A DNA stretch of 64,000 bases, from contig JAONMX010000002.1 in the NCBI GenBank assembly GCA_028378565.1, positions 72,966 to 136,965 of the forward strand, in the 5' to 3' direction. The number at the start of each line of letters is the position of its first letter. The first letter of the stretch is position 1. The position numbers were made by a program, and so were the translations under genes. The notes beneath the pieces are model-generated. The model ran no database searches, had not been told where the DNA came from, and worked only from the letters and a program-made list of their open reading frames with translations. Positions 1 to 64,000 of the stretch are shown here, piece after piece. The stretch comes from Bacteriovoracaceae bacterium (GTDB lineage Bacteria; Bdellovibrionota; Bacteriovoracia; Bacteriovoracales; Bacteriovoracaceae).

Positions 1-829
1 GGGTTAAGGCCTTAATTTTCACCTTCGATTCTTTCTCTTTTTCTTTAAATGATTTTAAAAAAAGATTAACAAGAATCTTATCTTTCTTTTTCAATTTTTT
101 ATATTTTGATACTTTTTCAAATAATGTGATTATTTTTTCTGAGGTTGTGTTGATAAACTGTTGAGCGGTCATCCTTTCAGAAATTTCGGCCATCTTAATT
201 TGATATACAGAGAAATTGACTAGCTCCTTATTAGGAAAGTTTTTATTTTTATTCTCTTTTTTTTCAAAGAATTGAATCATTTTTTTTGAAATTTTATTAT
301 CTGCTAACAATTCATTTTTTTTAAAGAAAAAAGAAAAGTCTTTTCTCACTTTTACATGTTTTATTGCTAAAAGAGCTGCTCTTGCAAGGGATAGGGTTTT
401 TGCTACAGCAATATCCTTTTTAGAGCTTCCTTCTTTAATGTAATCAAATTTGTATACGGTATGTGACTGAAGGGCCATCATAATAATAATGGCAGAAATA
501 TTAAAAGAGTTCTTTTTCATAATTTCATCATGAACTCTTTGAAGACAAATAACTTTATTTTCACCTGACTTACAGACTTTAGGAAAATTATATTTCTTAA
601 ACATATCGGAGAGTTTTAGAACACGGCAATTATCATCATTGAGATGTGCCATATATTTCTTGTATTCATCTTTTAACTCATCAGAAGAATGAAAATTTGG
701 GCTTTCTTTAAGTACATGGTCTAAAGTTAGCTTATCCATTGATTTATCACAATGGTTGCCGGTTTTTAAGTAATCAAATGCATTTGAGTTTGTGCAAAGA
801 AAAAATAAAATAAGAAGTGTAAGCTTCAT
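1..829 (-). CDS. Secreted protein of unknown function, 3' end cut by window edge
   Basis: The ORF track omits this frame because it runs off the window. Translating the minus strand from the ATG at 829 gives 276 codons without a stop. The first 17 residues (MKLTLLILFFLCTNSNA) look like a classic signal peptide. The rest is lysine-rich and mostly helical, with cysteines in the first third. The start overlaps the stop of the upstream coiled-coil gene in a TAATG arrangement, so the two are probably translationally coupled. I do not recognise the family. The function is unknown and the C-terminus lies outside the window. Confidence 0.7.
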   Translation of the reverse strand, partial: MKLTLLILFFLCTNSNAFDYLKTGNHCDKSMDKLTLDHVLKESPNFHSSDELKDEYKKYMAHLNDDNCRVLKLSDMFKKYNFPKVCKSGENKVICLQRVHDEIMKKNSFNISAIIIMMALQSHTVYKFDYIKEGSSKKDIAVAKTLSLARAALLAIKHVKVRKDFSFFFKKNELLADNKISKKMIQFFEKKENKNKNFPNKELVNFSVYQIKMAEISERMTAQQFINTTSEKIITLFEKVSKYKKLKKKDKILVNLFLKSFKEKEKESKVKIKALT

Positions 830-1560
830 TAGTTGACGAGAGTTTGAACCTTTTCTAGTTCACTATTAACTCGGTAGAGTTCATTTTCCATCTTATGGTT
901 TATCTTGCGATATTCTTTTGCATAAGTTTTTAAATCATCAAGCTCTCTTTGTAGAAAGCCAACTTCTTCTTGAAGCTCTAAAATAGTTTCTTCTTTTTCA
1001 GTAGAATCATCATCCATTTTAATAATCGCGGCATGGGCAATGGCCAAGTTGTCTTCTGTTAACTTAGCTTTTCTATGGGCCTCGATCAATCTTGTCTGTG
1101 TAATCGCAAGAGCTCGTTCAATATCTCGAGAAAACTTCTCAAGTTTTTCTTTCTTCTCTTTGAGAATTCCATTCTCTTCATCAAGAAAATCAATTTGTAC
1201 TTTATTACTGTCGTTTACTTTTTTGAGCCAGATAATTTCATCATCTCTTTTATCTAATAGCTCATTTACTTTATACATTGTGCTTTGATGATTATTTAAA
1301 TCTTCTCTTTTTAAATTTCTTAGCCTTTGAATCTCTTCTTTTGCTTGAGCTAACTTAATTTCGGTTTCATTTAGGTGAGATGATAAGGCATCTACTTCGA
1401 TTTGCCTTGCTTGCCAGATGGCCTGGATTAAGCCGGGACTCTTAACTTTATTAAAAAGTTTAAAAAGACCTTGGTTTGACTCCATTAATTGCTGGAGAGT
1501 TTTATAAATGGGACCAAATTGGCGGGTATTTTGATTATTTTGAAGACTCACTTCTATCAT
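829..1560 (-). CDS. Coiled-coil protein of unknown function
   Basis: A 243-residue protein with no signal peptide or membrane segment. From about residue 45 to the C-terminus it is almost continuous heptad-rich helix, dominated by Glu, Lys, Leu and Asn, as in a long coiled coil. The first 45 residues look like a short separate region. It is the first gene of a two-gene unit with the secreted protein downstream (shared A of TAATG), and a plausible promoter lies just upstream. It could be a scaffold or structural protein. No catalytic motif is visible, so no function is assigned. Confidence 0.75.
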   Translation of the reverse strand: MIEVSLQNNQNTRQFGPIYKTLQQLMESNQGLFKLFNKVKSPGLIQAIWQARQIEVDALSSHLNETEIKLAQAKEEIQRLRNLKREDLNNHQSTMYKVNELLDKRDDEIIWLKKVNDSNKVQIDFLDEENGILKEKKEKLEKFSRDIERALAITQTRLIEAHRKAKLTEDNLAIAHAAIIKMDDDSTEKEETILELQEEVGFLQRELDDLKTYAKEYRKINHKMENELYRVNSELEKVQTLVN

Positions 1561-1582
1561 CCTTGATTAAGCTCACCATATA

Positions 1583-1611
1583 ATTATACAAATTTATTGT
1601 TTTCTTGACCA
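1583..1611 (-). promoter_or_regulatory. Candidate sigma70-type promoter for the coiled-coil/secreted pair
   Basis: On the minus strand a perfect TATAAT (1588-1583) lies 17 bases downstream of TGGTCA (1611-1606), which matches the -35 consensus at four of six positions. It sits about 23 bases upstream of the ATG at 1560, so any leader would be short. Inferred from sequence only. Confidence 0.4.
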
Positions 1612-1632
1612 GTTTCTTTTATTTGACCGAGC

Positions 1633-2199
1633 TTAATAGTCGGGTGCTATGTAAACTTGAATTTCAGGACTGTATTCATCTTTAAGAATTCCTTGAATGG
1701 CCTGTAGAGTTCCTGTTGTAGAACTTGGACACGTACCGCAAGCTCCTTGGTATCTCACTAACAAAACTCCGTCCTCATAACTTACGGTTTGGATGTCCCC
1801 ACCATCTCCTTGAAGACCAGGTCTAATTGTTCTATCGAGGATATTTTCGATTTCTTGCATCTCAGGAGGAAGCGCTCTTCTTCTATCAGCTTCAGGATCA
1901 GGATCAAAGTAATCAGCATTATGATTTGGTAAAACCTCTTTAATCGTATTCATTATTTTTGGTTCTACTTCATCCCAATCTTCATATCCAAATTTTGTAA
2001 TAGTAATGACATTATCAAAAAAGTGAACTTGATCTATTCCTCTAATCTCAAACAACTTCATAGCAAGTTCATTCTCTCCACAGTCCATAGGAGATTTATA
2101 GGTGCTATTTCCTTCCTTCTTAACTTGCTTATCAGCAATAAACTTTAGAGCGTTTGGATTAGGTGTAGGTTGAATAAATACAGAAATTTTTTGTTCCAT
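1633..2199 (-). CDS. Nfu-type iron-sulfur carrier protein
   Basis: Carries assembled Fe-S clusters from the SUF scaffold to apo-proteins. The N-terminal half is the Nfu N-terminal domain, beginning near IQPTPNPNALKF. The C-terminal half is a NifU-like domain with the cluster-binding CxxC in GACGTCPSS (about residues 154-157 from the start chosen here). The track starts at 2214, where ATGA overlaps the sufS stop. I prefer the internal ATG at 2199 because GAGGAA sits just before it and the protein then begins MEQKISVFIQPTP, as homologues do. It is the last gene of the suf operon. No SufE, SufU or SufA gene is present in the window, so Nfu may be the local carrier. Confidence 0.88.
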   Translation of the reverse strand: MEQKISVFIQPTPNPNALKFIADKQVKKEGNSTYKSPMDCGENELAMKLFEIRGIDQVHFFDNVITITKFGYEDWDEVEPKIMNTIKEVLPNHNADYFDPDPEADRRRALPPEMQEIENILDRTIRPGLQGDGGDIQTVSYEDGVLLVRYQGACGTCPSSTTGTLQAIQGILKDEYSPEIQVYIAPDY

Positions 2200-2210
2200 T
2201 ATTTCCTCGA

Positions 2211-3428
2211 TCATAGTAATTCTTTTGCTTTTTTTAAAGATTCGATAAACCTGTCTACATCTTCAGTATTGTTATAAACACCAAAAGAGGCCCTCGCACT
2301 TGCTGTGATATTGAATCGTTTCATCAGTGGTTGAGTGCAGTGATGACCAGTTCTGATGGCCACTCCTTGCTCGTCTACTATCATACCAATATCGTGAGGA
2401 TGTGTTCCTTCTATGGAAAAACTTAAGACTGATGCTTTGTTTTTAGATTCTCCAAGAATTTGCACACCTTCAATTTCTTTAATTCTTTTCGTTGCATATC
2501 TTAAGATGCTGTCCTCATGAGCAGCAATTTGGTCGAGACCAAGCTCTTCTATATATTGAATAGCTTTATTGAGAGCGATGACTCCTGCAATATTAGGGGT
2601 ACCGGCTTCAAACTTTTCAGGAAGATCATTGAAAGTTGTCTTTTCAAAGCTAACTTCCTTTATCATGGCCCCACCACCTTGATAGGGAGGAATTTCTTCT
2701 AAAAGGGACTCTTTACCATAAAGAATTCCAGTTCCTGTAGGTCCAAACATCTTATGACCACTTAACGCCAAGAAGTCACAGTCAATATCTCTAACATCAA
2801 TTTTAAGGTGAGAGCCACTTTGAGCCGCATCCACACAAAAATATGCATCATGAGCATGGGCCATCTGAATTAACTCTTTTACAGGATTAATTGTTCCAAG
2901 GGTATTACTTATATGATTGATGCTCACCATTTTTACTGGGTATTGATTTAGTAATTTTTTATAAGCATCAATATCAATTTCTCCAATATCTGTAATTGGA
3001 ACTTCAATAACTTTTGCACCCTTCTTTTGTGCAACTAATTGCCATGGAACAATATTAGAATGATGCTCCATTGTGGAAAGTAAGATCACATCACCTGGAT
3101 TTAAAAACTTCTCACCAAAACTATTGGCAACCAAGTTAATAGAGTCAGTGGTTCCTTTTGTGAAAATAACTTCACACTCTTTGGCATTAATAAGCTTCGC
3201 CATAGAGGATCGAGTATCTTCATATTTTTGAGTTGCTTGTGCACTTAAAAAATGAATACCTCTATGAACATTTGATGTTTCACTTTGATAATGCTTTGTA
3301 ACAGCTTCGATAACACATGTTGGTTTTAAACTTGTGGCGGCAGCGTCTAGGTAAACTAAAGGTTGTCCATGAACCAGTTCTTTAAGAATTGGAAAGTCTG
3401 ATCGAATTTTTTCTATATCAAAACTCAT
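2211..3428 (-). CDS. sufS: SufS cysteine desulfurase
   Basis: A PLP-dependent group II cysteine desulfurase that takes sulfur from L-cysteine for Fe-S assembly. At 405 residues it is the usual size. The PLP lysine is K226 in ALSGHKMFGPTGTG, and the persulfide-forming cysteine is C364 in RTGHHCTQPLMKRF. Its ATG overlaps the sufD stop, and its TGA overlaps the ATG of the longer nfu reading frame, so it is tightly coupled within the operon. A SufE or SufU sulfur acceptor normally partners SufS, and none is encoded nearby. Confidence 0.96.
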   Translation of the reverse strand: MSFDIEKIRSDFPILKELVHGQPLVYLDAAATSLKPTCVIEAVTKHYQSETSNVHRGIHFLSAQATQKYEDTRSSMAKLINAKECEVIFTKGTTDSINLVANSFGEKFLNPGDVILLSTMEHHSNIVPWQLVAQKKGAKVIEVPITDIGEIDIDAYKKLLNQYPVKMVSINHISNTLGTINPVKELIQMAHAHDAYFCVDAAQSGSHLKIDVRDIDCDFLALSGHKMFGPTGTGILYGKESLLEEIPPYQGGGAMIKEVSFEKTTFNDLPEKFEAGTPNIAGVIALNKAIQYIEELGLDQIAAHEDSILRYATKRIKEIEGVQILGESKNKASVLSFSIEGTHPHDIGMIVDEQGVAIRTGHHCTQPLMKRFNITASARASFGVYNNTEDVDRFIESLKKAKELL

Positions 3429-4705
3429 TCTTTTCCTTCTCCAAAGTGTTCGAGAGCGTATTTTTCAAATTTCTCATAAAGCAATTCAGCGAGACTTTCT
3501 CTCACTGTTTCGGACTTAATTTTTTCAAGAGTATCAAAAGCAAAGGCATGACAAAGCATTTTTTGGGCCTCATGTAATTTGATTCCTCTAGACTGTAGGT
3601 AGAAAATTTCTTCTGGATCTATTTGACCAATTGTTGCCCCGTGGGCACATTTCACATCATCAGCATAAACTTCTAGCTGAGGCCTTGTATCCATATGTGA
3701 CTTTGGGCCTAGTAGAATATTTTTATTAAGTTGAGTCGAGTCAACGAGCTGGGCATCACGGTGAATCATGATTTTTCCAGTGAAAACTCCACGGGCTTCA
3801 TCGTCTAAAATCCCTTTTACAAGTTGATGAGATTCATTATGTCCAACGTGATGATTGATATGACTAAAAATATCATGGTGTTGATTTCCTCGAGCACCAA
3901 AGAAACCATGAATATGGGAGTTTGAATTTTCACCATCTATATCAACTAATATATTTTGCCGAGCTACTAAAGAGCCAAGGGATAAGGTGAAACTATGAAA
4001 AGTTGCATCTCTTAGAACTTTTGCTCTCACTTTAGAAATATGGATACTTTGAGTGTCTTCAATCTGCACTTTTACATGTTCTACAATGGCATTTTCATTT
4101 ATCACAAAAGATGTAGATGCATTTGTAAAACTTGGAATTTGATTTTCTTTACCATGATAGATTTCTACAAATGTAGATTGGGAAAATGCACCACATTCTA
4201 TATTGATAATAGGCTGAACCCAAGAACCCTCTGATTGGGGAGAGTAGGTATGATGAATGATAATAGGAGAGTTATCAATAATAGCTTTCTTATCTACTTC
4301 AATAGAGTAGAGGTTATTATTCACAAGTCTGCTTATACCTTCAAAGAAATCTAATTTATCCTGTGGGAAGTTTTTAGAAATATTACTTTCCTGAGATTCT
4401 ATACTTTGCTCTTTTAAGCTACATCCAGCAGGTAGTTTTGTCTTATTTGGATTCAGATGGCCATCTTCGAAAACGATTTGATGATGATCTTTAAAAAGAG
4501 TTTCATCAGTACTTGAGGAGAAACTTTTAGGCTTTTTTAGAAAATTAAAATCTTCAGAAATAAACTTCTTTAGATTTGTATACTTCCAATTCTCTTGTTT
4601 CGAATACGGAATACCATTGGACTCAACACTTACAAGAGCATCTTCTTTGAAGCTTGAAAGTATCGTCGTTTTATAGTTCTTTATAATTTCATTTAGTTTT
4701 TTCAT
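3425..4705 (-). CDS. sufD: SufD, subunit of the SufBCD Fe-S scaffold
   Basis: Partner of SufB and SufC in the cytosolic scaffold on which clusters are built. The 426-residue protein has a divergent N-terminal half and a conserved beta-helix C-terminal half containing CAHGATIGQIDPEEIFYLQS, the SufB/SufD family signature. It lies between sufC (12-base gap) and sufS (4-base overlap). The family and operon position make the call secure, although the first 120 residues are poorly conserved. Confidence 0.95.
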   Translation of the reverse strand: MKKLNEIIKNYKTTILSSFKEDALVSVESNGIPYSKQENWKYTNLKKFISEDFNFLKKPKSFSSSTDETLFKDHHQIVFEDGHLNPNKTKLPAGCSLKEQSIESQESNISKNFPQDKLDFFEGISRLVNNNLYSIEVDKKAIIDNSPIIIHHTYSPQSEGSWVQPIINIECGAFSQSTFVEIYHGKENQIPSFTNASTSFVINENAIVEHVKVQIEDTQSIHISKVRAKVLRDATFHSFTLSLGSLVARQNILVDIDGENSNSHIHGFFGARGNQHHDIFSHINHHVGHNESHQLVKGILDDEARGVFTGKIMIHRDAQLVDSTQLNKNILLGPKSHMDTRPQLEVYADDVKCAHGATIGQIDPEEIFYLQSRGIKLHEAQKMLCHAFAFDTLEKIKSETVRESLAELLYEKFEKYALEHFGEGKE

Positions 4706-4717
4706 AATTTATCTTTT

Positions 4718-5476
4718 TTAGTTTTTAGTAAGCCAGTCGTAACCTTTTTCTTCTAGTTGGTGAGCTAATTCTTTTCCACCAGACTTAATTATCTTTCCTT
4801 GGTAGAGAACATGAACAAAGTCTGGAGTTATATAATCGAGAAGTCTTTGATAGTGAGTAACAAGAACTGTAGCATTATATTTACTTTTTAAAGCATTCAC
4901 ACCTTTGGCCACAATTTTAAGAGCGTCAATATCTAAACCACTATCTGTTTCGTCGAGTAGACTTAATCGAGGGTTGAGAACTGTCATTTGAAGGATTTCA
5001 TTTTTCTTTTTTTCACCACCAGAAAAACCAGCATTAACTGCTCTATCTAAAAATGAATCACTCATTTCTAATAGTTCTAATTTTGGTCTTAGATAGTTTT
5101 TAAACTCTTGCTCATCCATTTCTGCTACACCTTGCTTAGCACAGATGGCGTTGTAGCTTTCTCTTAAAAAGGCAATATTTGATACCCCTGCAATTTCAAC
5201 AGGGTATTGAAAACCTAGAAAGATCCCTTGGGTACTTCTTTCGTGTGGCTCAAGGTCAGCAATATTTTGCATTTTCCCATTGATATTATAATTTACTTCA
5301 CCGCTGGTTACCTCAAAGGCAGGGTGCCCAGCAATAACTTTTGCTAAGGTCGACTTTCCTGATCCATTTGGCCCCATGATGGCATGAACTTCACCAGGGT
5401 TTACTGTTAAGCTGATACCATTGAGGATTTCATTGCCTTCTACTTCTGCGTGTAGGTCTTTAACTTCAATTAACAT
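4718..5476 (-). CDS. sufC: SufC, ATPase of the SufBCD complex
   Basis: An ABC-type ATPase that drives conformational change in the SufBCD scaffold; it is not a transporter. The 252 residues include Walker A GPNGSGKST (35-43), a Q-loop near LGFQYP (88-92), the ABC signature FSGGEKKK (151-158) and Walker B LSLLDE (171-176) followed by the D-loop TDSGLD. The length is normal for SufC. It is 14 bases from sufB and 12 from sufD, within one operon. Confidence 0.97.
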   Translation of the reverse strand: MLIEVKDLHAEVEGNEILNGISLTVNPGEVHAIMGPNGSGKSTLAKVIAGHPAFEVTSGEVNYNINGKMQNIADLEPHERSTQGIFLGFQYPVEIAGVSNIAFLRESYNAICAKQGVAEMDEQEFKNYLRPKLELLEMSDSFLDRAVNAGFSGGEKKKNEILQMTVLNPRLSLLDETDSGLDIDALKIVAKGVNALKSKYNATVLVTHYQRLLDYITPDFVHVLYQGKIIKSGGKELAHQLEEKGYDWLTKN

Positions 5477-5490
5477 TTATATACTCCTAA

Positions 5491-6924
5491 TTATCCAATA
5501 CTATTTTCTAATTTCATTTCAAGTAGCTTTACGGCTTCTACGGAAAACTCTAGTGGTAGTGTTTTAAAAACTTCACTACAAAAACCACTAACAATCATTG
5601 AAATACATTTTTCCATATCAAGACCACGTGACTGTAGGTAGAAGAGCTGGTCTTCACTTATCTTTGTTGTTGAAGCCTCATGCTCAACAGTGGCGGTATT
5701 ATTCTTAACGTCGATATAAGGAAAAGTATTTGCTGAACATTTATCCCCAACAAGCATCGAATCACATTGTGAATAATTTCTTGCACCTTTTGCTGATGGC
5801 ATGATCTTAACGAGGCCTCTGTAATTATTTTCAGAACCTTCTGCCGAAATCCCTTTTGAAATAATCGTGGATTTCGTGTTCTTACCAATATGAATCATTT
5901 TTGTTCCAGTATCGGCCTGCATTTTATTGTTAGTTAGAGCAACAGAGTAGAAGGCACCTTGTGAATTATCGCCAATAAGATTGCAACTTGGATATTTCCA
6001 AGTAATGGCAGATCCAGCTTCAACTTGTGTCCAACTAATTTTTGAATTCTTTCCTAAGCAATTTCCACGTTTTGTTACAAAGTTGTAAATTCCACCAAGT
6101 CCTTCTTTGTTACCAGCGTACCAATTCTGAACAGTTGAATATTTTATTTCAGCATCATCCAATGTTATTAATTCAACAATGGCCGCATGAAGTTGGTTTT
6201 CATCCCTTTGTGGAGCGGTACAACCTTCAAGGTAATTCACATAAGAACCTTCATCTGCGATAACAAGTGTTCTTTCAAACTGTCCTGTTTCTTTGGCATT
6301 GATTCTAAAATATGTTGAAAGATCCATTGGGCAAGTTACACCTTTAGGAATGTAAACAAATGAACCATCAGAAAAAACTGCAGCATTAAGAGCCGCGTAG
6401 AAATTATCGGAGTAGGGAACTACTGTTCCAAGATATTTTTTTACTAATTCAGGATGATCTTGAACAGCTTCACTAATAGAACAGAAGATGACACCAACTT
6501 CCTCGAGTTCTTCTTTGTAAGTCGTTCCTACGGAAACACTATCAAAGACAGCGTCAACAGCGACACCTGAAATTCTTTTTTGTTCCTGTAGAGGAATTCC
6601 AAGTTTTTCAAAAGTCGCTAGAAGTTCAGGGTCTAAATCATCAAGTGATTTAGGAGCAGTTTCTGTTGATTTTGGAGCTGCGTAGTAATAGAGGTCTTCA
6701 AAATCAATCTCTGGTATTTCTAATTTCGCCCATTCAGGAAGTTTTAGTGTCTTCCAATGTTTAAAGGCCTTGAGTCGATAATCAAGAAGCCATTCAGGCT
6801 CATTCTTTTTTGCACTGATCATTCTAACAATATTTTCATCAAGGCCTTTCGGAAATTCGCCTGTTTCAATATCAGTAAAAAAACCATACTTGTATTCTTT
6901 ATCTAAGATGTCTTGTGTACTCAC
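5491..6924 (-). CDS. sufB: SufB, core Fe-S scaffold protein
   Basis: Main scaffold subunit on which the nascent Fe-S cluster forms in complex with SufC and SufD. The 477 residues are typical. Conserved blocks include [20 protein letters not shown], the segment around [19 protein letters not shown], and the C-terminal [14 protein letters not shown]. Its ATG overlaps the stop of the Rrf2 regulator gene by four bases, so regulator and scaffold are translated as a coupled pair. Confidence 0.97.
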
Positions 6925-7388
6925 AGTTCCTCCATTGGGGAGCTTGTATTATTTTCTATTTTTTTATTTTCACTATAATTTTCACCAAAAAGTAATTCAC
7001 TTAGTTTTAAGTCTTCTAAGAAGTCGTTGACTCGAGAATTTAATTGCTCAAGAGGGGTTACGATATTGCAAGAACTATAGAGGTCGCATATGCCTTTAGA
7101 ATTCTGACAAAAATGTGATTGGTCTTTGCCTTCAATCAGGCGAACGAGATCCATATAGGTAACAGTATTTAAGTCAGTAGATAAAGCGTATCCGCCCTTA
7201 ATACCTTTTACTGATTTAACGATTCCTTTGGAGTTCATAATCTGTAATACTTTTGCAGTTGTATCAAAAGGGGCACCGAACTTTTCACAAATCTCACGGG
7301 CAGAGATAAGATGTTCTTCATCTTTCTTAGAAGCGATATACTTCAAAGACATGAGAGCATATTCTACTTTTTTGTTGATCTTGATCAT
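6921..7388 (-). CDS. Rrf2-family transcription regulator, probable Fe-S sensor of the suf operon
   Basis: A 155-residue winged-helix protein. The N-terminal half matches Rrf2/IscR DNA-binding domains (recognition region near [14 protein letters not shown], wing near [10 protein letters not shown]). Three cysteines at 94, 101 and 107 are spaced C-x6-C-x5-C, one residue longer in the first gap than the C-x5-C-x5-C of E. coli IscR. This probably binds a cluster and lets the protein sense Fe-S demand. It is the first gene of rrf2-sufBCDS-nfu and overlaps sufB. Autoregulation through the palindromes upstream is an inference. The last 25 residues are polar and lack family signatures. Confidence 0.9.
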
Positions 7389-7430
7389 TTCAATCCCATC
7401 ACGTTGAACAAAGGTGAAAACTATAAATAT

Positions 7431-7440
7431 TAACTAGTTA
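7431..7440. promoter_or_regulatory. Palindrome TAACTAGTTA upstream of the suf operon
   Basis: A perfect 10-base palindrome 43-52 bases upstream of the regulator's ATG, in the divergent region between the suf operon and the hydroxylase gene. It is in a good position for an Rrf2-type operator. The site does not match the published E. coli IscR type 1 or type 2 consensus, so the assignment is a guess from position and symmetry. Confidence 0.35.
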
Positions 7441-7484
7441 CCGAAATTGTTCATTGTTGTTTGCAATGTATTTTCTATACCTTA

Positions 7485-7509
7485 AAATAAGTCAAAAAGA
7501 TACTTATTT
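7485..7509. promoter_or_regulatory. Inverted repeat AAATAAGT-N9-ACTTATTT between divergent genes
   Basis: A perfect 8-base dyad with a 9-base spacer, centred about 82 bases upstream of the hydroxylase GTG and about 109 bases upstream of the suf regulator's ATG. Its size suits a dimeric regulator. No T-run follows it, so it is not a terminator. Confidence 0.35.
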
Positions 7510-7578
7510 ACAGCAGTATAGCATTTAAATACGTTAAAAAAAGCCTTATTTGTTAGGCAAGTAATTACAGGAGTTTAG

Positions 7579-8346
7579 GTGATTTTACCCCACGAACGGC
7601 CGCTAATATTCCTTATTACCATTGTGAGCTTTGCTTTACTTGAATTCCTCATACCGTACAGAAATCAGGAATCACAGGCCAAAAAACGTTGGAGCTCTCA
7701 CTTTTTTCTCATCTTTATTTTTGTCCTCTTTCAGCGCTTGTTACTACCAATTGGTTTAGCCGGCTTGGCCATGGAATTTACTAAGGAGACTGTGTTTTAT
7801 GGATTGCTCGAAAAAGAGAGCTTTGCCGCCATTATTTTAACTTTCATCATTCTTGATTTCTTCATATATTTTCAACATAGGCTCTTTCATAAAATAAATT
7901 TTCTGTGGAGGTTTCATGAAGTTCATCATACTGATGATTTACTCGACTGGTCTTCTGCTCTAAGGTTTCACCCTGTTGAGATGGTGATAAGTTTTGGTCT
8001 AAAAGTCTGCATTATTTTTGTTTTTAAACTAGAGCCATTAGGAGTTGTTTTATTTGAGGTTATCTTAAGCTCTATGGCCATTTTTAATCACGCTAAAATT
8101 AGAATTCCCTCTAAACTAGATAAAGTCTTAGAGTACTTTATTGTTACTCCGAGAATGCATAGAGTACACCATTCAGTTCTTGGAAAAGAAATGAACTCTA
8201 ACTACTCCAATAGTATCTCCGTGTGGGATTATATTTTTAGAACATTTTGCTATAAGAAAGAAGAACAATTTAAGTTGGGTGTAAATTCTGAATCACCAGC
8301 AAAGCATGGATTGATTGATCTTATAAAAAAACCTTTTATTTCTTAA
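7579..8346 (+). CDS. Sterol desaturase / fatty acid hydroxylase family membrane enzyme
   Basis: A di-iron membrane oxygenase of the fatty acid hydroxylase superfamily. All three histidine boxes are present: HRLFH (100-104), HEVHH (113-117) and HRVHH (194-198). Four or so hydrophobic segments lie at about 8-25, 41-60, 82-99 and 135-170. The start is a GTG at 7579 preceded by AGGAG with a 5-base spacer. The substrate (lipid, carotenoid or sterol-like) cannot be read from the sequence. It is divergent from the suf operon, and its TAA stop shares TTAA with the stop of the convergent small gene downstream. Confidence 0.88.
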   Translation: MILPHERPLIFLITIVSFALLEFLIPYRNQESQAKKRWSSHFFLIFIFVLFQRLLLPIGLAGLAMEFTKETVFYGLLEKESFAAIILTFIILDFFIYFQHRLFHKINFLWRFHEVHHTDDLLDWSSALRFHPVEMVISFGLKVCIIFVFKLEPLGVVLFEVILSSMAIFNHAKIRIPSKLDKVLEYFIVTPRMHRVHHSVLGKEMNSNYSNSISVWDYIFRTFCYKKEEQFKLGVNSESPAKHGLIDLIKKPFIS

Positions 8347-8549
8347 GCGGCAGTTTTTTGATGAGACATTTCTTCTTGGTAGATGGCCCAAAGAAAATCC
8401 ATTTCAATATCATCATTTTGAAAAGAAGTACTTTCAATCATAAGTTTTAAGTCATTTTCAAATTGATATTTTAGAATCCACTCCAGCTCTTGGGAACTAC
8501 ATCCATATACGTCTTGTAACTTTAAATAAATTTTTTCTATTGTGTTCAT
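8343..8549 (-). CDS. Small acidic protein of unknown function
   Basis: A 68-residue acidic, probably helical cytosolic protein, without signal peptide, membrane segment or a motif I recognise. A Shine-Dalgarno-like AAGGAGAAG lies upstream of its ATG on the minus strand. It converges on the hydroxylase gene, and the two stop codons overlap within TTAA. The clean start and ribosome-binding site favour a real gene; the function is unknown. Confidence 0.6.
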   Translation of the reverse strand: MNTIEKIYLKLQDVYGCSSQELEWILKYQFENDLKLMIESTSFQNDDIEMDFLWAIYQEEMSHQKTAA

Positions 8550-8572
8550 CCTGAACTTCTCCTTAAACTATC

Positions 8573-8581
8573 TGGTATAAT
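8573..8581 (+). promoter_or_regulatory. Extended -10 promoter candidate for the rhomboid gene
   Basis: TGGTATAAT is a perfect extended -10 element (TG-N-TATAAT), 27 bases upstream of the rhomboid ATG. No good -35 hexamer lies 16-18 bases upstream, which extended -10 promoters tolerate. Confidence 0.45.
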
Positions 8582-8608
8582 ATCATAAATACAAATTGAA
8601 AGGAATAT

Positions 8609-9487
8609 ATGTTTAAGTTTGGTGAGTTAAAAGACAAGAAAATTGCTCAAAAGATTAAAAATGATCTAGTAAAAAAATCAATTATTATTGAGGTCAAATA
8701 CAATTATGAAACAGACCTTCATGAGCTTTATGCCACTAAAGAAGAAGACCTTGAAGAGGCCTTTAATTACTTTAGGGTTGTCCTTGGTTTTCCACCTGTT
8801 CATCAGGTAGATCCAGAGTGGGATAAGTTATCTAAAATTTCTCTAGGTAATATAACAAAATTATTTATTATTATTTCTGTTAGTTTGTATATTCTTATTC
8901 ATTTTCTAAAAATGTATGGCCTCTTAGATTTATTATTTATTTCAAATAGCCGTGAGAATCTAAATTTAATTACAAAAGATCTACAAATTTGGCGATTGGT
9001 CACACCAGCTTTCTTGCACTTTTCTATCATTCACATTCTCTTTAATCTTCTTTGGTTAAAAACATTAGGTTCTGTTGTAGAGCAAACAAAGGGTTGGCGT
9101 TTCTACCTGATCATGTTTTTGATATCAGCTATCTTGAGTAACATTCTTCAGTTTTATGTAACCGGCTTTAAGTTTGGAGGAATGTCTGGTTTTGTCTATT
9201 CGCTATTTGGATATCTCTGGCTTCATAAGAAGTTTCATTCTCATTATGAGTTTGGTCTTCCTAAAAGAGATATCTATCTCATGGTTGGTTGGTTCTTTCT
9301 TTGTTTTACAGGACTTATTGGTAATATCGCTAATACAGCTCATGGAGTTGGATTAGGCCTTGGAATGCTCTTTGCTATATTCCCATTAGAAAGGGGCCAA
9401 ATTCTTAAGTATCTTCCATGGGTAATATTCGCCCTGATATTATCTGTTGGCACCTTCTTAATCGAATATTTTCAGTTACTTAGCTAA
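8609..9487 (+). CDS. Rhomboid-family intramembrane serine protease
   Basis: Cleaves transmembrane segments of substrate proteins within the inner membrane. The 292 residues have a soluble N-terminal region of about 80 residues, then six or so membrane helices. The catalytic serine is S193 in GGMSGFVYS, and the catalytic histidine is H245 in ANTAHGVGLG. The family's H-x3-N signature is at HILFNLLWL (142-150). The start is an ATG at 8609 after AAAGGA. The substrate is unknown, but a matrixin-like protease elsewhere in the window ends with a Gly-Gly plus helix tail of the kind processed by rhombosortases. This protein is longer than typical rhombosortases, so the link is speculative. Confidence 0.9.
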   Translation: MFKFGELKDKKIAQKIKNDLVKKSIIIEVKYNYETDLHELYATKEEDLEEAFNYFRVVLGFPPVHQVDPEWDKLSKISLGNITKLFIIISVSLYILIHFLKMYGLLDLLFISNSRENLNLITKDLQIWRLVTPAFLHFSIIHILFNLLWLKTLGSVVEQTKGWRFYLIMFLISAILSNILQFYVTGFKFGGMSGFVYSLFGYLWLHKKFHSHYEFGLPKRDIYLMVGWFFLCFTGLIGNIANTAHGVGLGLGMLFAIFPLERGQILKYLPWVIFALILSVGTFLIEYFQLLS

Positions 9488-9570
9488 TTTTAAATTGTTG
9501 ATCATTTGACTCAAGTTTATCTCAATTTCTCCCGATAAGATATTGAAGTAATGTGTGAGGAAAATAAAAT

Positions 9571-12500
9571 TTGTTAAAATTTACAAGAAGCTGTCTATTT
9601 ATTTTTGCCTTGATGTTGATAAATCAATTCAGTTTCGCTTCTCGTTTTGTATTACAGTCTACCCACTATGATCAAAACGATGGCGAAAGTAGAGCGGTTT
9701 ATTTAGATACTCAAAAGCAACAACTTGTGATGAAGGAGCTTTCATGGTCCGACACTATAAGAAACGATATTAACAATAATAGAAGGCCACAATTTGAATT
9801 CCCAAAAAATGTTACATCGTTAACGAGTTTTAATTCGAAAGTTTTAAATGAGAGATATAATGTTGATGTTAAGTTTGAATATTTTCCACTTACTTCCGTA
9901 GAAGAATCACAAAGGTCAGTGCGAGAGCTTCGTAATTATATTCCAAAAGATCAAACTCTTGATATCATCAATAAATCTCGAATTGAACTATCAAAAACAA
10001 ATAATCAATTTAAATTAATAAAAAGTTTACGAAAAGGTCGAGATCAAGCCGCTGTTTATTATAATGATGTAACTGGTGAGATTATTTTAAAAGAAATTGA
10101 TCATAAAAAGTCAGGGTTAGCAGACTATCAACTACCTGGACGCATAACATTCCCAAAAGATCTAAACGGAAGAAAAGGTAATATCCACATATCTGATGAA
10201 GATAGCTGGTCAGCTAAAACACCTTTTGAGCTTGAAATTGCCTTAAGAGATTTAGAAGACCAATTAGATGATTGGGACCTTAAGATAGATAGAAGTCTTT
10301 TTAATAGTGGTAAGTTAAAGCTACAACAAAAGATGAGCCAATTTGTTCGAGTAGGAAGATTGAGAGATCGTGACGATAATCGATACTATCATGAAGCATG
10401 GTATAACCCCTCTACAAATGAGTTAGTTTATAGAAAAATTTATCGAAGAAGTGGTAAAGAATATATTAAAGACGAGGAAGTCTTTTCTTTAAGTGATGAG
10501 GAAGACTTTCAAAAAGCTAAAAGTAAGATGAGACGATATAGCTTATATTCGAGTTCTCAATTTGAGTCATTTCGTGACTCACAAATATCAGAATGTAATG
10601 ATGTTATTCAATCCTTTTTAAATCCAATAGATGTCGAAGACTTTAGTGATATTACAGATGTCCTTCATCAACAATTTCTAGAAAGATCTATCGGTAATAG
10701 TATGACCATTACTGACTCTGGAAGAATGATATTACAAACAAATCTAGCACAAAATCCTTTACCGTTAAGCATAGAGCTTAAACCTGATGGAACAATTAAA
10801 AAAGTAGATTTTGCTAGAAGCCTAACATCAAAGGAAAGTGAAGAGCTAAAGATTATTGAAGAGATTGGATTAAATGGTAAGAAAATTTATACAGTAAAAT
10901 CTTTTGATTCTTACAATGGTACTTGGGATACGATGCTTTCTGTTACTGCTGAAGATGTTGTGGGACAGAATGGAAATACACAAGGCAAAATCTCTGTCTA
11001 TGTTAAAGGTATAAAGTCTGAAGGTGATTTTAGGTATTATGATTATGAAAAGAATACTTATTCTTTCTCAATGAGAAATGGAAAAGTTAAAGATGTTGGT
11101 AGAAGAGAGCGCTTAAGTGGAAATGTTACAGACCCTTATAATTATCCTGTTGATAGAGGAAAGGATGGCTTTACTAACTTTCTATTTCAAACGTTCTTAG
11201 GTCGAGATTCGAGAAGATCCAAAGTGAATGATGCAGTCTTAGAACAATCTCGAGAGGCACTAAGTTCTCCAGAGTACGCAGGCCTCATTAAAGAAGAGGA
11301 ACTGGTTACTTTATCAAGAGAGATTACGAATTCCGTTGGAAAAAGAACAAATAATTTTCATTCTAGTTTAGGTAAAATCGAAGCCGTGGCGGCAGAAGAG
11401 TCTTACACAAGGTTTGGCTCCATTATTTTAGAAAGAACCTTAAAAGATCTTTTAACTACTGAGCCACCGGAGCAAATCAAGTCTATTGTTGATAGAACGA
11501 TGGAAGGCTTTAGTGTTTGTTTAAAAAGATCAAGTGACGTGAGAAATTTATCAGAAGCAAATAAGTGTATGGAAATTTTTGGTAGGGAAGCTCCTGTTGA
11601 TATTGGCCGTGACATACTCGGAATAAAACTAAGACAAGCAGATATGGGGGATATCGTAGGATACTCCACAAGACAATATAATGCCTGTATACAAGAGAAG
11701 TATTACCCTCTCTTTAACGGACAGGATAATAGTGATTCCGACGAGTCAATGGATATTGTCAAAGCTTGCTTGTATCAAAGTTTTTTAAAGTCTCTTGAAA
11801 AAGCGATACCAGCAGTTATTGAGTCAGAGCTTGGAGAGATCTCTAAGGATATGGGACTTAACTTAAGTTATGGTGAAGAGCAACAAAGAGCAAGTTTAGA
11901 AAAAATTAATCAATGTATTGCAGAGAAAGGATTAGCTCAAAAATCATCTTTTGGTGTGCAGACAGACTTTGGAAAACTCCAGGCCATGGATCCTGATGAG
12001 TTTGAGCAAGAGTTATTTGGTTGTGTAAATTTATTAATTAATGACATCTCTCACTACGTGGCAAAAGTTGGCCTAGCCGCTAAGCTTAGTGAAATTGAAG
12101 ATTTTACTCCAGAACAAAGAAGTTTAATATTTAGTTCCTCTATTGATAATAGTTTCTCTCAATGTATGAATACTCAAATGGGAATCATCGATAATAAAAC
12201 CCAAGAGTATCGCGGGAGAAAAGTTGAACTCACTCAAGTCTCAAATGGAAAACCATTTATTGTTGATGTAAATGTTCCATCCCTTGAAGCAACAGAATGT
12301 ATTCGGTCGTTAACGAATTATACTGTTGGCATGTCAACAGAATCAATGATCAAAAATATGATTGGTGATCAAAAGTATAATCAGCTCCAAGGTGATTCAT
12401 CTACGGCTTCTTCTTTCCAACAATGTTTTAAAGTAGAAAATGAAAGACTGAATGATGAGCTGAAATCAGTGCTAGTGAGCGAAGCTGGCCTACCTGTTGA

Positions 12501-15351
12501 AGAGAAGAGTGAAAAAGTTAAAACGAGAGATCGCTTAAGTGATTTAAAGACGGCAAGCTGTATAAAAGATGCCATCAGTTGGGCAAGTTATTACGCCGCT
12601 GGTGATATGGTGATTGAAAAACTTGCTGCTGATCCGGAGTATTCTTTTATAAAAATTACTGAGCAGGATAAAGAAGTCATAGGTTCTTTTATTCAGAGCT
12701 GCTTTAACGAACAAATGAAAGATTTTTCAACAGTTGATGAGATACTAGGGAATCAAGAAAAAGTGACTGAATATTGTGGAGCTCAAATGCTAAAAGATCG
12801 CAATGTTCAAAAAATTATAATAGATCCTATTTTAACTAAGTCATTAGCTGACGGCGGTATTACAGGTGAAGAAGCGGCACCTCTTATTAAGGTTCTATCA
12901 GAAGGATTGAATAAAAATATAGCTAATGAAATAACAATTGATGGTGTGATCGCTAAAGCAAGTGCTTTTAAAGAAGATGGTCTTTTATTAGTTGTAAGAG
13001 AAGTCTTAGAGGGTAAAGTTGAAGAACAATTCGACGGGACCAGTGAAACAAATCCTAGAATCGCAGGAATACTTTCAAGTGTTGAAGACCAGATATTTTC
13101 TGCGAGTGGTGGAAATTACGAAGCTCGATTAAGACAGGCCTTATTAGATCCAGATGAGAATAAGTTAACAGAAGTTCTTGATCAACTGAAAAAGGATGCC
13201 ACATTATTAATTGCTCCAAATGTTATTGAACAGTCTGCTGCTGATTTATTGAAAGACGGTACTTTTAATACACAAGAAGAAGCTGATGCTTTAGTAGAGT
13301 TTGGTAAGAAAATTCTAAATGATTGCTTGAATGGCGAGAAAATTGGTGAAGAAACCCAAGATGATCAAATTAATCGTTGTACTAATAAAACAAAAATAGA
13401 AGCTACTTACTTTGTATTAAATGATCGCCTTAAAAATACTTTAGACAATCATGAACTTGCTTCTCAGTATATGAATGATGAAGAGCGTTCAGCATTATTA
13501 GCTTCTTTAGTAAATGATTCAACAAAAACTGAGATTGCTAGAATTGAGGCTATCGAAGATCCTCTTCTAAGAAAAGGCGAGTTTGATAACTTCGTGGCAG
13601 GATTTAAAGCTGACTCTACACGTTCAGTCTTTAATGCCATGGTTCCTTCTATCGTAAATGATCAAGTTAAAGAACCAGACGCCAATAAGCCTGTCATTGT
13701 AAGAGGTGCACGAAGCCTTATGAATCAGTGTATTGATGCTTACAAAGTAACTTCAAAAGAATTTTATATTAATAAAACTATCAGTGATGATGAGTTTAAG
13801 CCAAATGATAGCTTAGATGAATGTGTAAATAGAGCGAGAGTAAAATTAACAAGCGATATTCTACCGACTACTCTACGTAACTTACTAGGACTTATTGATA
13901 GTGAAGTAAATCAATATGAAGATTTAATATTGAAAGCGAGACTTAGTTTCGAATCTTGTGTCAGCAAGAGAAGCTTTGTTATGAATAGTAAACTCTTTGG
14001 TAACGCCGCAGATGCTTGTTTAAATACGATCATTTTACAGTTAATCCCTGAAGCAATTAAGGAGCTGTCAGATAGGAATCCTCCAGTGATCGCAAAGAAT
14101 GTAGAAACGCTTCAAAAAGCAAAAGTATGTGAGCAGAAAGTTAAAGATGATTATGTTGCTCAAACTAAAACCGATATTTCTAGGAATCTGGAAACCGATA
14201 TATTCTTTGAACAGGCCCTTAACAAAGAGTCAATGCCAAAAGCTGATATGGATTGGCTACTCTTCAGTGTTCAGCAGTGTTTACTAAATCATGTTGCTCC
14301 TAACTTGCTTGATGATTATGTCGCAAGAGTTAGTTCTGATCCAAAGCTAGAAATTGGAGAGTCACAAAAAGAATCATTAGAGATGCTTTCTCAGACATTA
14401 GGAAATATCTTAAGTTATCGTGCAAATGGTGAAAAACCAACAAGGCTAGTCTTTAGTATTGATGAGGGAGCTTCAGGAAATAATGAAACCTCGAGCGTAA
14501 ATCCTGCAGCGACAAGCTCTGCAAATGCTAGTGGAGATGAGAAAAGTGTTCCTTATCTCAATATGATGATGGATATGGAGCCACTGATTTTGGAGTATAT
14601 TGAGCTTGTAAACGCTTATGATCCTAACTTGACCCGTACAGCTTTTGCAAAATTAGAAAGAGATATTAAAAAGTACTTAGATGAAAATAATGGTGTCCTT
14701 AATATGGACGACTTATATAAAATTTTAGTTGATTCAGATTTAATAACTGGAGTGATCGAAAGTATCATAAGTCAGTCTGTACGAGAGGAAACTACAAAAG
14801 CTCTCGTTGATGAGGGGGCCAGTACAAGTGTTGTATCCATACTTGCTTCAAAGCAAATGATTGGAAGAATTTTTAGATCAGGTAAAGGGAAAGATGTTAT
14901 CGATAAAATTCGTTATGAATACCTATTACCACTAATGAAGGGTGAGCTTGAGAGTACTGAGCTACCAAGAAACTTGATCAATGATGCCAAGGTTCAATTA
15001 GGTAAAGATCAAAAAAGAGGCGGTTTTGCGGAAGTACTCTTTAGTTCCATCATTCAAAAGAAATTAGATGATGAGCAAGCAGGTATTGAGTCTGGATTCT
15101 TTAAATATGTGAAAATGTCAGCTGCAGGCTGGATGGGATATAATAAGTATGAAGATTTTGAATGGGGAAGTCGTTATAGTACTTCAAAATATAAATTAAG
15201 AAATACTCCTTCTGGTATGAATGCCATGGCCGTTTTTGCAAATGATATTTTAATACCAAAACTAACAGGCACACTATCAACTAAGAAAGAAGAAGATGCT
15301 ACTGAGAGAATTACAGATTTAATTAAAGAAGCAATGGATGAGAATGAGTAG
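9571..15351 (+). CDS. Giant exported protein with paired-cysteine helical repeats
   Basis: A 1,926-residue protein I cannot assign to a family. A signal peptide (about residues 1-23, ending FSFA) implies export. Residues 24 to about 330 contain three beta-rich units of roughly 100 residues, each with a pattern like YYN-x-TGE-I-x-KEI (compare VYLDTQKQQLVMKEL, VYYNDVTGEIILKEI, AWYNPSTNELVYRKI). Residues 650-1570 are helical with twenty cysteines in ten pairs: 650/666, 706/733, 782/818, 865/910, 952/997, 1044/1069, 1252/1270, 1387/1418, 1463/1483 and 1520/1570. The first cysteine of each pair tends to follow an aromatic or aliphatic residue two or three positions before it. The last 356 residues have no cysteine. 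The start is a TTG at 9571 with GAGG upstream. The pairs probably form disulfides in the periplasm or outside the cell. A structural or surface role is possible. Confidence 0.85.
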   Translation: MLKFTRSCLFIFALMLINQFSFASRFVLQSTHYDQNDGESRAVYLDTQKQQLVMKELSWSDTIRNDINNNRRPQFEFPKNVTSLTSFNSKVLNERYNVDVKFEYFPLTSVEESQRSVRELRNYIPKDQTLDIINKSRIELSKTNNQFKLIKSLRKGRDQAAVYYNDVTGEIILKEIDHKKSGLADYQLPGRITFPKDLNGRKGNIHISDEDSWSAKTPFELEIALRDLEDQLDDWDLKIDRSLFNSGKLKLQQKMSQFVRVGRLRDRDDNRYYHEAWYNPSTNELVYRKIYRRSGKEYIKDEEVFSLSDEEDFQKAKSKMRRYSLYSSSQFESFRDSQISECNDVIQSFLNPIDVEDFSDITDVLHQQFLERSIGNSMTITDSGRMILQTNLAQNPLPLSIELKPDGTIKKVDFARSLTSKESEELKIIEEIGLNGKKIYTVKSFDSYNGTWDTMLSVTAEDVVGQNGNTQGKISVYVKGIKSEGDFRYYDYEKNTYSFSMRNGKVKDVGRRERLSGNVTDPYNYPVDRGKDGFTNFLFQTFLGRDSRRSKVNDAVLEQSREALSSPEYAGLIKEEELVTLSREITNSVGKRTNNFHSSLGKIEAVAAEESYTRFGSIILERTLKDLLTTEPPEQIKSIVDRTMEGFSVCLKRSSDVRNLSEANKCMEIFGREAPVDIGRDILGIKLRQADMGDIVGYSTRQYNACIQEKYYPLFNGQDNSDSDESMDIVKACLYQSFLKSLEKAIPAVIESELGEISKDMGLNLSYGEEQQRASLEKINQCIAEKGLAQKSSFGVQTDFGKLQAMDPDEFEQELFGCVNLLINDISHYVAKVGLAAKLSEIEDFTPEQRSLIFSSSIDNSFSQCMNTQMGIIDNKTQEYRGRKVELTQVSNGKPFIVDVNVPSLEATECIRSLTNYTVGMSTESMIKNMIGDQKYNQLQGDSSTASSFQQCFKVENERLNDELKSVLVSEAGLPVEEKSEKVKTRDRLSDLKTASCIKDAISWASYYAAGDMVIEKLAADPEYSFIKITEQDKEVIGSFIQSCFNEQMKDFSTVDEILGNQEKVTEYCGAQMLKDRNVQKIIIDPILTKSLADGGITGEEAAPLIKVLSEGLNKNIANEITIDGVIAKASAFKEDGLLLVVREVLEGKVEEQFDGTSETNPRIAGILSSVEDQIFSASGGNYEARLRQALLDPDENKLTEVLDQLKKDATLLIAPNVIEQSAADLLKDGTFNTQEEADALVEFGKKILNDCLNGEKIGEETQDDQINRCTNKTKIEATYFVLNDRLKNTLDNHELASQYMNDEERSALLASLVNDSTKTEIARIEAIEDPLLRKGEFDNFVAGFKADSTRSVFNAMVPSIVNDQVKEPDANKPVIVRGARSLMNQCIDAYKVTSKEFYINKTISDDEFKPNDSLDECVNRARVKLTSDILPTTLRNLLGLIDSEVNQYEDLILKARLSFESCVSKRSFVMNSKLFGNAADACLNTIILQLIPEAIKELSDRNPPVIAKNVETLQKAKVCEQKVKDDYVAQTKTDISRNLETDIFFEQALNKESMPKADMDWLLFSVQQCLLNHVAPNLLDDYVARVSSDPKLEIGESQKESLEMLSQTLGNILSYRANGEKPTRLVFSIDEGASGNNETSSVNPAATSSANASGDEKSVPYLNMMMDMEPLILEYIELVNAYDPNLTRTAFAKLERDIKKYLDENNGVLNMDDLYKILVDSDLITGVIESIISQSVREETTKALVDEGASTSVVSILASKQMIGRIFRSGKGKDVIDKIRYEYLLPLMKGELESTELPRNLINDAKVQLGKDQKRGGFAEVLFSSIIQKKLDDEQAGIESGFFKYVKMSAAGWMGYNKYEDFEWGSRYSTSKYKLRNTPSGMNAMAVFANDILIPKLTGTLSTKKEEDATERITDLIKEAMDENE

Positions 15352-15378
15352 AGGCCATTTAGGACCTCTACATTTTTT
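15349..15378. terminator. Intrinsic terminator between the giant gene and argS
   Basis: TAGAGG and CCTCTA form a perfect 6-base stem around a 10-base loop, followed by six T on the plus strand. The arms contain the stop codons of both convergent genes. The T-run serves the giant gene; termination of argS from the other side is less certain. Confidence 0.55.
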
Positions 15379-17140
15379 CAGGTGCTTCTATCCCAATTAA
15401 TGACAAACCTTTTTTCATAATAAGACCACAACTCTTCGCCAGTGCAAGTCTGGTACTTAGTAGTTCTGGAGTTTCTGCTTTTCCGATAGGGCATTCTGCA
15501 TAGAAGCTATTAAATAATTTTCCAAGTTCAAAAAGGTAACTACAGAGATTTATGGTTTTCAACTGTTTGGCACAACTAGCAGCAATATCATTGAAAGTAA
15601 TCAGTTTTACCATTAAGGCAACTTCCTGATCTTTAGTAAGTAGTGACCAGTCAACAGCACTTGTGGCCTGAGAACTAAGTTTGTTGGAAAGACTATTAAT
15701 TCTTGCGTAAACATATTGCAGGTAAGGTCCTGTGTCCCCATCAAGTTTTAGCCATTCATTCATGTCAAAAACAATTTTACGATTGTTATCTATTTTAGTC
15801 ATACCATATTTAATAGCACCATTGGCTATTTGAGTTGCTGTTTTTTCGACTTCTTCTTTTGTCCAACTTCCATCATCAAGATACTTCTGAAGATAGTTTG
15901 TTTTGATTGTTTCTTCCATTTGAGAAACAAGATCTAGAAGAGGAATGATATTTCCTTTACGAGAAGACATGGCACCATCTGGAAGATCTACCATGGCATA
16001 TTCAAGATGAAAGCAGTTCTTTGATTTCTCAAAGCCAACTTTCTCAAGTACTTTAAAGACTTGCTTAAAGTGAAAGGCTTGACGATTATCAACAACGTAG
16101 ACGTTGTGATCAACATTGAATTCTTCAAACTTAACTTTAGCGAGTTCAACGTCTTTAGTAGAGTAGAGACCTGTCCCATCAGACTTAACCAAAAGACAAA
16201 AACCAAGTTTGTCTTCCTCAAGGTTCATTCCAATGGCCCCTTGGTCTTTAACAAGAACACCTTGTTTATAAAGCTCATTAACATATTCTAAACTTTTGGC
16301 ATCAACTTCACTTTCAAAGAACCAACGATCAAATTCAACATCGGCCCATTGATAACTCTCTTTCATTAATTCGATTGACCACTCACGAGTTTCTTTCCAA
16401 AGATCATAGAAAGGACCTTGCTCGCTATGAAGTTCTTTTAAAATAGCTGTCAGCTGTTCGCGATTCTTATCTTCTTTATCAGTGCCTTTCTCATCTTCAA
16501 GTAAAGCATTTGATTTAGCATAAATTTCACCCAGCCACGCACCTTTATTTTCTTTTGGAGCTTCACTTGTTTCTTTATATTTTAAGTACCAAAGGCATTT
16601 GGCCACATGGGTTCCCATATCTCCAGGATAGGTAACAGCAAGGGTGTCTAATCCGCTATAGCGACAAAGTCTCACTAGAGCATTCCCTAGGCAGAGGTTT
16701 CTCATGTGACCCACATGTAAAACTTTATGAGTATTAGGTTGCGAGTATTCAATCATGACTCTTGAATCGTCAGCAAAAAGCTTTTGTTTAAAAAGACTCT
16801 CATCTAACACTGTTGAAAGATAATCTTCTCCAAGTCCTTTCGGGGAAATGAAGAAATTGAGATAAGGCCCAACAACTTTTGCTTCCGAAACGGTATTTGG
16901 TACCACAAGCTTTTCACAAATTTCACTGGCAATTTGAGGTGGAGCTTTTTTTAACTGCTTTGCTAATTGGAAACATCCAAAAGCGATATGACCCATTTTC
17001 ATATTTGGTGCAATGGATAGAGACTTTGAAATATCCTCAATGCTTAAATCAATTTCGTTACCAAGAGCATTGATTGCTTCTTCTAGAGATTTTGCGATTT
17101 GATTATAAACGAGATTGTATTGAGTATTTTTAATGTCCAT
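15368..17140 (-). CDS. argS: Arginyl-tRNA synthetase
   Basis: A class I aminoacyl-tRNA synthetase that charges tRNA-Arg. The HIGH-type motif is HVGH in VLHVGHMRN, and the KMSKS-region equivalent is MSSRKGN. The C-terminal anticodon-binding domain begins near DGDTGPYLQYVYARI, the usual ArgRS signature. The track starts at a TTG (17158). I prefer the ATG at 17140, giving MDIKNTQYNL and 590 residues, because TAAGGA lies 8 bases upstream. It converges with the giant exported protein and diverges from a small secreted protein. Confidence 0.95.
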   Translation of the reverse strand: MDIKNTQYNLVYNQIAKSLEEAINALGNEIDLSIEDISKSLSIAPNMKMGHIAFGCFQLAKQLKKAPPQIASEICEKLVVPNTVSEAKVVGPYLNFFISPKGLGEDYLSTVLDESLFKQKLFADDSRVMIEYSQPNTHKVLHVGHMRNLCLGNALVRLCRYSGLDTLAVTYPGDMGTHVAKCLWYLKYKETSEAPKENKGAWLGEIYAKSNALLEDEKGTDKEDKNREQLTAILKELHSEQGPFYDLWKETREWSIELMKESYQWADVEFDRWFFESEVDAKSLEYVNELYKQGVLVKDQGAIGMNLEEDKLGFCLLVKSDGTGLYSTKDVELAKVKFEEFNVDHNVYVVDNRQAFHFKQVFKVLEKVGFEKSKNCFHLEYAMVDLPDGAMSSRKGNIIPLLDLVSQMEETIKTNYLQKYLDDGSWTKEEVEKTATQIANGAIKYGMTKIDNNRKIVFDMNEWLKLDGDTGPYLQYVYARINSLSNKLSSQATSAVDWSLLTKDQEVALMVKLITFNDIAASCAKQLKTINLCSYLFELGKLFNSFYAECPIGKAETPELLSTRLALAKSCGLIMKKGLSLIGIEAPEKM

Positions 17141-17174
17141 ATGGATTTTCCTTACCAAAAAATTCTTTTTATTA

Positions 17175-17183
17175 TGTTATAAT
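17175..17183 (+). promoter_or_regulatory. Extended -10 promoter candidate
   Basis: TGTTATAAT matches TG-N-TATAAT exactly, 32 bases upstream of the ATG at 17215. It would drive the small secreted protein gene. No convincing -35 is visible. Confidence 0.4.
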
Positions 17184-17214
17184 AATTTCAGAATGTCACT
17201 TAAGGTCATTGTAT

Positions 17215-17622
17215 ATGAAATTTTTATTCTTTCTTTTTTTAACACTTATAAGCTTCTCGTCAATGACAGAAGAGGATTCTTCTAAATCTAAACCGGTAAA
17301 CTCAAGCAAGGAGTTAAAGCTGGAGTCAGATGAGTTAGATAAAATTAGAAGACAGAGATTTGAGCCACGTATTTCTAATAAGTATTATAGGGGAGAGCAT
17401 CTCATCTATGATTGCCGCGATGACCATTTTGCCTGTGTAAATACCGAATCGTGGGCACGATGTGAAGACTTAAGAGATTTCGATAAGAGTGAAAGACGTA
17501 GAAAGCTTAGGTGTGCACCTCTGAAAATATTTAAAACTCAAAAAGAGTGCTTTGAAGAGCAATATAAGCAAATCCACAATCAAAAAATTAAAATCATCTG
17601 TATTAATAAGAAAAATTTATAA
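17215..17622 (+). CDS. Small secreted protein of unknown function
   Basis: A 135-residue protein with a signal peptide (MKFLFFLFLTLISFSSM) followed by an acidic, lysine-rich linker of about 40 residues. The mature part is basic and has six cysteines, including YDCRDDHFACVNTESWARC, suggesting disulfide bonds in the periplasm. The track begins at a TTG (17209). The ATG at 17215 is better placed, 9 bases after AAGG. I do not recognise the family. The next gene, an exported lipase-like protein, follows 64 bases downstream on the same strand. Confidence 0.7.
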   Translation: MKFLFFLFLTLISFSSMTEEDSSKSKPVNSSKELKLESDELDKIRRQRFEPRISNKYYRGEHLIYDCRDDHFACVNTESWARCEDLRDFDKSERRRKLRCAPLKIFKTQKECFEEQYKQIHNQKIKIICINKKNL

Positions 17623-17686
17623 GGTCTCTCTTCTTCACTTTTAACAATAAATCCCTTGTTATAGTCTCTTAAGAAGGGAAATATCT

Positions 17687-18694
17687 ATGCTTAAGTACTT
17701 AATTTTATTATTAATCATCTGCAGTTCTAAAGTCTTTGCTATAAGTGAAGAAGGCTATCTCAATACCTTTACAACACAAGTATGGCCTTACTTTCAATCA
17801 TTTCCTGAAAAAAAGCTTCCTAGTTTTGATAACACTCTCATAAATTACAGATACTTAGCTCTTGGGAATCGTGATCTTGTGATTGTCATGGGTGGGCGAA
17901 CTGAGCCAATTGATAAGTATGCTGAACTCGCTTTTGATTTAAAAGATGTGGCCGTTGATCTTCTATCAATAGACTCTCGTGGGCAAGGACGAAGTGAGAG
18001 GTTATTGAAAGACCCTCAAAAAGGTTATGTTAAAAACTTCGAGGACTATGCTAAAGATTTAAAGTTTCTCATAGATAATTTAAAATTAAGAAATCAGTAC
18101 AGAAAAGTAATCTTTTTGGCCCATTCAATGGGGGGGGCCATTGGCCTACAAGCACAAATACTCTATCCAAAACTTTTTGATGGGATGATTCTTTCAGTTC
18201 CGATGATTGAAATTCTTCTAAGGGGAAGAAGTGAGTCTGGAACTCTTAAATTAACAAAGCTACTCAAGTTAATTGGAATGAAGAGAAGTTATATTCCAGG
18301 TGGTGGACAAGTTGAAGACTATTGGAGTTTTGAAGAAAATACCGTTACCCAAAGTTTAGAGCGCCATAACATGGCCCATTGGCTTACGGTCAACGATCGC
18401 ACTCTTTTGATGGGGTCTTCCACTGTTAATTGGGTTTATGAGGCAATAAAGGCCGGAAGATTTATATTCAAAAAGAGAGAGAATATTTCTGAGCTTCCGA
18501 TCTTGATGTTTCAGGCACAGCATGAAAACTTTTCTCGCTATAGTCGGCAAAATAAAATGTGCGCTTCAAATCCACACTGTAAACGTGTTTATATATTTGG
18601 TTCAAAGCATGAAGTCTTTATGGAAAAGGATGAGTTTCGAAATATTGCATTAAAAGAAACGAAGATTTTTTTAGAAAAGATAATAAAGAATTAA
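17687..18694 (+). CDS. PldB-like alpha/beta hydrolase (probable lysophospholipase)
   Basis: An exported alpha/beta hydrolase of 335 residues with a signal peptide (MLKYLILLLIICSSKVFA). The nucleophile is S147 in AHSMGG, and the turn SIDSRGQGRS (94-103) precedes it as in monoacylglycerol lipases and lysophospholipase L2. The C-terminal part (PILMFQAQHENF, then GSKHEVFMEKD with the likely catalytic His) resembles E. coli PldB as I remember it. The acid residue is not clear, as in PldB. The signal peptide places it in the periplasm or outside, where it could act on membrane or prey lipids. The substrate is inferred. Confidence 0.82.
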   Translation: MLKYLILLLIICSSKVFAISEEGYLNTFTTQVWPYFQSFPEKKLPSFDNTLINYRYLALGNRDLVIVMGGRTEPIDKYAELAFDLKDVAVDLLSIDSRGQGRSERLLKDPQKGYVKNFEDYAKDLKFLIDNLKLRNQYRKVIFLAHSMGGAIGLQAQILYPKLFDGMILSVPMIEILLRGRSESGTLKLTKLLKLIGMKRSYIPGGGQVEDYWSFEENTVTQSLERHNMAHWLTVNDRTLLMGSSTVNWVYEAIKAGRFIFKKRENISELPILMFQAQHENFSRYSRQNKMCASNPHCKRVYIFGSKHEVFMEKDEFRNIALKETKIFLEKIIKN

Positions 18695-18695
18695 A

Positions 18696-26989: not shown

Positions 26990-28578
26990 AAAAGAGTCTC
27001 CTCAATAGCAAAGCTTAAAGTCTTTGTACCTGTCTTATAACGAAACTTTCCTTTTGAATAGGAACTATTTGTTCTGAGTTTTGTAAAAAATGATTCCATT
27101 TGCTCAGCACTGTCTCCTGTAAAAGTGGCCCTTAATGTTCCTTTTTGATTACTATATGTTGTGAGATAGACTCCGTCAGTTGAAGTAATATTACCTGCGA
27201 GCTGACTAAATGAAGAAAGAGCATTGACTTTAGAACTTGCCATGATGGTACTAACTTCTTGAGTAATATTCTTTTGTTGTAGTTCAAGCTTCTTGAGAAT
27301 TCTTTCAGGTCTTCTTCTATAAGTTCTTCTATCTTTAGCGGTTAGTCCTAACTCAGGATTTTTCAGCAATTTATTAATCTGCCTGTCGACACTTACAATA
27401 TTAGGCTTCGTAATAATGAGACGTTCTACAATAAGAATAGTGCTTAAGAATAGACAAAGTATTAATGCTCTTGTGAATAGGAAAGCGGTTGAATGTAGGG
27501 GAAATTGTAGGCCTCCTCCACTTGAATAATGACCTTGGAGAAAGTTCACAGGCTTATCTTTTAACTGTGATGCTCTGGCCATAAATGTGGCCATGGCATA
27601 ATTAGACTCATAGCCTGCAATGAGATCATTTCTGTCGATAATAGACTCTGGTGTTTCAATATGAAGAACTTTAATTTCTAACATTTGGGAAAGAAAGTTT
27701 GAAAAGTTATTAATACTTGAAGTACCGCCCATAAGATAAATATTTTCAACGGTTAAACGATGCTTTACTCGAAAACCTAAAAGCCATCTCTTTATATCTA
27801 ATATAAGTGGCATGGTTGCATGTTTCATTAGTAGAGCAAAATCTTTTTGGTCTTCTGAAACATTTTCATATTGGCTTTCAGTTAAAAAGAAACAATTATT
27901 ATGCTTATAGGTAACAGCTTCATTATTTGGAATTTCATATGTTTCACTTATCACTTCATCAATACTTTTACCTGCAGTAAAACTAATATGATTTGAGACG
28001 AGCTTTTGTTCGCTAATAATATAGCACTTTGTCGTTTCATGGCCTACATCTAAAATCGCGTAAGGAGCATTACTTCTTCTCGTTTGTGAATACTTATTAA
28101 CGACACTCATTTCAGAAGTTAATACTGAAGGTAATATTTCGTGGGTTTGAAGAAGTTCGTAAAACCTTTCAAAATCAGATTCTTTTGTAATATTAACGAT
28201 AATATCTGTATCGTTTTTATTCTTAAAGTAGCTAGCTACAAAATGGGCATTTGAACTTGGATAAGGTAAATTTTCATCAAGTTGAAATGGAAGCATTAGA
28301 TCTAACTTCTTCCTATTAGTAACAGGAAGTTTCATATAACGAGTTGTTACAAAATTATTTGGTAATTGAAAGAATACTTTCCCATCAAAATTCTCAGGAA
28401 TCGCAGCTTCTATAATTGCTGTTTGAATTTGTTCTAGCGTAGAATCTAGAGGCATTGATTTAGCAGCATCACTTATTAAATACTCTTTAGCATCATCTAA
28501 TAGTAGAGTCTTTCTATCTAAGTTGATATCTAGCACTTTTACGGAATATGTTCCTATGTCTATAGAGAGAATTTTCAT
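26986..28578 (-). CDS. gspL: Type II secretion protein GspL (actin-like)
   Basis: The subunit that links the GspE ATPase to the inner membrane. The N-terminal 340 residues have the actin-like/PilM fold, opening MKILSIDIGTYSVKVLDI (phosphate-1 loop) and with a later YLMGGTSSINN segment. One membrane helix follows at about 365-385, then a periplasmic domain. At 530 residues it is longer than the usual 400, mainly in the periplasmic part. It is coupled to gspM by a 4-base overlap and separated from gspK by 64 bases. Confidence 0.88.
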   Translation of the reverse strand: MKILSIDIGTYSVKVLDINLDRKTLLLDDAKEYLISDAAKSMPLDSTLEQIQTAIIEAAIPENFDGKVFFQLPNNFVTTRYMKLPVTNRKKLDLMLPFQLDENLPYPSSNAHFVASYFKNKNDTDIIVNITKESDFERFYELLQTHEILPSVLTSEMSVVNKYSQTRRSNAPYAILDVGHETTKCYIISEQKLVSNHISFTAGKSIDEVISETYEIPNNEAVTYKHNNCFFLTESQYENVSEDQKDFALLMKHATMPLILDIKRWLLGFRVKHRLTVENIYLMGGTSSINNFSNFLSQMLEIKVLHIETPESIIDRNDLIAGYESNYAMATFMARASQLKDKPVNFLQGHYSSGGGLQFPLHSTAFLFTRALILCLFLSTILIVERLIITKPNIVSVDRQINKLLKNPELGLTAKDRRTYRRRPERILKKLELQQKNITQEVSTIMASSKVNALSSFSQLAGNITSTDGVYLTTYSNQKGTLRATFTGDSAEQMESFFTKLRTNSSYSKGKFRYKTGTKTLSFAIEETLL

Positions 28579-28642
28579 ATTAATATTGTAGTAGAAAAAG
28601 CAGAGGAATGCATTAGTATATTAATTAGAGCTTATTGCTCGG

Positions 28643-30022
28643 TTATTCACGAATAATTTCCACAATTCTTGGTTCCATGAATTGAATTGGTTCTGGTTTT
28701 GTATTTTGATTTTGTCCATTTTGCGAGTTACCACTATTTCCTGATTGGCCTTGGCCGGTCGTTTGGTTTTGACCATTTTGGGAGTTTCCAGTGTTTGCGC
28801 TTTGACCTTGATTTTGGTTGGTCTTTTCAGGGGTAGGGAATGCAGGAATTTCTATATATGCCACTAATTTATATTCTGATTTTTTAAATGTACCGATGGA
28901 TTCTACCTTGTAAAGATTTCCAGCAACTCCAAACTTAAGGCCTGCTGATTCAAATTCCTTTGCTCTTTTATCAAAACCATCATTATCAATAATCCCTAAT
29001 TGGTTAATGACTAAATTTTTAAAATCATCTACAGTCTTAAATTCCTGTGGCTCTTCTCCGAGCTCTGGATCGCCATTTTTAAATCTAAAATACTCTTCAA
29101 TTTGTGTCGGAGTAATATTGGGAAAGATAACTTTTAAAGTATCTTCAGTAAGGTCATTTAAAGATATAACACTAACTTCATGAACGGTTAGCTTGTCCTT
29201 TAAAAGATCAACAATAGCATCAGGCCAACCCTGGAGTAGATAGAGCTCTGAAATACTAGTCATAGGTCCGTGTTTTGGTGAAACTGCTGCATCTAAGTAA
29301 AGAGATTCAACTTGTGGTTTTGAACCATCATCATAACTGTTAGGATTATTTACAAAGAATTTTAACTCTTTTACTAACAGTTCAGGATCTAAGCTGCCAT
29401 AAAGTTGATCAAAAACTTCATCTGCTTCTTTCTTAGCTTCAATTGTATTTGTGACGAGCTCAATTAGCTTCTTTTCCATATACAGATGAGGAGGTGTTTC
29501 ATCGTCTCCACCTTGTTGACTATTGCCTTGATTGCTTCCACTTGAATTATTATTCTTCTTTGGTGGTGGTATCCTCATATTATTGGGATTTAAAAAACCT
29601 TTAATCTTAGTAATACCCAATCGAAAACCACCTTCCATAAAAGTGTCTTCTTCAAATTCTTTGACAGCATCTTTTTGAATAACTGAAGCTTTTGAAGAAA
29701 GAGGGATTGGGTAGACAAAAGGGGCAATGATAAGTTGTTCAACCGTATTAGGTTTAACGACACTTTTTAATGATTCATTCTTTTCAAGTAAGTTTCTTGC
29801 TTCTTTATAAATTCTTAGTTTTCCAAGAGCAAATTTAAGGCCGGATTGAGCATTAAGTTTTGCTTGAATTTTTTCTTGATAATTCATACCTCGAATTTTA
29901 TTCAGCTGAGTTTCAAAGGTTAAGTCTGCAAGTAGCCAAGTGAGTAAGGTAACCGCTGAGATAACCATTAATAAGGCCATTCCATCTTCTTTCAAAAAAA
30001 GTTTATTATTTAACTTTTTCAC
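28643..30022 (-). CDS. gspK: Type II secretion minor pseudopilin GspK with Gln/Asn-rich tail
   Basis: The tip pseudopilin that initiates the pseudopilus with GspI and GspJ. A prepilin leader ends at DG before MALLMVISAVTLLTWLL. The glutamate at position 5 of the mature protein is absent, as in other GspK proteins. The body is the large GspK alpha domain. Two low-complexity stretches are odd: NNNSSGSNQGNSQQGG near residue 155, and a tail near residue 410-450 made of repeated GNSQNGQNQ units. The gene overlaps gspJ by four bases. Confidence 0.88.
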   Translation of the reverse strand: MKKLNNKLFLKEDGMALLMVISAVTLLTWLLADLTFETQLNKIRGMNYQEKIQAKLNAQSGLKFALGKLRIYKEARNLLEKNESLKSVVKPNTVEQLIIAPFVYPIPLSSKASVIQKDAVKEFEEDTFMEGGFRLGITKIKGFLNPNNMRIPPPKKNNNSSGSNQGNSQQGGDDETPPHLYMEKKLIELVTNTIEAKKEADEVFDQLYGSLDPELLVKELKFFVNNPNSYDDGSKPQVESLYLDAAVSPKHGPMTSISELYLLQGWPDAIVDLLKDKLTVHEVSVISLNDLTEDTLKVIFPNITPTQIEEYFRFKNGDPELGEEPQEFKTVDDFKNLVINQLGIIDNDGFDKRAKEFESAGLKFGVAGNLYKVESIGTFKKSEYKLVAYIEIPAFPTPEKTNQNQGQSANTGNSQNGQNQTTGQGQSGNSGNSQNGQNQNTKPEPIQFMEPRIVEIIRE

Positions 30023-30927
30023 TTAACGTTACCACCCGTTGTTCCAGTACTATTACCCTGACTTGTACTTCCACTTGTACTACCGCTATTACTTCCACTA
30101 CCATTTGATTTTGGCTTCTTTGCTGCTTCCCTTAATTTATTATCTTCTACCACATCAAAGAATGGCCATAGTGGTCTAAAGACTCTTATGGAAGACTTTT
30201 CTACTTCATTACTATCAATCCACTTAATAGTCATTTTAATTGCTAGAGGAGCAAATTTTTGAAGGGGAGCAAGTTGTCTCATGTCATCGATCCACTTTTC
30301 AAGCTTAGGAGACCAAAATTCATATTTAAGCTCCTTAATTCCCTTTAATAACACTTGACCCTTAATCTTATCCCAATCTAGGTCTGCTTTATAAATATCA
30401 GTTGCAATAATTTTTCGTTTGAGAACTTGTGTTGCTTTAAAAGCTTCTTTGTCGCCTTCATAGTTTTCAAGAGAGTATTCAACCCAAGCGAAGACGCTTT
30501 CTTTTTGTCCTTCTATTCTGCGTTGATGAGAAGAGGTTAGAAACTGAATTGTTGTTTTATCTTCGAGCTTTAGATTAGGGACAGGGTGATTCTTAGTTGT
30601 AGCAAACTGAAAAGACTCTCTGACAATAAAGTCATTGGCAGGAAGATCTTCACTATACTGATCTCTATCTTCAGTTTTTGTGTTCGTCTTTGGGGCATCA
30701 TAGTAATAAGGGGACCAAAGTTGTTCTAGATCACGATTCATTCTATCAAAAGCGCCATAACTTTGAAAAAAGGCCCTGTCTTCATCTACTACCATGTCTT
30801 TGGTATCAAGATTATTAGTTGTGATTGTAAAGATAGCAATAGAGATAAAACTCATAAGAACAAGTGCAATCATAATTTCGATTAATGTAAAACCAGAATT
30901 TTGGTTAAAATTAAAACGCTTGGACAT
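30019..30927 (-). CDS. gspJ: Type II secretion minor pseudopilin GspJ
   Basis: A minor pseudopilin. The prepilin cleavage site is G-F in NSGFTLIEIMIALVLMS, with the conserved glutamate at mature position 5. The globular part has 200 residues typical of GspJ. The C-terminus is a low-complexity Ser/Gly/Thr tail of about 30 residues (NSGSTSGSTSQGNSTG), which is unusual for the family and resembles the low-complexity regions of the neighbouring GspK. The start overlaps gspI by 17 bases. Confidence 0.88.
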   Translation of the reverse strand: MSKRFNFNQNSGFTLIEIMIALVLMSFISIAIFTITTNNLDTKDMVVDEDRAFFQSYGAFDRMNRDLEQLWSPYYYDAPKTNTKTEDRDQYSEDLPANDFIVRESFQFATTKNHPVPNLKLEDKTTIQFLTSSHQRRIEGQKESVFAWVEYSLENYEGDKEAFKATQVLKRKIIATDIYKADLDWDKIKGQVLLKGIKELKYEFWSPKLEKWIDDMRQLAPLQKFAPLAIKMTIKWIDSNEVEKSSIRVFRPLWPFFDVVEDNKLREAAKKPKSNGSGSNSGSTSGSTSQGNSTGTTGGNVK

Positions 30928-31444
30928 TTATATTTGCCTTATTGTTATAGAGCCAAGTATTAAGAAAATACTTCTCTCCAGATTCTTTATCTTCTACTGT
31001 CACTTGAGCCTGCCAGATCATTTTCTCCATATTATCTTTAAATGCTTTTAGAACTCTCTGTTTTACATCGGCCTGTTGAGCATCTTGATCATCATTAGAG
31101 TCTTCACTTTCGGAATTATTCATTAACTTTGAAAGATCAGGAATTGTTAATTTCTTTATTTCGATGGTGTAAGTGTAATTAGGGTAGTCTTCAAAAGCTT
31201 TCGTTTCTTTTGAGGCAGAGGTTAAACTATCTTTAAAGGGAGGAGGGTTGACGATAATTTCATTAATTTTCAGCTCTGCTAAGTCTTTTAGAAAGAGTTC
31301 TTTCTTTATTCTTGTACTGTCAAAGAGTGTTTGTCCTTGGCTTGAAAAAAAAGCAACAATGAAGACACTGAAGAGTGCCATGGCAATCATAACCTCAATA
31401 AGAGTCATTCCTGAATGAGAATATACGTTTACTCTTTTAACCAT
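30911..31444 (-). CDS. gspI: Type II secretion minor pseudopilin GspI
   Basis: A minor pseudopilin of 177 residues. The prepilin motif is HSGMTLIEVMIAMALFS, cleaved after Gly, with the glutamate at mature position 5. A short acidic segment (SESEDSNDDQDAQQ) interrupts the globular domain, an insertion I would not expect in most GspI proteins. Its 5' end overlaps gspH by 16 bases and its 3' end overlaps gspJ. Confidence 0.85.
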   Translation of the reverse strand: MVKRVNVYSHSGMTLIEVMIAMALFSVFIVAFFSSQGQTLFDSTRIKKELFLKDLAELKINEIIVNPPPFKDSLTSASKETKAFEDYPNYTYTIEIKKLTIPDLSKLMNNSESEDSNDDQDAQQADVKQRVLKAFKDNMEKMIWQAQVTVEDKESGEKYFLNTWLYNNKANINVQAF

Positions 31445-32118
31445 TTTTCAAAAATACCTTTTGCTTTATCTGTATAAATTTCAATAAGTTCATCAAGTGA
31501 ACCACTTACTTCCTCTGAGTTGACCATATACTCAGTCTCAAAATCCATTGTAAAAGATGGAATGGAAAGAGAACTAAGTTCTTCATCTGTCGCCAAAAAA
31601 ATGAGGGCACTATCTTTTTCACCAGAAGGGTAGAAGTACATTGAAACATCACCTTCTGATACAAGAGATTTAAAAAGAGTAGAGCCGTAAGAAATGATTC
31701 TCACTTTCTCAGAGAATTCATAATTATCTTCTTGAAATTCATCCACCTTTGAAAATTTCTTATCGATAGATTTTTTTTCAGCTTCGAGTTCTTCTTGTTC
31801 TTTCAAACTTGATACCTCTGCCTGTCCTACTATAGATTTGGGAATGACAAAGTTATCACTAGGTCCAAATTCTACCGCAAACTCTTGAGGTCTTTTGTCT
31901 AGAAGAAATCGAATACGGACTATTTTATTTTTGAGTGCTGCTTCATCTTGAGAAAATCTTATGGCCCTTCTAATACTGTCGAGAGACTCATCAAGTTTTT
32001 GTCTATTAGAGAACATTCCAGAAGAGGTTGTAAACGTTGAAATAACCAGAGCAATAAGACCTAAGGCCACAAGAATCTCTATAAGAGAAAATCCCTGTTG
32101 TTTATTGCTCAAGTTCAC
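31429..32118 (-). CDS. gspH: Type II secretion pseudopilin GspH
   Basis: A minor pseudopilin. The prepilin site is QQGFSLIEILVALGLIA with the glutamate at mature position 5, and the following segment (RRAIRFSQDEAALKNKIVRI) matches the GspH N-terminal helix region. At 229 residues it is longer than the usual 150-190, because of a charged insert around residue 110-130. Order within the operon (between gspG and gspI) agrees. Confidence 0.85.
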   Translation of the reverse strand: MNLSNKQQGFSLIEILVALGLIALVISTFTTSSGMFSNRQKLDESLDSIRRAIRFSQDEAALKNKIVRIRFLLDKRPQEFAVEFGPSDNFVIPKSIVGQAEVSSLKEQEELEAEKKSIDKKFSKVDEFQEDNYEFSEKVRIISYGSTLFKSLVSEGDVSMYFYPSGEKDSALIFLATDEELSSLSIPSFTMDFETEYMVNSEEVSGSLDELIEIYTDKAKGIFEKWLKE

Positions 32119-32136
32119 CTCATTATATTTTATTAA

Positions 32137-32619
32137 TTACTCATCACCTGAATCAGAAGACTTCTTTTTCTTATTTAGAGAAACATCATCTTCAGTTCCT
32201 TCAATTCGATCAGGACCCATTGATGAAATATTAAATTTCTTACCATCAGATTGATAGATATATTCTTCATCCCATGGATCAAGAGGAATTTCACTTCCAT
32301 CTAAGAAACCATTTGGTGGATAGGCCTTACATTCAGTTCCACCTGTTGGTTTACTGATAAGTGCGTCCAAACCTTGCTCTGTTCCTGGAAAGCTTCCACA
32401 CTTATAACGGTAGTCATTTAAAAGCTTTTTAAAGTTACCAATTTGAATTGTTGTCGCTTGCTTACGTCCATCTTCTAGGTTCTCGAAAATTTTACCAACA
32501 ACAAATGTCCCGGCTAAACCAATAAGAGTTAAGGCAACTAAGATCTCAACAAGTGAGAAACCTGCTTGAGATTTAACAATTTGTCTTTCTAACTGGACTA
32601 GCTTGCGCAATGCTTTCAT
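32137..32619 (-). CDS. gspG: Type II secretion major pseudopilin GspG
   Basis: The main subunit of the pseudopilus. The prepilin site is QAGFSLVEILVALTLIG. The globular part has GSFPGTEQGLDALISKP and a C-terminal loop SSMGPDRIEGTEDDV that holds calcium in GspG proteins. The leader before the cleavage site is about 20 residues, longer than in E. coli. A lysine-rich tail of about 15 residues follows the calcium loop. It is separated from gspF by 54 AT-rich bases. Confidence 0.93.
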   Translation of the reverse strand: MKALRKLVQLERQIVKSQAGFSLVEILVALTLIGLAGTFVVGKIFENLEDGRKQATTIQIGNFKKLLNDYRYKCGSFPGTEQGLDALISKPTGGTECKAYPPNGFLDGSEIPLDPWDEEYIYQSDGKKFNISSMGPDRIEGTEDDVSLNKKKKSSDSGDE

Positions 32620-32673
32620 TTAAACTCCTTTATTATTTTATTATTATTTTATCTTTTATACTTTTAAAGTTTG

Positions 32674-33885
32674 CTACCTACTAAATGAATTTAACTCCAT
32701 CATCGGTATGACAACGCTGAAGACCACAAATCCTACAGCTAAACCCATACCAACCATCATAATCGGTTCAAGCACAGATGTAAGGCCGTTAAGACGATTA
32801 TTTACCTGGTCCTCATAGTTTTCTGACACAATTTTTAACATTGGCTCTAATTCGCCAGATTTTTCACCCAATTTAACCATATGAACAACCATAGGTGGAT
32901 AGAGGCCAGAACTTTCTAGTGGTGCCGCCATACTTGCACCTTCTTTTACATTAGTTCTAGACTCTTCTATTACCGCCTGCATATGAACATTTCCCACCAA
33001 GTTTTTAACAATATTGAGACTGGTAAGAATTGGCACACCAGAGTTAAGGAGAGTTGCTAAAGTTGAGCAAAAACGACTGACATTAATCATTGTCACAAGG
33101 GGTCCAACAATTGGAAGCTTTAAAGTAATTTTGTCCCACCAACTTTTACCATTCTTAGTTCTAATATATTTCATAAACATTATATAAGAAGCAAAGGCTC
33201 CAAGAATTACGAGATACCAGTAGTTAAGAAGAAAGTCAGAAATCCACATACAAATTTGTGTGGGCAGGGGAATTGCTTTATCCATGGATTTAAATATTTT
33301 TGTAATTTTAGGAATAACAACTGTAAAGATAAGTCCAAACATAATAGCACCAATGATGACCATAATCACTGGGTAGGTGATAGCACCCTTAACTCTACTT
33401 TTTAGTGCACTTTGAGCTTCAGTAAAATCAGCTAAACGTAAGAGAACCACTTCTAGGTTTCCCGACTGTTCACCAGCTTCAACCATATTGATATAAACAT
33501 TGTTAAAAACCTTAGGGTAGTCAGCTAGTGCACTCGCAAGAGATACACCTTCATTTACCTTTTGTCTTACTTCAGAAAGAATCACCCTTAGCTTTGCATT
33601 TTCAGTTTGATCCATAAGAGCACTTAAAGATTCGACAATTTGAATTTTGGCTTTCGTTAGAGTGGCAAGCTGTCTCGTCATCAGAGAGAGGTCTTCTATA
33701 TTTACACTTTGACCAAAACTAATAGAGGAATGTTTCTGAGAATCAGCCTTTTGCTCTTTGATTTCAATGAGCATAATACCGAGGGACTTAATTTTTGCTT
33801 TGGCCTGAACTTCACCTTCAGAAGTGATTTGGCTTTTTACTTCTTTACCGGTTTTATCTAGGCCTTTATAAGAAAAGATGGCCAT
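32674..33885 (-). CDS. gspF: Type II secretion inner-membrane platform protein GspF
   Basis: A polytopic platform protein of 403 residues containing two copies of the T2SSF domain, each followed by hydrophobic helices (about 170-195, 220-240 and 370-395). Conserved signatures include MVEAGEQSGNLEVVLLRLADF in the first repeat and MVKLGEKSGELEPMLKIVSE in the second. It lies one base from gspE, so they are translated as a pair. Confidence 0.95.
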   Translation of the reverse strand: MAIFSYKGLDKTGKEVKSQITSEGEVQAKAKIKSLGIMLIEIKEQKADSQKHSSISFGQSVNIEDLSLMTRQLATLTKAKIQIVESLSALMDQTENAKLRVILSEVRQKVNEGVSLASALADYPKVFNNVYINMVEAGEQSGNLEVVLLRLADFTEAQSALKSRVKGAITYPVIMVIIGAIMFGLIFTVVIPKITKIFKSMDKAIPLPTQICMWISDFLLNYWYLVILGAFASYIMFMKYIRTKNGKSWWDKITLKLPIVGPLVTMINVSRFCSTLATLLNSGVPILTSLNIVKNLVGNVHMQAVIEESRTNVKEGASMAAPLESSGLYPPMVVHMVKLGEKSGELEPMLKIVSENYEDQVNNRLNGLTSVLEPIMMVGMGLAVGFVVFSVVIPMMELNSFSR

Positions 33886-33886
33886 C

Positions 33887-35620
33887 TTATTCTATCTCAC
33901 TTTCTTCATCATTAATAACTCGAATTACTTCATTAACTGATGTTATTCCTCTAAAAACTTTTTGGATAGCATCTTGTCTCATGGTTACCATCCCTTCTTG
34001 AACGGCCTTTTTCTTTACTGTAGAAGCATCAGACTTTGCTAAAATAAGTGGTCTTACTTCATCAGTAAGAAGTAGTAATTCACAAACGGTTGTTCGACTG
34101 TCATAACCTCGATAATTACACTTTGGACAGCCATTGGCCTTAAAGACAGTAGCGTTAGAAGGTAGGGAATCTACACCAAGGATAAAAAGTTCTTCTTTTG
34201 AAGGCTCGTCTGGAATTTTACAATCATTACATAATGTTTGAATAAGTCTTTGAGCAAGAACACCAACAAGTGAAGAAGCGATCAAGAATGGTTGAACGCC
34301 CATATCAATAAGTCTGTTTGGGCAACTTGCTGCATCGTTGGTGTGAATAGTAGAAAGAACAAAGTGACCAGTTAGAGACGCTTCAATGGCCATTTGCGCT
34401 GTTTCTAAATCTCTTGTTTCCCCAACCATAATCACGTCAGGATCTTGTCTTACAATTGAGCGTAGTGCTTTTGCAAAAGAGAGATCAATCTTATGGTTCA
34501 CTTGAATTTGGCTGACTCCAGGAATTTCATATTCAACCGGGTCTTCCACCGTAATAATCATTTTATCTGGGGTACTAATTCTTCCTAACATGGCAAAGAG
34601 AGTTGTGGTTTTACCAGAACCAGTTGGTCCACAGACATAGATCACTCCATGCTTACGTTGACTTAATTCATCTAGTTGGGCAAGAACCTTACCATGATAG
34701 CCAAGTTTTTCGAGCTCAGGAGCATTAGAAGATTTTTGTAAGACTCTCATCACAATACGTTCGCCGTTTTGAACAGGAACTGTGGAAAGTCTAATATCAA
34801 CATCTTTACCAGCAATTTTTATTTTGATACGACCATCTTGTGGCATTCTCTTCTCAGCAATATCTAGTTTGGCCATAACTTTAATTCTAGCACTTACCGC
34901 CGAGTGAGTTTTAAGAGGTTGTCTTAATATTTCAGTCATTACACCGTTAATTCGAAAACGATAAACGGTTTCTCTTTCATAAGGTTCAATATGAATATCT
35001 GAAGCACCTTCTTTTACCGCTCTAAAAATAATGCTGTTAACAAAGCGGATTACTGGAGCTTCATCAGCTCCTGCATCAAGAATATCTATAGGCCCGTCAA
35101 GGTCAAGTGATTCATCAAACTCATCTTCTAATGTATCGACTAAGTTTCGATTAGCTTTTTCATAGACACGATTAATAGCATCTTGAATTTTCATTGGTGG
35201 GCATACGATAAGTTTTAGTTTCTTTTTAAAAATTTCTTGAAGATCATTGATCGCATCAAAATTGAAGGGATCAGACATTGCAAGGGTAATAGAGTAATCA
35301 GTTTCTAATAAAGGTAAAATTTCATTTTGTTTTGCATAATTAATTGGGATTTCATTAACAAGACTAGGTTCAATCTCATCAACGTTAATTTCCATAGAGT
35401 AGGGTATATCAACTTGGTGACAAATGACTTTTACAATATCGTGAGGATGAATGAAGTTCTTCTTTAAAAGAATTTCACCTATAAGTAATCCCGTTTCACT
35501 TTGAACTTTGAGGGCCTCATCAAGCTGTTCTTGATTTAGAGAGGTATGCTTTAATAGCAGCTCTCCAATCTTAAGCTTATGACCTTCAACTCTCTCTAAT
35601 ATCTGTTCACTTAGTTTCAT
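33887..35620 (-). CDS. gspE: Type II secretion ATPase GspE
   Basis: The hexameric ATPase that powers pseudopilus assembly. The 577 residues include an N-terminal MshEN-type domain and the C-terminal motor with Walker A GPTGSGKTTT, the Asp box ITVEDPVEYE and Walker B/His region DPDVIMVGETRD. The zinc-binding region has CNDC and CPKC. It follows gspD by 9 bases and precedes gspF by one. Confidence 0.96.
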   Translation of the reverse strand: MKLSEQILERVEGHKLKIGELLLKHTSLNQEQLDEALKVQSETGLLIGEILLKKNFIHPHDIVKVICHQVDIPYSMEINVDEIEPSLVNEIPINYAKQNEILPLLETDYSITLAMSDPFNFDAINDLQEIFKKKLKLIVCPPMKIQDAINRVYEKANRNLVDTLEDEFDESLDLDGPIDILDAGADEAPVIRFVNSIIFRAVKEGASDIHIEPYERETVYRFRINGVMTEILRQPLKTHSAVSARIKVMAKLDIAEKRMPQDGRIKIKIAGKDVDIRLSTVPVQNGERIVMRVLQKSSNAPELEKLGYHGKVLAQLDELSQRKHGVIYVCGPTGSGKTTTLFAMLGRISTPDKMIITVEDPVEYEIPGVSQIQVNHKIDLSFAKALRSIVRQDPDVIMVGETRDLETAQMAIEASLTGHFVLSTIHTNDAASCPNRLIDMGVQPFLIASSLVGVLAQRLIQTLCNDCKIPDEPSKEELFILGVDSLPSNATVFKANGCPKCNYRGYDSRTTVCELLLLTDEVRPLILAKSDASTVKKKAVQEGMVTMRQDAIQKVFRGITSVNEVIRVINDEESEIE

Positions 35621-35629
35621 TAAAAACCT

Positions 35630-37966
35630 TTATTTTTGTGTGGCCGCTTTTTGAACCTTAACCTTTTGTACAATTTCTTTGTAGTTAGGTACATCAGGCT
35701 CACTGTGACTTAAATCATCTAGTAGATTCTCTCCGCCAATTCCATCGATATTATTATTTTCATTCTTATACTTTAAAACTTCAGACTCATCATAAAGAGG
35801 ACCTTCCCCTTGCTTTTTAGCTTTATCAAAAAGTCCTTTGGCAGTTGTTCCAAATGGATCTTCCTCTCCAATTGAATTCTTAAGGTGAGAGCTTCTTCTA
35901 TTTAAAACATCTCGAACTTGTTCAGATGTATCTTTTTGGTAATTTGCTAAAATTCTTGGAGTTAAGAAGAAAAGTAGGTTCACTTTTTCAACTTGTTGAC
36001 TTCTATTTTTGAATAGCCAACCAAGAACAGGAATATCTCCTAAAAGAGGAACTTTACTTTCTACTTCCGTTTCTCTGTCTCTCATAAGTCCACCCATGGC
36101 AATGGTGTCCTTATCTCTTACAACTACAGTTGTATTGGCAGCTCTCTCAACAGTCGCCACCCCTTGAGACTGAAGTCCATCAGGCAAAGCTCGGTTTGAA
36201 AAGTCTTGTATTTTTTGATCTATTTTAAGTTTAATAAATCTTGTTACTTTATTAATCTGTGGCGTGATTTTTAGAGTAAGAGCAATTTTTTGTTGCTTTA
36301 CGCTTACTGTAGTACTTCCATTTGATGCCGTACTTCTTTCTGGTGAAGGAATACTTTCACCAACCTCAAAAACAGCTTCAGTATTATCGAGTGCAAGGAT
36401 TTGAGGAGTCGCAAGGACATTTGTGTTTGTATTACTTGCAATGGCCGTAATAAGGGCATTCACAGAATTAATCTTAACTGGTGAGCTTGCTCCTGCAGGA
36501 GTAAATTCAACAGACTTCCCAAGACCGACACCTGCAAATAATCCACCGAGACTTGTAATTTGATTGGTAAGAAGACTGATGAGACCGTCATTTTCTCCTT
36601 GGGTAAATCCAGCCTTTCTCGCATTACCGCTACCGTAAGCACCGATAATAGAGATACCAAAACCTTTAGCTCTACTGACATTGGTTTCCATCATCATACC
36701 CTCAACATAAACCTGGTCTCGAGCGATATCAAGCTTTTTGATAACTCCTTTAAGAGTTAGGTAATCAGTTGGAGCAGCTGTAACAACGAGGGCGTTATTA
36801 TCTTTATCAGCTGTAATCTTTACATCGTCAGAAAAAAGATCGTCGTTACTATCTTTATTCGTTTTAGAAAAACGAGATGACTTTGCACTGCTTTTTGTTG
36901 TCACTAAACTTGAAAGAGTTTTCGCAAGAGCTTCCGCGTCTCCATGGTTTAAATAATAAACGTGAATTTTTCCACCGTTTTGACTTAAGCCTTTAACATC
37001 TAATTTTGAAATTAAGTTTCTTAATTGTTTAGCACCTTCAGCATTGGCCATGGCAATAATAGTATTTGTTCTAGGTTCTGCAATAATTTTTGAAATATTC
37101 TCAGCATCAGATGTGGACTTACTTCTAAATTTCGCATTCTTTGAGTTTCCTTTAAGGATTTGATCAAGAAGTTTCGCAATTTCTTGAGCGGACGAATTTT
37201 TCACAGGGATAATCTGTAGTGCTTCTTCGTGCCCAGGAACATCAATGAATTTTATAAGTCTTACAAGTCGATTAATATTATTACCAGTATCCTGAACTAT
37301 AATTGTATTGGTTTGCTTAATATCAATGATACGTCCATATCGACTCATAAAAGGTCTAAAAGATCTTGTCACTTCTGTACTATTAATATTCTTTAGCGGA
37401 ATAATTCTCATCGAGTAGTTGTCAGTATTAGGAGTGTAGTTACCAGTATAGATTTCTGTTGGTGTATAACGAATATCTCTTGTGCTAACGATTTTATAAA
37501 AACTACCACTTTTAACAAGAGTATAACCATTCATTTCAAGAGCACTTAGGTAAGCTTTCCACGCATCACCAACGGTAATTGGTGTAGGGGCCATGATAGA
37601 AACTTTTCCTTTCAGATCTTTATCAAGAATAAGGTTAATTCCTGTTAGCTTTTGCATATGTTTAGTTAGATCTTTTAGAGGCGTATCTGGAAAGTCGAAG
37701 CTGGATACAACTTCTGGTCCGAATGCAGTTTCTGGATTTAGATTTACATATTTCTTATTTTTTTTGAATGTTGGTTTTGGAGCGTTACTTCTCCCAAAGT
37801 AATCCTCATTCCCTTTTGTACTTTTTTGAATAAGAGTGGAGGCACTCTTTGAGCTTTTGCCATTTTTAAAGTCCGTTTTGGAGTTGAACTTATTAAATTG
37901 CGCAAAGGAGCTAGGGGAGAGCGATAGTGCAAGTACTATACAGGTAATCTTTTGGGATAATTTCAT
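35630..37966 (-). CDS. gspD: Type II secretion secretin GspD
   Basis: The outer-membrane channel of the system. A signal peptide (MKLSQKITCIVLALSLSPSSFA) is followed by N0 (FDFPDTPLKDLTKHMQK), three N-domain repeats, and the secretin core with VLATPQILALDN and VPLLGDIPVLGWLFKNR. The track starts at 38041. I choose the ATG at 37966, which directly starts the signal peptide, has AAGGAAGAAG upstream, and removes a 59-base overlap with gspC. That gives 778 residues. The protein has no obvious S-domain or lipobox, and no GspS pilotin gene is in the window. Confidence 0.95.
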   Translation of the reverse strand: MKLSQKITCIVLALSLSPSSFAQFNKFNSKTDFKNGKSSKSASTLIQKSTKGNEDYFGRSNAPKPTFKKNKKYVNLNPETAFGPEVVSSFDFPDTPLKDLTKHMQKLTGINLILDKDLKGKVSIMAPTPITVGDAWKAYLSALEMNGYTLVKSGSFYKIVSTRDIRYTPTEIYTGNYTPNTDNYSMRIIPLKNINSTEVTRSFRPFMSRYGRIIDIKQTNTIIVQDTGNNINRLVRLIKFIDVPGHEEALQIIPVKNSSAQEIAKLLDQILKGNSKNAKFRSKSTSDAENISKIIAEPRTNTIIAMANAEGAKQLRNLISKLDVKGLSQNGGKIHVYYLNHGDAEALAKTLSSLVTTKSSAKSSRFSKTNKDSNDDLFSDDVKITADKDNNALVVTAAPTDYLTLKGVIKKLDIARDQVYVEGMMMETNVSRAKGFGISIIGAYGSGNARKAGFTQGENDGLISLLTNQITSLGGLFAGVGLGKSVEFTPAGASSPVKINSVNALITAIASNTNTNVLATPQILALDNTEAVFEVGESIPSPERSTASNGSTTVSVKQQKIALTLKITPQINKVTRFIKLKIDQKIQDFSNRALPDGLQSQGVATVERAANTTVVVRDKDTIAMGGLMRDRETEVESKVPLLGDIPVLGWLFKNRSQQVEKVNLLFFLTPRILANYQKDTSEQVRDVLNRRSSHLKNSIGEEDPFGTTAKGLFDKAKKQGEGPLYDESEVLKYKNENNNIDGIGGENLLDDLSHSEPDVPNYKEIVQKVKVQKAATQK

Positions 37967-37982
37967 TTCTTCTTCCTTGAAG

Positions 37983-39410
37983 TTATTCAAAATCATATTG
38001 TAGGTTTTGTTCAACACCGTCTCGCTTAACCATGATTTCAAAATGATCTATATCTTTTATTTGTCCAAATAAAGTCATCAATTCATTATAGGTACCAATC
38101 TTTTTTCCATTGATACCACTTACAACATCACCTTCTTGGATTCCAAGTTTACTATAAATGGAACCAGGTACGATTTCTTGCATTCTAAAGCTTAGTGAGC
38201 CATCTGGATTTTGAATTTGAACAGCTCTTGCTTGGGTAAGGACTTCTGTAATATTTTCTATCATAGAATCACGAACTTGCTTTTTAATTTTAAAAGTATT
38301 TCCTTTGTTCTCAATACCTTCATCTTTTGCGGCGGCCATAATTTTCTTTGCTTTAGCAGGATTCTTTTCAACTTTGATAGGGCTTTTGGCAGCTGCTCTT
38401 TTAAATTTTTCATCAACGTTTTCAACATACTCACACTGACCGGAGCTTAAATTTTTGAAAACAAGTTTGAGACGATTGATTCTTCCAACTTCTGCTAAAC
38501 TTGAAATTTTTTCACCTTCTCTTACACTGACAAGCTCTCTACTATTTCTAACCTGTACTGCGGCAATTGATTTTACTGAGTCTTGTAGAACAACAGTATT
38601 AACAAGTTTAATAGGTAGGGAAGAGGAACGACTTGCTTCTTCGCATACCACAGGAACATTTTTTTGAACCTTTGGCTTATCTACTTTTGCTTTTACAGTA
38701 GTAGCAGCTCTAAAAGGATCATTTCTTGTTATTAAAGAAATTTGTTTCGAAAGCATGGTGTTACCTGAGCGTGAAGATGAGGTAACTGCTTTTGATACAC
38801 TTTTAGTCTTAGGAATTAGAGATTGAGCAACCATGGAGCCGATCTGATAGGAACCAACGGCAATAAGGGTGACGAGGAATGCTTTGTGATGAAGGGCCCT
38901 ATTGTTCGCACTATAGAAACCTTTTAACCACTTTTCCCATTCAAGGGACTGTAAGTGACCTTGAATCTTTTTGAAAGACTCTTTCCAATCTCTATTATTT
39001 TTAGCATTTTTTATTTTTTTTGTAAGAGCACTTTGAATTTGTTGTTTCTTATCTCTAAGTTTACTTGAAATACTAAATTTACCTTCAGGTAGTTGGAATT
39101 CTTTGTAGCTATGACCTGTGCCTTCTAACTGCTCCTCATCCTCATCCTCATCCTCATCGTACTCTTCGTCATGATCGATACTATCTAGCGAGGGAGGTTG
39201 TTCACTCTCTGAGTTTGCTTTTACATTTTTGACAGTTAATTCTTGAGCAACAAAATCTTCTTCATCGTCTTCGTACTCATCTTCATATTCTTCATCGAAA
39301 GAACCATATTCAATATCAAGATTTTCAATATCAATCTTCTTATTGCGTCTGAAGATTTTATTGAACTTGTCTTTAAATCCATTTAAAAACTTGAGTTTTG
39401 GTTTTTTCAT
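37983..39410 (-). CDS. gspC: Type II secretion protein GspC with long acidic cytosolic extension
   Basis: Connects the secretin to the inner-membrane platform. One membrane helix (about residues 176-195, AFLVTLIAVGSYQIGSMV) is followed by the homology region and a C-terminal PDZ domain (EIVPGSIYSKLGIQEGDVVSGI and following). At 475 residues it is much longer than the usual 270-300. The extra 170 residues are N-terminal and cytosolic, rich in Asp/Glu between residues 25-100 and basic from 115 to 150. The acidic stretch includes a hexanucleotide repeat. It is the first gene of the operon. Confidence 0.9.
   Translation of the reverse strand: MKKPKLKFLNGFKDKFNKIFRRNKKIDIENLDIEYGSFDEEYEDEYEDDEEDFVAQELTVKNVKANSESEQPPSLDSIDHDEEYDEDEDEDEEQLEGTGHSYKEFQLPEGKFSISSKLRDKKQQIQSALTKKIKNAKNNRDWKESFKKIQGHLQSLEWEKWLKGFYSANNRALHHKAFLVTLIAVGSYQIGSMVAQSLIPKTKSVSKAVTSSSRSGNTMLSKQISLITRNDPFRAATTVKAKVDKPKVQKNVPVVCEEASRSSSLPIKLVNTVVLQDSVKSIAAVQVRNSRELVSVREGEKISSLAEVGRINRLKLVFKNLSSGQCEYVENVDEKFKRAAAKSPIKVEKNPAKAKKIMAAAKDEGIENKGNTFKIKKQVRDSMIENITEVLTQARAVQIQNPDGSLSFRMQEIVPGSIYSKLGIQEGDVVSGINGKKIGTYNELMTLFGQIKDIDHFEIMVKRDGVEQNLQYDFE
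39134..39157 (-). repeat. Four tandem CCTCAT hexamers in gspC
   Basis: CCTCAT is repeated four times without a mismatch, reading on the coding strand as ATGAGG units that encode an Asp-Glu run (DEDEDEDE). Slippage here would change the acidic stretch by two residues at a time and keep the frame. Confidence 0.85.
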
Positions 39411-39583
39411 TTATTAGTTTCCCAACTGAATAAGTCCGTTTATTCTGTAATCACTTTCCTTACAATATTACTATTTTATGCTACTTGAGCCCCATGCATC
39501 AAGCAAAGATTTAGTAATTTTAAAGTTTATGACCGATTAAAAAGATCAGATAAGTGAGAGTTTCATCTTTTTTTTGATATTCG

Positions 39584-39613
39584 TTGTTAAGATGAATTGA
39601 TTACTGCTAAAAT
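39584..39613 (+). promoter_or_regulatory. Candidate promoter for the acyl-CoA dehydrogenase gene
   Basis: TTGTTA and TAAAAT are spaced by 18 bases and match the sigma70 consensus at four and five positions. They lie 56 bases upstream of the chosen ATG. A promoter for the gsp operon should also lie in this 258-base gap on the other strand, but I could not pick one out. Confidence 0.35.
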
Positions 39614-39668
39614 ATCTCACAAAAATGATCTTATTAATTAAATTAAATATTTTTGAAGGACGTTGGAT

Positions 39669-41435
39669 ATGAGCGAAGAAAAAGAAATGATGAACTCCGT
39701 CGTAGGTGGATTTTTTTATGGAGAGGTACATGAAGAAAATGTATTTCCTTATCCTCACTTTTCAGATGAACAAAAAGAGATTGCAAAAGAGTTTACCTCA
39801 GCTGTTTCAAAGTTTGGTCAAGACAACATTGATGGAGAGAAGTTTGATAATGATGCTAAAATACCTGATGAAGTCATTCAGGGACTTGCTGATCTAGGTC
39901 TTTGTGGCTTAGGGGTTCCAGAGGAACTAGGTGGAATGGGTCTCGATTATACTTTGTACTCCAGAGTTTTTGCCGAAGTTGCTTCAATTGATGGATCTTG
40001 TGCTACTTTTCTTGGAGCGCATCAGTCCATAGGCTATCGTGCCATTATTAATGAAGGAACAGATGCTCAGAAAGAAAAATGGTTACCAAGACTCGCTTCT
40101 GGTGAGGCCATTGCCGCCTTTTGTTTAACAGAGCCTGGAAGTGGTTCTGACGCTTACTCTATTAAAACTAAAGCAGTTGATAATGGAGATGGATCTTATA
40201 CTCTTACCGGACAAAAACTTTGGATTACAAATGCCGGTATGGCAGAGTTCTACACTGTCTTTGCTAAAACAGATCATGAAATTGACGGTAAAAAAGTCGA
40301 AAAAATTACGGCCTTCATTGTAGAGAAGTCAATGGAAGGTGTAAGTTTTGGCGAAAAAGAAAACAAAATGGGAATTAGGGCCTCTGAAACAAGAGCAGTC
40401 TATTTTGATAAGGTAAAAGTTCCAGCAGATAATATTATTGGAGAACTTGGTAAAGGTTTTAAGATTGCCATGAATGTTCTTAATAGTGGAAGACTTTCAC
40501 TAGGAAGTGGTTGTGTTGGTGGGATGAAGACGATCTTAGAACTTGCTACTGAACATGCTAGTGGAAGAAAGCAATTTGATAAAACTATTACTGAGTTTGG
40601 TCTCATTCAAGAAAAGCTTGCAGATATGTCAGCTCACATTTATGCCACAGAATCTCTTGTTTATATGACCACTGGAAATATGACAAAAGGGATGAATGAT
40701 TACTATCTCGAAACAGCAGTATGTAAAATATTTGGATCAGAGTCTCTATGGAAAGTTGTAGATACTGGACTTCAGATAGCTGCTGGTACTGGTTATATGA
40801 AAGAATACCCTTATGAAAGAATTATGAGGGATTCAAGAATTAATCTTATTTTTGAAGGTACAAACGAAATCTTAAGATGTTTCTTAGCTCTATCAGGAAT
40901 AAGGGGACCAAGTGAAAGGCTTAAGGAACTTGGTAAAATTTCAAATGTTAGTAAGGCCTTAGAAGATCCAATTAAGAGTTTAGGCGTGCTAACTGACTTT
41001 GCGAAAAATAGAATTAGTAAAATGATGCCAACCAGGTCTCTTGGACAGGTTCACCCTAAGTTAGAAGATTGGGCAGATGAATTTTCTTCTATGTTAGGTG
41101 GCTTTTCAATTCAAGTTGAAAATACTTTAATGAAGTACGGAAAGAAAATTATCGACAATGAACTTCCTCAGAAACGACTAGCAGATATGTCTATTCAGCT
41201 TTATGTAATGTTGTCTGTTTTAAGTAGAACAACAAGTATTTTAAATGACGAGAAAATTTCAGATGAAAAGAAAGATTATTGTTATAACCTTACTCTGCTT
41301 TCTTTAAAGAATGCTAAGTATGAATTTATCAAAAATTTGAAAGGTATGAATAAAAATAACGATAAAGTTATTGAAAAACTATCTCAGCAGGTGTGTGAGA
41401 ATGAAGGATATGGGCTAGACATCATTGATTTCTAA
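39669..41435 (+). CDS. Acyl-CoA dehydrogenase, long family type
   Basis: An FAD enzyme that oxidises acyl-CoA thioesters at the alpha-beta bond, the first step of beta-oxidation. Signatures: AFCLTEPGSGSDAYSIKT (FAD/substrate site), the GRKQFDK helix start, and IMRDSRINLIFEGTNEILRC with the catalytic glutamate. The 588 residues make it a two-part VLCAD/ACAD9-like protein, with a C-terminal helical extension of about 180 residues after the catalytic domain. The ATG at 39669 with GAAGGA 8 bases upstream is preferred over the TTG at 39663. The chain-length range is not readable. Confidence 0.93.
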   Translation: MSEEKEMMNSVVGGFFYGEVHEENVFPYPHFSDEQKEIAKEFTSAVSKFGQDNIDGEKFDNDAKIPDEVIQGLADLGLCGLGVPEELGGMGLDYTLYSRVFAEVASIDGSCATFLGAHQSIGYRAIINEGTDAQKEKWLPRLASGEAIAAFCLTEPGSGSDAYSIKTKAVDNGDGSYTLTGQKLWITNAGMAEFYTVFAKTDHEIDGKKVEKITAFIVEKSMEGVSFGEKENKMGIRASETRAVYFDKVKVPADNIIGELGKGFKIAMNVLNSGRLSLGSGCVGGMKTILELATEHASGRKQFDKTITEFGLIQEKLADMSAHIYATESLVYMTTGNMTKGMNDYYLETAVCKIFGSESLWKVVDTGLQIAAGTGYMKEYPYERIMRDSRINLIFEGTNEILRCFLALSGIRGPSERLKELGKISNVSKALEDPIKSLGVLTDFAKNRISKMMPTRSLGQVHPKLEDWADEFSSMLGGFSIQVENTLMKYGKKIIDNELPQKRLADMSIQLYVMLSVLSRTTSILNDEKISDEKKDYCYNLTLLSLKNAKYEFIKNLKGMNKNNDKVIEKLSQQVCENEGYGLDIIDF

Positions 41436-43224
41436 AAGCTTATCTTATATTTTTGTTATATTTCTTGTTCTTTCGGGATGTAGTTCTCCTGAGAAGAACA
41501 AGGAAGTAGCTGTTTCAGAGGCCTTAAAGAAGGAAGTATCAAAAGAGGTCAAAAGGGAAGTTATTCATTATGGCCCTCATTCTTCTAAAGCTAATAGCTT
41601 CATTGATGTAACAAAGAATTTAGGACTTGGTGCTCGCTCGGCAACTCACTTCTATAGTGTCGACTGGAGTGGTGATGGTCACACAGACCTCGTTTACTTA
41701 CCGTTTCATTACAGTGTTCCCGTCTTTCTTAAGTATTCCCCTAAATATAAGAAATACTCACCGATAGATTATAATCCTTTTGGAAAAGTTGTCAGAGGAA
41801 GCTACCTTATCTTTTTAGATATTGATAAAGACTCTGTTTTAGATTGTATTGTTGGAACTTTAAACCAAAAGACTGAGCTAGAAAAAGAACATATTAGAAT
41901 TTATAAAGGTAAGTTAGGGTCTCAATATCAATTGATTGAACAAAAAACGGGTATTAACGAAGTTAAACCTGCATCTTCTATTATCCCTTTTGACTACAAC
42001 CTAGATGGAAAAATCGATCTCTTTGTTACATCTTGGTATGATTTTACTAAAAAGGCTTCAAGACCTGCACTTGTTCCTGATCAAATTTTTATGGGAGAAG
42101 GGAACGGTTTTAAATTTCGAAATGCAAGTTACCTCTTGAAAGATGAAAATGAATTTAAAAGATCAGAAAAAGAATATCCCAATGCGGTAGCGAGCTTTGG
42201 TGGAAGTGTTTGTGATATTGATCAAGATGGATATCCTGATTTATTAAGTGCATCCTCAAATGGAATGCCAAATAGAATGTGGATGAATCGTTACGATAAT
42301 AAAAATAAAGATAGAATCTTTATTAATTATGCATCTGAAGCTAACACTGAAGCCGATGATGAAGGAAAATTTGATAAAAGGGGTGGGGGAAATAGTTTTT
42401 ACATGAATTGTGCTGACTACAACCATGATGGAATTATGGATATTGCGGTTGGGGAGCTCTTTCACTCATATGATAATGAGAAAAAAGATCGTTCTAGTAT
42501 TTTAACCGGTTCACAATTTGCCTTTCCACCGAAATTTATTAGAACTGAGTACAATAAGGATGACGGAAGTGGCTCTTGGAGTCAGGGTGATAGAAGGGCC
42601 AACTGGATTGACATCAATACTGATGGCTTTCTTGATCTTCTGGTAGATAATTCAGGTTTCCCTCCTAAGAGTAGGTTAATTTACTTTGAACAAAGTAAGG
42701 ATCACTCATTCGATGACACTGCTGATACTCATGGAATTAATCTCACCAATCCAAGTGGGACAGTCATCGTTGATTGGAATCGCGATGGGATGCCAGATAT
42801 TTTAACTGGGCAAACGAATGTTCGAGACAGCAAGATTGAGCCTCGAATCTATGCTCTACAAAATAATTTTAAAAAAGGAAGACGCTTTCGAGTAATACTG
42901 AGAGGAATAAAGTCTAACTACCATGGAATTGGTGGCACTATCAAAGTGATAACAAATCAGAGAAAAATCCTACGTCCAGTTTCTATTGTTTCTGGTAATC
43001 TACCTTCTCAAGGTGAAGAGGGAGAGTTTATCTCCTTATTTAATGGGGAAGATATTTTAAAAATAGAAGTCCTTTGGCCAATTCTTGTTAATAAGAATGG
43101 GACAAGTAAAGTTCTTAAAAAGACTTATCAAAAATCCCTTAGACCTTTTGTAGGCAAAAAGCTAATTGTGCTTTGTGAAAATGGAAGAGTGTACGGAGAT
43201 AGAGTCAAGTTCTGTAAGCAATAA
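41425..43224 (+). CDS. VCBS/FG-GAP repeat lipoprotein with UnbV-like C-terminus
   Basis: A 599-residue probable lipoprotein: the signal peptide ends with the lipobox LSGC (about residue 19). It then has several integrin-like calcium-binding turns such as DWSGDGHTD, DYNLDGKID, DIDQDGYPD, DYNHDGIMD and DINTDGFLD, the FG-GAP/VCBS type beta-propeller. The last 100 residues (SGNLPSQGEEGEFISLF and WPILVNKNG) look like the ASPIC/UnbV domain. A TTG start is overlapped by the previous gene's stop by 11 bases, with GAAGGA too far upstream, so the start is not certain. It probably acts on the cell surface in adhesion or binding. It is likely co-transcribed with the upstream gene. Confidence 0.82.
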   Translation: MISKSLSYIFVIFLVLSGCSSPEKNKEVAVSEALKKEVSKEVKREVIHYGPHSSKANSFIDVTKNLGLGARSATHFYSVDWSGDGHTDLVYLPFHYSVPVFLKYSPKYKKYSPIDYNPFGKVVRGSYLIFLDIDKDSVLDCIVGTLNQKTELEKEHIRIYKGKLGSQYQLIEQKTGINEVKPASSIIPFDYNLDGKIDLFVTSWYDFTKKASRPALVPDQIFMGEGNGFKFRNASYLLKDENEFKRSEKEYPNAVASFGGSVCDIDQDGYPDLLSASSNGMPNRMWMNRYDNKNKDRIFINYASEANTEADDEGKFDKRGGGNSFYMNCADYNHDGIMDIAVGELFHSYDNEKKDRSSILTGSQFAFPPKFIRTEYNKDDGSGSWSQGDRRANWIDINTDGFLDLLVDNSGFPPKSRLIYFEQSKDHSFDDTADTHGINLTNPSGTVIVDWNRDGMPDILTGQTNVRDSKIEPRIYALQNNFKKGRRFRVILRGIKSNYHGIGGTIKVITNQRKILRPVSIVSGNLPSQGEEGEFISLFNGEDILKIEVLWPILVNKNGTSKVLKKTYQKSLRPFVGKKLIVLCENGRVYGDRVKFCKQ

Positions 43225-43252
43225 TTTAAAAAATTTCTTGAGATGATGATCT

Positions 43253-44050
43253 TTAGCGAATAACGAGTTCTTGGATATCTTTTACAAATGTTGGAATGGA
43301 TTTATAGTTAAGAGTTGTCATAAAAATTTCTGACTTCTGCAAACCAGATATTTCTTGAACATTTAAAGTATCTGTTTTTTTGAGTACATGGTCTGGAACA
43401 ATAGCAATACCAACATGATTTTTTACTAAGTCCACAATGGTGTGGATATCTTGGACATGAATAATACTTTTAGATCTTTTTTTTGTAACTTTAAAAAGAA
43501 AGTCTTCTTCAGAGTAGACCACCCATCTATAGTCCTGAAGACGCTTTTTATTAACGTCTTCTTTACTAATCAAAACCATCCTTTCATCAAATAATTTAAG
43601 TGAACTAATGAGATCACTTTGAATATTCTGAGTTGAAAATATAATATCAAACTTTCCGTCTTCAATTCCTTGAAGTAACTCTTTTTTACTTCCAATACTG
43701 ATCTCAATTGAGCGGTCATTTTTTTTGTAGAATTTTGAGATTTTCGGGGCAAGCCAATTTCTTAGTAGCCCATGTAGTAATCCAATCTTAACTGGTCTGT
43801 TATCTTCACGATCAAAAATATTACTAGATACTTTATCAAATTGTTGTGCCGCTAGAAAAAGTTCTTTCCCTTTATTTGTAAGAAGAACTCTTTTACTAGA
43901 TCTTATAATAAGTTCTTCGTTTAGACTTTCTTCAAGTAATTTGATCTGTCTACTTACGGCCGATTGAGCAATATTCATCTCATTTGCCGCTCGTGAGAAG
44001 CTCGAGTGCTGTGCTGTTAGAAGAAATGCTTTTAGGTAGCGATAATCCAT
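43253..44050 (-). CDS. LysR-family transcription regulator
   Basis: Residues 1-60 are a LysR helix-turn-helix (MDYRYLKAFLLTAQHSSFSRAA and SAVSRQIKLLEE). The rest is a short effector-binding domain. The length of 265 is below the typical 290-310. It lies 16 bases downstream of the IscA-like gene on the same strand, so the two are probably in one transcript. Targets and ligand cannot be read. Confidence 0.9.
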   Translation of the reverse strand: MDYRYLKAFLLTAQHSSFSRAANEMNIAQSAVSRQIKLLEESLNEELIIRSSKRVLLTNKGKELFLAAQQFDKVSSNIFDREDNRPVKIGLLHGLLRNWLAPKISKFYKKNDRSIEISIGSKKELLQGIEDGKFDIIFSTQNIQSDLISSLKLFDERMVLISKEDVNKKRLQDYRWVVYSEEDFLFKVTKKRSKSIIHVQDIHTIVDLVKNHVGIAIVPDHVLKKTDTLNVQEISGLQKSEIFMTTLNYKSIPTFVKDIQELVIR

Positions 44051-44066
44051 TAAGTTTTTGCCTTAA

Positions 44067-44480
44067 TTATAAGCTTTTCATTGGAGGAACTTTCTCAGGA
44101 GCTTTTTTCCAAAACTTTCCTGAAAAATCATTTTGCTTTAAATTTTTTACAATGAATCCTTCGGAATTATTTTCAAAATCTTGAAAGTAATCTACTTGAG
44201 CTTCTTGTAAATAAAAAGCTGTAAAAGGATCAAGTATGAATTCAAGACCTTGATCGTTCTTTACTGGTACTACTAAGTCTTCTTCTACCAAGTCGGTAAA
44301 ACCAATAGAGTAGGTAAAACCATCACAGCCTTTTCCTGAAACTAAAATTCTTAAGTATTTTCCTGCGAGTGTGAAATCATTCTTGATGATGAGGTTCAAT
44401 TGATCTTTCGCCATTTGTGTTAATATTATATTTGGAAGAGGTATTTTTTTGGCATCGAGTTTTGTATCTCCATTAACCAT
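44067..44480 (-). CDS. IscA/HesB-like protein lacking the C-terminal cysteine motif
   Basis: A 137-residue A-type carrier-like protein. The conserved core LRILVSGKGCDGFTYSIGF has the first cysteine of IscA/ErpA/SufA (LRV-x-V-x-x-G-G-C-S-G). The usual C-terminal CGC segment is missing: the corresponding place reads GFIVKNLKQNDFSGKFWKK. A pair of cysteines that hold Fe or a cluster in the family is therefore lost. An N-terminal extension of about 18 residues and a C-terminal PEKVPPMKSL tail are also unusual. It may have another role. It is upstream of the LysR gene and not near the suf operon. Confidence 0.75.
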   Translation of the reverse strand: MVNGDTKLDAKKIPLPNIILTQMAKDQLNLIIKNDFTLAGKYLRILVSGKGCDGFTYSIGFTDLVEEDLVVPVKNDQGLEFILDPFTAFYLQEAQVDYFQDFENNSEGFIVKNLKQNDFSGKFWKKAPEKVPPMKSL

Positions 44481-44559
44481 AATTTCTCCGTTGCTGTGTT
44501 GTTGTAGATAGAGGATTTATCTTTGTTGAAACTATATTTCAAGGAAAATAGGACATGAA

Positions 44560-45804
44560 ATGCTAGGAATGATTTTACTTGAGTTTAATGACCCGGACCG
44601 TAAAACCTTTAAAGTACGCTTATCTGCCACGAGAAAAGAGTTGGGGGATGACTTACATTTATTTTTAAATCCCCATTTTCCCAAAACATCTTACTCACTA
44701 TATAGACTGAGTGCGTATGATGCGTCGGGCTGTAGGCTCTTTCATGAAAGAGTCTCTGATCATGAATTTAAAATTAGTTGGAATCATCCGGAGTTTGAAT
44801 CTAAGAATAAATCCTTCTCAATTGAGTATGAGTTTATGGTCAAGCAAAGTGAGTTTAAGAAGTTCATTAGTTCCTACGATGATCATTCACTTTTACTATG
44901 TCTTAATGAATTTGTTTTTAAATTTGATCAAAAAGCTATTCTGCCCACTAAGGCAGATGGGCATCCAATATCAAATGACTCGATGGAGTGGTTACTTGAA
45001 ATGAGGTTACCGCCTTTAGTTTCAAAGCTTCATACTCTTTTTAAAGATGTCTCAAAAGAAAGAGAGAAGTTTTATTATGAATATGATGATGAAAATCCTT
45101 TTATTTTAATTGGGGATTATGAAAGTGATGGTTTTGCTATTGATAAGGCAAAATTCTATATGAATCACATTCATTTACAGAACGGAGAGCATCACGCTCA
45201 AATGAAGAAGCTATTAAAATCAAGTATAAGCTTTGTTTTTGAACAGTTTGAAAAAGCCCAACTTACTCATCTTGATAAATTCTTTCATATTATATTGAAC
45301 GAAGCAGAAACAAACTATGTGAGCTATCTTAACGACACTCTTATTATCAACTATCAAGCTGAAGACTTTGATGGAGAAGAGACAACAATTTTAAATATTA
45401 AAACGATGGAATTTGTTCTTGATAAAATTATCAACTTCAAAAAAGAAGATAATTGGTTAAAAGAGGGATTGGCCCAATACTTTAGTTATAAAGAAAACAA
45501 AGTCGATATACAGAAAAAGTCAGTAGAGTTTAAAAAAGAAATTAATGATCATGATAATTTTCGTTTGAAAACAAAGTCACTTGTGATGGATTCTATAGAA
45601 AAAGATTTAAGGCCGAGTTCTTTGATGTTAAGTGAACTTGCTCAACATGAGTTTTTAAAAATAGCTTCTTTATTTGAAATATTGGAATCAGAAAAGGTAC
45701 CCTTTAGTTCATTTATTGAGCAGTATTCTCAATCAAACTTTAACTCCCCAAAGATAAAAGAGTGGTATGAGAACGCCGAATTTATTGAAGATTACTATTC
45801 ATAG
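44560..45804 (+). CDS. M1-peptidase-like protein without zinc site
   Basis: A 414-residue cytosolic protein. The segment NWLKEGLAQYFSY (about residue 297-309) resembles the WLNEGFA block of M1 aminopeptidases. The HExxH zinc motif that should lie 19 residues before that glutamate is absent. The corresponding region reads TMEFVLDKI. The first 150 residues are beta-rich, like an M1 N-terminal domain. If the relation is real, this is an inactive pseudo-peptidase. ATG with AGGA 6 bases upstream. The likeness is weak and other folds are possible. Confidence 0.6.
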   Translation: MLGMILLEFNDPDRKTFKVRLSATRKELGDDLHLFLNPHFPKTSYSLYRLSAYDASGCRLFHERVSDHEFKISWNHPEFESKNKSFSIEYEFMVKQSEFKKFISSYDDHSLLLCLNEFVFKFDQKAILPTKADGHPISNDSMEWLLEMRLPPLVSKLHTLFKDVSKEREKFYYEYDDENPFILIGDYESDGFAIDKAKFYMNHIHLQNGEHHAQMKKLLKSSISFVFEQFEKAQLTHLDKFFHIILNEAETNYVSYLNDTLIINYQAEDFDGEETTILNIKTMEFVLDKIINFKKEDNWLKEGLAQYFSYKENKVDIQKKSVEFKKEINDHDNFRLKTKSLVMDSIEKDLRPSSLMLSELAQHEFLKIASLFEILESEKVPFSSFIEQYSQSNFNSPKIKEWYENAEFIEDYYS

Positions 45805-45900
45805 CTCGTAACTGCTTAATTTTACGTATCTTTTAAAGAAATTCAAATACTTGTCGATAAGTTCTCTAGATAGGAGTGCTATATCGAAAAAGAGTATTTG

Positions 45901-47307
45901 ATGAGATTGGCCGATGAAAGAATTAGGCCACAATCATTTGAAGAATTAAAAACATTATTAGAAATGGGTGTGCTCAACCCATATGAATTCGTATATTCTA
46001 TCGAGTACAAAGAATGGATTCAACCTGCTTTTGAAAACTCATTTCAATCCCTAGGGCCATTTACCTCAACAGATGAAGAATTTGCAAAGCCTAACTTTCA
46101 TCCTCCTATATTTTTCCCCTCAAAAGAGATCACCATTGATGAATCAGAGTGGAAAGAAATTAATGAAAGGATAGAAAATCAAGAATTAATGATTGCTCAG
46201 CTACAGGCCAACTCTTCAGAGATGGAAGCAGAAAATTACGAATCTCAAATTGAACAACTTGAAAGTATTGTTGTTGAATTGAGAGAAGAGTTGTCTCAGT
46301 CACGAGATGAAAATGATGAGCTCTTAATTAAAGTGAAATCACTAGAGATGTATCAAGAAGACACAGGGTTTCAAAATATAGAAGTCAATCAACTGAAAGA
46401 AGAGAATGAGAGTTTAAAGTTACAGCTTGATCAATTTAAAAGAAAGAATGAAACTGCTGTAGATGAAAATAAGAAACTCGCAGAAAAAATAAAAGAACTT
46501 GGAACTCGTACCAAGGAACATGTCACTAAAATTTCTAAGTATCAAAAAGTATATCAGAAAGAAAAAAAGCAAAATCATCTTCTTAAAAAGAATGTTCAAA
46601 AGCTAAATAAAGGTCTTGAGGTTTTAAAATCCAAAGAGAAAGAAAGTCAGATCGCTTTAAAAGATTTAGAAAAGTTTAAACAAATTCAACAGAGGAAAGA
46701 AGAGGAAGAACTGATTCGTCTTATTGGCGACTCTTACGAGGTTTCAAACGAGCCAATGTGGTACATTGAGATGGATGATGAAGTTAAAGGTCCTTTTAAG
46801 TTTGAAGATATGAAGGCCTTCAAAAAGTGGGATAAGGTTGGCTTTGATACAAATGTTAAAAAGAAAGGTGATAAAAGCTTCACACCTTACAAAGATAATT
46901 ACGAGTTGACGACTGATGTAGTTGAAAAAGAAATAACTAAAGATGGAGTCAAATCTAAAAGATATTTTATTAAAAGAGATAATTTTCGAGCTCCATTTTA
47001 CGAAGTCGGAACTTTAGAGATTGATGGACACGAATTCAAAGGTCATTGTACGAGTATCTCAGTTGGTGGCTGCTTTTTTGAAATACCGAAACTAGACCTT
47101 TCTCAAATGAAGTTGGGTGCTCAGGCAGTGTTAAAGCTTAAAGCTGGAACTTTATCAGAAGAAATTATAGCTCCCGTACTCATTAAAAATATCTCTGATT
47201 CTCGGCCTAAAGGGCTCGGGATGCAGTTTCAAGGTTTGGCCAACAGAGAAAGAGCCGTTATTCTAAAGTTCGTTGATCATTTCCTTAATACAAATAAAGC
47301 AGCCTAG
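45901..47307 (+). CDS. GYF_2 / coiled-coil / PilZ domain protein, probable c-di-GMP effector
   Basis: A cytosolic protein of 468 residues. Residues 1-45 look like a GYF_2 domain (RPQSFEELKTLLEMGVLNPYEF). A long coiled coil runs from about 75 to 270. A second GYF_2-like domain is at about 280-335 (WYIEMDDEVKGPFKFEDMKAF). A PilZ domain follows with RDNFRAP (RxxxR) and SISVGG, the motif that binds c-di-GMP. The start is unclear: the TTG at 45898 and ATG at 45901 have no good ribosome-binding site, while AGGAG at 45872-45876 points to an ATC at 45883 that would add IEKEYL, a natural beginning for GYF_2 proteins. Likely role: c-di-GMP-regulated protein interaction. Confidence 0.8.
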   Translation: MRLADERIRPQSFEELKTLLEMGVLNPYEFVYSIEYKEWIQPAFENSFQSLGPFTSTDEEFAKPNFHPPIFFPSKEITIDESEWKEINERIENQELMIAQLQANSSEMEAENYESQIEQLESIVVELREELSQSRDENDELLIKVKSLEMYQEDTGFQNIEVNQLKEENESLKLQLDQFKRKNETAVDENKKLAEKIKELGTRTKEHVTKISKYQKVYQKEKKQNHLLKKNVQKLNKGLEVLKSKEKESQIALKDLEKFKQIQQRKEEEELIRLIGDSYEVSNEPMWYIEMDDEVKGPFKFEDMKAFKKWDKVGFDTNVKKKGDKSFTPYKDNYELTTDVVEKEITKDGVKSKRYFIKRDNFRAPFYEVGTLEIDGHEFKGHCTSISVGGCFFEIPKLDLSQMKLGAQAVLKLKAGTLSEEIIAPVLIKNISDSRPKGLGMQFQGLANRERAVILKFVDHFLNTNKAA

Positions 47308-47394
47308 CTAACTATTCATAATTATTCACTTTATTTAATGAATGAATCCAATTTTTAATTGCCACATGCAATAAATTTATGTATAAGTCTCGCC

Positions 47395-47964
47395 ATGAGA
47401 AAAAAGAATTTAATTAAAATTGGAACATTGGTGATTATATTTTTCAATATGTTACCAACTTTCTCAATGGAAGCTCATATTCCGTGGCTCTCTGTAAGAG
47501 GTGAGACGGCTCAAGAGTCTTTTATCAATATTGTGGCGAGCCTAAAATCTAATAACAGTGATTCAGAATCATGTTTTGTTAAGATTCAATATAGAGGTGC
47601 CAATAAGAAACATCCTCATTTTTACTCTGTAAGCACTTACACTTATGCTGACACTCAAGGTTCTTACTCACTTGATATGAATTTAGATTTTAGACTGGAA
47701 AAAGCTGTTGAAAGATCAATTATTAATAACAAGATTAAACTTCCTGAAGGAATGTCTATTCAAGAGTATGTTAACTTTTGTGATTTTCGAATTACCGGTT
47801 TAAATTTCTGGATTGGTGATACAAACCTTATTCTAAGATCTTCAAGACATTACAATGTTAAAACGATCTTCAAGCTTGAAGAAGGAACTACACATACTTC
47901 TGATTACTCTTTTAATTTAGAACGAGATCTTATTTCACTAGAGATTTCAACGTTTGAGAAGTAA
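47395..47964 (+). CDS. Secreted protein of unknown function
   Basis: A 189-residue protein from the ATG at 47395. The signal peptide (MRKKNLIKIGTLVIIFFNMLPTFSMEA) fits; the track's TTG at 47359 adds an unneeded 12 residues. The mature part is beta-rich with two cysteines (SESCFVKI and NFCDFRI), probably disulfide-bonded. No family recognised. It converges with the phosphopantetheinyl transferase gene, overlapping by 35 bases. Confidence 0.68.
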   Translation: MRKKNLIKIGTLVIIFFNMLPTFSMEAHIPWLSVRGETAQESFINIVASLKSNNSDSESCFVKIQYRGANKKHPHFYSVSTYTYADTQGSYSLDMNLDFRLEKAVERSIINNKIKLPEGMSIQEYVNFCDFRITGLNFWIGDTNLILRSSRHYNVKTIFKLEEGTTHTSDYSFNLERDLISLEISTFEK

Positions 47965-48574
47965 TTTTAGAAGAAATGATATAGTGATCCTCTAGACCTT
48001 CTTTTTTTATTTCTGACCACTCACCAAGAACTTCATGCTGACTAAAGACTCCGAATTTGTTTTCTTTAATCCAAATATCACTTAAGACAAAGGGCTTTTC
48101 ACCTTTAATAAATGGAAATAAGCACTTAAAACAACTTTCTTTTATACTCCATAGATAATTATCAACATCCTCTTTTCTTATCCAAGAAGGAGGGCTGTCT
48201 GTTGGATGGACGAAGTATTTTCTCGAAGCTGCTTGAATATTTCGATTCTTCATTTCAATATCTAACCCAACATTGAGAAAGAGGTTTTTTTCAGTGAGGT
48301 AGCAGGCAATTGCATTTTTAGAATGACTGAGAGAACAGACAATACTTGGAAACGATTTGAGATAATGAAAGTTTTCCTGCTCGAGTTGCATAATGTCAAT
48401 CTCAGTAGTTTTTTCAAAGCTCGATAGACAAGAGTTTATTAATTTTCTACCGGCTAACCACTGCTTTGCTCTAGAGTCGTTAAAGTCAGGGTAATGGGCC
48501 TTAACTTTTAGTATCTCAGACTCATTAAAGTCTATATCTTTTAAAGCTAAAAATTTAAATATTTCATTTTTCAC
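47930..48574 (-). CDS. Sfp-type 4'-phosphopantetheinyl transferase
   Basis: Transfers the phosphopantetheine arm from CoA to acyl-carrier proteins. Motifs: CSLSHSKNAIACYL (the SH-S segment), VGLDIEMKNRN (the magnesium-binding GIDIE type), and WSIKESCFKCLFPF (W-x-x-KE-x-x-x-K). At 214 residues it matches the Sfp/EntD-like group and not the shorter AcpS. No polyketide or peptide synthase gene is near, so the probable substrate is the fatty-acid carrier protein. The magnesium and CoA-binding residues are in place. Confidence 0.9.
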   Translation of the reverse strand: MKNEIFKFLALKDIDFNESEILKVKAHYPDFNDSRAKQWLAGRKLINSCLSSFEKTTEIDIMQLEQENFHYLKSFPSIVCSLSHSKNAIACYLTEKNLFLNVGLDIEMKNRNIQAASRKYFVHPTDSPPSWIRKEDVDNYLWSIKESCFKCLFPFIKGEKPFVLSDIWIKENKFGVFSQHEVLGEWSEIKKEGLEDHYIISSKITSQTLKSLVK

Positions 48575-48644
48575 ATCTTAGGTATTGCTCAAACGTATGA
48601 TTTTTGCAATAACGTTATATGTTAATTTTTAAAGTGGAGATGTG

Positions 48645-48791
48645 ATGTTACCTCATGAAGCTCAGGCACTTATGGCCAAGGTTATGTTTTTCTTTTTTGC
48701 TGTTTCTCTTCTTCTGCTTGGAAAAGTTAGAGCACAGGAAGTGCAGGCACAGACTTCAAAAATAGCAATTTCGAAAAATCAGAACTATTAG
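48645..48791 (+). CDS. Small protein with hydrophobic segment, not in the ORF track
   Basis: A 48-residue reading frame starting ATG at 48645 with GGAG 5 bases upstream and ending TAG at 48789. It has a hydrophobic stretch (VMFFFFAVSLLLLG) at about residues 14-27, and a short polar tail. It could be a signal-peptide-borne or membrane-anchored small protein. It lies between the phosphopantetheinyl transferase and glnN. Evidence is the clean start context and the hydrophobic segment, with no family known. Confidence 0.5.
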   Translation: MLPHEAQALMAKVMFFFFAVSLLLLGKVRAQEVQAQTSKIAISKNQNY

Positions 48792-48851
48792 ATTAAGCTA
48801 ATGTGAAGCATTAGTTAAAATAATAGACATATCGAGAAGACAATCTTAAAA

Positions 48852-48898
48852 TTCAATTGTTAATGGACCATTGACCAAACTTGGTCAAATTGAAGGAG
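48852..48898 (+). promoter_or_regulatory. Nested inverted repeats in the glnN leader
   Basis: A perfect 8-base dyad TTGACCAA-AC-TTGGTCAA occupies 48871-48888, ending just before the ribosome-binding site GAAGGAG (48892-48898). An outer pair, TTCAATT (48852-48858) and AATTGAA (48888-48894), overlaps the dyad end and covers the first bases of the ribosome-binding site. A smaller AATGG-A-CCATT lies between. This could be an operator, or an RNA structure that hides the ribosome-binding site. Confidence 0.5.
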
Positions 48899-48905
48899 CA
48901 ATTGG

Positions 48906-51092
48906 ATGTCTTTGAATACAAGCTTAAACAAATCACGTGTTAACGCAACGAGTAGACCTGAGCGATCGATAGAGTTTCCTATGGATATTAACGGTAAGCC
49001 TCTTAAGGTAAGCCAGTTCTATGGTGAAAATACTTTTGATTTCTTAACAGCTAATGAAATTCCTGAAGCGGTTAAAAAAGAATTAAAGGCCGTCTCAACT
49101 TCAAAGAAGAAATTATCTAAAGAACATGCTGAAATTGTGGCCAATGCAGTAGTAGAGTGGGCAACTTCTCGAGGGGCTACTCACTTTTGTCACTGGTTTC
49201 AACCACTAACTGGCTCTACGGCCGAAAAGCATGATGCATTCTTTTCTTTAAGAAATGGAGAGGCGATTGAATACTTATCTGCTTCACAATTAATGCAAGG
49301 TGAACCAGATGCTTCCTCTTTTCCTAATGGCGGCTCCAGAACGACTTTTGAGGCCAGAGGTTATACTTCTTGGGACCTAACGAGCCCGATGTTTCTACTA
49401 GAAAACAACAATGGGAAAACACTCTTTATTCCTACTGCTTTTGTTTCTTACACAGGACAAGCATTAGATATTAAAACGCCACTTCTACGATCAGAAATTC
49501 AAATAAATGAAGCGGCCCTTAGGTTTTTAAATGCCATTGATGTAAAAGCAAATTACGTAAAAAGCTCTTGTGGTACAGAACAAGAGTATTTTCTTATCGA
49601 TAAAGACTTTTATTACTCAAGACCTGATTTAGTGATGACTGGTAGAACTCTTTTTGGATCTCTCTCTGCTAAAAACCAACAATTAGATGATCACTACTTT
49701 GGTGATATTGACGATAGGGTTTTATCTTTCATGCAAGAGTTTGATTTAGAATTATATAAGCTAGGTATTCCTGCTAAAACAAGACATAACGAAGTGGCCC
49801 CAGGGCAATATGAAATGGCACCTATTTACTCTGATAGTAATATATCAGCAGATAATAACCAGCTTGTTATGGCAACGATTAAGAAAGTTGCAGTTAAGCA
49901 TAACTTTGTCGCTCTCATGCATGAGAAACCGTTCGCAGGAGTTAATGGTTCGGGGAAACATTTAAACTGGTCACTAGGAACAGATCAAGGTTTAAATATG
50001 TTAGAGCCTGGAAATGAGCCTCATTCAAATTCGCGCTTTCTTGCAGTTGTGGCCTGTGTTTCAGAAGCAATTTTTAGACATGGCGGAATGATTAGAGCTT
50101 CAATCGCTTCTGCTTCTAATGATCATAGACTAGGTGCAAATGAAGCACCACCAAGTATAATTTCAGTTTATCTTGGAGATACTCTTGAAAGAATTTTCAA
50201 GTCTATTAAAGATGGGAAGACATTCAATCCTACCGATGATCTTGATATGGATATGGGAACTCAGCAATTGGTTCAACTTGCTAGAGATAATACTGATAGA
50301 AATAGAACATCACCATTTGCATTTACTGGTAATAAGTTTGAGTTAAGAGCGTGCGGTTCTTCCGCAGCGATTGGTCTTCCGCTTAGTATTTTAAATGCAG
50401 CGGTAGCAGAAGTTCTTAATGAGTCAGCATCATTTTTAGAGTCTGAAATTTCAGGAGGAGCTTCTGTTGAAAAGGCCTTAATGTCATTAACTAAAAAATG
50501 GGTTGATAGTTCTTATAATATTATTTTTAATGGCGATGGTTACTCTCAAGAATGGGTGACTGAAGCGGAAAAAAGAGGACTACCAAACTTTAGAACAACT
50601 CCTGATGCACTACCTGCACTTGTTGATGAAAAGCTAAATGCTTTCTTAACAAAGACAGGTGTTTTCACAAAGGACGAGTTAGAGACACGGTTTAATGTTC
50701 TAACGGAAAGATATATTACTTTACGTGAGATTGAATTTGATACACTCGTGACAATGATTCATCAGCATGTTTTACCAAGTGTTATTGACTACAAAGTAAA
50801 ACTTAGTGAAGTCATTAAAAACCAAAAAGATTCAGGTTTTGAAAGTTCTGTTGAAAAAGAACTTTATAAGAGAATAAATTTCTCTACAGAAACTCTTTAT
50901 GCAAGAGTTGATAATATGAGAAATTCTTTAAAGTCATTACCTGAAGACGAGCTAAAAAAAGCAAAAGTAATTGCAGGTACACTTCTACCTCTTAGTGAAG
51001 AAATAGCTCAGTACTGTAATGAACTTGAGGAAATGATTCCAGACGATCAATGGACACTTCCAAAGTATTACGACATGCTCTTTTTAAGATAA
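48906..51092 (+). CDS. glnN: Glutamine synthetase type III
   Basis: Makes glutamine from glutamate, ammonia and ATP. The 728 residues and the segments ATHFCHWFQPLTGSTAEKHD, CGTEQEYFLIDKDF, RHNEVAPGQYEMAP and GVNGSGKHLNWSLG are diagnostic of GSIII, a dodecamer group distinct from GSI. All four metal and substrate loops are intact. GSIII is not regulated by adenylylation. The dyad leader is the only regulatory sign. A strong terminator lies 26 bases after the stop. Confidence 0.95.
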   Translation: MSLNTSLNKSRVNATSRPERSIEFPMDINGKPLKVSQFYGENTFDFLTANEIPEAVKKELKAVSTSKKKLSKEHAEIVANAVVEWATSRGATHFCHWFQPLTGSTAEKHDAFFSLRNGEAIEYLSASQLMQGEPDASSFPNGGSRTTFEARGYTSWDLTSPMFLLENNNGKTLFIPTAFVSYTGQALDIKTPLLRSEIQINEAALRFLNAIDVKANYVKSSCGTEQEYFLIDKDFYYSRPDLVMTGRTLFGSLSAKNQQLDDHYFGDIDDRVLSFMQEFDLELYKLGIPAKTRHNEVAPGQYEMAPIYSDSNISADNNQLVMATIKKVAVKHNFVALMHEKPFAGVNGSGKHLNWSLGTDQGLNMLEPGNEPHSNSRFLAVVACVSEAIFRHGGMIRASIASASNDHRLGANEAPPSIISVYLGDTLERIFKSIKDGKTFNPTDDLDMDMGTQQLVQLARDNTDRNRTSPFAFTGNKFELRACGSSAAIGLPLSILNAAVAEVLNESASFLESEISGGASVEKALMSLTKKWVDSSYNIIFNGDGYSQEWVTEAEKRGLPNFRTTPDALPALVDEKLNAFLTKTGVFTKDELETRFNVLTERYITLREIEFDTLVTMIHQHVLPSVIDYKVKLSEVIKNQKDSGFESSVEKELYKRINFSTETLYARVDNMRNSLKSLPEDELKKAKVIAGTLLPLSEEIAQYCNELEEMIPDDQWTLPKYYDMLFLR

Positions 51093-51117
51093 TCAAAAGA
51101 ATACTTTTAATAGGAAG

Positions 51118-51144
51118 GGCCCTCTTTTTAGAGGGCCTTTTTTT
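51118..51144 (+). terminator. Intrinsic terminator after glnN
   Basis: GGCCCTC-TTTTTA-GAGGGCC is a perfect 7-base stem followed by seven T. It sits one base from the stop of the convergent methyltransferase gene and may act for both, but the T-run favours glnN. Confidence 0.85.
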
Positions 51145-51145
51145 A

Positions 51146-52384
51146 TTATTTTTTATAGGCAAGAAGGCCAACATTGCGGGGACTTAACTCTGGATCAAAA
51201 AGGGGAAATATTTCGGTATTTAAACCATTTTCTTCGAGATAAATGGCCCTATCAAGAAGAATCCATTTTTCTAACGCCCTTCCAAATTGCCAACGAATAA
51301 TATTGGCCCTAAACATTTCTTTGATTGTTTTCTGTATTTTTTCACTTTCGTAAAACGATTTAAGTTCACTAAGTGAAACATCTATTTTTATTTCATTCAA
51401 TTTCTTCTGTGCATATACTTCAAAGTTTCCTTCATAAACTCTTGGATGCTCACTTCCAACTCCTATGAATTCTAATTGGGAATGAAATTGATACATATAG
51501 ATGTGAAGGGCACAGCGATATTCTTTTACTCTTTTCTTAAGTAGAAAGCTTTCAAAGGTTTTCTCTTTATGACCTCTCGTTGCGAGAGTAAGGGAGTGTT
51601 TTGTTAATTGAATATTATTTTGAGAAAGAAGATCTTTTGCAAATTGGCTTAAGGGTATATCTATTTCGGGATCCAGCCTATTATAACAACAGCCAAAATT
51701 TAATAAGGCCTGACCATCGGTTTCAATCAATTGCTCGAAGTGTCGGTGAGCGAGAGGACCACAGGTATGAAGACCTAGTGTCAAAGTTTCCTGACAGTAT
51801 TTTGAATCATCTTTAAGGCTTTCTCCAAATGTATGTTTTTTAAAAGTTAAAACTCCAGCACCATCAGGAGCAGGGTATTTCTTTGCTCGCTTAATGCCAA
51901 GCTCTAGAAACTCTTGATTTTGATCGATGACGGTCACATCATGTCCATGATAGTAGCTAAGAATTCTTGCTAAGTGCCCTTGACCACCACCTATATCGAT
52001 AATTTTCTTTGTTTTATCTAACGATTGGTTGTGACTAATAAAGTCGACGATTCTTTGAATTTCATGTTTTTTTTTATTTTTAACTCTAAAAAAGGCCCAA
52101 CTCGGATATTTTTCTACAGTTGGTTTTACATCTATTTTTGGAAAACTTTGAATTTTATCTAGTCCATCAAAAAGCTTAATGAGATCTTGATCCTCGATAT
52201 ACTTAGTTTCTCCATTATCTATTGACCATAACTGCTGGTCATTCTTTTCTAGTAACTCAGAAATCCATTCTTGTGGAAACGGTTCAATATGATTTGGATA
52301 GCTGAATACCACCTCTTTTGCCCACATCTTCTTGTAGGGAACCAAATATTGAATAAGTTCATTAAATTGCTTTCGATAATCCAT
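51146..52384 (-). CDS. METTL25/RRNAD1-like SAM-dependent methyltransferase
   Basis: A 412-residue class I methyltransferase. The SAM motif is IIDIGGGQGHLARILSYY (about residue 138-155). The segment LGLHTCGPLAHRHFE followed by LNFGCCYNRL matches the HTCG and GCCY motifs of the Methyltransf_32 group (METTL25/RRNAD1), which I know mainly from eukaryotes. The substrate is unknown. The flanking N-terminal 120 residues look helical and may bind it. The gene is divergent from murD. Confidence 0.82.
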   Translation of the reverse strand: MDYRKQFNELIQYLVPYKKMWAKEVVFSYPNHIEPFPQEWISELLEKNDQQLWSIDNGETKYIEDQDLIKLFDGLDKIQSFPKIDVKPTVEKYPSWAFFRVKNKKKHEIQRIVDFISHNQSLDKTKKIIDIGGGQGHLARILSYYHGHDVTVIDQNQEFLELGIKRAKKYPAPDGAGVLTFKKHTFGESLKDDSKYCQETLTLGLHTCGPLAHRHFEQLIETDGQALLNFGCCYNRLDPEIDIPLSQFAKDLLSQNNIQLTKHSLTLATRGHKEKTFESFLLKKRVKEYRCALHIYMYQFHSQLEFIGVGSEHPRVYEGNFEVYAQKKLNEIKIDVSLSELKSFYESEKIQKTIKEMFRANIIRWQFGRALEKWILLDRAIYLEENGLNTEIFPLFDPELSPRNVGLLAYKK

Positions 52385-52427
52385 AAATTCGATGTTAAAA
52401 TGTTTCTATCTTATTATAGAGGATTTT

Positions 52428-53729
52428 GTGGAATTAAAAGGTAAAAATGTTGTTATATTCGGACTTGGTATTTCTGGTAAAAGTGCACTAGAGCTTTGCT
52501 TAAGTAAGGATGCTGAGGTTACCGTCGTAAATCAAGGTGATCCCCAACAGTGGGGGCTCAAGGAGCTAAAGAGTTTAACACTACTTTCACAAGAAAAAGC
52601 TTCTTCAAGTGACTTTACTAAAGCTGATTATATTATCTTAAGCCCTGGGATTCCTCGAGAGTTGGAGCTTTTACAAGAAAGTATTGCTTTAAATATACCT
52701 GTCATTAATGAAATTGAACTGGCCCTCAGTTTTATCTCAAGAAAGATTCCTATTATCGCAGTTACTGGAACAAACGGAAAAACAACCACCGTTTCTTTGA
52801 TTGATCATGTTTTAAATGGATTAGGTTACAAGGTCTTTACTGGGGGAAATATTGGAAGGCCTCTTTGTGAATTAGTTTTAAGTGGTGAGGATGTAGAGGT
52901 TATTAATCTAGAGCTTTCTAGTTTTCAACTTGAGAGTATTTTTCAATTGTCCCCACGTGCAGGTGCTATTTTAAATATAGACGAAAATCATGGAGAGCGA
53001 TATTCAAAAGTTAGTGACTACCAAAGAGCTAAGGAAAGAATATATAGAATCATGGATAAAGATGGAATACTTGTTTTAGGTCAGTCAGATATAGAGTTTA
53101 AAGATATTGCTAAGACAAAAGAGTTCTTTGATTTAACTGATTCCACAGTAAAGAATATTTTAAAGAGATTTAATATTGATAGAGATGATTTCAAAATGAA
53201 AGGTATTCACAATATTAAAAATATTGTATCGGCCTATTTTTTAACATCTTTTCTTATAAAAAAAGGTGAGGATTTCTTTAGACTTGCTAAGGAGTTCAAA
53301 GGAGTAGAGCATCGATTAGAATTTATTTGTCAGGTAGGAGAACTTGATATTTATAACGATGCTAAGAGTACGAATTGGTTGGCCACAATGACCGCCGTCA
53401 AAAGCTTTTCAGATAAGGACGTTTTCTTAATTGTAGGTGGTAAGAGAAGAGGTGAAGGAGACATGCCTCACTCAAGTGATATTCAATTGATTAACTCCCG
53501 TTGTGAAAAAGTATTCTGCTTTGGCGAAAGTGGAAAAGAGCTAAGCTCATTATTTAAGAATTCATATTATGGTAAAGACTTAGAGGAAATCTTTAATGTC
53601 ATTGTAAATCAATGTACAAAAGGAGTGTTATTATTTTCCCCAGCTTATCCAAGTTTTGACCAATATGAAAATTATGCACAAAGAGGGGATCATTTTAAAG
53701 AACTTGTGAAAATGACATTGAAGAACTGA
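52428..53729 (+). CDS. murD: UDP-N-acetylmuramoylalanine--D-glutamate ligase
   Basis: Adds D-glutamate to UDP-MurNAc-L-Ala in peptidoglycan precursor synthesis. Rossmann start VVIFGLGISGKSALELC, ATP-binding TGTNGKTTTVSLIDH and the ligase signature DAKSTNWLAT (usually DSKATN) are present. The canonical HLDRH region reads ENHGERY, a variation at substrate loops. I prefer the GTG at 52428, with AGAGGA just upstream and a family-like start MELKGKNVVIFGLG, over the ATG at 52392. murD usually sits in the dcw cluster; here it stands alone. Confidence 0.93.
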   Translation: MELKGKNVVIFGLGISGKSALELCLSKDAEVTVVNQGDPQQWGLKELKSLTLLSQEKASSSDFTKADYIILSPGIPRELELLQESIALNIPVINEIELALSFISRKIPIIAVTGTNGKTTTVSLIDHVLNGLGYKVFTGGNIGRPLCELVLSGEDVEVINLELSSFQLESIFQLSPRAGAILNIDENHGERYSKVSDYQRAKERIYRIMDKDGILVLGQSDIEFKDIAKTKEFFDLTDSTVKNILKRFNIDRDDFKMKGIHNIKNIVSAYFLTSFLIKKGEDFFRLAKEFKGVEHRLEFICQVGELDIYNDAKSTNWLATMTAVKSFSDKDVFLIVGGKRRGEGDMPHSSDIQLINSRCEKVFCFGESGKELSSLFKNSYYGKDLEEIFNVIVNQCTKGVLLFSPAYPSFDQYENYAQRGDHFKELVKMTLKN

Positions 53730-53852
53730 TTACCTAAAGTAACTTGATGATTTTGAGGTCTTTGGTCTGTCTTTAATCGAATCAGCTACACCTATTTTAA
53801 GTAAAAAAATAGACAAGATTAAAATGACAAAGTGTTGTATTGAAAACTTCAT
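53730..53852 (-). CDS. Small secreted peptide candidate, not in the ORF track
   Basis: A 40-residue frame: ATG at 53852, TAA at 53732-53730, directly after the murD stop on the other strand. The first 23 residues (MKFSIQHFVILILSIFLLKI) look like a signal peptide or membrane segment, followed by a short basic, serine-rich tail. AGGA lies 7 bases upstream. No homologue known to me; small size makes it uncertain. Confidence 0.4.
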   Translation of the reverse strand: MKFSIQHFVILILSIFLLKIGVADSIKDRPKTSKSSSYFR

Positions 53853-53938
53853 TAATATATCCTAGTGTCCTGTTTTCGGTTATTTAGCTGAAAAACTTGA
53901 GGGTTTTTATTTAATTATCTTAAAGATAAGGAATACGC

Positions 53939-55660
53939 ATGAAATTTCAACTAGATAGAGACGAAATAAACGACAATGCACAGAAGCTAATTGATTGGGT
54001 TAAGAGCTCTGAGCTCGATTGCTTGTATATTTCAAGCTTTGATATTCATTTAAATGAGTATGTGCCTCTGTATGATAATTTGCGATATCTCTTTACTGGC
54101 TTTAGTGGCTCAGTGGCCGAAGTTCTTTGTACTAAGGATGAAATTTTTCTCTTTGTTGATGGGCGCTATCACGAACAAGTAGATAATGAATGTGAAGCTC
54201 CTGTGAGACCTATCAAAGTGAGCTTTGATGATACATTACATGAGAGTTTAAAAACTCAAATACGTTCAAGACAATTTCATAAGATCGGTGTTGTGTCAGA
54301 GCGAACAAGTGTGAGTTTTTATAACGATTTAAGAAGTATGCTTGATGTTGAAACCATAGGCGAAGATGAGCTGATTTCTTTAATTAAGTATCCAGTGAAT
54401 GAAGGCCAACACACTCTAGAATATCTTGGTATTGAACTTACAGGTGAGGACCAATTAAGCAAATTCAAAAAGGTTTGCCACGAGGAGAAAAGTTCTTACT
54501 TTGTTTGTGCTCTTGATACAATAAGTTGGTTAACAAATATCAGAGGATACGAACTTCCTTATCAGGCAACATTTAAGTCGAAATGTATTGTGACGAAGGA
54601 TTGCCTTTATCTTTTTTCAACGCAAGAGAATGTGAAACAAGCTCGTGAGTTAAAGATTGATGGGCTTTCATGGCATAACTTTTCTGAAATGGAACAAGTT
54701 CTCAGTAGCCTCACTCATTCACTAGAGAAAGTATATTATGATCCGAACAAGACGACAGTAAAAGATATTCAAACCCTCGACAAGAGTTTTGGGCATGATA
54801 AAACATATCAAGACTCTAATGGCTTAACTCATTTTCATGCAAATAAAAATGAGACGGAAATTAAAGGTTTTGAAAAATCTTTTGAAAATAGTGATAACGC
54901 TATTTGGAATACGATCAATTGGATGAAAAGGGAATGTCAAAAGAGAGATGTTACTGAGTTTGAATTCTATACTCAAGCAGGGCTAGAGTATTCAAAAGTA
55001 GGTGCAAAAGCACAAAGTTTTCATACAATAGCTGGCTTTGGTGCTAGCTCAAGTATCATTCATTTTGGTAATTCTTCTAAAGAAAAAAATTATGTAGAAG
55101 GTGAACTGATTCTTATGGATTCTGGAGCTTTTTATGAACATGGTCTTGCTACCGATTGTACAAGAGCATTTATTGGCAAGGGAGAAGCGCAGGATTGGCA
55201 AAAAGAAATCTATACCCTTGTCTTAAAGGGATTACTTCTTGTTCAAGGTTCTACTTTTAAGGAAGGGACACTGGGAGAGGAAATTGATGAAATTGCACGT
55301 CGTCCTATAAAAGAAGCTGGATATGATTATGCTCATGGAACTGGTCACGGAGTAGGAATCAATGTTCATGAAGGGTGTTATCGTTTGAAGCCCGGTTCAA
55401 AAATACCATTAAAAGAAGGGCTTGTAGGTAGTATCGAGCCAGGAATTTACCTTCCAGGAAAAGGTGGAGTTAGATTAGAGAATATAGCCATGATAGAAAA
55501 GCTTCATCCGGACAGAGATCTTCTAAAGTTTCGCCCTCTTGTTTTTATTGGTTTTGAAACAGACCTCATCGATTTTTCAATGTTAGATGAAAAAGAAAAA
55601 GAGTTGCTCCAAACTTATGAAGGAGAGTGTACTAAGAGAGGACGCTCCCTTTTATTTTAA
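53939..55660 (+). CDS. Xaa-Pro aminopeptidase, long three-domain type
   Basis: Removes an N-terminal residue before proline. The catalytic M24B domain has metal ligands in LMDSGAFYEHGLATDCTRAF (two aspartates), GTGHGVGINVHEG (His), GSIEPGIYLPG (Glu) and VRLENIAM (Glu). The 573 residues include two creatinase-like N-terminal domains, the size of the eukaryotic-like three-domain APP group, not E. coli PepP at 440. ATG at 53939 with AAGGA. The 3' end overlaps the convergent matrixin gene by 29 bases. Confidence 0.92.
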   Translation: MKFQLDRDEINDNAQKLIDWVKSSELDCLYISSFDIHLNEYVPLYDNLRYLFTGFSGSVAEVLCTKDEIFLFVDGRYHEQVDNECEAPVRPIKVSFDDTLHESLKTQIRSRQFHKIGVVSERTSVSFYNDLRSMLDVETIGEDELISLIKYPVNEGQHTLEYLGIELTGEDQLSKFKKVCHEEKSSYFVCALDTISWLTNIRGYELPYQATFKSKCIVTKDCLYLFSTQENVKQARELKIDGLSWHNFSEMEQVLSSLTHSLEKVYYDPNKTTVKDIQTLDKSFGHDKTYQDSNGLTHFHANKNETEIKGFEKSFENSDNAIWNTINWMKRECQKRDVTEFEFYTQAGLEYSKVGAKAQSFHTIAGFGASSSIIHFGNSSKEKNYVEGELILMDSGAFYEHGLATDCTRAFIGKGEAQDWQKEIYTLVLKGLLLVQGSTFKEGTLGEEIDEIARRPIKEAGYDYAHGTGHGVGINVHEGCYRLKPGSKIPLKEGLVGSIEPGIYLPGKGGVRLENIAMIEKLHPDRDLLKFRPLVFIGFETDLIDFSMLDEKEKELLQTYEGECTKRGRSLLF

Positions 55661-56399
55661 GGCCTACGATAATAAGTAACCCAATTAAAAAGGTGACTAG
55701 AAACCCACCTGTCTTATGGTTCGTTTGATTAAAATCGACTGTTCCACATCCTCCAATTGGTTGTTCCATTGGATAGAGCCAGCTGATACCATTTAAATCA
55801 TCCCAACCAAGCCGTTTTCTAGTGGGAATAGATTCAAAGTGCATAAGCTGGTCGTTATGTTTGGAATGACCAAGTCCTATGGCATGACCAATTTCATGGG
55901 CCAAGATCGCAATTTTTTCTTCACGAGATTTATTTTGAAAACTATTTCCACTTTGATCATTTACTAAAACCAAAGCACCATTAATGGTCTTACCTGTAAT
56001 ATTATTTGGAACCGTAACTCCTAACACGCTTACAGAATTAGAGAAGTTTGTGGCATTGGTATTACAACTTATAAGAATATCTGAACTTACTTTAAGGGCC
56101 TCCGTAGGGGTACAGTTCGTACCTGTCTGACAGATAAGTCCTGTTTGAAACGCGGTGGCCACACTAACAATACTTCCTTGAGTTAAGGTTAATCTAGAGG
56201 TCGGAACATTATTCCAAAAACGATAGACTGCCTCTCCAGCTAAACTTAAAAGCTCATCGTTTGTAACTCCAAGATTGTTACACGTATGACTTGCAACATT
56301 TACACTGACAGTATCTTTACCAAAAGCAGCTCCTGCTGTGTTGTTAAAGGTAAAGGCCAAGGTATTTTGTAAAAATAAAAAAGCGATTATATATTTCAT
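55632..56399 (-). CDS. Secreted matrixin-like metalloprotease with C-terminal membrane tail
   Basis: A 255-residue protein from the ATG at 56399 (signal peptide MKYIIAFLFLQNTLA; the GGGGA ribosome site lies 7 bases upstream; the track starts 15 residues earlier inside the previous gene). The zinc motif HEIGHAIGLGHSKH (HExxHxxGxxH) is complete, and the met-turn LMHFESIP follows. At the C-terminus GGCG is followed by KTGGF, a hydrophobic helix and KIKG, similar to GlyGly-CTERM sorting tails. Secretion is likely; the tail could be processed by a rhomboid-type enzyme. The start lies two bases after the stop of the upstream gene. Confidence 0.85.
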   Translation of the reverse strand: MKYIIAFLFLQNTLAFTFNNTAGAAFGKDTVSVNVASHTCNNLGVTNDELLSLAGEAVYRFWNNVPTSRLTLTQGSIVSVATAFQTGLICQTGTNCTPTEALKVSSDILISCNTNATNFSNSVSVLGVTVPNNITGKTINGALVLVNDQSGNSFQNKSREEKIAILAHEIGHAIGLGHSKHNDQLMHFESIPTRKRLGWDDLNGISWLYPMEQPIGGCGTVDFNQTNHKTGGFLVTFLIGLLIIVGLKIKGSVLS

Positions 56400-56400
56400 A

Positions 56401-57000
56401 TTAATTTCCCCAAAGACTGTCATGAAAGTGATATGTTGCAACAAGAGTGTAGGTAACTGCTTTATTTCTACTGGTGTGTAAATTAAAAAGCATCGTCTCT
56501 AACTTGGCACTCACATCTTTATGAAAATGGTAGGTCCCACCTAATGTTAAAACTACATTTCGCGTGTTGACGCTCTCGTCAGGAATCGGAAAACTATCTA
56601 CCCCAAGACCATTTGGAAGACTCTCAGTTCCTCCCTTTCCACTGATGTAAGTAATATACATACCTGTTCCTGCCCTGATGCTAAAATCTCGAATTTCATA
56701 GGCAAGGTTCCCTAACAGATAATAGCTAAGCTTGGTGATATTATCATCTCTTGTGTCATTATCTCCTGGTACTACGAAGCCAAAGCTTGGCAAAATTTTC
56801 CAGTCCTCATTGATAGAGTACTGACCTGAAACTTCTAAGAGAGGTTTATAATCTAATTTATTAGTATCTCCTGCAGCACTGGTTTGAACCTTATTAACAA
56901 ATGGATCTATGACGCCTAGGCTAAGATTAAAGTCATCCCAACTTGAAGAGACCGAAATAGAGAAGAGTAAATTAATTGATATAAAAAGTCTGTTAAACAT
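56401..57000 (-). CDS. Putative outer-membrane beta-barrel protein
   Basis: A 199-residue protein with a signal peptide (about 1-20, ending SSS). The rest alternates hydrophobic and polar residues in strands, many ending in aromatic residues (YQ, YL, HF), and ends TYHFHDSLWGN. That pattern suits an outer-membrane barrel of 8-10 strands. The protease gene follows within two bases, so they are probably co-transcribed. No family is recognised. Confidence 0.6.
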   Translation of the reverse strand: MFNRLFISINLLFSISVSSSWDDFNLSLGVIDPFVNKVQTSAAGDTNKLDYKPLLEVSGQYSINEDWKILPSFGFVVPGDNDTRDDNITKLSYYLLGNLAYEIRDFSIRAGTGMYITYISGKGGTESLPNGLGVDSFPIPDESVNTRNVVLTLGGTYHFHKDVSAKLETMLFNLHTSRNKAVTYTLVATYHFHDSLWGN

Positions 57001-57120
57001 ATAATTTCCTTATTTTCTCTATTTTGACAAAAATATGCTCTAACTGACAATCATTAACCTTAATTTATTATTAAAAAGGGTTTATTATAGGTCATCTCAA
57101 TTTATCAAAAGGATAGGAAT

Positions 57121-58239
57121 ATGTTTGAAAATTATCAGGCCCCTGAAGAACTTGTACCAACAGACCCACGCTTTGGTTGTGGACCATCTCTCATCCCTAC
57201 TGAGTATGTAGAAAGTCTTCTTAAGACAGGAAATCACTTATTGGGTACTTCTCATAGGAAAGCTCCTATTAAAAATTTAGTTAAAGGTATTCAAGAAGGT
57301 TTAAGAGAATATTTTAAAATACCAGAAGACTATTCAATAGTTGTTGGAAATGGTGGAGCCACTTTCTTATTTGATGCCATAGCACTAGGAATGGTGAAGA
57401 AGAAAATACATCATTTCACCTGTGGAGAGTTCTCTGAAAAATGGTTTAAATCATCAGCTATGGTTCCATGGATAGAAGCTTCTAAGACTGCAGTTGAATT
57501 TGGTAAAGGTATCACACCTGAATATGTTGAAGGTGTTGATATGATTTGTGCCACCCTTAATGAAACATCAACAGGCGTTATTATTGATTCTCTTCCTGAA
57601 ATGAAAGGTGATTGCCTGCTCGCTATTGATGCAACAAGTGGGGGAGGGCAAGTGACTTGCGACCTTTCTAAAGTTGATTGCTATTTCTTTTCACCACAGA
57701 AAGTTTTTGCAAGTGAAGGTGGTTTCTACGTGGCCATTCTTTCTCCTGCAGCAAGAAAAAGAGCATTGGAAATTGCGGGTGATAAAAGTCGCTACGTTCC
57801 TGGCATAATGGATTGGAAGGTTGCTATAGATAATAGTGATAAGAATCAAACATATAATACTCCATCTGTTAGCACTCTTTTCTTTCTCAATGAGCAAATT
57901 AAAACCATGAATAAGGTGGGATACAACGCTGTTATTGAAGACGGCTTAAAAAAAGCAAATCTTGTTTATAATTGGGCCAATGAAAAACCATATCTTAGTT
58001 GTTTCATTGAAGAAGATAAGTATCGTTCTACGGCAGTCGCAACGATTGATGTTGATGATAAAGTAGATGTTGGTGCTTTATTAAAGAACCTAGAGTCTAA
58101 ACAACAAGTATACGGAATTGATGCTTACAGAAAACTTGGACGAAACCAATTTAGAATTAGTTTGTTCTACAATATCTCTTTTGCAGATATTGAGAAACTA
58201 ACAAAGCTTCTCTCTCATGCTATTGAGTCTGAACTTTAA
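57121..58239 (+). CDS. serC: Phosphoserine aminotransferase, actinobacterial-type
   Basis: Converts 3-phosphohydroxypyruvate to phosphoserine in serine synthesis, using PLP. The PLP-lysine is in YFFSPQKVFASEGG. GTSHRKAPIKNLVKGIQEGL matches the SerC N-terminal region of the mycobacterial group (SerC type 3), which differs from E. coli SerC. The 372 residues are typical. A perfect TTGACA with a weak -10 (GACAAT, 16-base spacer) lies at 57024-57051. The gene converges with tgt, overlapping by four bases. Confidence 0.92.
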   Translation: MFENYQAPEELVPTDPRFGCGPSLIPTEYVESLLKTGNHLLGTSHRKAPIKNLVKGIQEGLREYFKIPEDYSIVVGNGGATFLFDAIALGMVKKKIHHFTCGEFSEKWFKSSAMVPWIEASKTAVEFGKGITPEYVEGVDMICATLNETSTGVIIDSLPEMKGDCLLAIDATSGGGQVTCDLSKVDCYFFSPQKVFASEGGFYVAILSPAARKRALEIAGDKSRYVPGIMDWKVAIDNSDKNQTYNTPSVSTLFFLNEQIKTMNKVGYNAVIEDGLKKANLVYNWANEKPYLSCFIEEDKYRSTAVATIDVDDKVDVGALLKNLESKQQVYGIDAYRKLGRNQFRISLFYNISFADIEKLTKLLSHAIESEL

Positions 58240-59369
58240 TTCTTAGAGTAATTTTCTAAAAACTGATTTTTAAATTCGCGAAACCGGTCATTGAGGATAG
58301 CCTCTCTGGCCTGTTCTGCGAGTGTTTTATAGAAAGCAATATTATGTTCTGTCGCCAGTATTTGTCCTAGAATTTCATTAGAGTCAAATAAGTGTTTGAT
58401 ATAGGCCCTCGTGAAATTATTATTGGCATAGCAATTAATATTAGGATCTATCGGATAGAAATCTCTACGGTAGTTTCTATGCTTGATTCTTATTTTTCCT
58501 CTAAAAGTAAAAAGTGTTCCACCACGAGCAAACTTTGTGGGAATGATACAATCACTCATATCAACACCATTTTCCCAGATCATCATCAGATCCTCTGGAT
58601 TTCCTACGCCCATAACATAGCGTGGCTTATCTTTAGGCATCATGGGAGCAGTTCTTTTAACAATTTGCTCCATTAACTCTGGACCCTCACCAACACTAAC
58701 TCCACCAATGGCGTACCCAGGAAGGTTTCTATCTGTTACTTCTTTTAAACACTCATCACGATAGTCATCATAGGTAGAACCTTGAATAATTCCAAAGAGT
58801 GCTTGTTTTGGGTTATCCCAAGTTTCAATACAACGATCTAACCAGCGGTGTGTACGATCAATACTATTCTTTGTGTAATCTCTTGTGGCCGGATAAGGAA
58901 TACACTCATCAAAGGCCATCATAATATCTGAACCTAGATTTTGTTGAATTCCTATGGAAGTTTCAGGGCTCAGAAGTATCTTATTACCTTTATGGTCTCT
59001 AAACTCTGCACCTTCTTCTTTGATGCTTTTTCTTTGTAGACTAAAAACTTGAAAGCCACCTGAGTCAGTTAAAATCGGTCCGTCCCAGGCCATAAAGTTA
59101 TGAAGACCACCAGCTTTTTTAATGAGTTCACTACCTGGACTTAGGTGTAAATGATAAGTGTTACTAAGAATAACTTTAGTATCCATCTCTTTTAAAACTT
59201 TTGGTTGTAGAGCTTTGATAGCACCGTGAGTACCAACAGGCATAAAGACAGGAGTCGGAATCTTTCCATGGGGAGTAATAATCTCGCCAGCTCTTGCTCC
59301 GGTATGTTTGTCTTCGTGGATGAGGTTAAATTGGAAGTGCTCTTTTACTTGATCAGTTATTTTAGTCAT
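58236..59369 (-). CDS. tgt: Queuine tRNA-ribosyltransferase with altered zinc site
   Basis: Exchanges guanine-34 for the queuosine precursor in some tRNAs. Conserved blocks: LTDSGGFQVFSL, DECIPYPATRDYTKNSIDRT, and GGVSVGEG. The length, 377 residues, is normal. The zinc site is altered: where most Tgt proteins have C-x-C-x-x-C (DPNCDCYTC in E. coli as I remember it), this reads DPNINCYANNNFTRAY, so two of three cysteines are replaced. The His ligand (HNIAFY) remains. The catalytic aspartates are intact, so activity cannot be excluded. No queuosine genes are adjacent. Confidence 0.93.
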   Translation of the reverse strand: MTKITDQVKEHFQFNLIHEDKHTGARAGEIITPHGKIPTPVFMPVGTHGAIKALQPKVLKEMDTKVILSNTYHLHLSPGSELIKKAGGLHNFMAWDGPILTDSGGFQVFSLQRKSIKEEGAEFRDHKGNKILLSPETSIGIQQNLGSDIMMAFDECIPYPATRDYTKNSIDRTHRWLDRCIETWDNPKQALFGIIQGSTYDDYRDECLKEVTDRNLPGYAIGGVSVGEGPELMEQIVKRTAPMMPKDKPRYVMGVGNPEDLMMIWENGVDMSDCIIPTKFARGGTLFTFRGKIRIKHRNYRRDFYPIDPNINCYANNNFTRAYIKHLFDSNEILGQILATEHNIAFYKTLAEQAREAILNDRFREFKNQFLENYSKN

Positions 59370-59413
59370 ATTTGTCCTACTTATCTTCGGAAGGGAGGTC
59401 TATTCAATTGAGA

Positions 59414-61645
59414 CTATTTATTTGACTCAAAGAATTTAGCATCCCCATCACTCAGTGCTTTTTGTATTCTGATTATTGTTAGCCTAAATTTCTGTAGTTG
59501 TGAATCTTTACTTTTTGATATGAAAAAAAGTAATGCTTTTTCCGTACTCTTGATATTCTCTATTAAGGCTTCTTTTAAAGGAGCATTATCTTCCTTATAG
59601 GCCTTCATCGCTTGTTTAAGATAGTATTGAGACAAGAATTGATTATCTTTAGAGCTCAGGCCGTGTTGGTTGTTCTTTGCTTGAGAGAGCTTTGCAAAAA
59701 TATCTAAAGCTTTCGACCAGCCAGTAGTATCTTTTAGAGTTGATTTTGGAGAGTTGAAAAAATCAATTTGTAAGATAAAGTTTCTGATAGCATCTTTAGC
59801 GAGTTTTCTTGATTTCTTATTTGGCTTTATCTCAATTGTGCGAACTTGATTTCCTTGGATCACTTTAATAATACTTATTTTTGGAGACTCTAGAGCGAAG
59901 AGATAAGCATTACTTTTTTCAAAGGTACTCACTTGATAACTTTGAAGCTCAGGCCATTTTTCCACAATACTTTTTTTCAGAATGAGTGGATTGGCAATGA
60001 AAGGTCCGAAGTGTTGAGGAAGAAAAGGTGCCGACTCTGTATTAATTTTGAGAGAGTTAATAATTGTTTTTGAAAAAATAGGAGAGGATGAAGCCTTATC
60101 CTTTTGAAGTTTACTAATTTCTTGGGAGAGTTCATTATTAAATACTTTTAATAGTGGATCGTATTTATTCCAGCTTTTAAACTCTGTGCTTATATCTTCT
60201 TTTTTGTTTAAGACTTTTATGACAACTGACATATTTTTTTGAGTGTCTAATAATAAGGTTGATAACTTGACTCCTTTCTTATTGGAAGAAAGGGTAGGTA
60301 AAAACTCCCAATAATTAGAAATAAAAGTTTTAATTTTGCCATTTAAGTGAATACTTCGAGTGGAGATCTCTGTTGGCTTCTTCTTTGATTTCCTTCCAAA
60401 GTTTTTGGATTTTGCAATAGCATATTCTGAAATTGTAATATTTTGTTCTACTTGATCGATAAAAAGAACAAGAGGAGTCATAAAGATAACAATGGTAAAG
60501 ATAATTACTAATGGAGCACTTACTAATTTTAGAAAGGTATTAGGAAAATAGAAGCGAGTTCCTGATAATACTTCTTTTAAACTTCTTTTTCCAATTAAGA
60601 GTGGTAAATCAAAAATAAGAAAAGGCGAAGTTACTATTGAGAAAATTCCTCTTACGAGAGCTTTGATTCTGGTTGTAATAAAATTTCCATCAGAAAAGCA
60701 GAACCCAAGAAATGCTCCTAGTGATTTCCCAAAAAGAATTCCTGAAACAGTGCAAAGTAAAATATAGAGAACAAGCATTTCATAGACAATTGGATTTTTA
60801 ACTATTGGCCCGATGTCTTTTGGCAGAAAAGGTTCAATAACGGGGTAGTACTTATTTACATTTCCAAGAATAAGAGACGAAAAGTTTTTCCATTGAGTAT
60901 TCCAAAGTTGGTTAAGTTCAAAATGGTGGAAAAAGAAAAACTTTAGCATTACTACTAAACTAATATTTAATAAAAGAAAGCTTAGTCGGGAGATCGGTCC
61001 AGGTAGTGGTCCCTTTGGACTATAACTTCCTTTAGATTTCTTGATATTGAGTTTTTTATTGGCACCTAGTTGAGGAAGTTTTTTAGCAGGGGTGCGATCG
61101 GGCTCAGTGCTTTCATCTTCTTCATCTACCTCATCTTCTTCCTCATCACTTTCTTCAGGAATCATGGGTGTTAAGTTTGGATCGGTTTGGTCGTCGTCAA
61201 CCTCTACTTCTACTTCTTCTTCATCTTCCTCTTCCTCTTCCTCTTCTACATCATCAAGGTCTTCTATTTCTGTTTCTACTTCTTCATCTATTTCATCAAG
61301 CTCTTCTTCGTCGTCTGGGATATACTCCACTTTTACTTGAGAGATTTGGACTTTTAAGTTTCCTAAAGAAATTTTGTCTCCACTATCGAGAATATACATT
61401 TTCCCATGATTTAGCTTTTGCCAGCCAATAGAAGTGGCCTTGTCGCCGCCGAGATTAGTAGCTGTTAAAACATCATTTTGTACTCTAAATTTGATATGGA
61501 TAGGGGCAAGCTTTTGATCTTCAATACACAGATCAGACCTCTCAGAGCTTCCAATGGTAAACTGATCCCATTCAACAGGAATCTCATCTTGAAACTTCTT
61601 GCCTTTGATATTTAAAACGTATTGTAGCTGATACTGGTCTTCCAA
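59414..61645 (-). CDS. FHA-domain and RDD-like membrane protein
   Basis: A 743-residue protein. Residues 10-100 look like an FHA domain (FTIGSSERSDLCIEDQ, then HIKF), which binds phosphothreonine peptides. A very acidic linker follows (about 108-185, mostly Glu/Asp). From about 215 to 400 come four or five hydrophobic helices with pattern like RDD proteins (GKSLGAFLGF and ITTRIKALVRGI). The last 330 residues are soluble and poorly conserved. The start is a TTG supported by AAGGA 6 bases upstream. The function is unknown; phosphorylation-dependent membrane signalling is a guess. Confidence 0.72.
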   Translation of the reverse strand: MEDQYQLQYVLNIKGKKFQDEIPVEWDQFTIGSSERSDLCIEDQKLAPIHIKFRVQNDVLTATNLGGDKATSIGWQKLNHGKMYILDSGDKISLGNLKVQISQVKVEYIPDDEEELDEIDEEVETEIEDLDDVEEEEEEEDEEEVEVEVDDDQTDPNLTPMIPEESDEEEDEVDEEDESTEPDRTPAKKLPQLGANKKLNIKKSKGSYSPKGPLPGPISRLSFLLLNISLVVMLKFFFFHHFELNQLWNTQWKNFSSLILGNVNKYYPVIEPFLPKDIGPIVKNPIVYEMLVLYILLCTVSGILFGKSLGAFLGFCFSDGNFITTRIKALVRGIFSIVTSPFLIFDLPLLIGKRSLKEVLSGTRFYFPNTFLKLVSAPLVIIFTIVIFMTPLVLFIDQVEQNITISEYAIAKSKNFGRKSKKKPTEISTRSIHLNGKIKTFISNYWEFLPTLSSNKKGVKLSTLLLDTQKNMSVVIKVLNKKEDISTEFKSWNKYDPLLKVFNNELSQEISKLQKDKASSSPIFSKTIINSLKINTESAPFLPQHFGPFIANPLILKKSIVEKWPELQSYQVSTFEKSNAYLFALESPKISIIKVIQGNQVRTIEIKPNKKSRKLAKDAIRNFILQIDFFNSPKSTLKDTTGWSKALDIFAKLSQAKNNQHGLSSKDNQFLSQYYLKQAMKAYKEDNAPLKEALIENIKSTEKALLFFISKSKDSQLQKFRLTIIRIQKALSDGDAKFFESNK

Positions 61646-61816
61646 ACTCTATCCTTGAGTATTTACGATGCCTTTATTGTCTCTAATTTGAGAAAAATTG
61701 GCAACTAATCCTTCAATAATATTAATAGTTTGATATATCTTTCTTTCCCTATTTTATTTATTTCATTTATTGGATAAGATAGTGGAAAGATAAATTAAAC
61801 TTACAAAGGATTTGTG

Positions 61817-63127
61817 ATGAGAAAGACATGGAATGTCTACCTTCGTATTGCGCTACTTTTCTTAGGCGTGATTATTTTAGCTGAAGCACAGGCTAGTGAA
61901 TATGACGTTGTTGAAAGGTTTAAAGAACTAGAAGACAAGTTTAAAACCCATGAGATGCTAAACCCAATAGGGCATGATTTTGTCTTTGATGTAGGACTAC
62001 TTCTTAATAAGGATCTTTTCGACGTTATTGATGACGTTGACAAAGTTTCTGATACACAAGGTAGTACAGCTGCTAAGCTTTCTGCTGCTCAGAACATCTT
62101 AAGAAAATACGATAAAACTGAACAAAACGTAAGACTGCACTTAAATCTTGGTTTTCCTCTTCCTACTTTTCATGCTTTTGGAGTAAAGATTATCCCAGAT
62201 TTTAGAACTCATGTTGGGGTTGGGGCACTTCTAGGTTTTAGAGCAACGAGCCTAACCATTTCACAAATTCTTGCTAATATCGGAACTTATGTTGGTAGTG
62301 ATGTTCCAGCTGCAGTGGCAACAAAGCTTCAACAAAGTGCCTGTGCGGCAGGTATGACAAATGGGACAGATATTGTTCAACATTTAATTGATACATCAGC
62401 TTGTGGTTTATCCGCGGCTGAGATAACAGCAATAACTCCTCTTGTAGGAAAGTATAAAATTCCATCAGATACAACAGTTCCAGATATCTTTAATTACGCA
62501 AAAGCAGAAGCTAAAGTCGGTTTTAACTTTGGTTATGAGTACGGTGAGAAATGGTTTGGAACATTTAACCTTTATGGAATGGGTAGAGCAGATATGAAAG
62601 TAAGAGTTTCTGCTGACTCTATTGCTGCTAAAGGTGAGGTTGCTGATCTCGGTGAAGAGCTCAATACAACAATGTATTTAAGTGCTGATTATAGACTTGG
62701 ATATAAGAATGGAAACTTGAGAACTTGGTTTGCTCTCGAAGAATTAAAATTATCAGAGCTAAGCAACAATGAAGAAAAAGCTGGTGCTCTTAATTATGGA
62801 ACCGATCCTTTGATTCGATTACATGGCGAGTACATGTATAAGCTAAGTTTCTTTAGTGTTAAGCCATTTGGTGGAGTTCATAAGAGAAGTGGTTATGGAT
62901 TAGGAAATGGGATATATGGCGGAGCAGACCTTGGTCTACATGTTTGGCAAGAACGTTTAGGCTTAAGATTTAGAGGAATGCTAGATAGTGAGCATTTTAC
63001 CTTCTCACCAATGGCCAAGTTATGGTTCATGAGTGTTGAATATATGCTCAAAACACCTATTAAAAGTGAAATTGATGGGGTTAAGCCTTCTACACTTCAC
63101 TCTGTAAACTTTCGTTTAGCTTTTTAG
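61817..63127 (+). CDS. Putative outer-membrane protein of unknown function
   Basis: A 436-residue protein with a signal peptide (about 1-27, ending AEAQA). Beta-strand patterns with alternating residues run through the C-terminal 250 residues, and the last residue is Phe (SVNFRLAF), the usual end of outer-membrane barrels. The middle has two cysteines (SACAAG and TSACGLS). ATG at 61817 with AAAGGA 6 bases upstream is preferred over the track's GTG at 61814. A strong terminator follows. Confidence 0.68.
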   Translation: MRKTWNVYLRIALLFLGVIILAEAQASEYDVVERFKELEDKFKTHEMLNPIGHDFVFDVGLLLNKDLFDVIDDVDKVSDTQGSTAAKLSAAQNILRKYDKTEQNVRLHLNLGFPLPTFHAFGVKIIPDFRTHVGVGALLGFRATSLTISQILANIGTYVGSDVPAAVATKLQQSACAAGMTNGTDIVQHLIDTSACGLSAAEITAITPLVGKYKIPSDTTVPDIFNYAKAEAKVGFNFGYEYGEKWFGTFNLYGMGRADMKVRVSADSIAAKGEVADLGEELNTTMYLSADYRLGYKNGNLRTWFALEELKLSELSNNEEKAGALNYGTDPLIRLHGEYMYKLSFFSVKPFGGVHKRSGYGLGNGIYGGADLGLHVWQERLGLRFRGMLDSEHFTFSPMAKLWFMSVEYMLKTPIKSEIDGVKPSTLHSVNFRLAF

Positions 63128-63163
63128 ATGAGATTGTTTTAAAGACAAATACATGATATCAAA

Positions 63164-63188
63164 GGGGTCTTAATAGACCCCTTTTTTT
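63164..63188 (+). terminator. Intrinsic terminator after the outer-membrane protein gene
   Basis: GGGGTCT-TAAT-AGACCCC is a perfect 7-base stem with a 4-base loop and seven T. It lies 36 bases after the stop. Confidence 0.88.
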
Positions 63189-63204
63189 ATATGGAGCCAT
63201 ATCA

Positions 63205-64000: not shown

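Follow-up and report, generated by a model that had tools for sequence, protein, structure and literature searches.

Tandem alpha/alpha repeats with disulfide bridges have been described in the Helicobacter cysteine-rich proteins HcpB and HcpC, which are built of Sel1-like repeats (PMC2581425, PMC4746701), and CagY of Helicobacter pylori is a very large envelope protein with alpha-helical repeats, regular cysteines, and variation in unit number (PMC2581425). Both disulfide-bridged alpha/alpha repeats as a working principle and a giant protein of helical repeats bearing regular cysteines have precedents. In predatory Bdellovibrionota, many genes are annotated only as hypothetical (Halobacteriovorax marinus, Table 2, PMC5760749). 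Here, we analyzed a gene for a giant, apparently exported protein in a 64,000-nucleotide stretch of DNA (hereafter, the window) from a Bacteriovoracaceae bacterium (features in Table 1). The protein resembles HcpB and HcpC in its alpha/alpha repeats, here putatively disulfide-bridged, but Hcp units have 36 residues compared to about 55–78 for the regular units of the giant family, and the giant protein is far larger, carries beta units as well as a C-terminal domain that is conserved, and did not match Sel1 at the thresholds applied. With CagY it shares a long helical repeat array, regular cysteines, and varying unit number. However, the A repeats of CagY are 38–39 aa long with extensive direct repeats at the DNA level, whereas the units of the giant family are longer and diverged; CagY is flanked by putative transmembrane segments, whereas the giant protein has none beyond its signal peptide; and CagY belongs to a type IV secretion system, whereas no secretion genes adjoin the giant gene. 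Generic alpha-solenoids (TPR, HEAT-like) are similar in having stacked helical hairpins, though, unlike them, the giant protein had no PDB match by Foldseek at E 0.001. Because unit length differs and no model matched, the giant protein is, by sequence comparison, not a member of the Hcp/Sel1 or CagY families.

The database searches were consistent with this placement. No match above threshold was obtained from Pfam (source protein, 12 homologues, and 5 distant relatives) or NCBIfam (source protein and 33 homologue segments), each including the Sel1/TPR models, and the sub-threshold hits to Feld-I_B, Beta-prism_lec, and DUF445 were rejected as falling below their own curated cut-offs. Sequence searches of the PDB returned chance matches or none. 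Foldseek, a blunt tool here as the queries were whole arrays of ~1150 residues, found nothing at E 0.001 in the PDB for the two halves (best E-values, 0.11 and 0.0068; TM-scores <0.1), and one viral match (E 7.6e-4) was rejected for a TM-score of only 0.10–0.12. Thus, the Pfam, NCBIfam, and PDB searches gave no match to a known single-domain family, which an earlier note on this DNA had named as a finding that would count against its reading of a helical repeat family, and a literature search returned no paper that, by title and abstract, seemed to describe the family.

Table 1 Features of the giant gene and its surroundings (positions in the window; residues of the giant protein)
Feature	Position	Strand	Basis or remark
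Rhomboid protease gene	8609..9487	+	Directly upstream of giant gene, 83 nt between
Giant protein gene (product predicted exported)	9571..15351	+	1926 aa, 217.5 kDa, pI 4.9
Predicted signal peptide, residues 1-24	9571..9642	+	Read by eye; model: hydrophobic helix 2-19
N-terminal beta-alpha unit 1, residues 26-120	9646..9930	+	Profile comparison and model
N-terminal beta-alpha unit 2, residues 147-255	10009..10335	+	Motif YYNDVTGEIILKEI; profile comparison and model
N-terminal beta-alpha unit 3, residues 259-322	10345..10536	+	Profile comparison and model
Low-confidence linker, residues 338-359	10582..10647	+	Holds invariant unpaired Cys342 (codon 10594-10596)
Beta domain, residues 374-515	10690..11115	+	AlphaFold2 model
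Helical region with ten Cys pairs, residues 633-1589	11467..14337	+	Cys positions, repeats, model, conservation
Cys pair 1, Cys650-Cys666	11518..11568	+	Position and conservation
Cys pair 2, Cys706-Cys733	11686..11769	+	Position and conservation
Cys pair 3, Cys782-Cys818	11914..12024	+	Both replaced (E/I) in L024
Cys pair 4, Cys865-Cys910	12163..12300	+	Conserved; loop length variable
Cys pair 5, Cys952-Cys997	12424..12561	+	Conserved; loop length variable
Cys pair 6, Cys1044-Cys1069	12700..12777	+	Conserved
Cys pair 7, Cys1252-Cys1270	13324..13380	+	Conserved; repeat comparison
Cys pair 8, Cys1387-Cys1418	13729..13824	+	Absent as pair in paralogue group b
Cys pair 9, Cys1463-Cys1483	13957..14019	+	Conserved
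Cys pair 10, Cys1520-Cys1570	14128..14280	+	Conserved; loop length variable
Disordered linker, residues 1630-1657	14458..14541	+	AlphaFold2 model
C-terminal helical domain, residues 1658-1926	14542..15348	+	GGFAE, DFxW, LRNTPSG; profiles and model
Small exported six-Cys protein gene	17209-17622		Syntenic

The giant gene starts with TTG, preceded by a ribosome-binding-like site (GTGAGGA), and its product appears to be exported, as judged from a signal peptide recognized by eye that is the sole strongly hydrophobic stretch in the protein. Beyond it, the 1926 residues showed neither a transmembrane segment nor an outer-membrane anchor. AlphaFold2, run in two pieces on alignments of the locus proteins (residues 780–1926, mean pLDDT 85.5, pTM 0.51; residues 1–1190, mean pLDDT 83.6, pTM 0.59), predicted three-stranded beta units with helices at the N terminus and, from residue ~535 onward, helices throughout save for short strands and the disordered linker. 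The Cys region was thus modeled as helical all along, and a fold lacking repeats, which the earlier note had said would speak against its reading, was not seen; the array may be extended in shape, as in the long rod that the note had put forward. That note had also described three N-terminal units with a YYN-x-TGE-I-x-KEI type motif. These are genuine repeats by profile-profile comparison (N1/N2 93%, N2/N3 93%, N1/N3 57%), but the motif occurs literally, as YYN-x-x-TGEI-x-x-KEI, in unit 2 only (AVYYNDVTGEIILKEI) and is degenerate in the other two (AVYLDTQKQQLVMKEL and EAWYNPSTNELVYRKI).

Apart from Cys8 within the signal peptide and the single Cys342, the cysteines of the protein are the twenty listed in Table 1, which fall into ten pairs starting where they had been reported, with none between 342 and 650 or in the final 356 residues. 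The F/I/L-x-x-C context ascribed to most first cysteines was present in seven of the ten, the other three having Y, M, or A. All 20 paired cysteines were retained in all 18 orthologues, most of which are only 22–29% identical, and invariant columns comprised 21 of the 21 scorable Cys columns (Cys342 included) vs 22 of 1546 others, so this cysteine pattern is far beyond chance. Thus, the earlier observation held with small corrections, although it had overlooked Cys342, which is invariant and single and makes the number of conserved cysteines odd. Cys342 might form an inter-chain disulfide. Separately, the regular relatives described below also have an odd number of cysteines, with one single Cys after the last pair.

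Homologues proved common within the host lineage. A protein search of 39 genomes returned orthologues at 62%, 30%, 29%, and ~24% identity, and a scan of genome contigs found one locus only, with a 61% identical orthologue in JAAEST010000053.1. Profile searches, which covered Bdellovibrionota, were more productive: profile A1 (built from 12 homologues) had matches in 59 of the 130 genomes from the same family (Bacteriovoracaceae) and in 63 of 370 genomes in the phylum sample, of which four lie outside Bacteriovoracaceae, so the protein family is widespread within Bacteriovoracaceae. The source genome itself carries a second, paralogous giant gene (L078, G000:C77:24668-26155), which is cut by the contig end. 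Overall, the family is large, is without a name in Pfam or NCBIfam as searched, and varies in unit number. The C-terminal helical domain is its most widely shared part, being kept in paralogues and distant relatives in which the N-terminal beta part is absent or altered.

We consider it fairly probable that the giant protein is an exported, disulfide-stapled alpha-hairpin repeat scaffold, and several other readings were weighed against this one. The first is a surface or secreted adhesin, in which a stapled stalk would hold the N-terminal beta units out toward prey. Predicted export, very large size, repeat construction, and varying unit number all fit, the lineage includes obligate predators, and the N-terminal beta units with the beta domain would make a plausible tip. 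On the other hand, the protein has no visible outer-membrane anchor or transmembrane segment, and it is this would-be tip that is missing or different among the relatives, unlike the retained C-terminal domain, which leaves an adhesin on prey possible but rather doubtful.

The gene neighborhood bears on a second alternative, a periplasmic chaperone-like or assembly scaffold whose array would bind client envelope enzymes encoded nearby. Loci of the source-protein type share as neighbors the rhomboid gene (syntenic in nearly all of them), argS, and suf-type genes, the latter two as read from translations. The rhomboid was rejected as a dedicated partner, since many genomes have it without a source-type giant gene. 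The small exported protein has six invariant cysteines (LIYDC...HFACVN...CAPL...C...C-N) and no Pfam name, and its gene directly adjoins the giant one in G099-G101, three related genomes; it too was rejected as a specific partner, since its family occurs in 127 of the 130 Bacteriovoracaceae genomes (some matches lying within longer frames). In genus g15, the rhomboid and six-Cys genes adjoin with no giant gene between them. The neighbors of the giant gene are not a specific operon. In paralogue group b, the gene downstream of the giant one encodes a conserved ~510-aa protein, also exported (L079:9919-11478, L023:2691-4235, L026:2689-4224, and others), with six cysteines and endonuclease/exonuclease/phosphatase (DNase I-like) motifs, although its match to Pfam PF03372 was weak (best E 0.0025 in two members, below cut-off). 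In L083 (1971-2726) and L084, a giant relative of a third type, with 29–31 cysteines, adjoins an Amidase_3 gene for a peptidoglycan amidase. The paralogous giant gene is also flanked by a divergently transcribed gene for an unnamed exported protein of ~327 aa (L023:8615-9595, L079:4703-5674, and others), which contains a CxxC and, at its C terminus, a (K/R)C-hydrophobic-F motif that mostly reads KCFF. The nuclease-like protein of group b and the adjoining amidase gene are what speak for a client scaffold, but the source-type gene has no such neighbor and the rhomboid and six-Cys genes are widespread without it, and we consider this role unlikely.

Whether the helical region is a true repeat was approached within the source protein and through its distant relatives. 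Profile-profile comparison of units in the Cys region gave 97% for U7/U8 (96% with cysteines masked), 86% for U4/U8, and 84% for U7/U9, and the mean unit-unit score was 17.7 vs 9.5 for reversed profiles. With cysteines masked, the mean fell to 13.1 vs 12.0 for other segment pairs; because this is near background, the likeness of units in the source protein, U7/U8 excepted, resides mostly in the cysteines. Two longer intervals in the region (183 and 117 residues) may hold Cys-free units. The distant relatives, 1,036–1,234 aa long with 9–12 Cys pairs, are more regular: in L066-L069 the gaps strictly alternate between 10–22 residues within a pair and 42–57 residues to the next, and units of this class span ~55–78 aa, typically 59–68. 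Their profile aligned to the source-protein family over 828 columns (100%, E 1e-40). Units left out of the distant-class model were recognized with a mean of 13.6 bits vs −1.0 for shuffles, and with cysteines masked with 5.8 vs −0.25 bits, although the p-values of this test are too small as orthologous units are not independent. The same unit model reached at most 12.0 bits in the source protein (most matches being weaker) and at most 22.7 in its homologues, compared to a best of −0.9 for the reversed-sequence control. Within one genus, the 1177-aa and 1036-aa forms of different species (L096 and L097 compared to L089 and L092) differ by two units, i.e., 141 residues and four cysteines.

Tandem homologous helical units, as in disulfide-stapled alpha/alpha repeat proteins, are thus present in the family, and the regular plan of the distant relatives is probably ancestral. 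The reading of a diverged helical repeat family put forward in the earlier note is borne out by the helical models, the unit homology, the regular 9–12-unit relatives, and the whole-unit deletions, and on this point its interpretation, partly supported overall, stood. The near-background masked similarity of most source-protein units would suit a convergent helical likeness without a common repeat, in which cysteines in long helices are kept for local reasons, but we consider this very unlikely given that left-out distant-class units were recognized with cysteines masked, that U7/U8 kept 96% under masking, and that two whole units were lost together with their two pairs within one genus.

If the protein is a stapled scaffold, the cysteines should bond as drawn, and their loss among paralogues informs on this. 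For the pairing proposed in the earlier note, 15 paralogues showed both cysteines kept in 102 cases, both lost in 31, and discordance in 7, vs 33 discordant cases when the pairing was shifted in the same sequences, though these counts are not independent since many losses are shared by descent. Separate events of pair loss affected, in group b, pairs 650/666 and 1387/1418, and, in L024, pair 782/818, where E and I now stand. Discordance in two sets (L024 and L022) looks like the outcome of single deletions, each of which took out the second Cys of a pair together with the first Cys of the following pair and thereby left a new pair. Several loops within pairs differ by 22–46 residues in length, but loops within pairs were not significantly more variable overall than segments between pairs (p 0.30). 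In the predicted models, most pairs flank a helix junction, the first Cys being close to where one helix ends and the second close to where the following helix begins; the exception is Cys865, mid-way in a long predicted helix. We count this against our preferred explanation, along with the pTM of only 0.51–0.59, the near-background masked similarity of most source-protein units, the outcome of the loop comparison, and neighbors that do not make up a specific operon. DsbA and DsbB homologues are encoded in the source genome and three relatives, so extracytoplasmic disulfide formation is possible. Together, the signal peptide, these genes, the pair-wise loss, and the modeled helix positions suggest that the Cys pairs are probably disulfides. 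Metal or cofactor binding in place of disulfide bracing would fit the very strict conservation, but it is most improbable given the 10–60-residue spacing unlike CxxC metal or heme motifs, the finding that none of the 7 His columns is invariant, the signal peptide and DsbA/DsbB homologues, and the loss of cysteines by pair.

For the stapled scaffold that we favor, we propose a soluble exported protein in which a Sec-type signal peptide would be followed by three beta-alpha units, a beta domain, an antiparallel alpha-hairpin array, and the conserved helical C-terminal domain. Disulfides made by DsbA/DsbB would staple each helix to the one after it and close the intervening loop, with one staple per canonical unit, such that loops could lengthen or shorten and whole units be lost while the array stayed intact. 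Its role would likely be that of a stable scaffold or binding surface outside the cytoplasm, whether periplasmic, exposed on the cell, or secreted, and the C-terminal domain may serve as a common functional or anchoring end. Both location and scaffold role are what we infer from these features, and a part in predation would be a guess from the host lineage. A bolder view, which we hold to be improbable, is that of a new superfamily of giant, exported arrays of disulfide-stapled alpha-hairpins, first noticed in this protein, widespread in Bacteriovoracaceae and scattered in other Bdellovibrionota, that would act as a force- or protease-resistant scaffold in prey attack, with Cys342 linking two chains.

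The comparisons demonstrate the repeat nature of a modular family that is real and strongly conserved. For these bacteria, a very large, apparently exported hypothetical protein can now be read as a modular design, probably of one helical hairpin and one staple per unit, which gives a testable family, a profile for annotation, and a candidate component of structures in the envelope or in contact with prey. It may also show, in a natural protein, how loops closed by disulfides can vary greatly in length.
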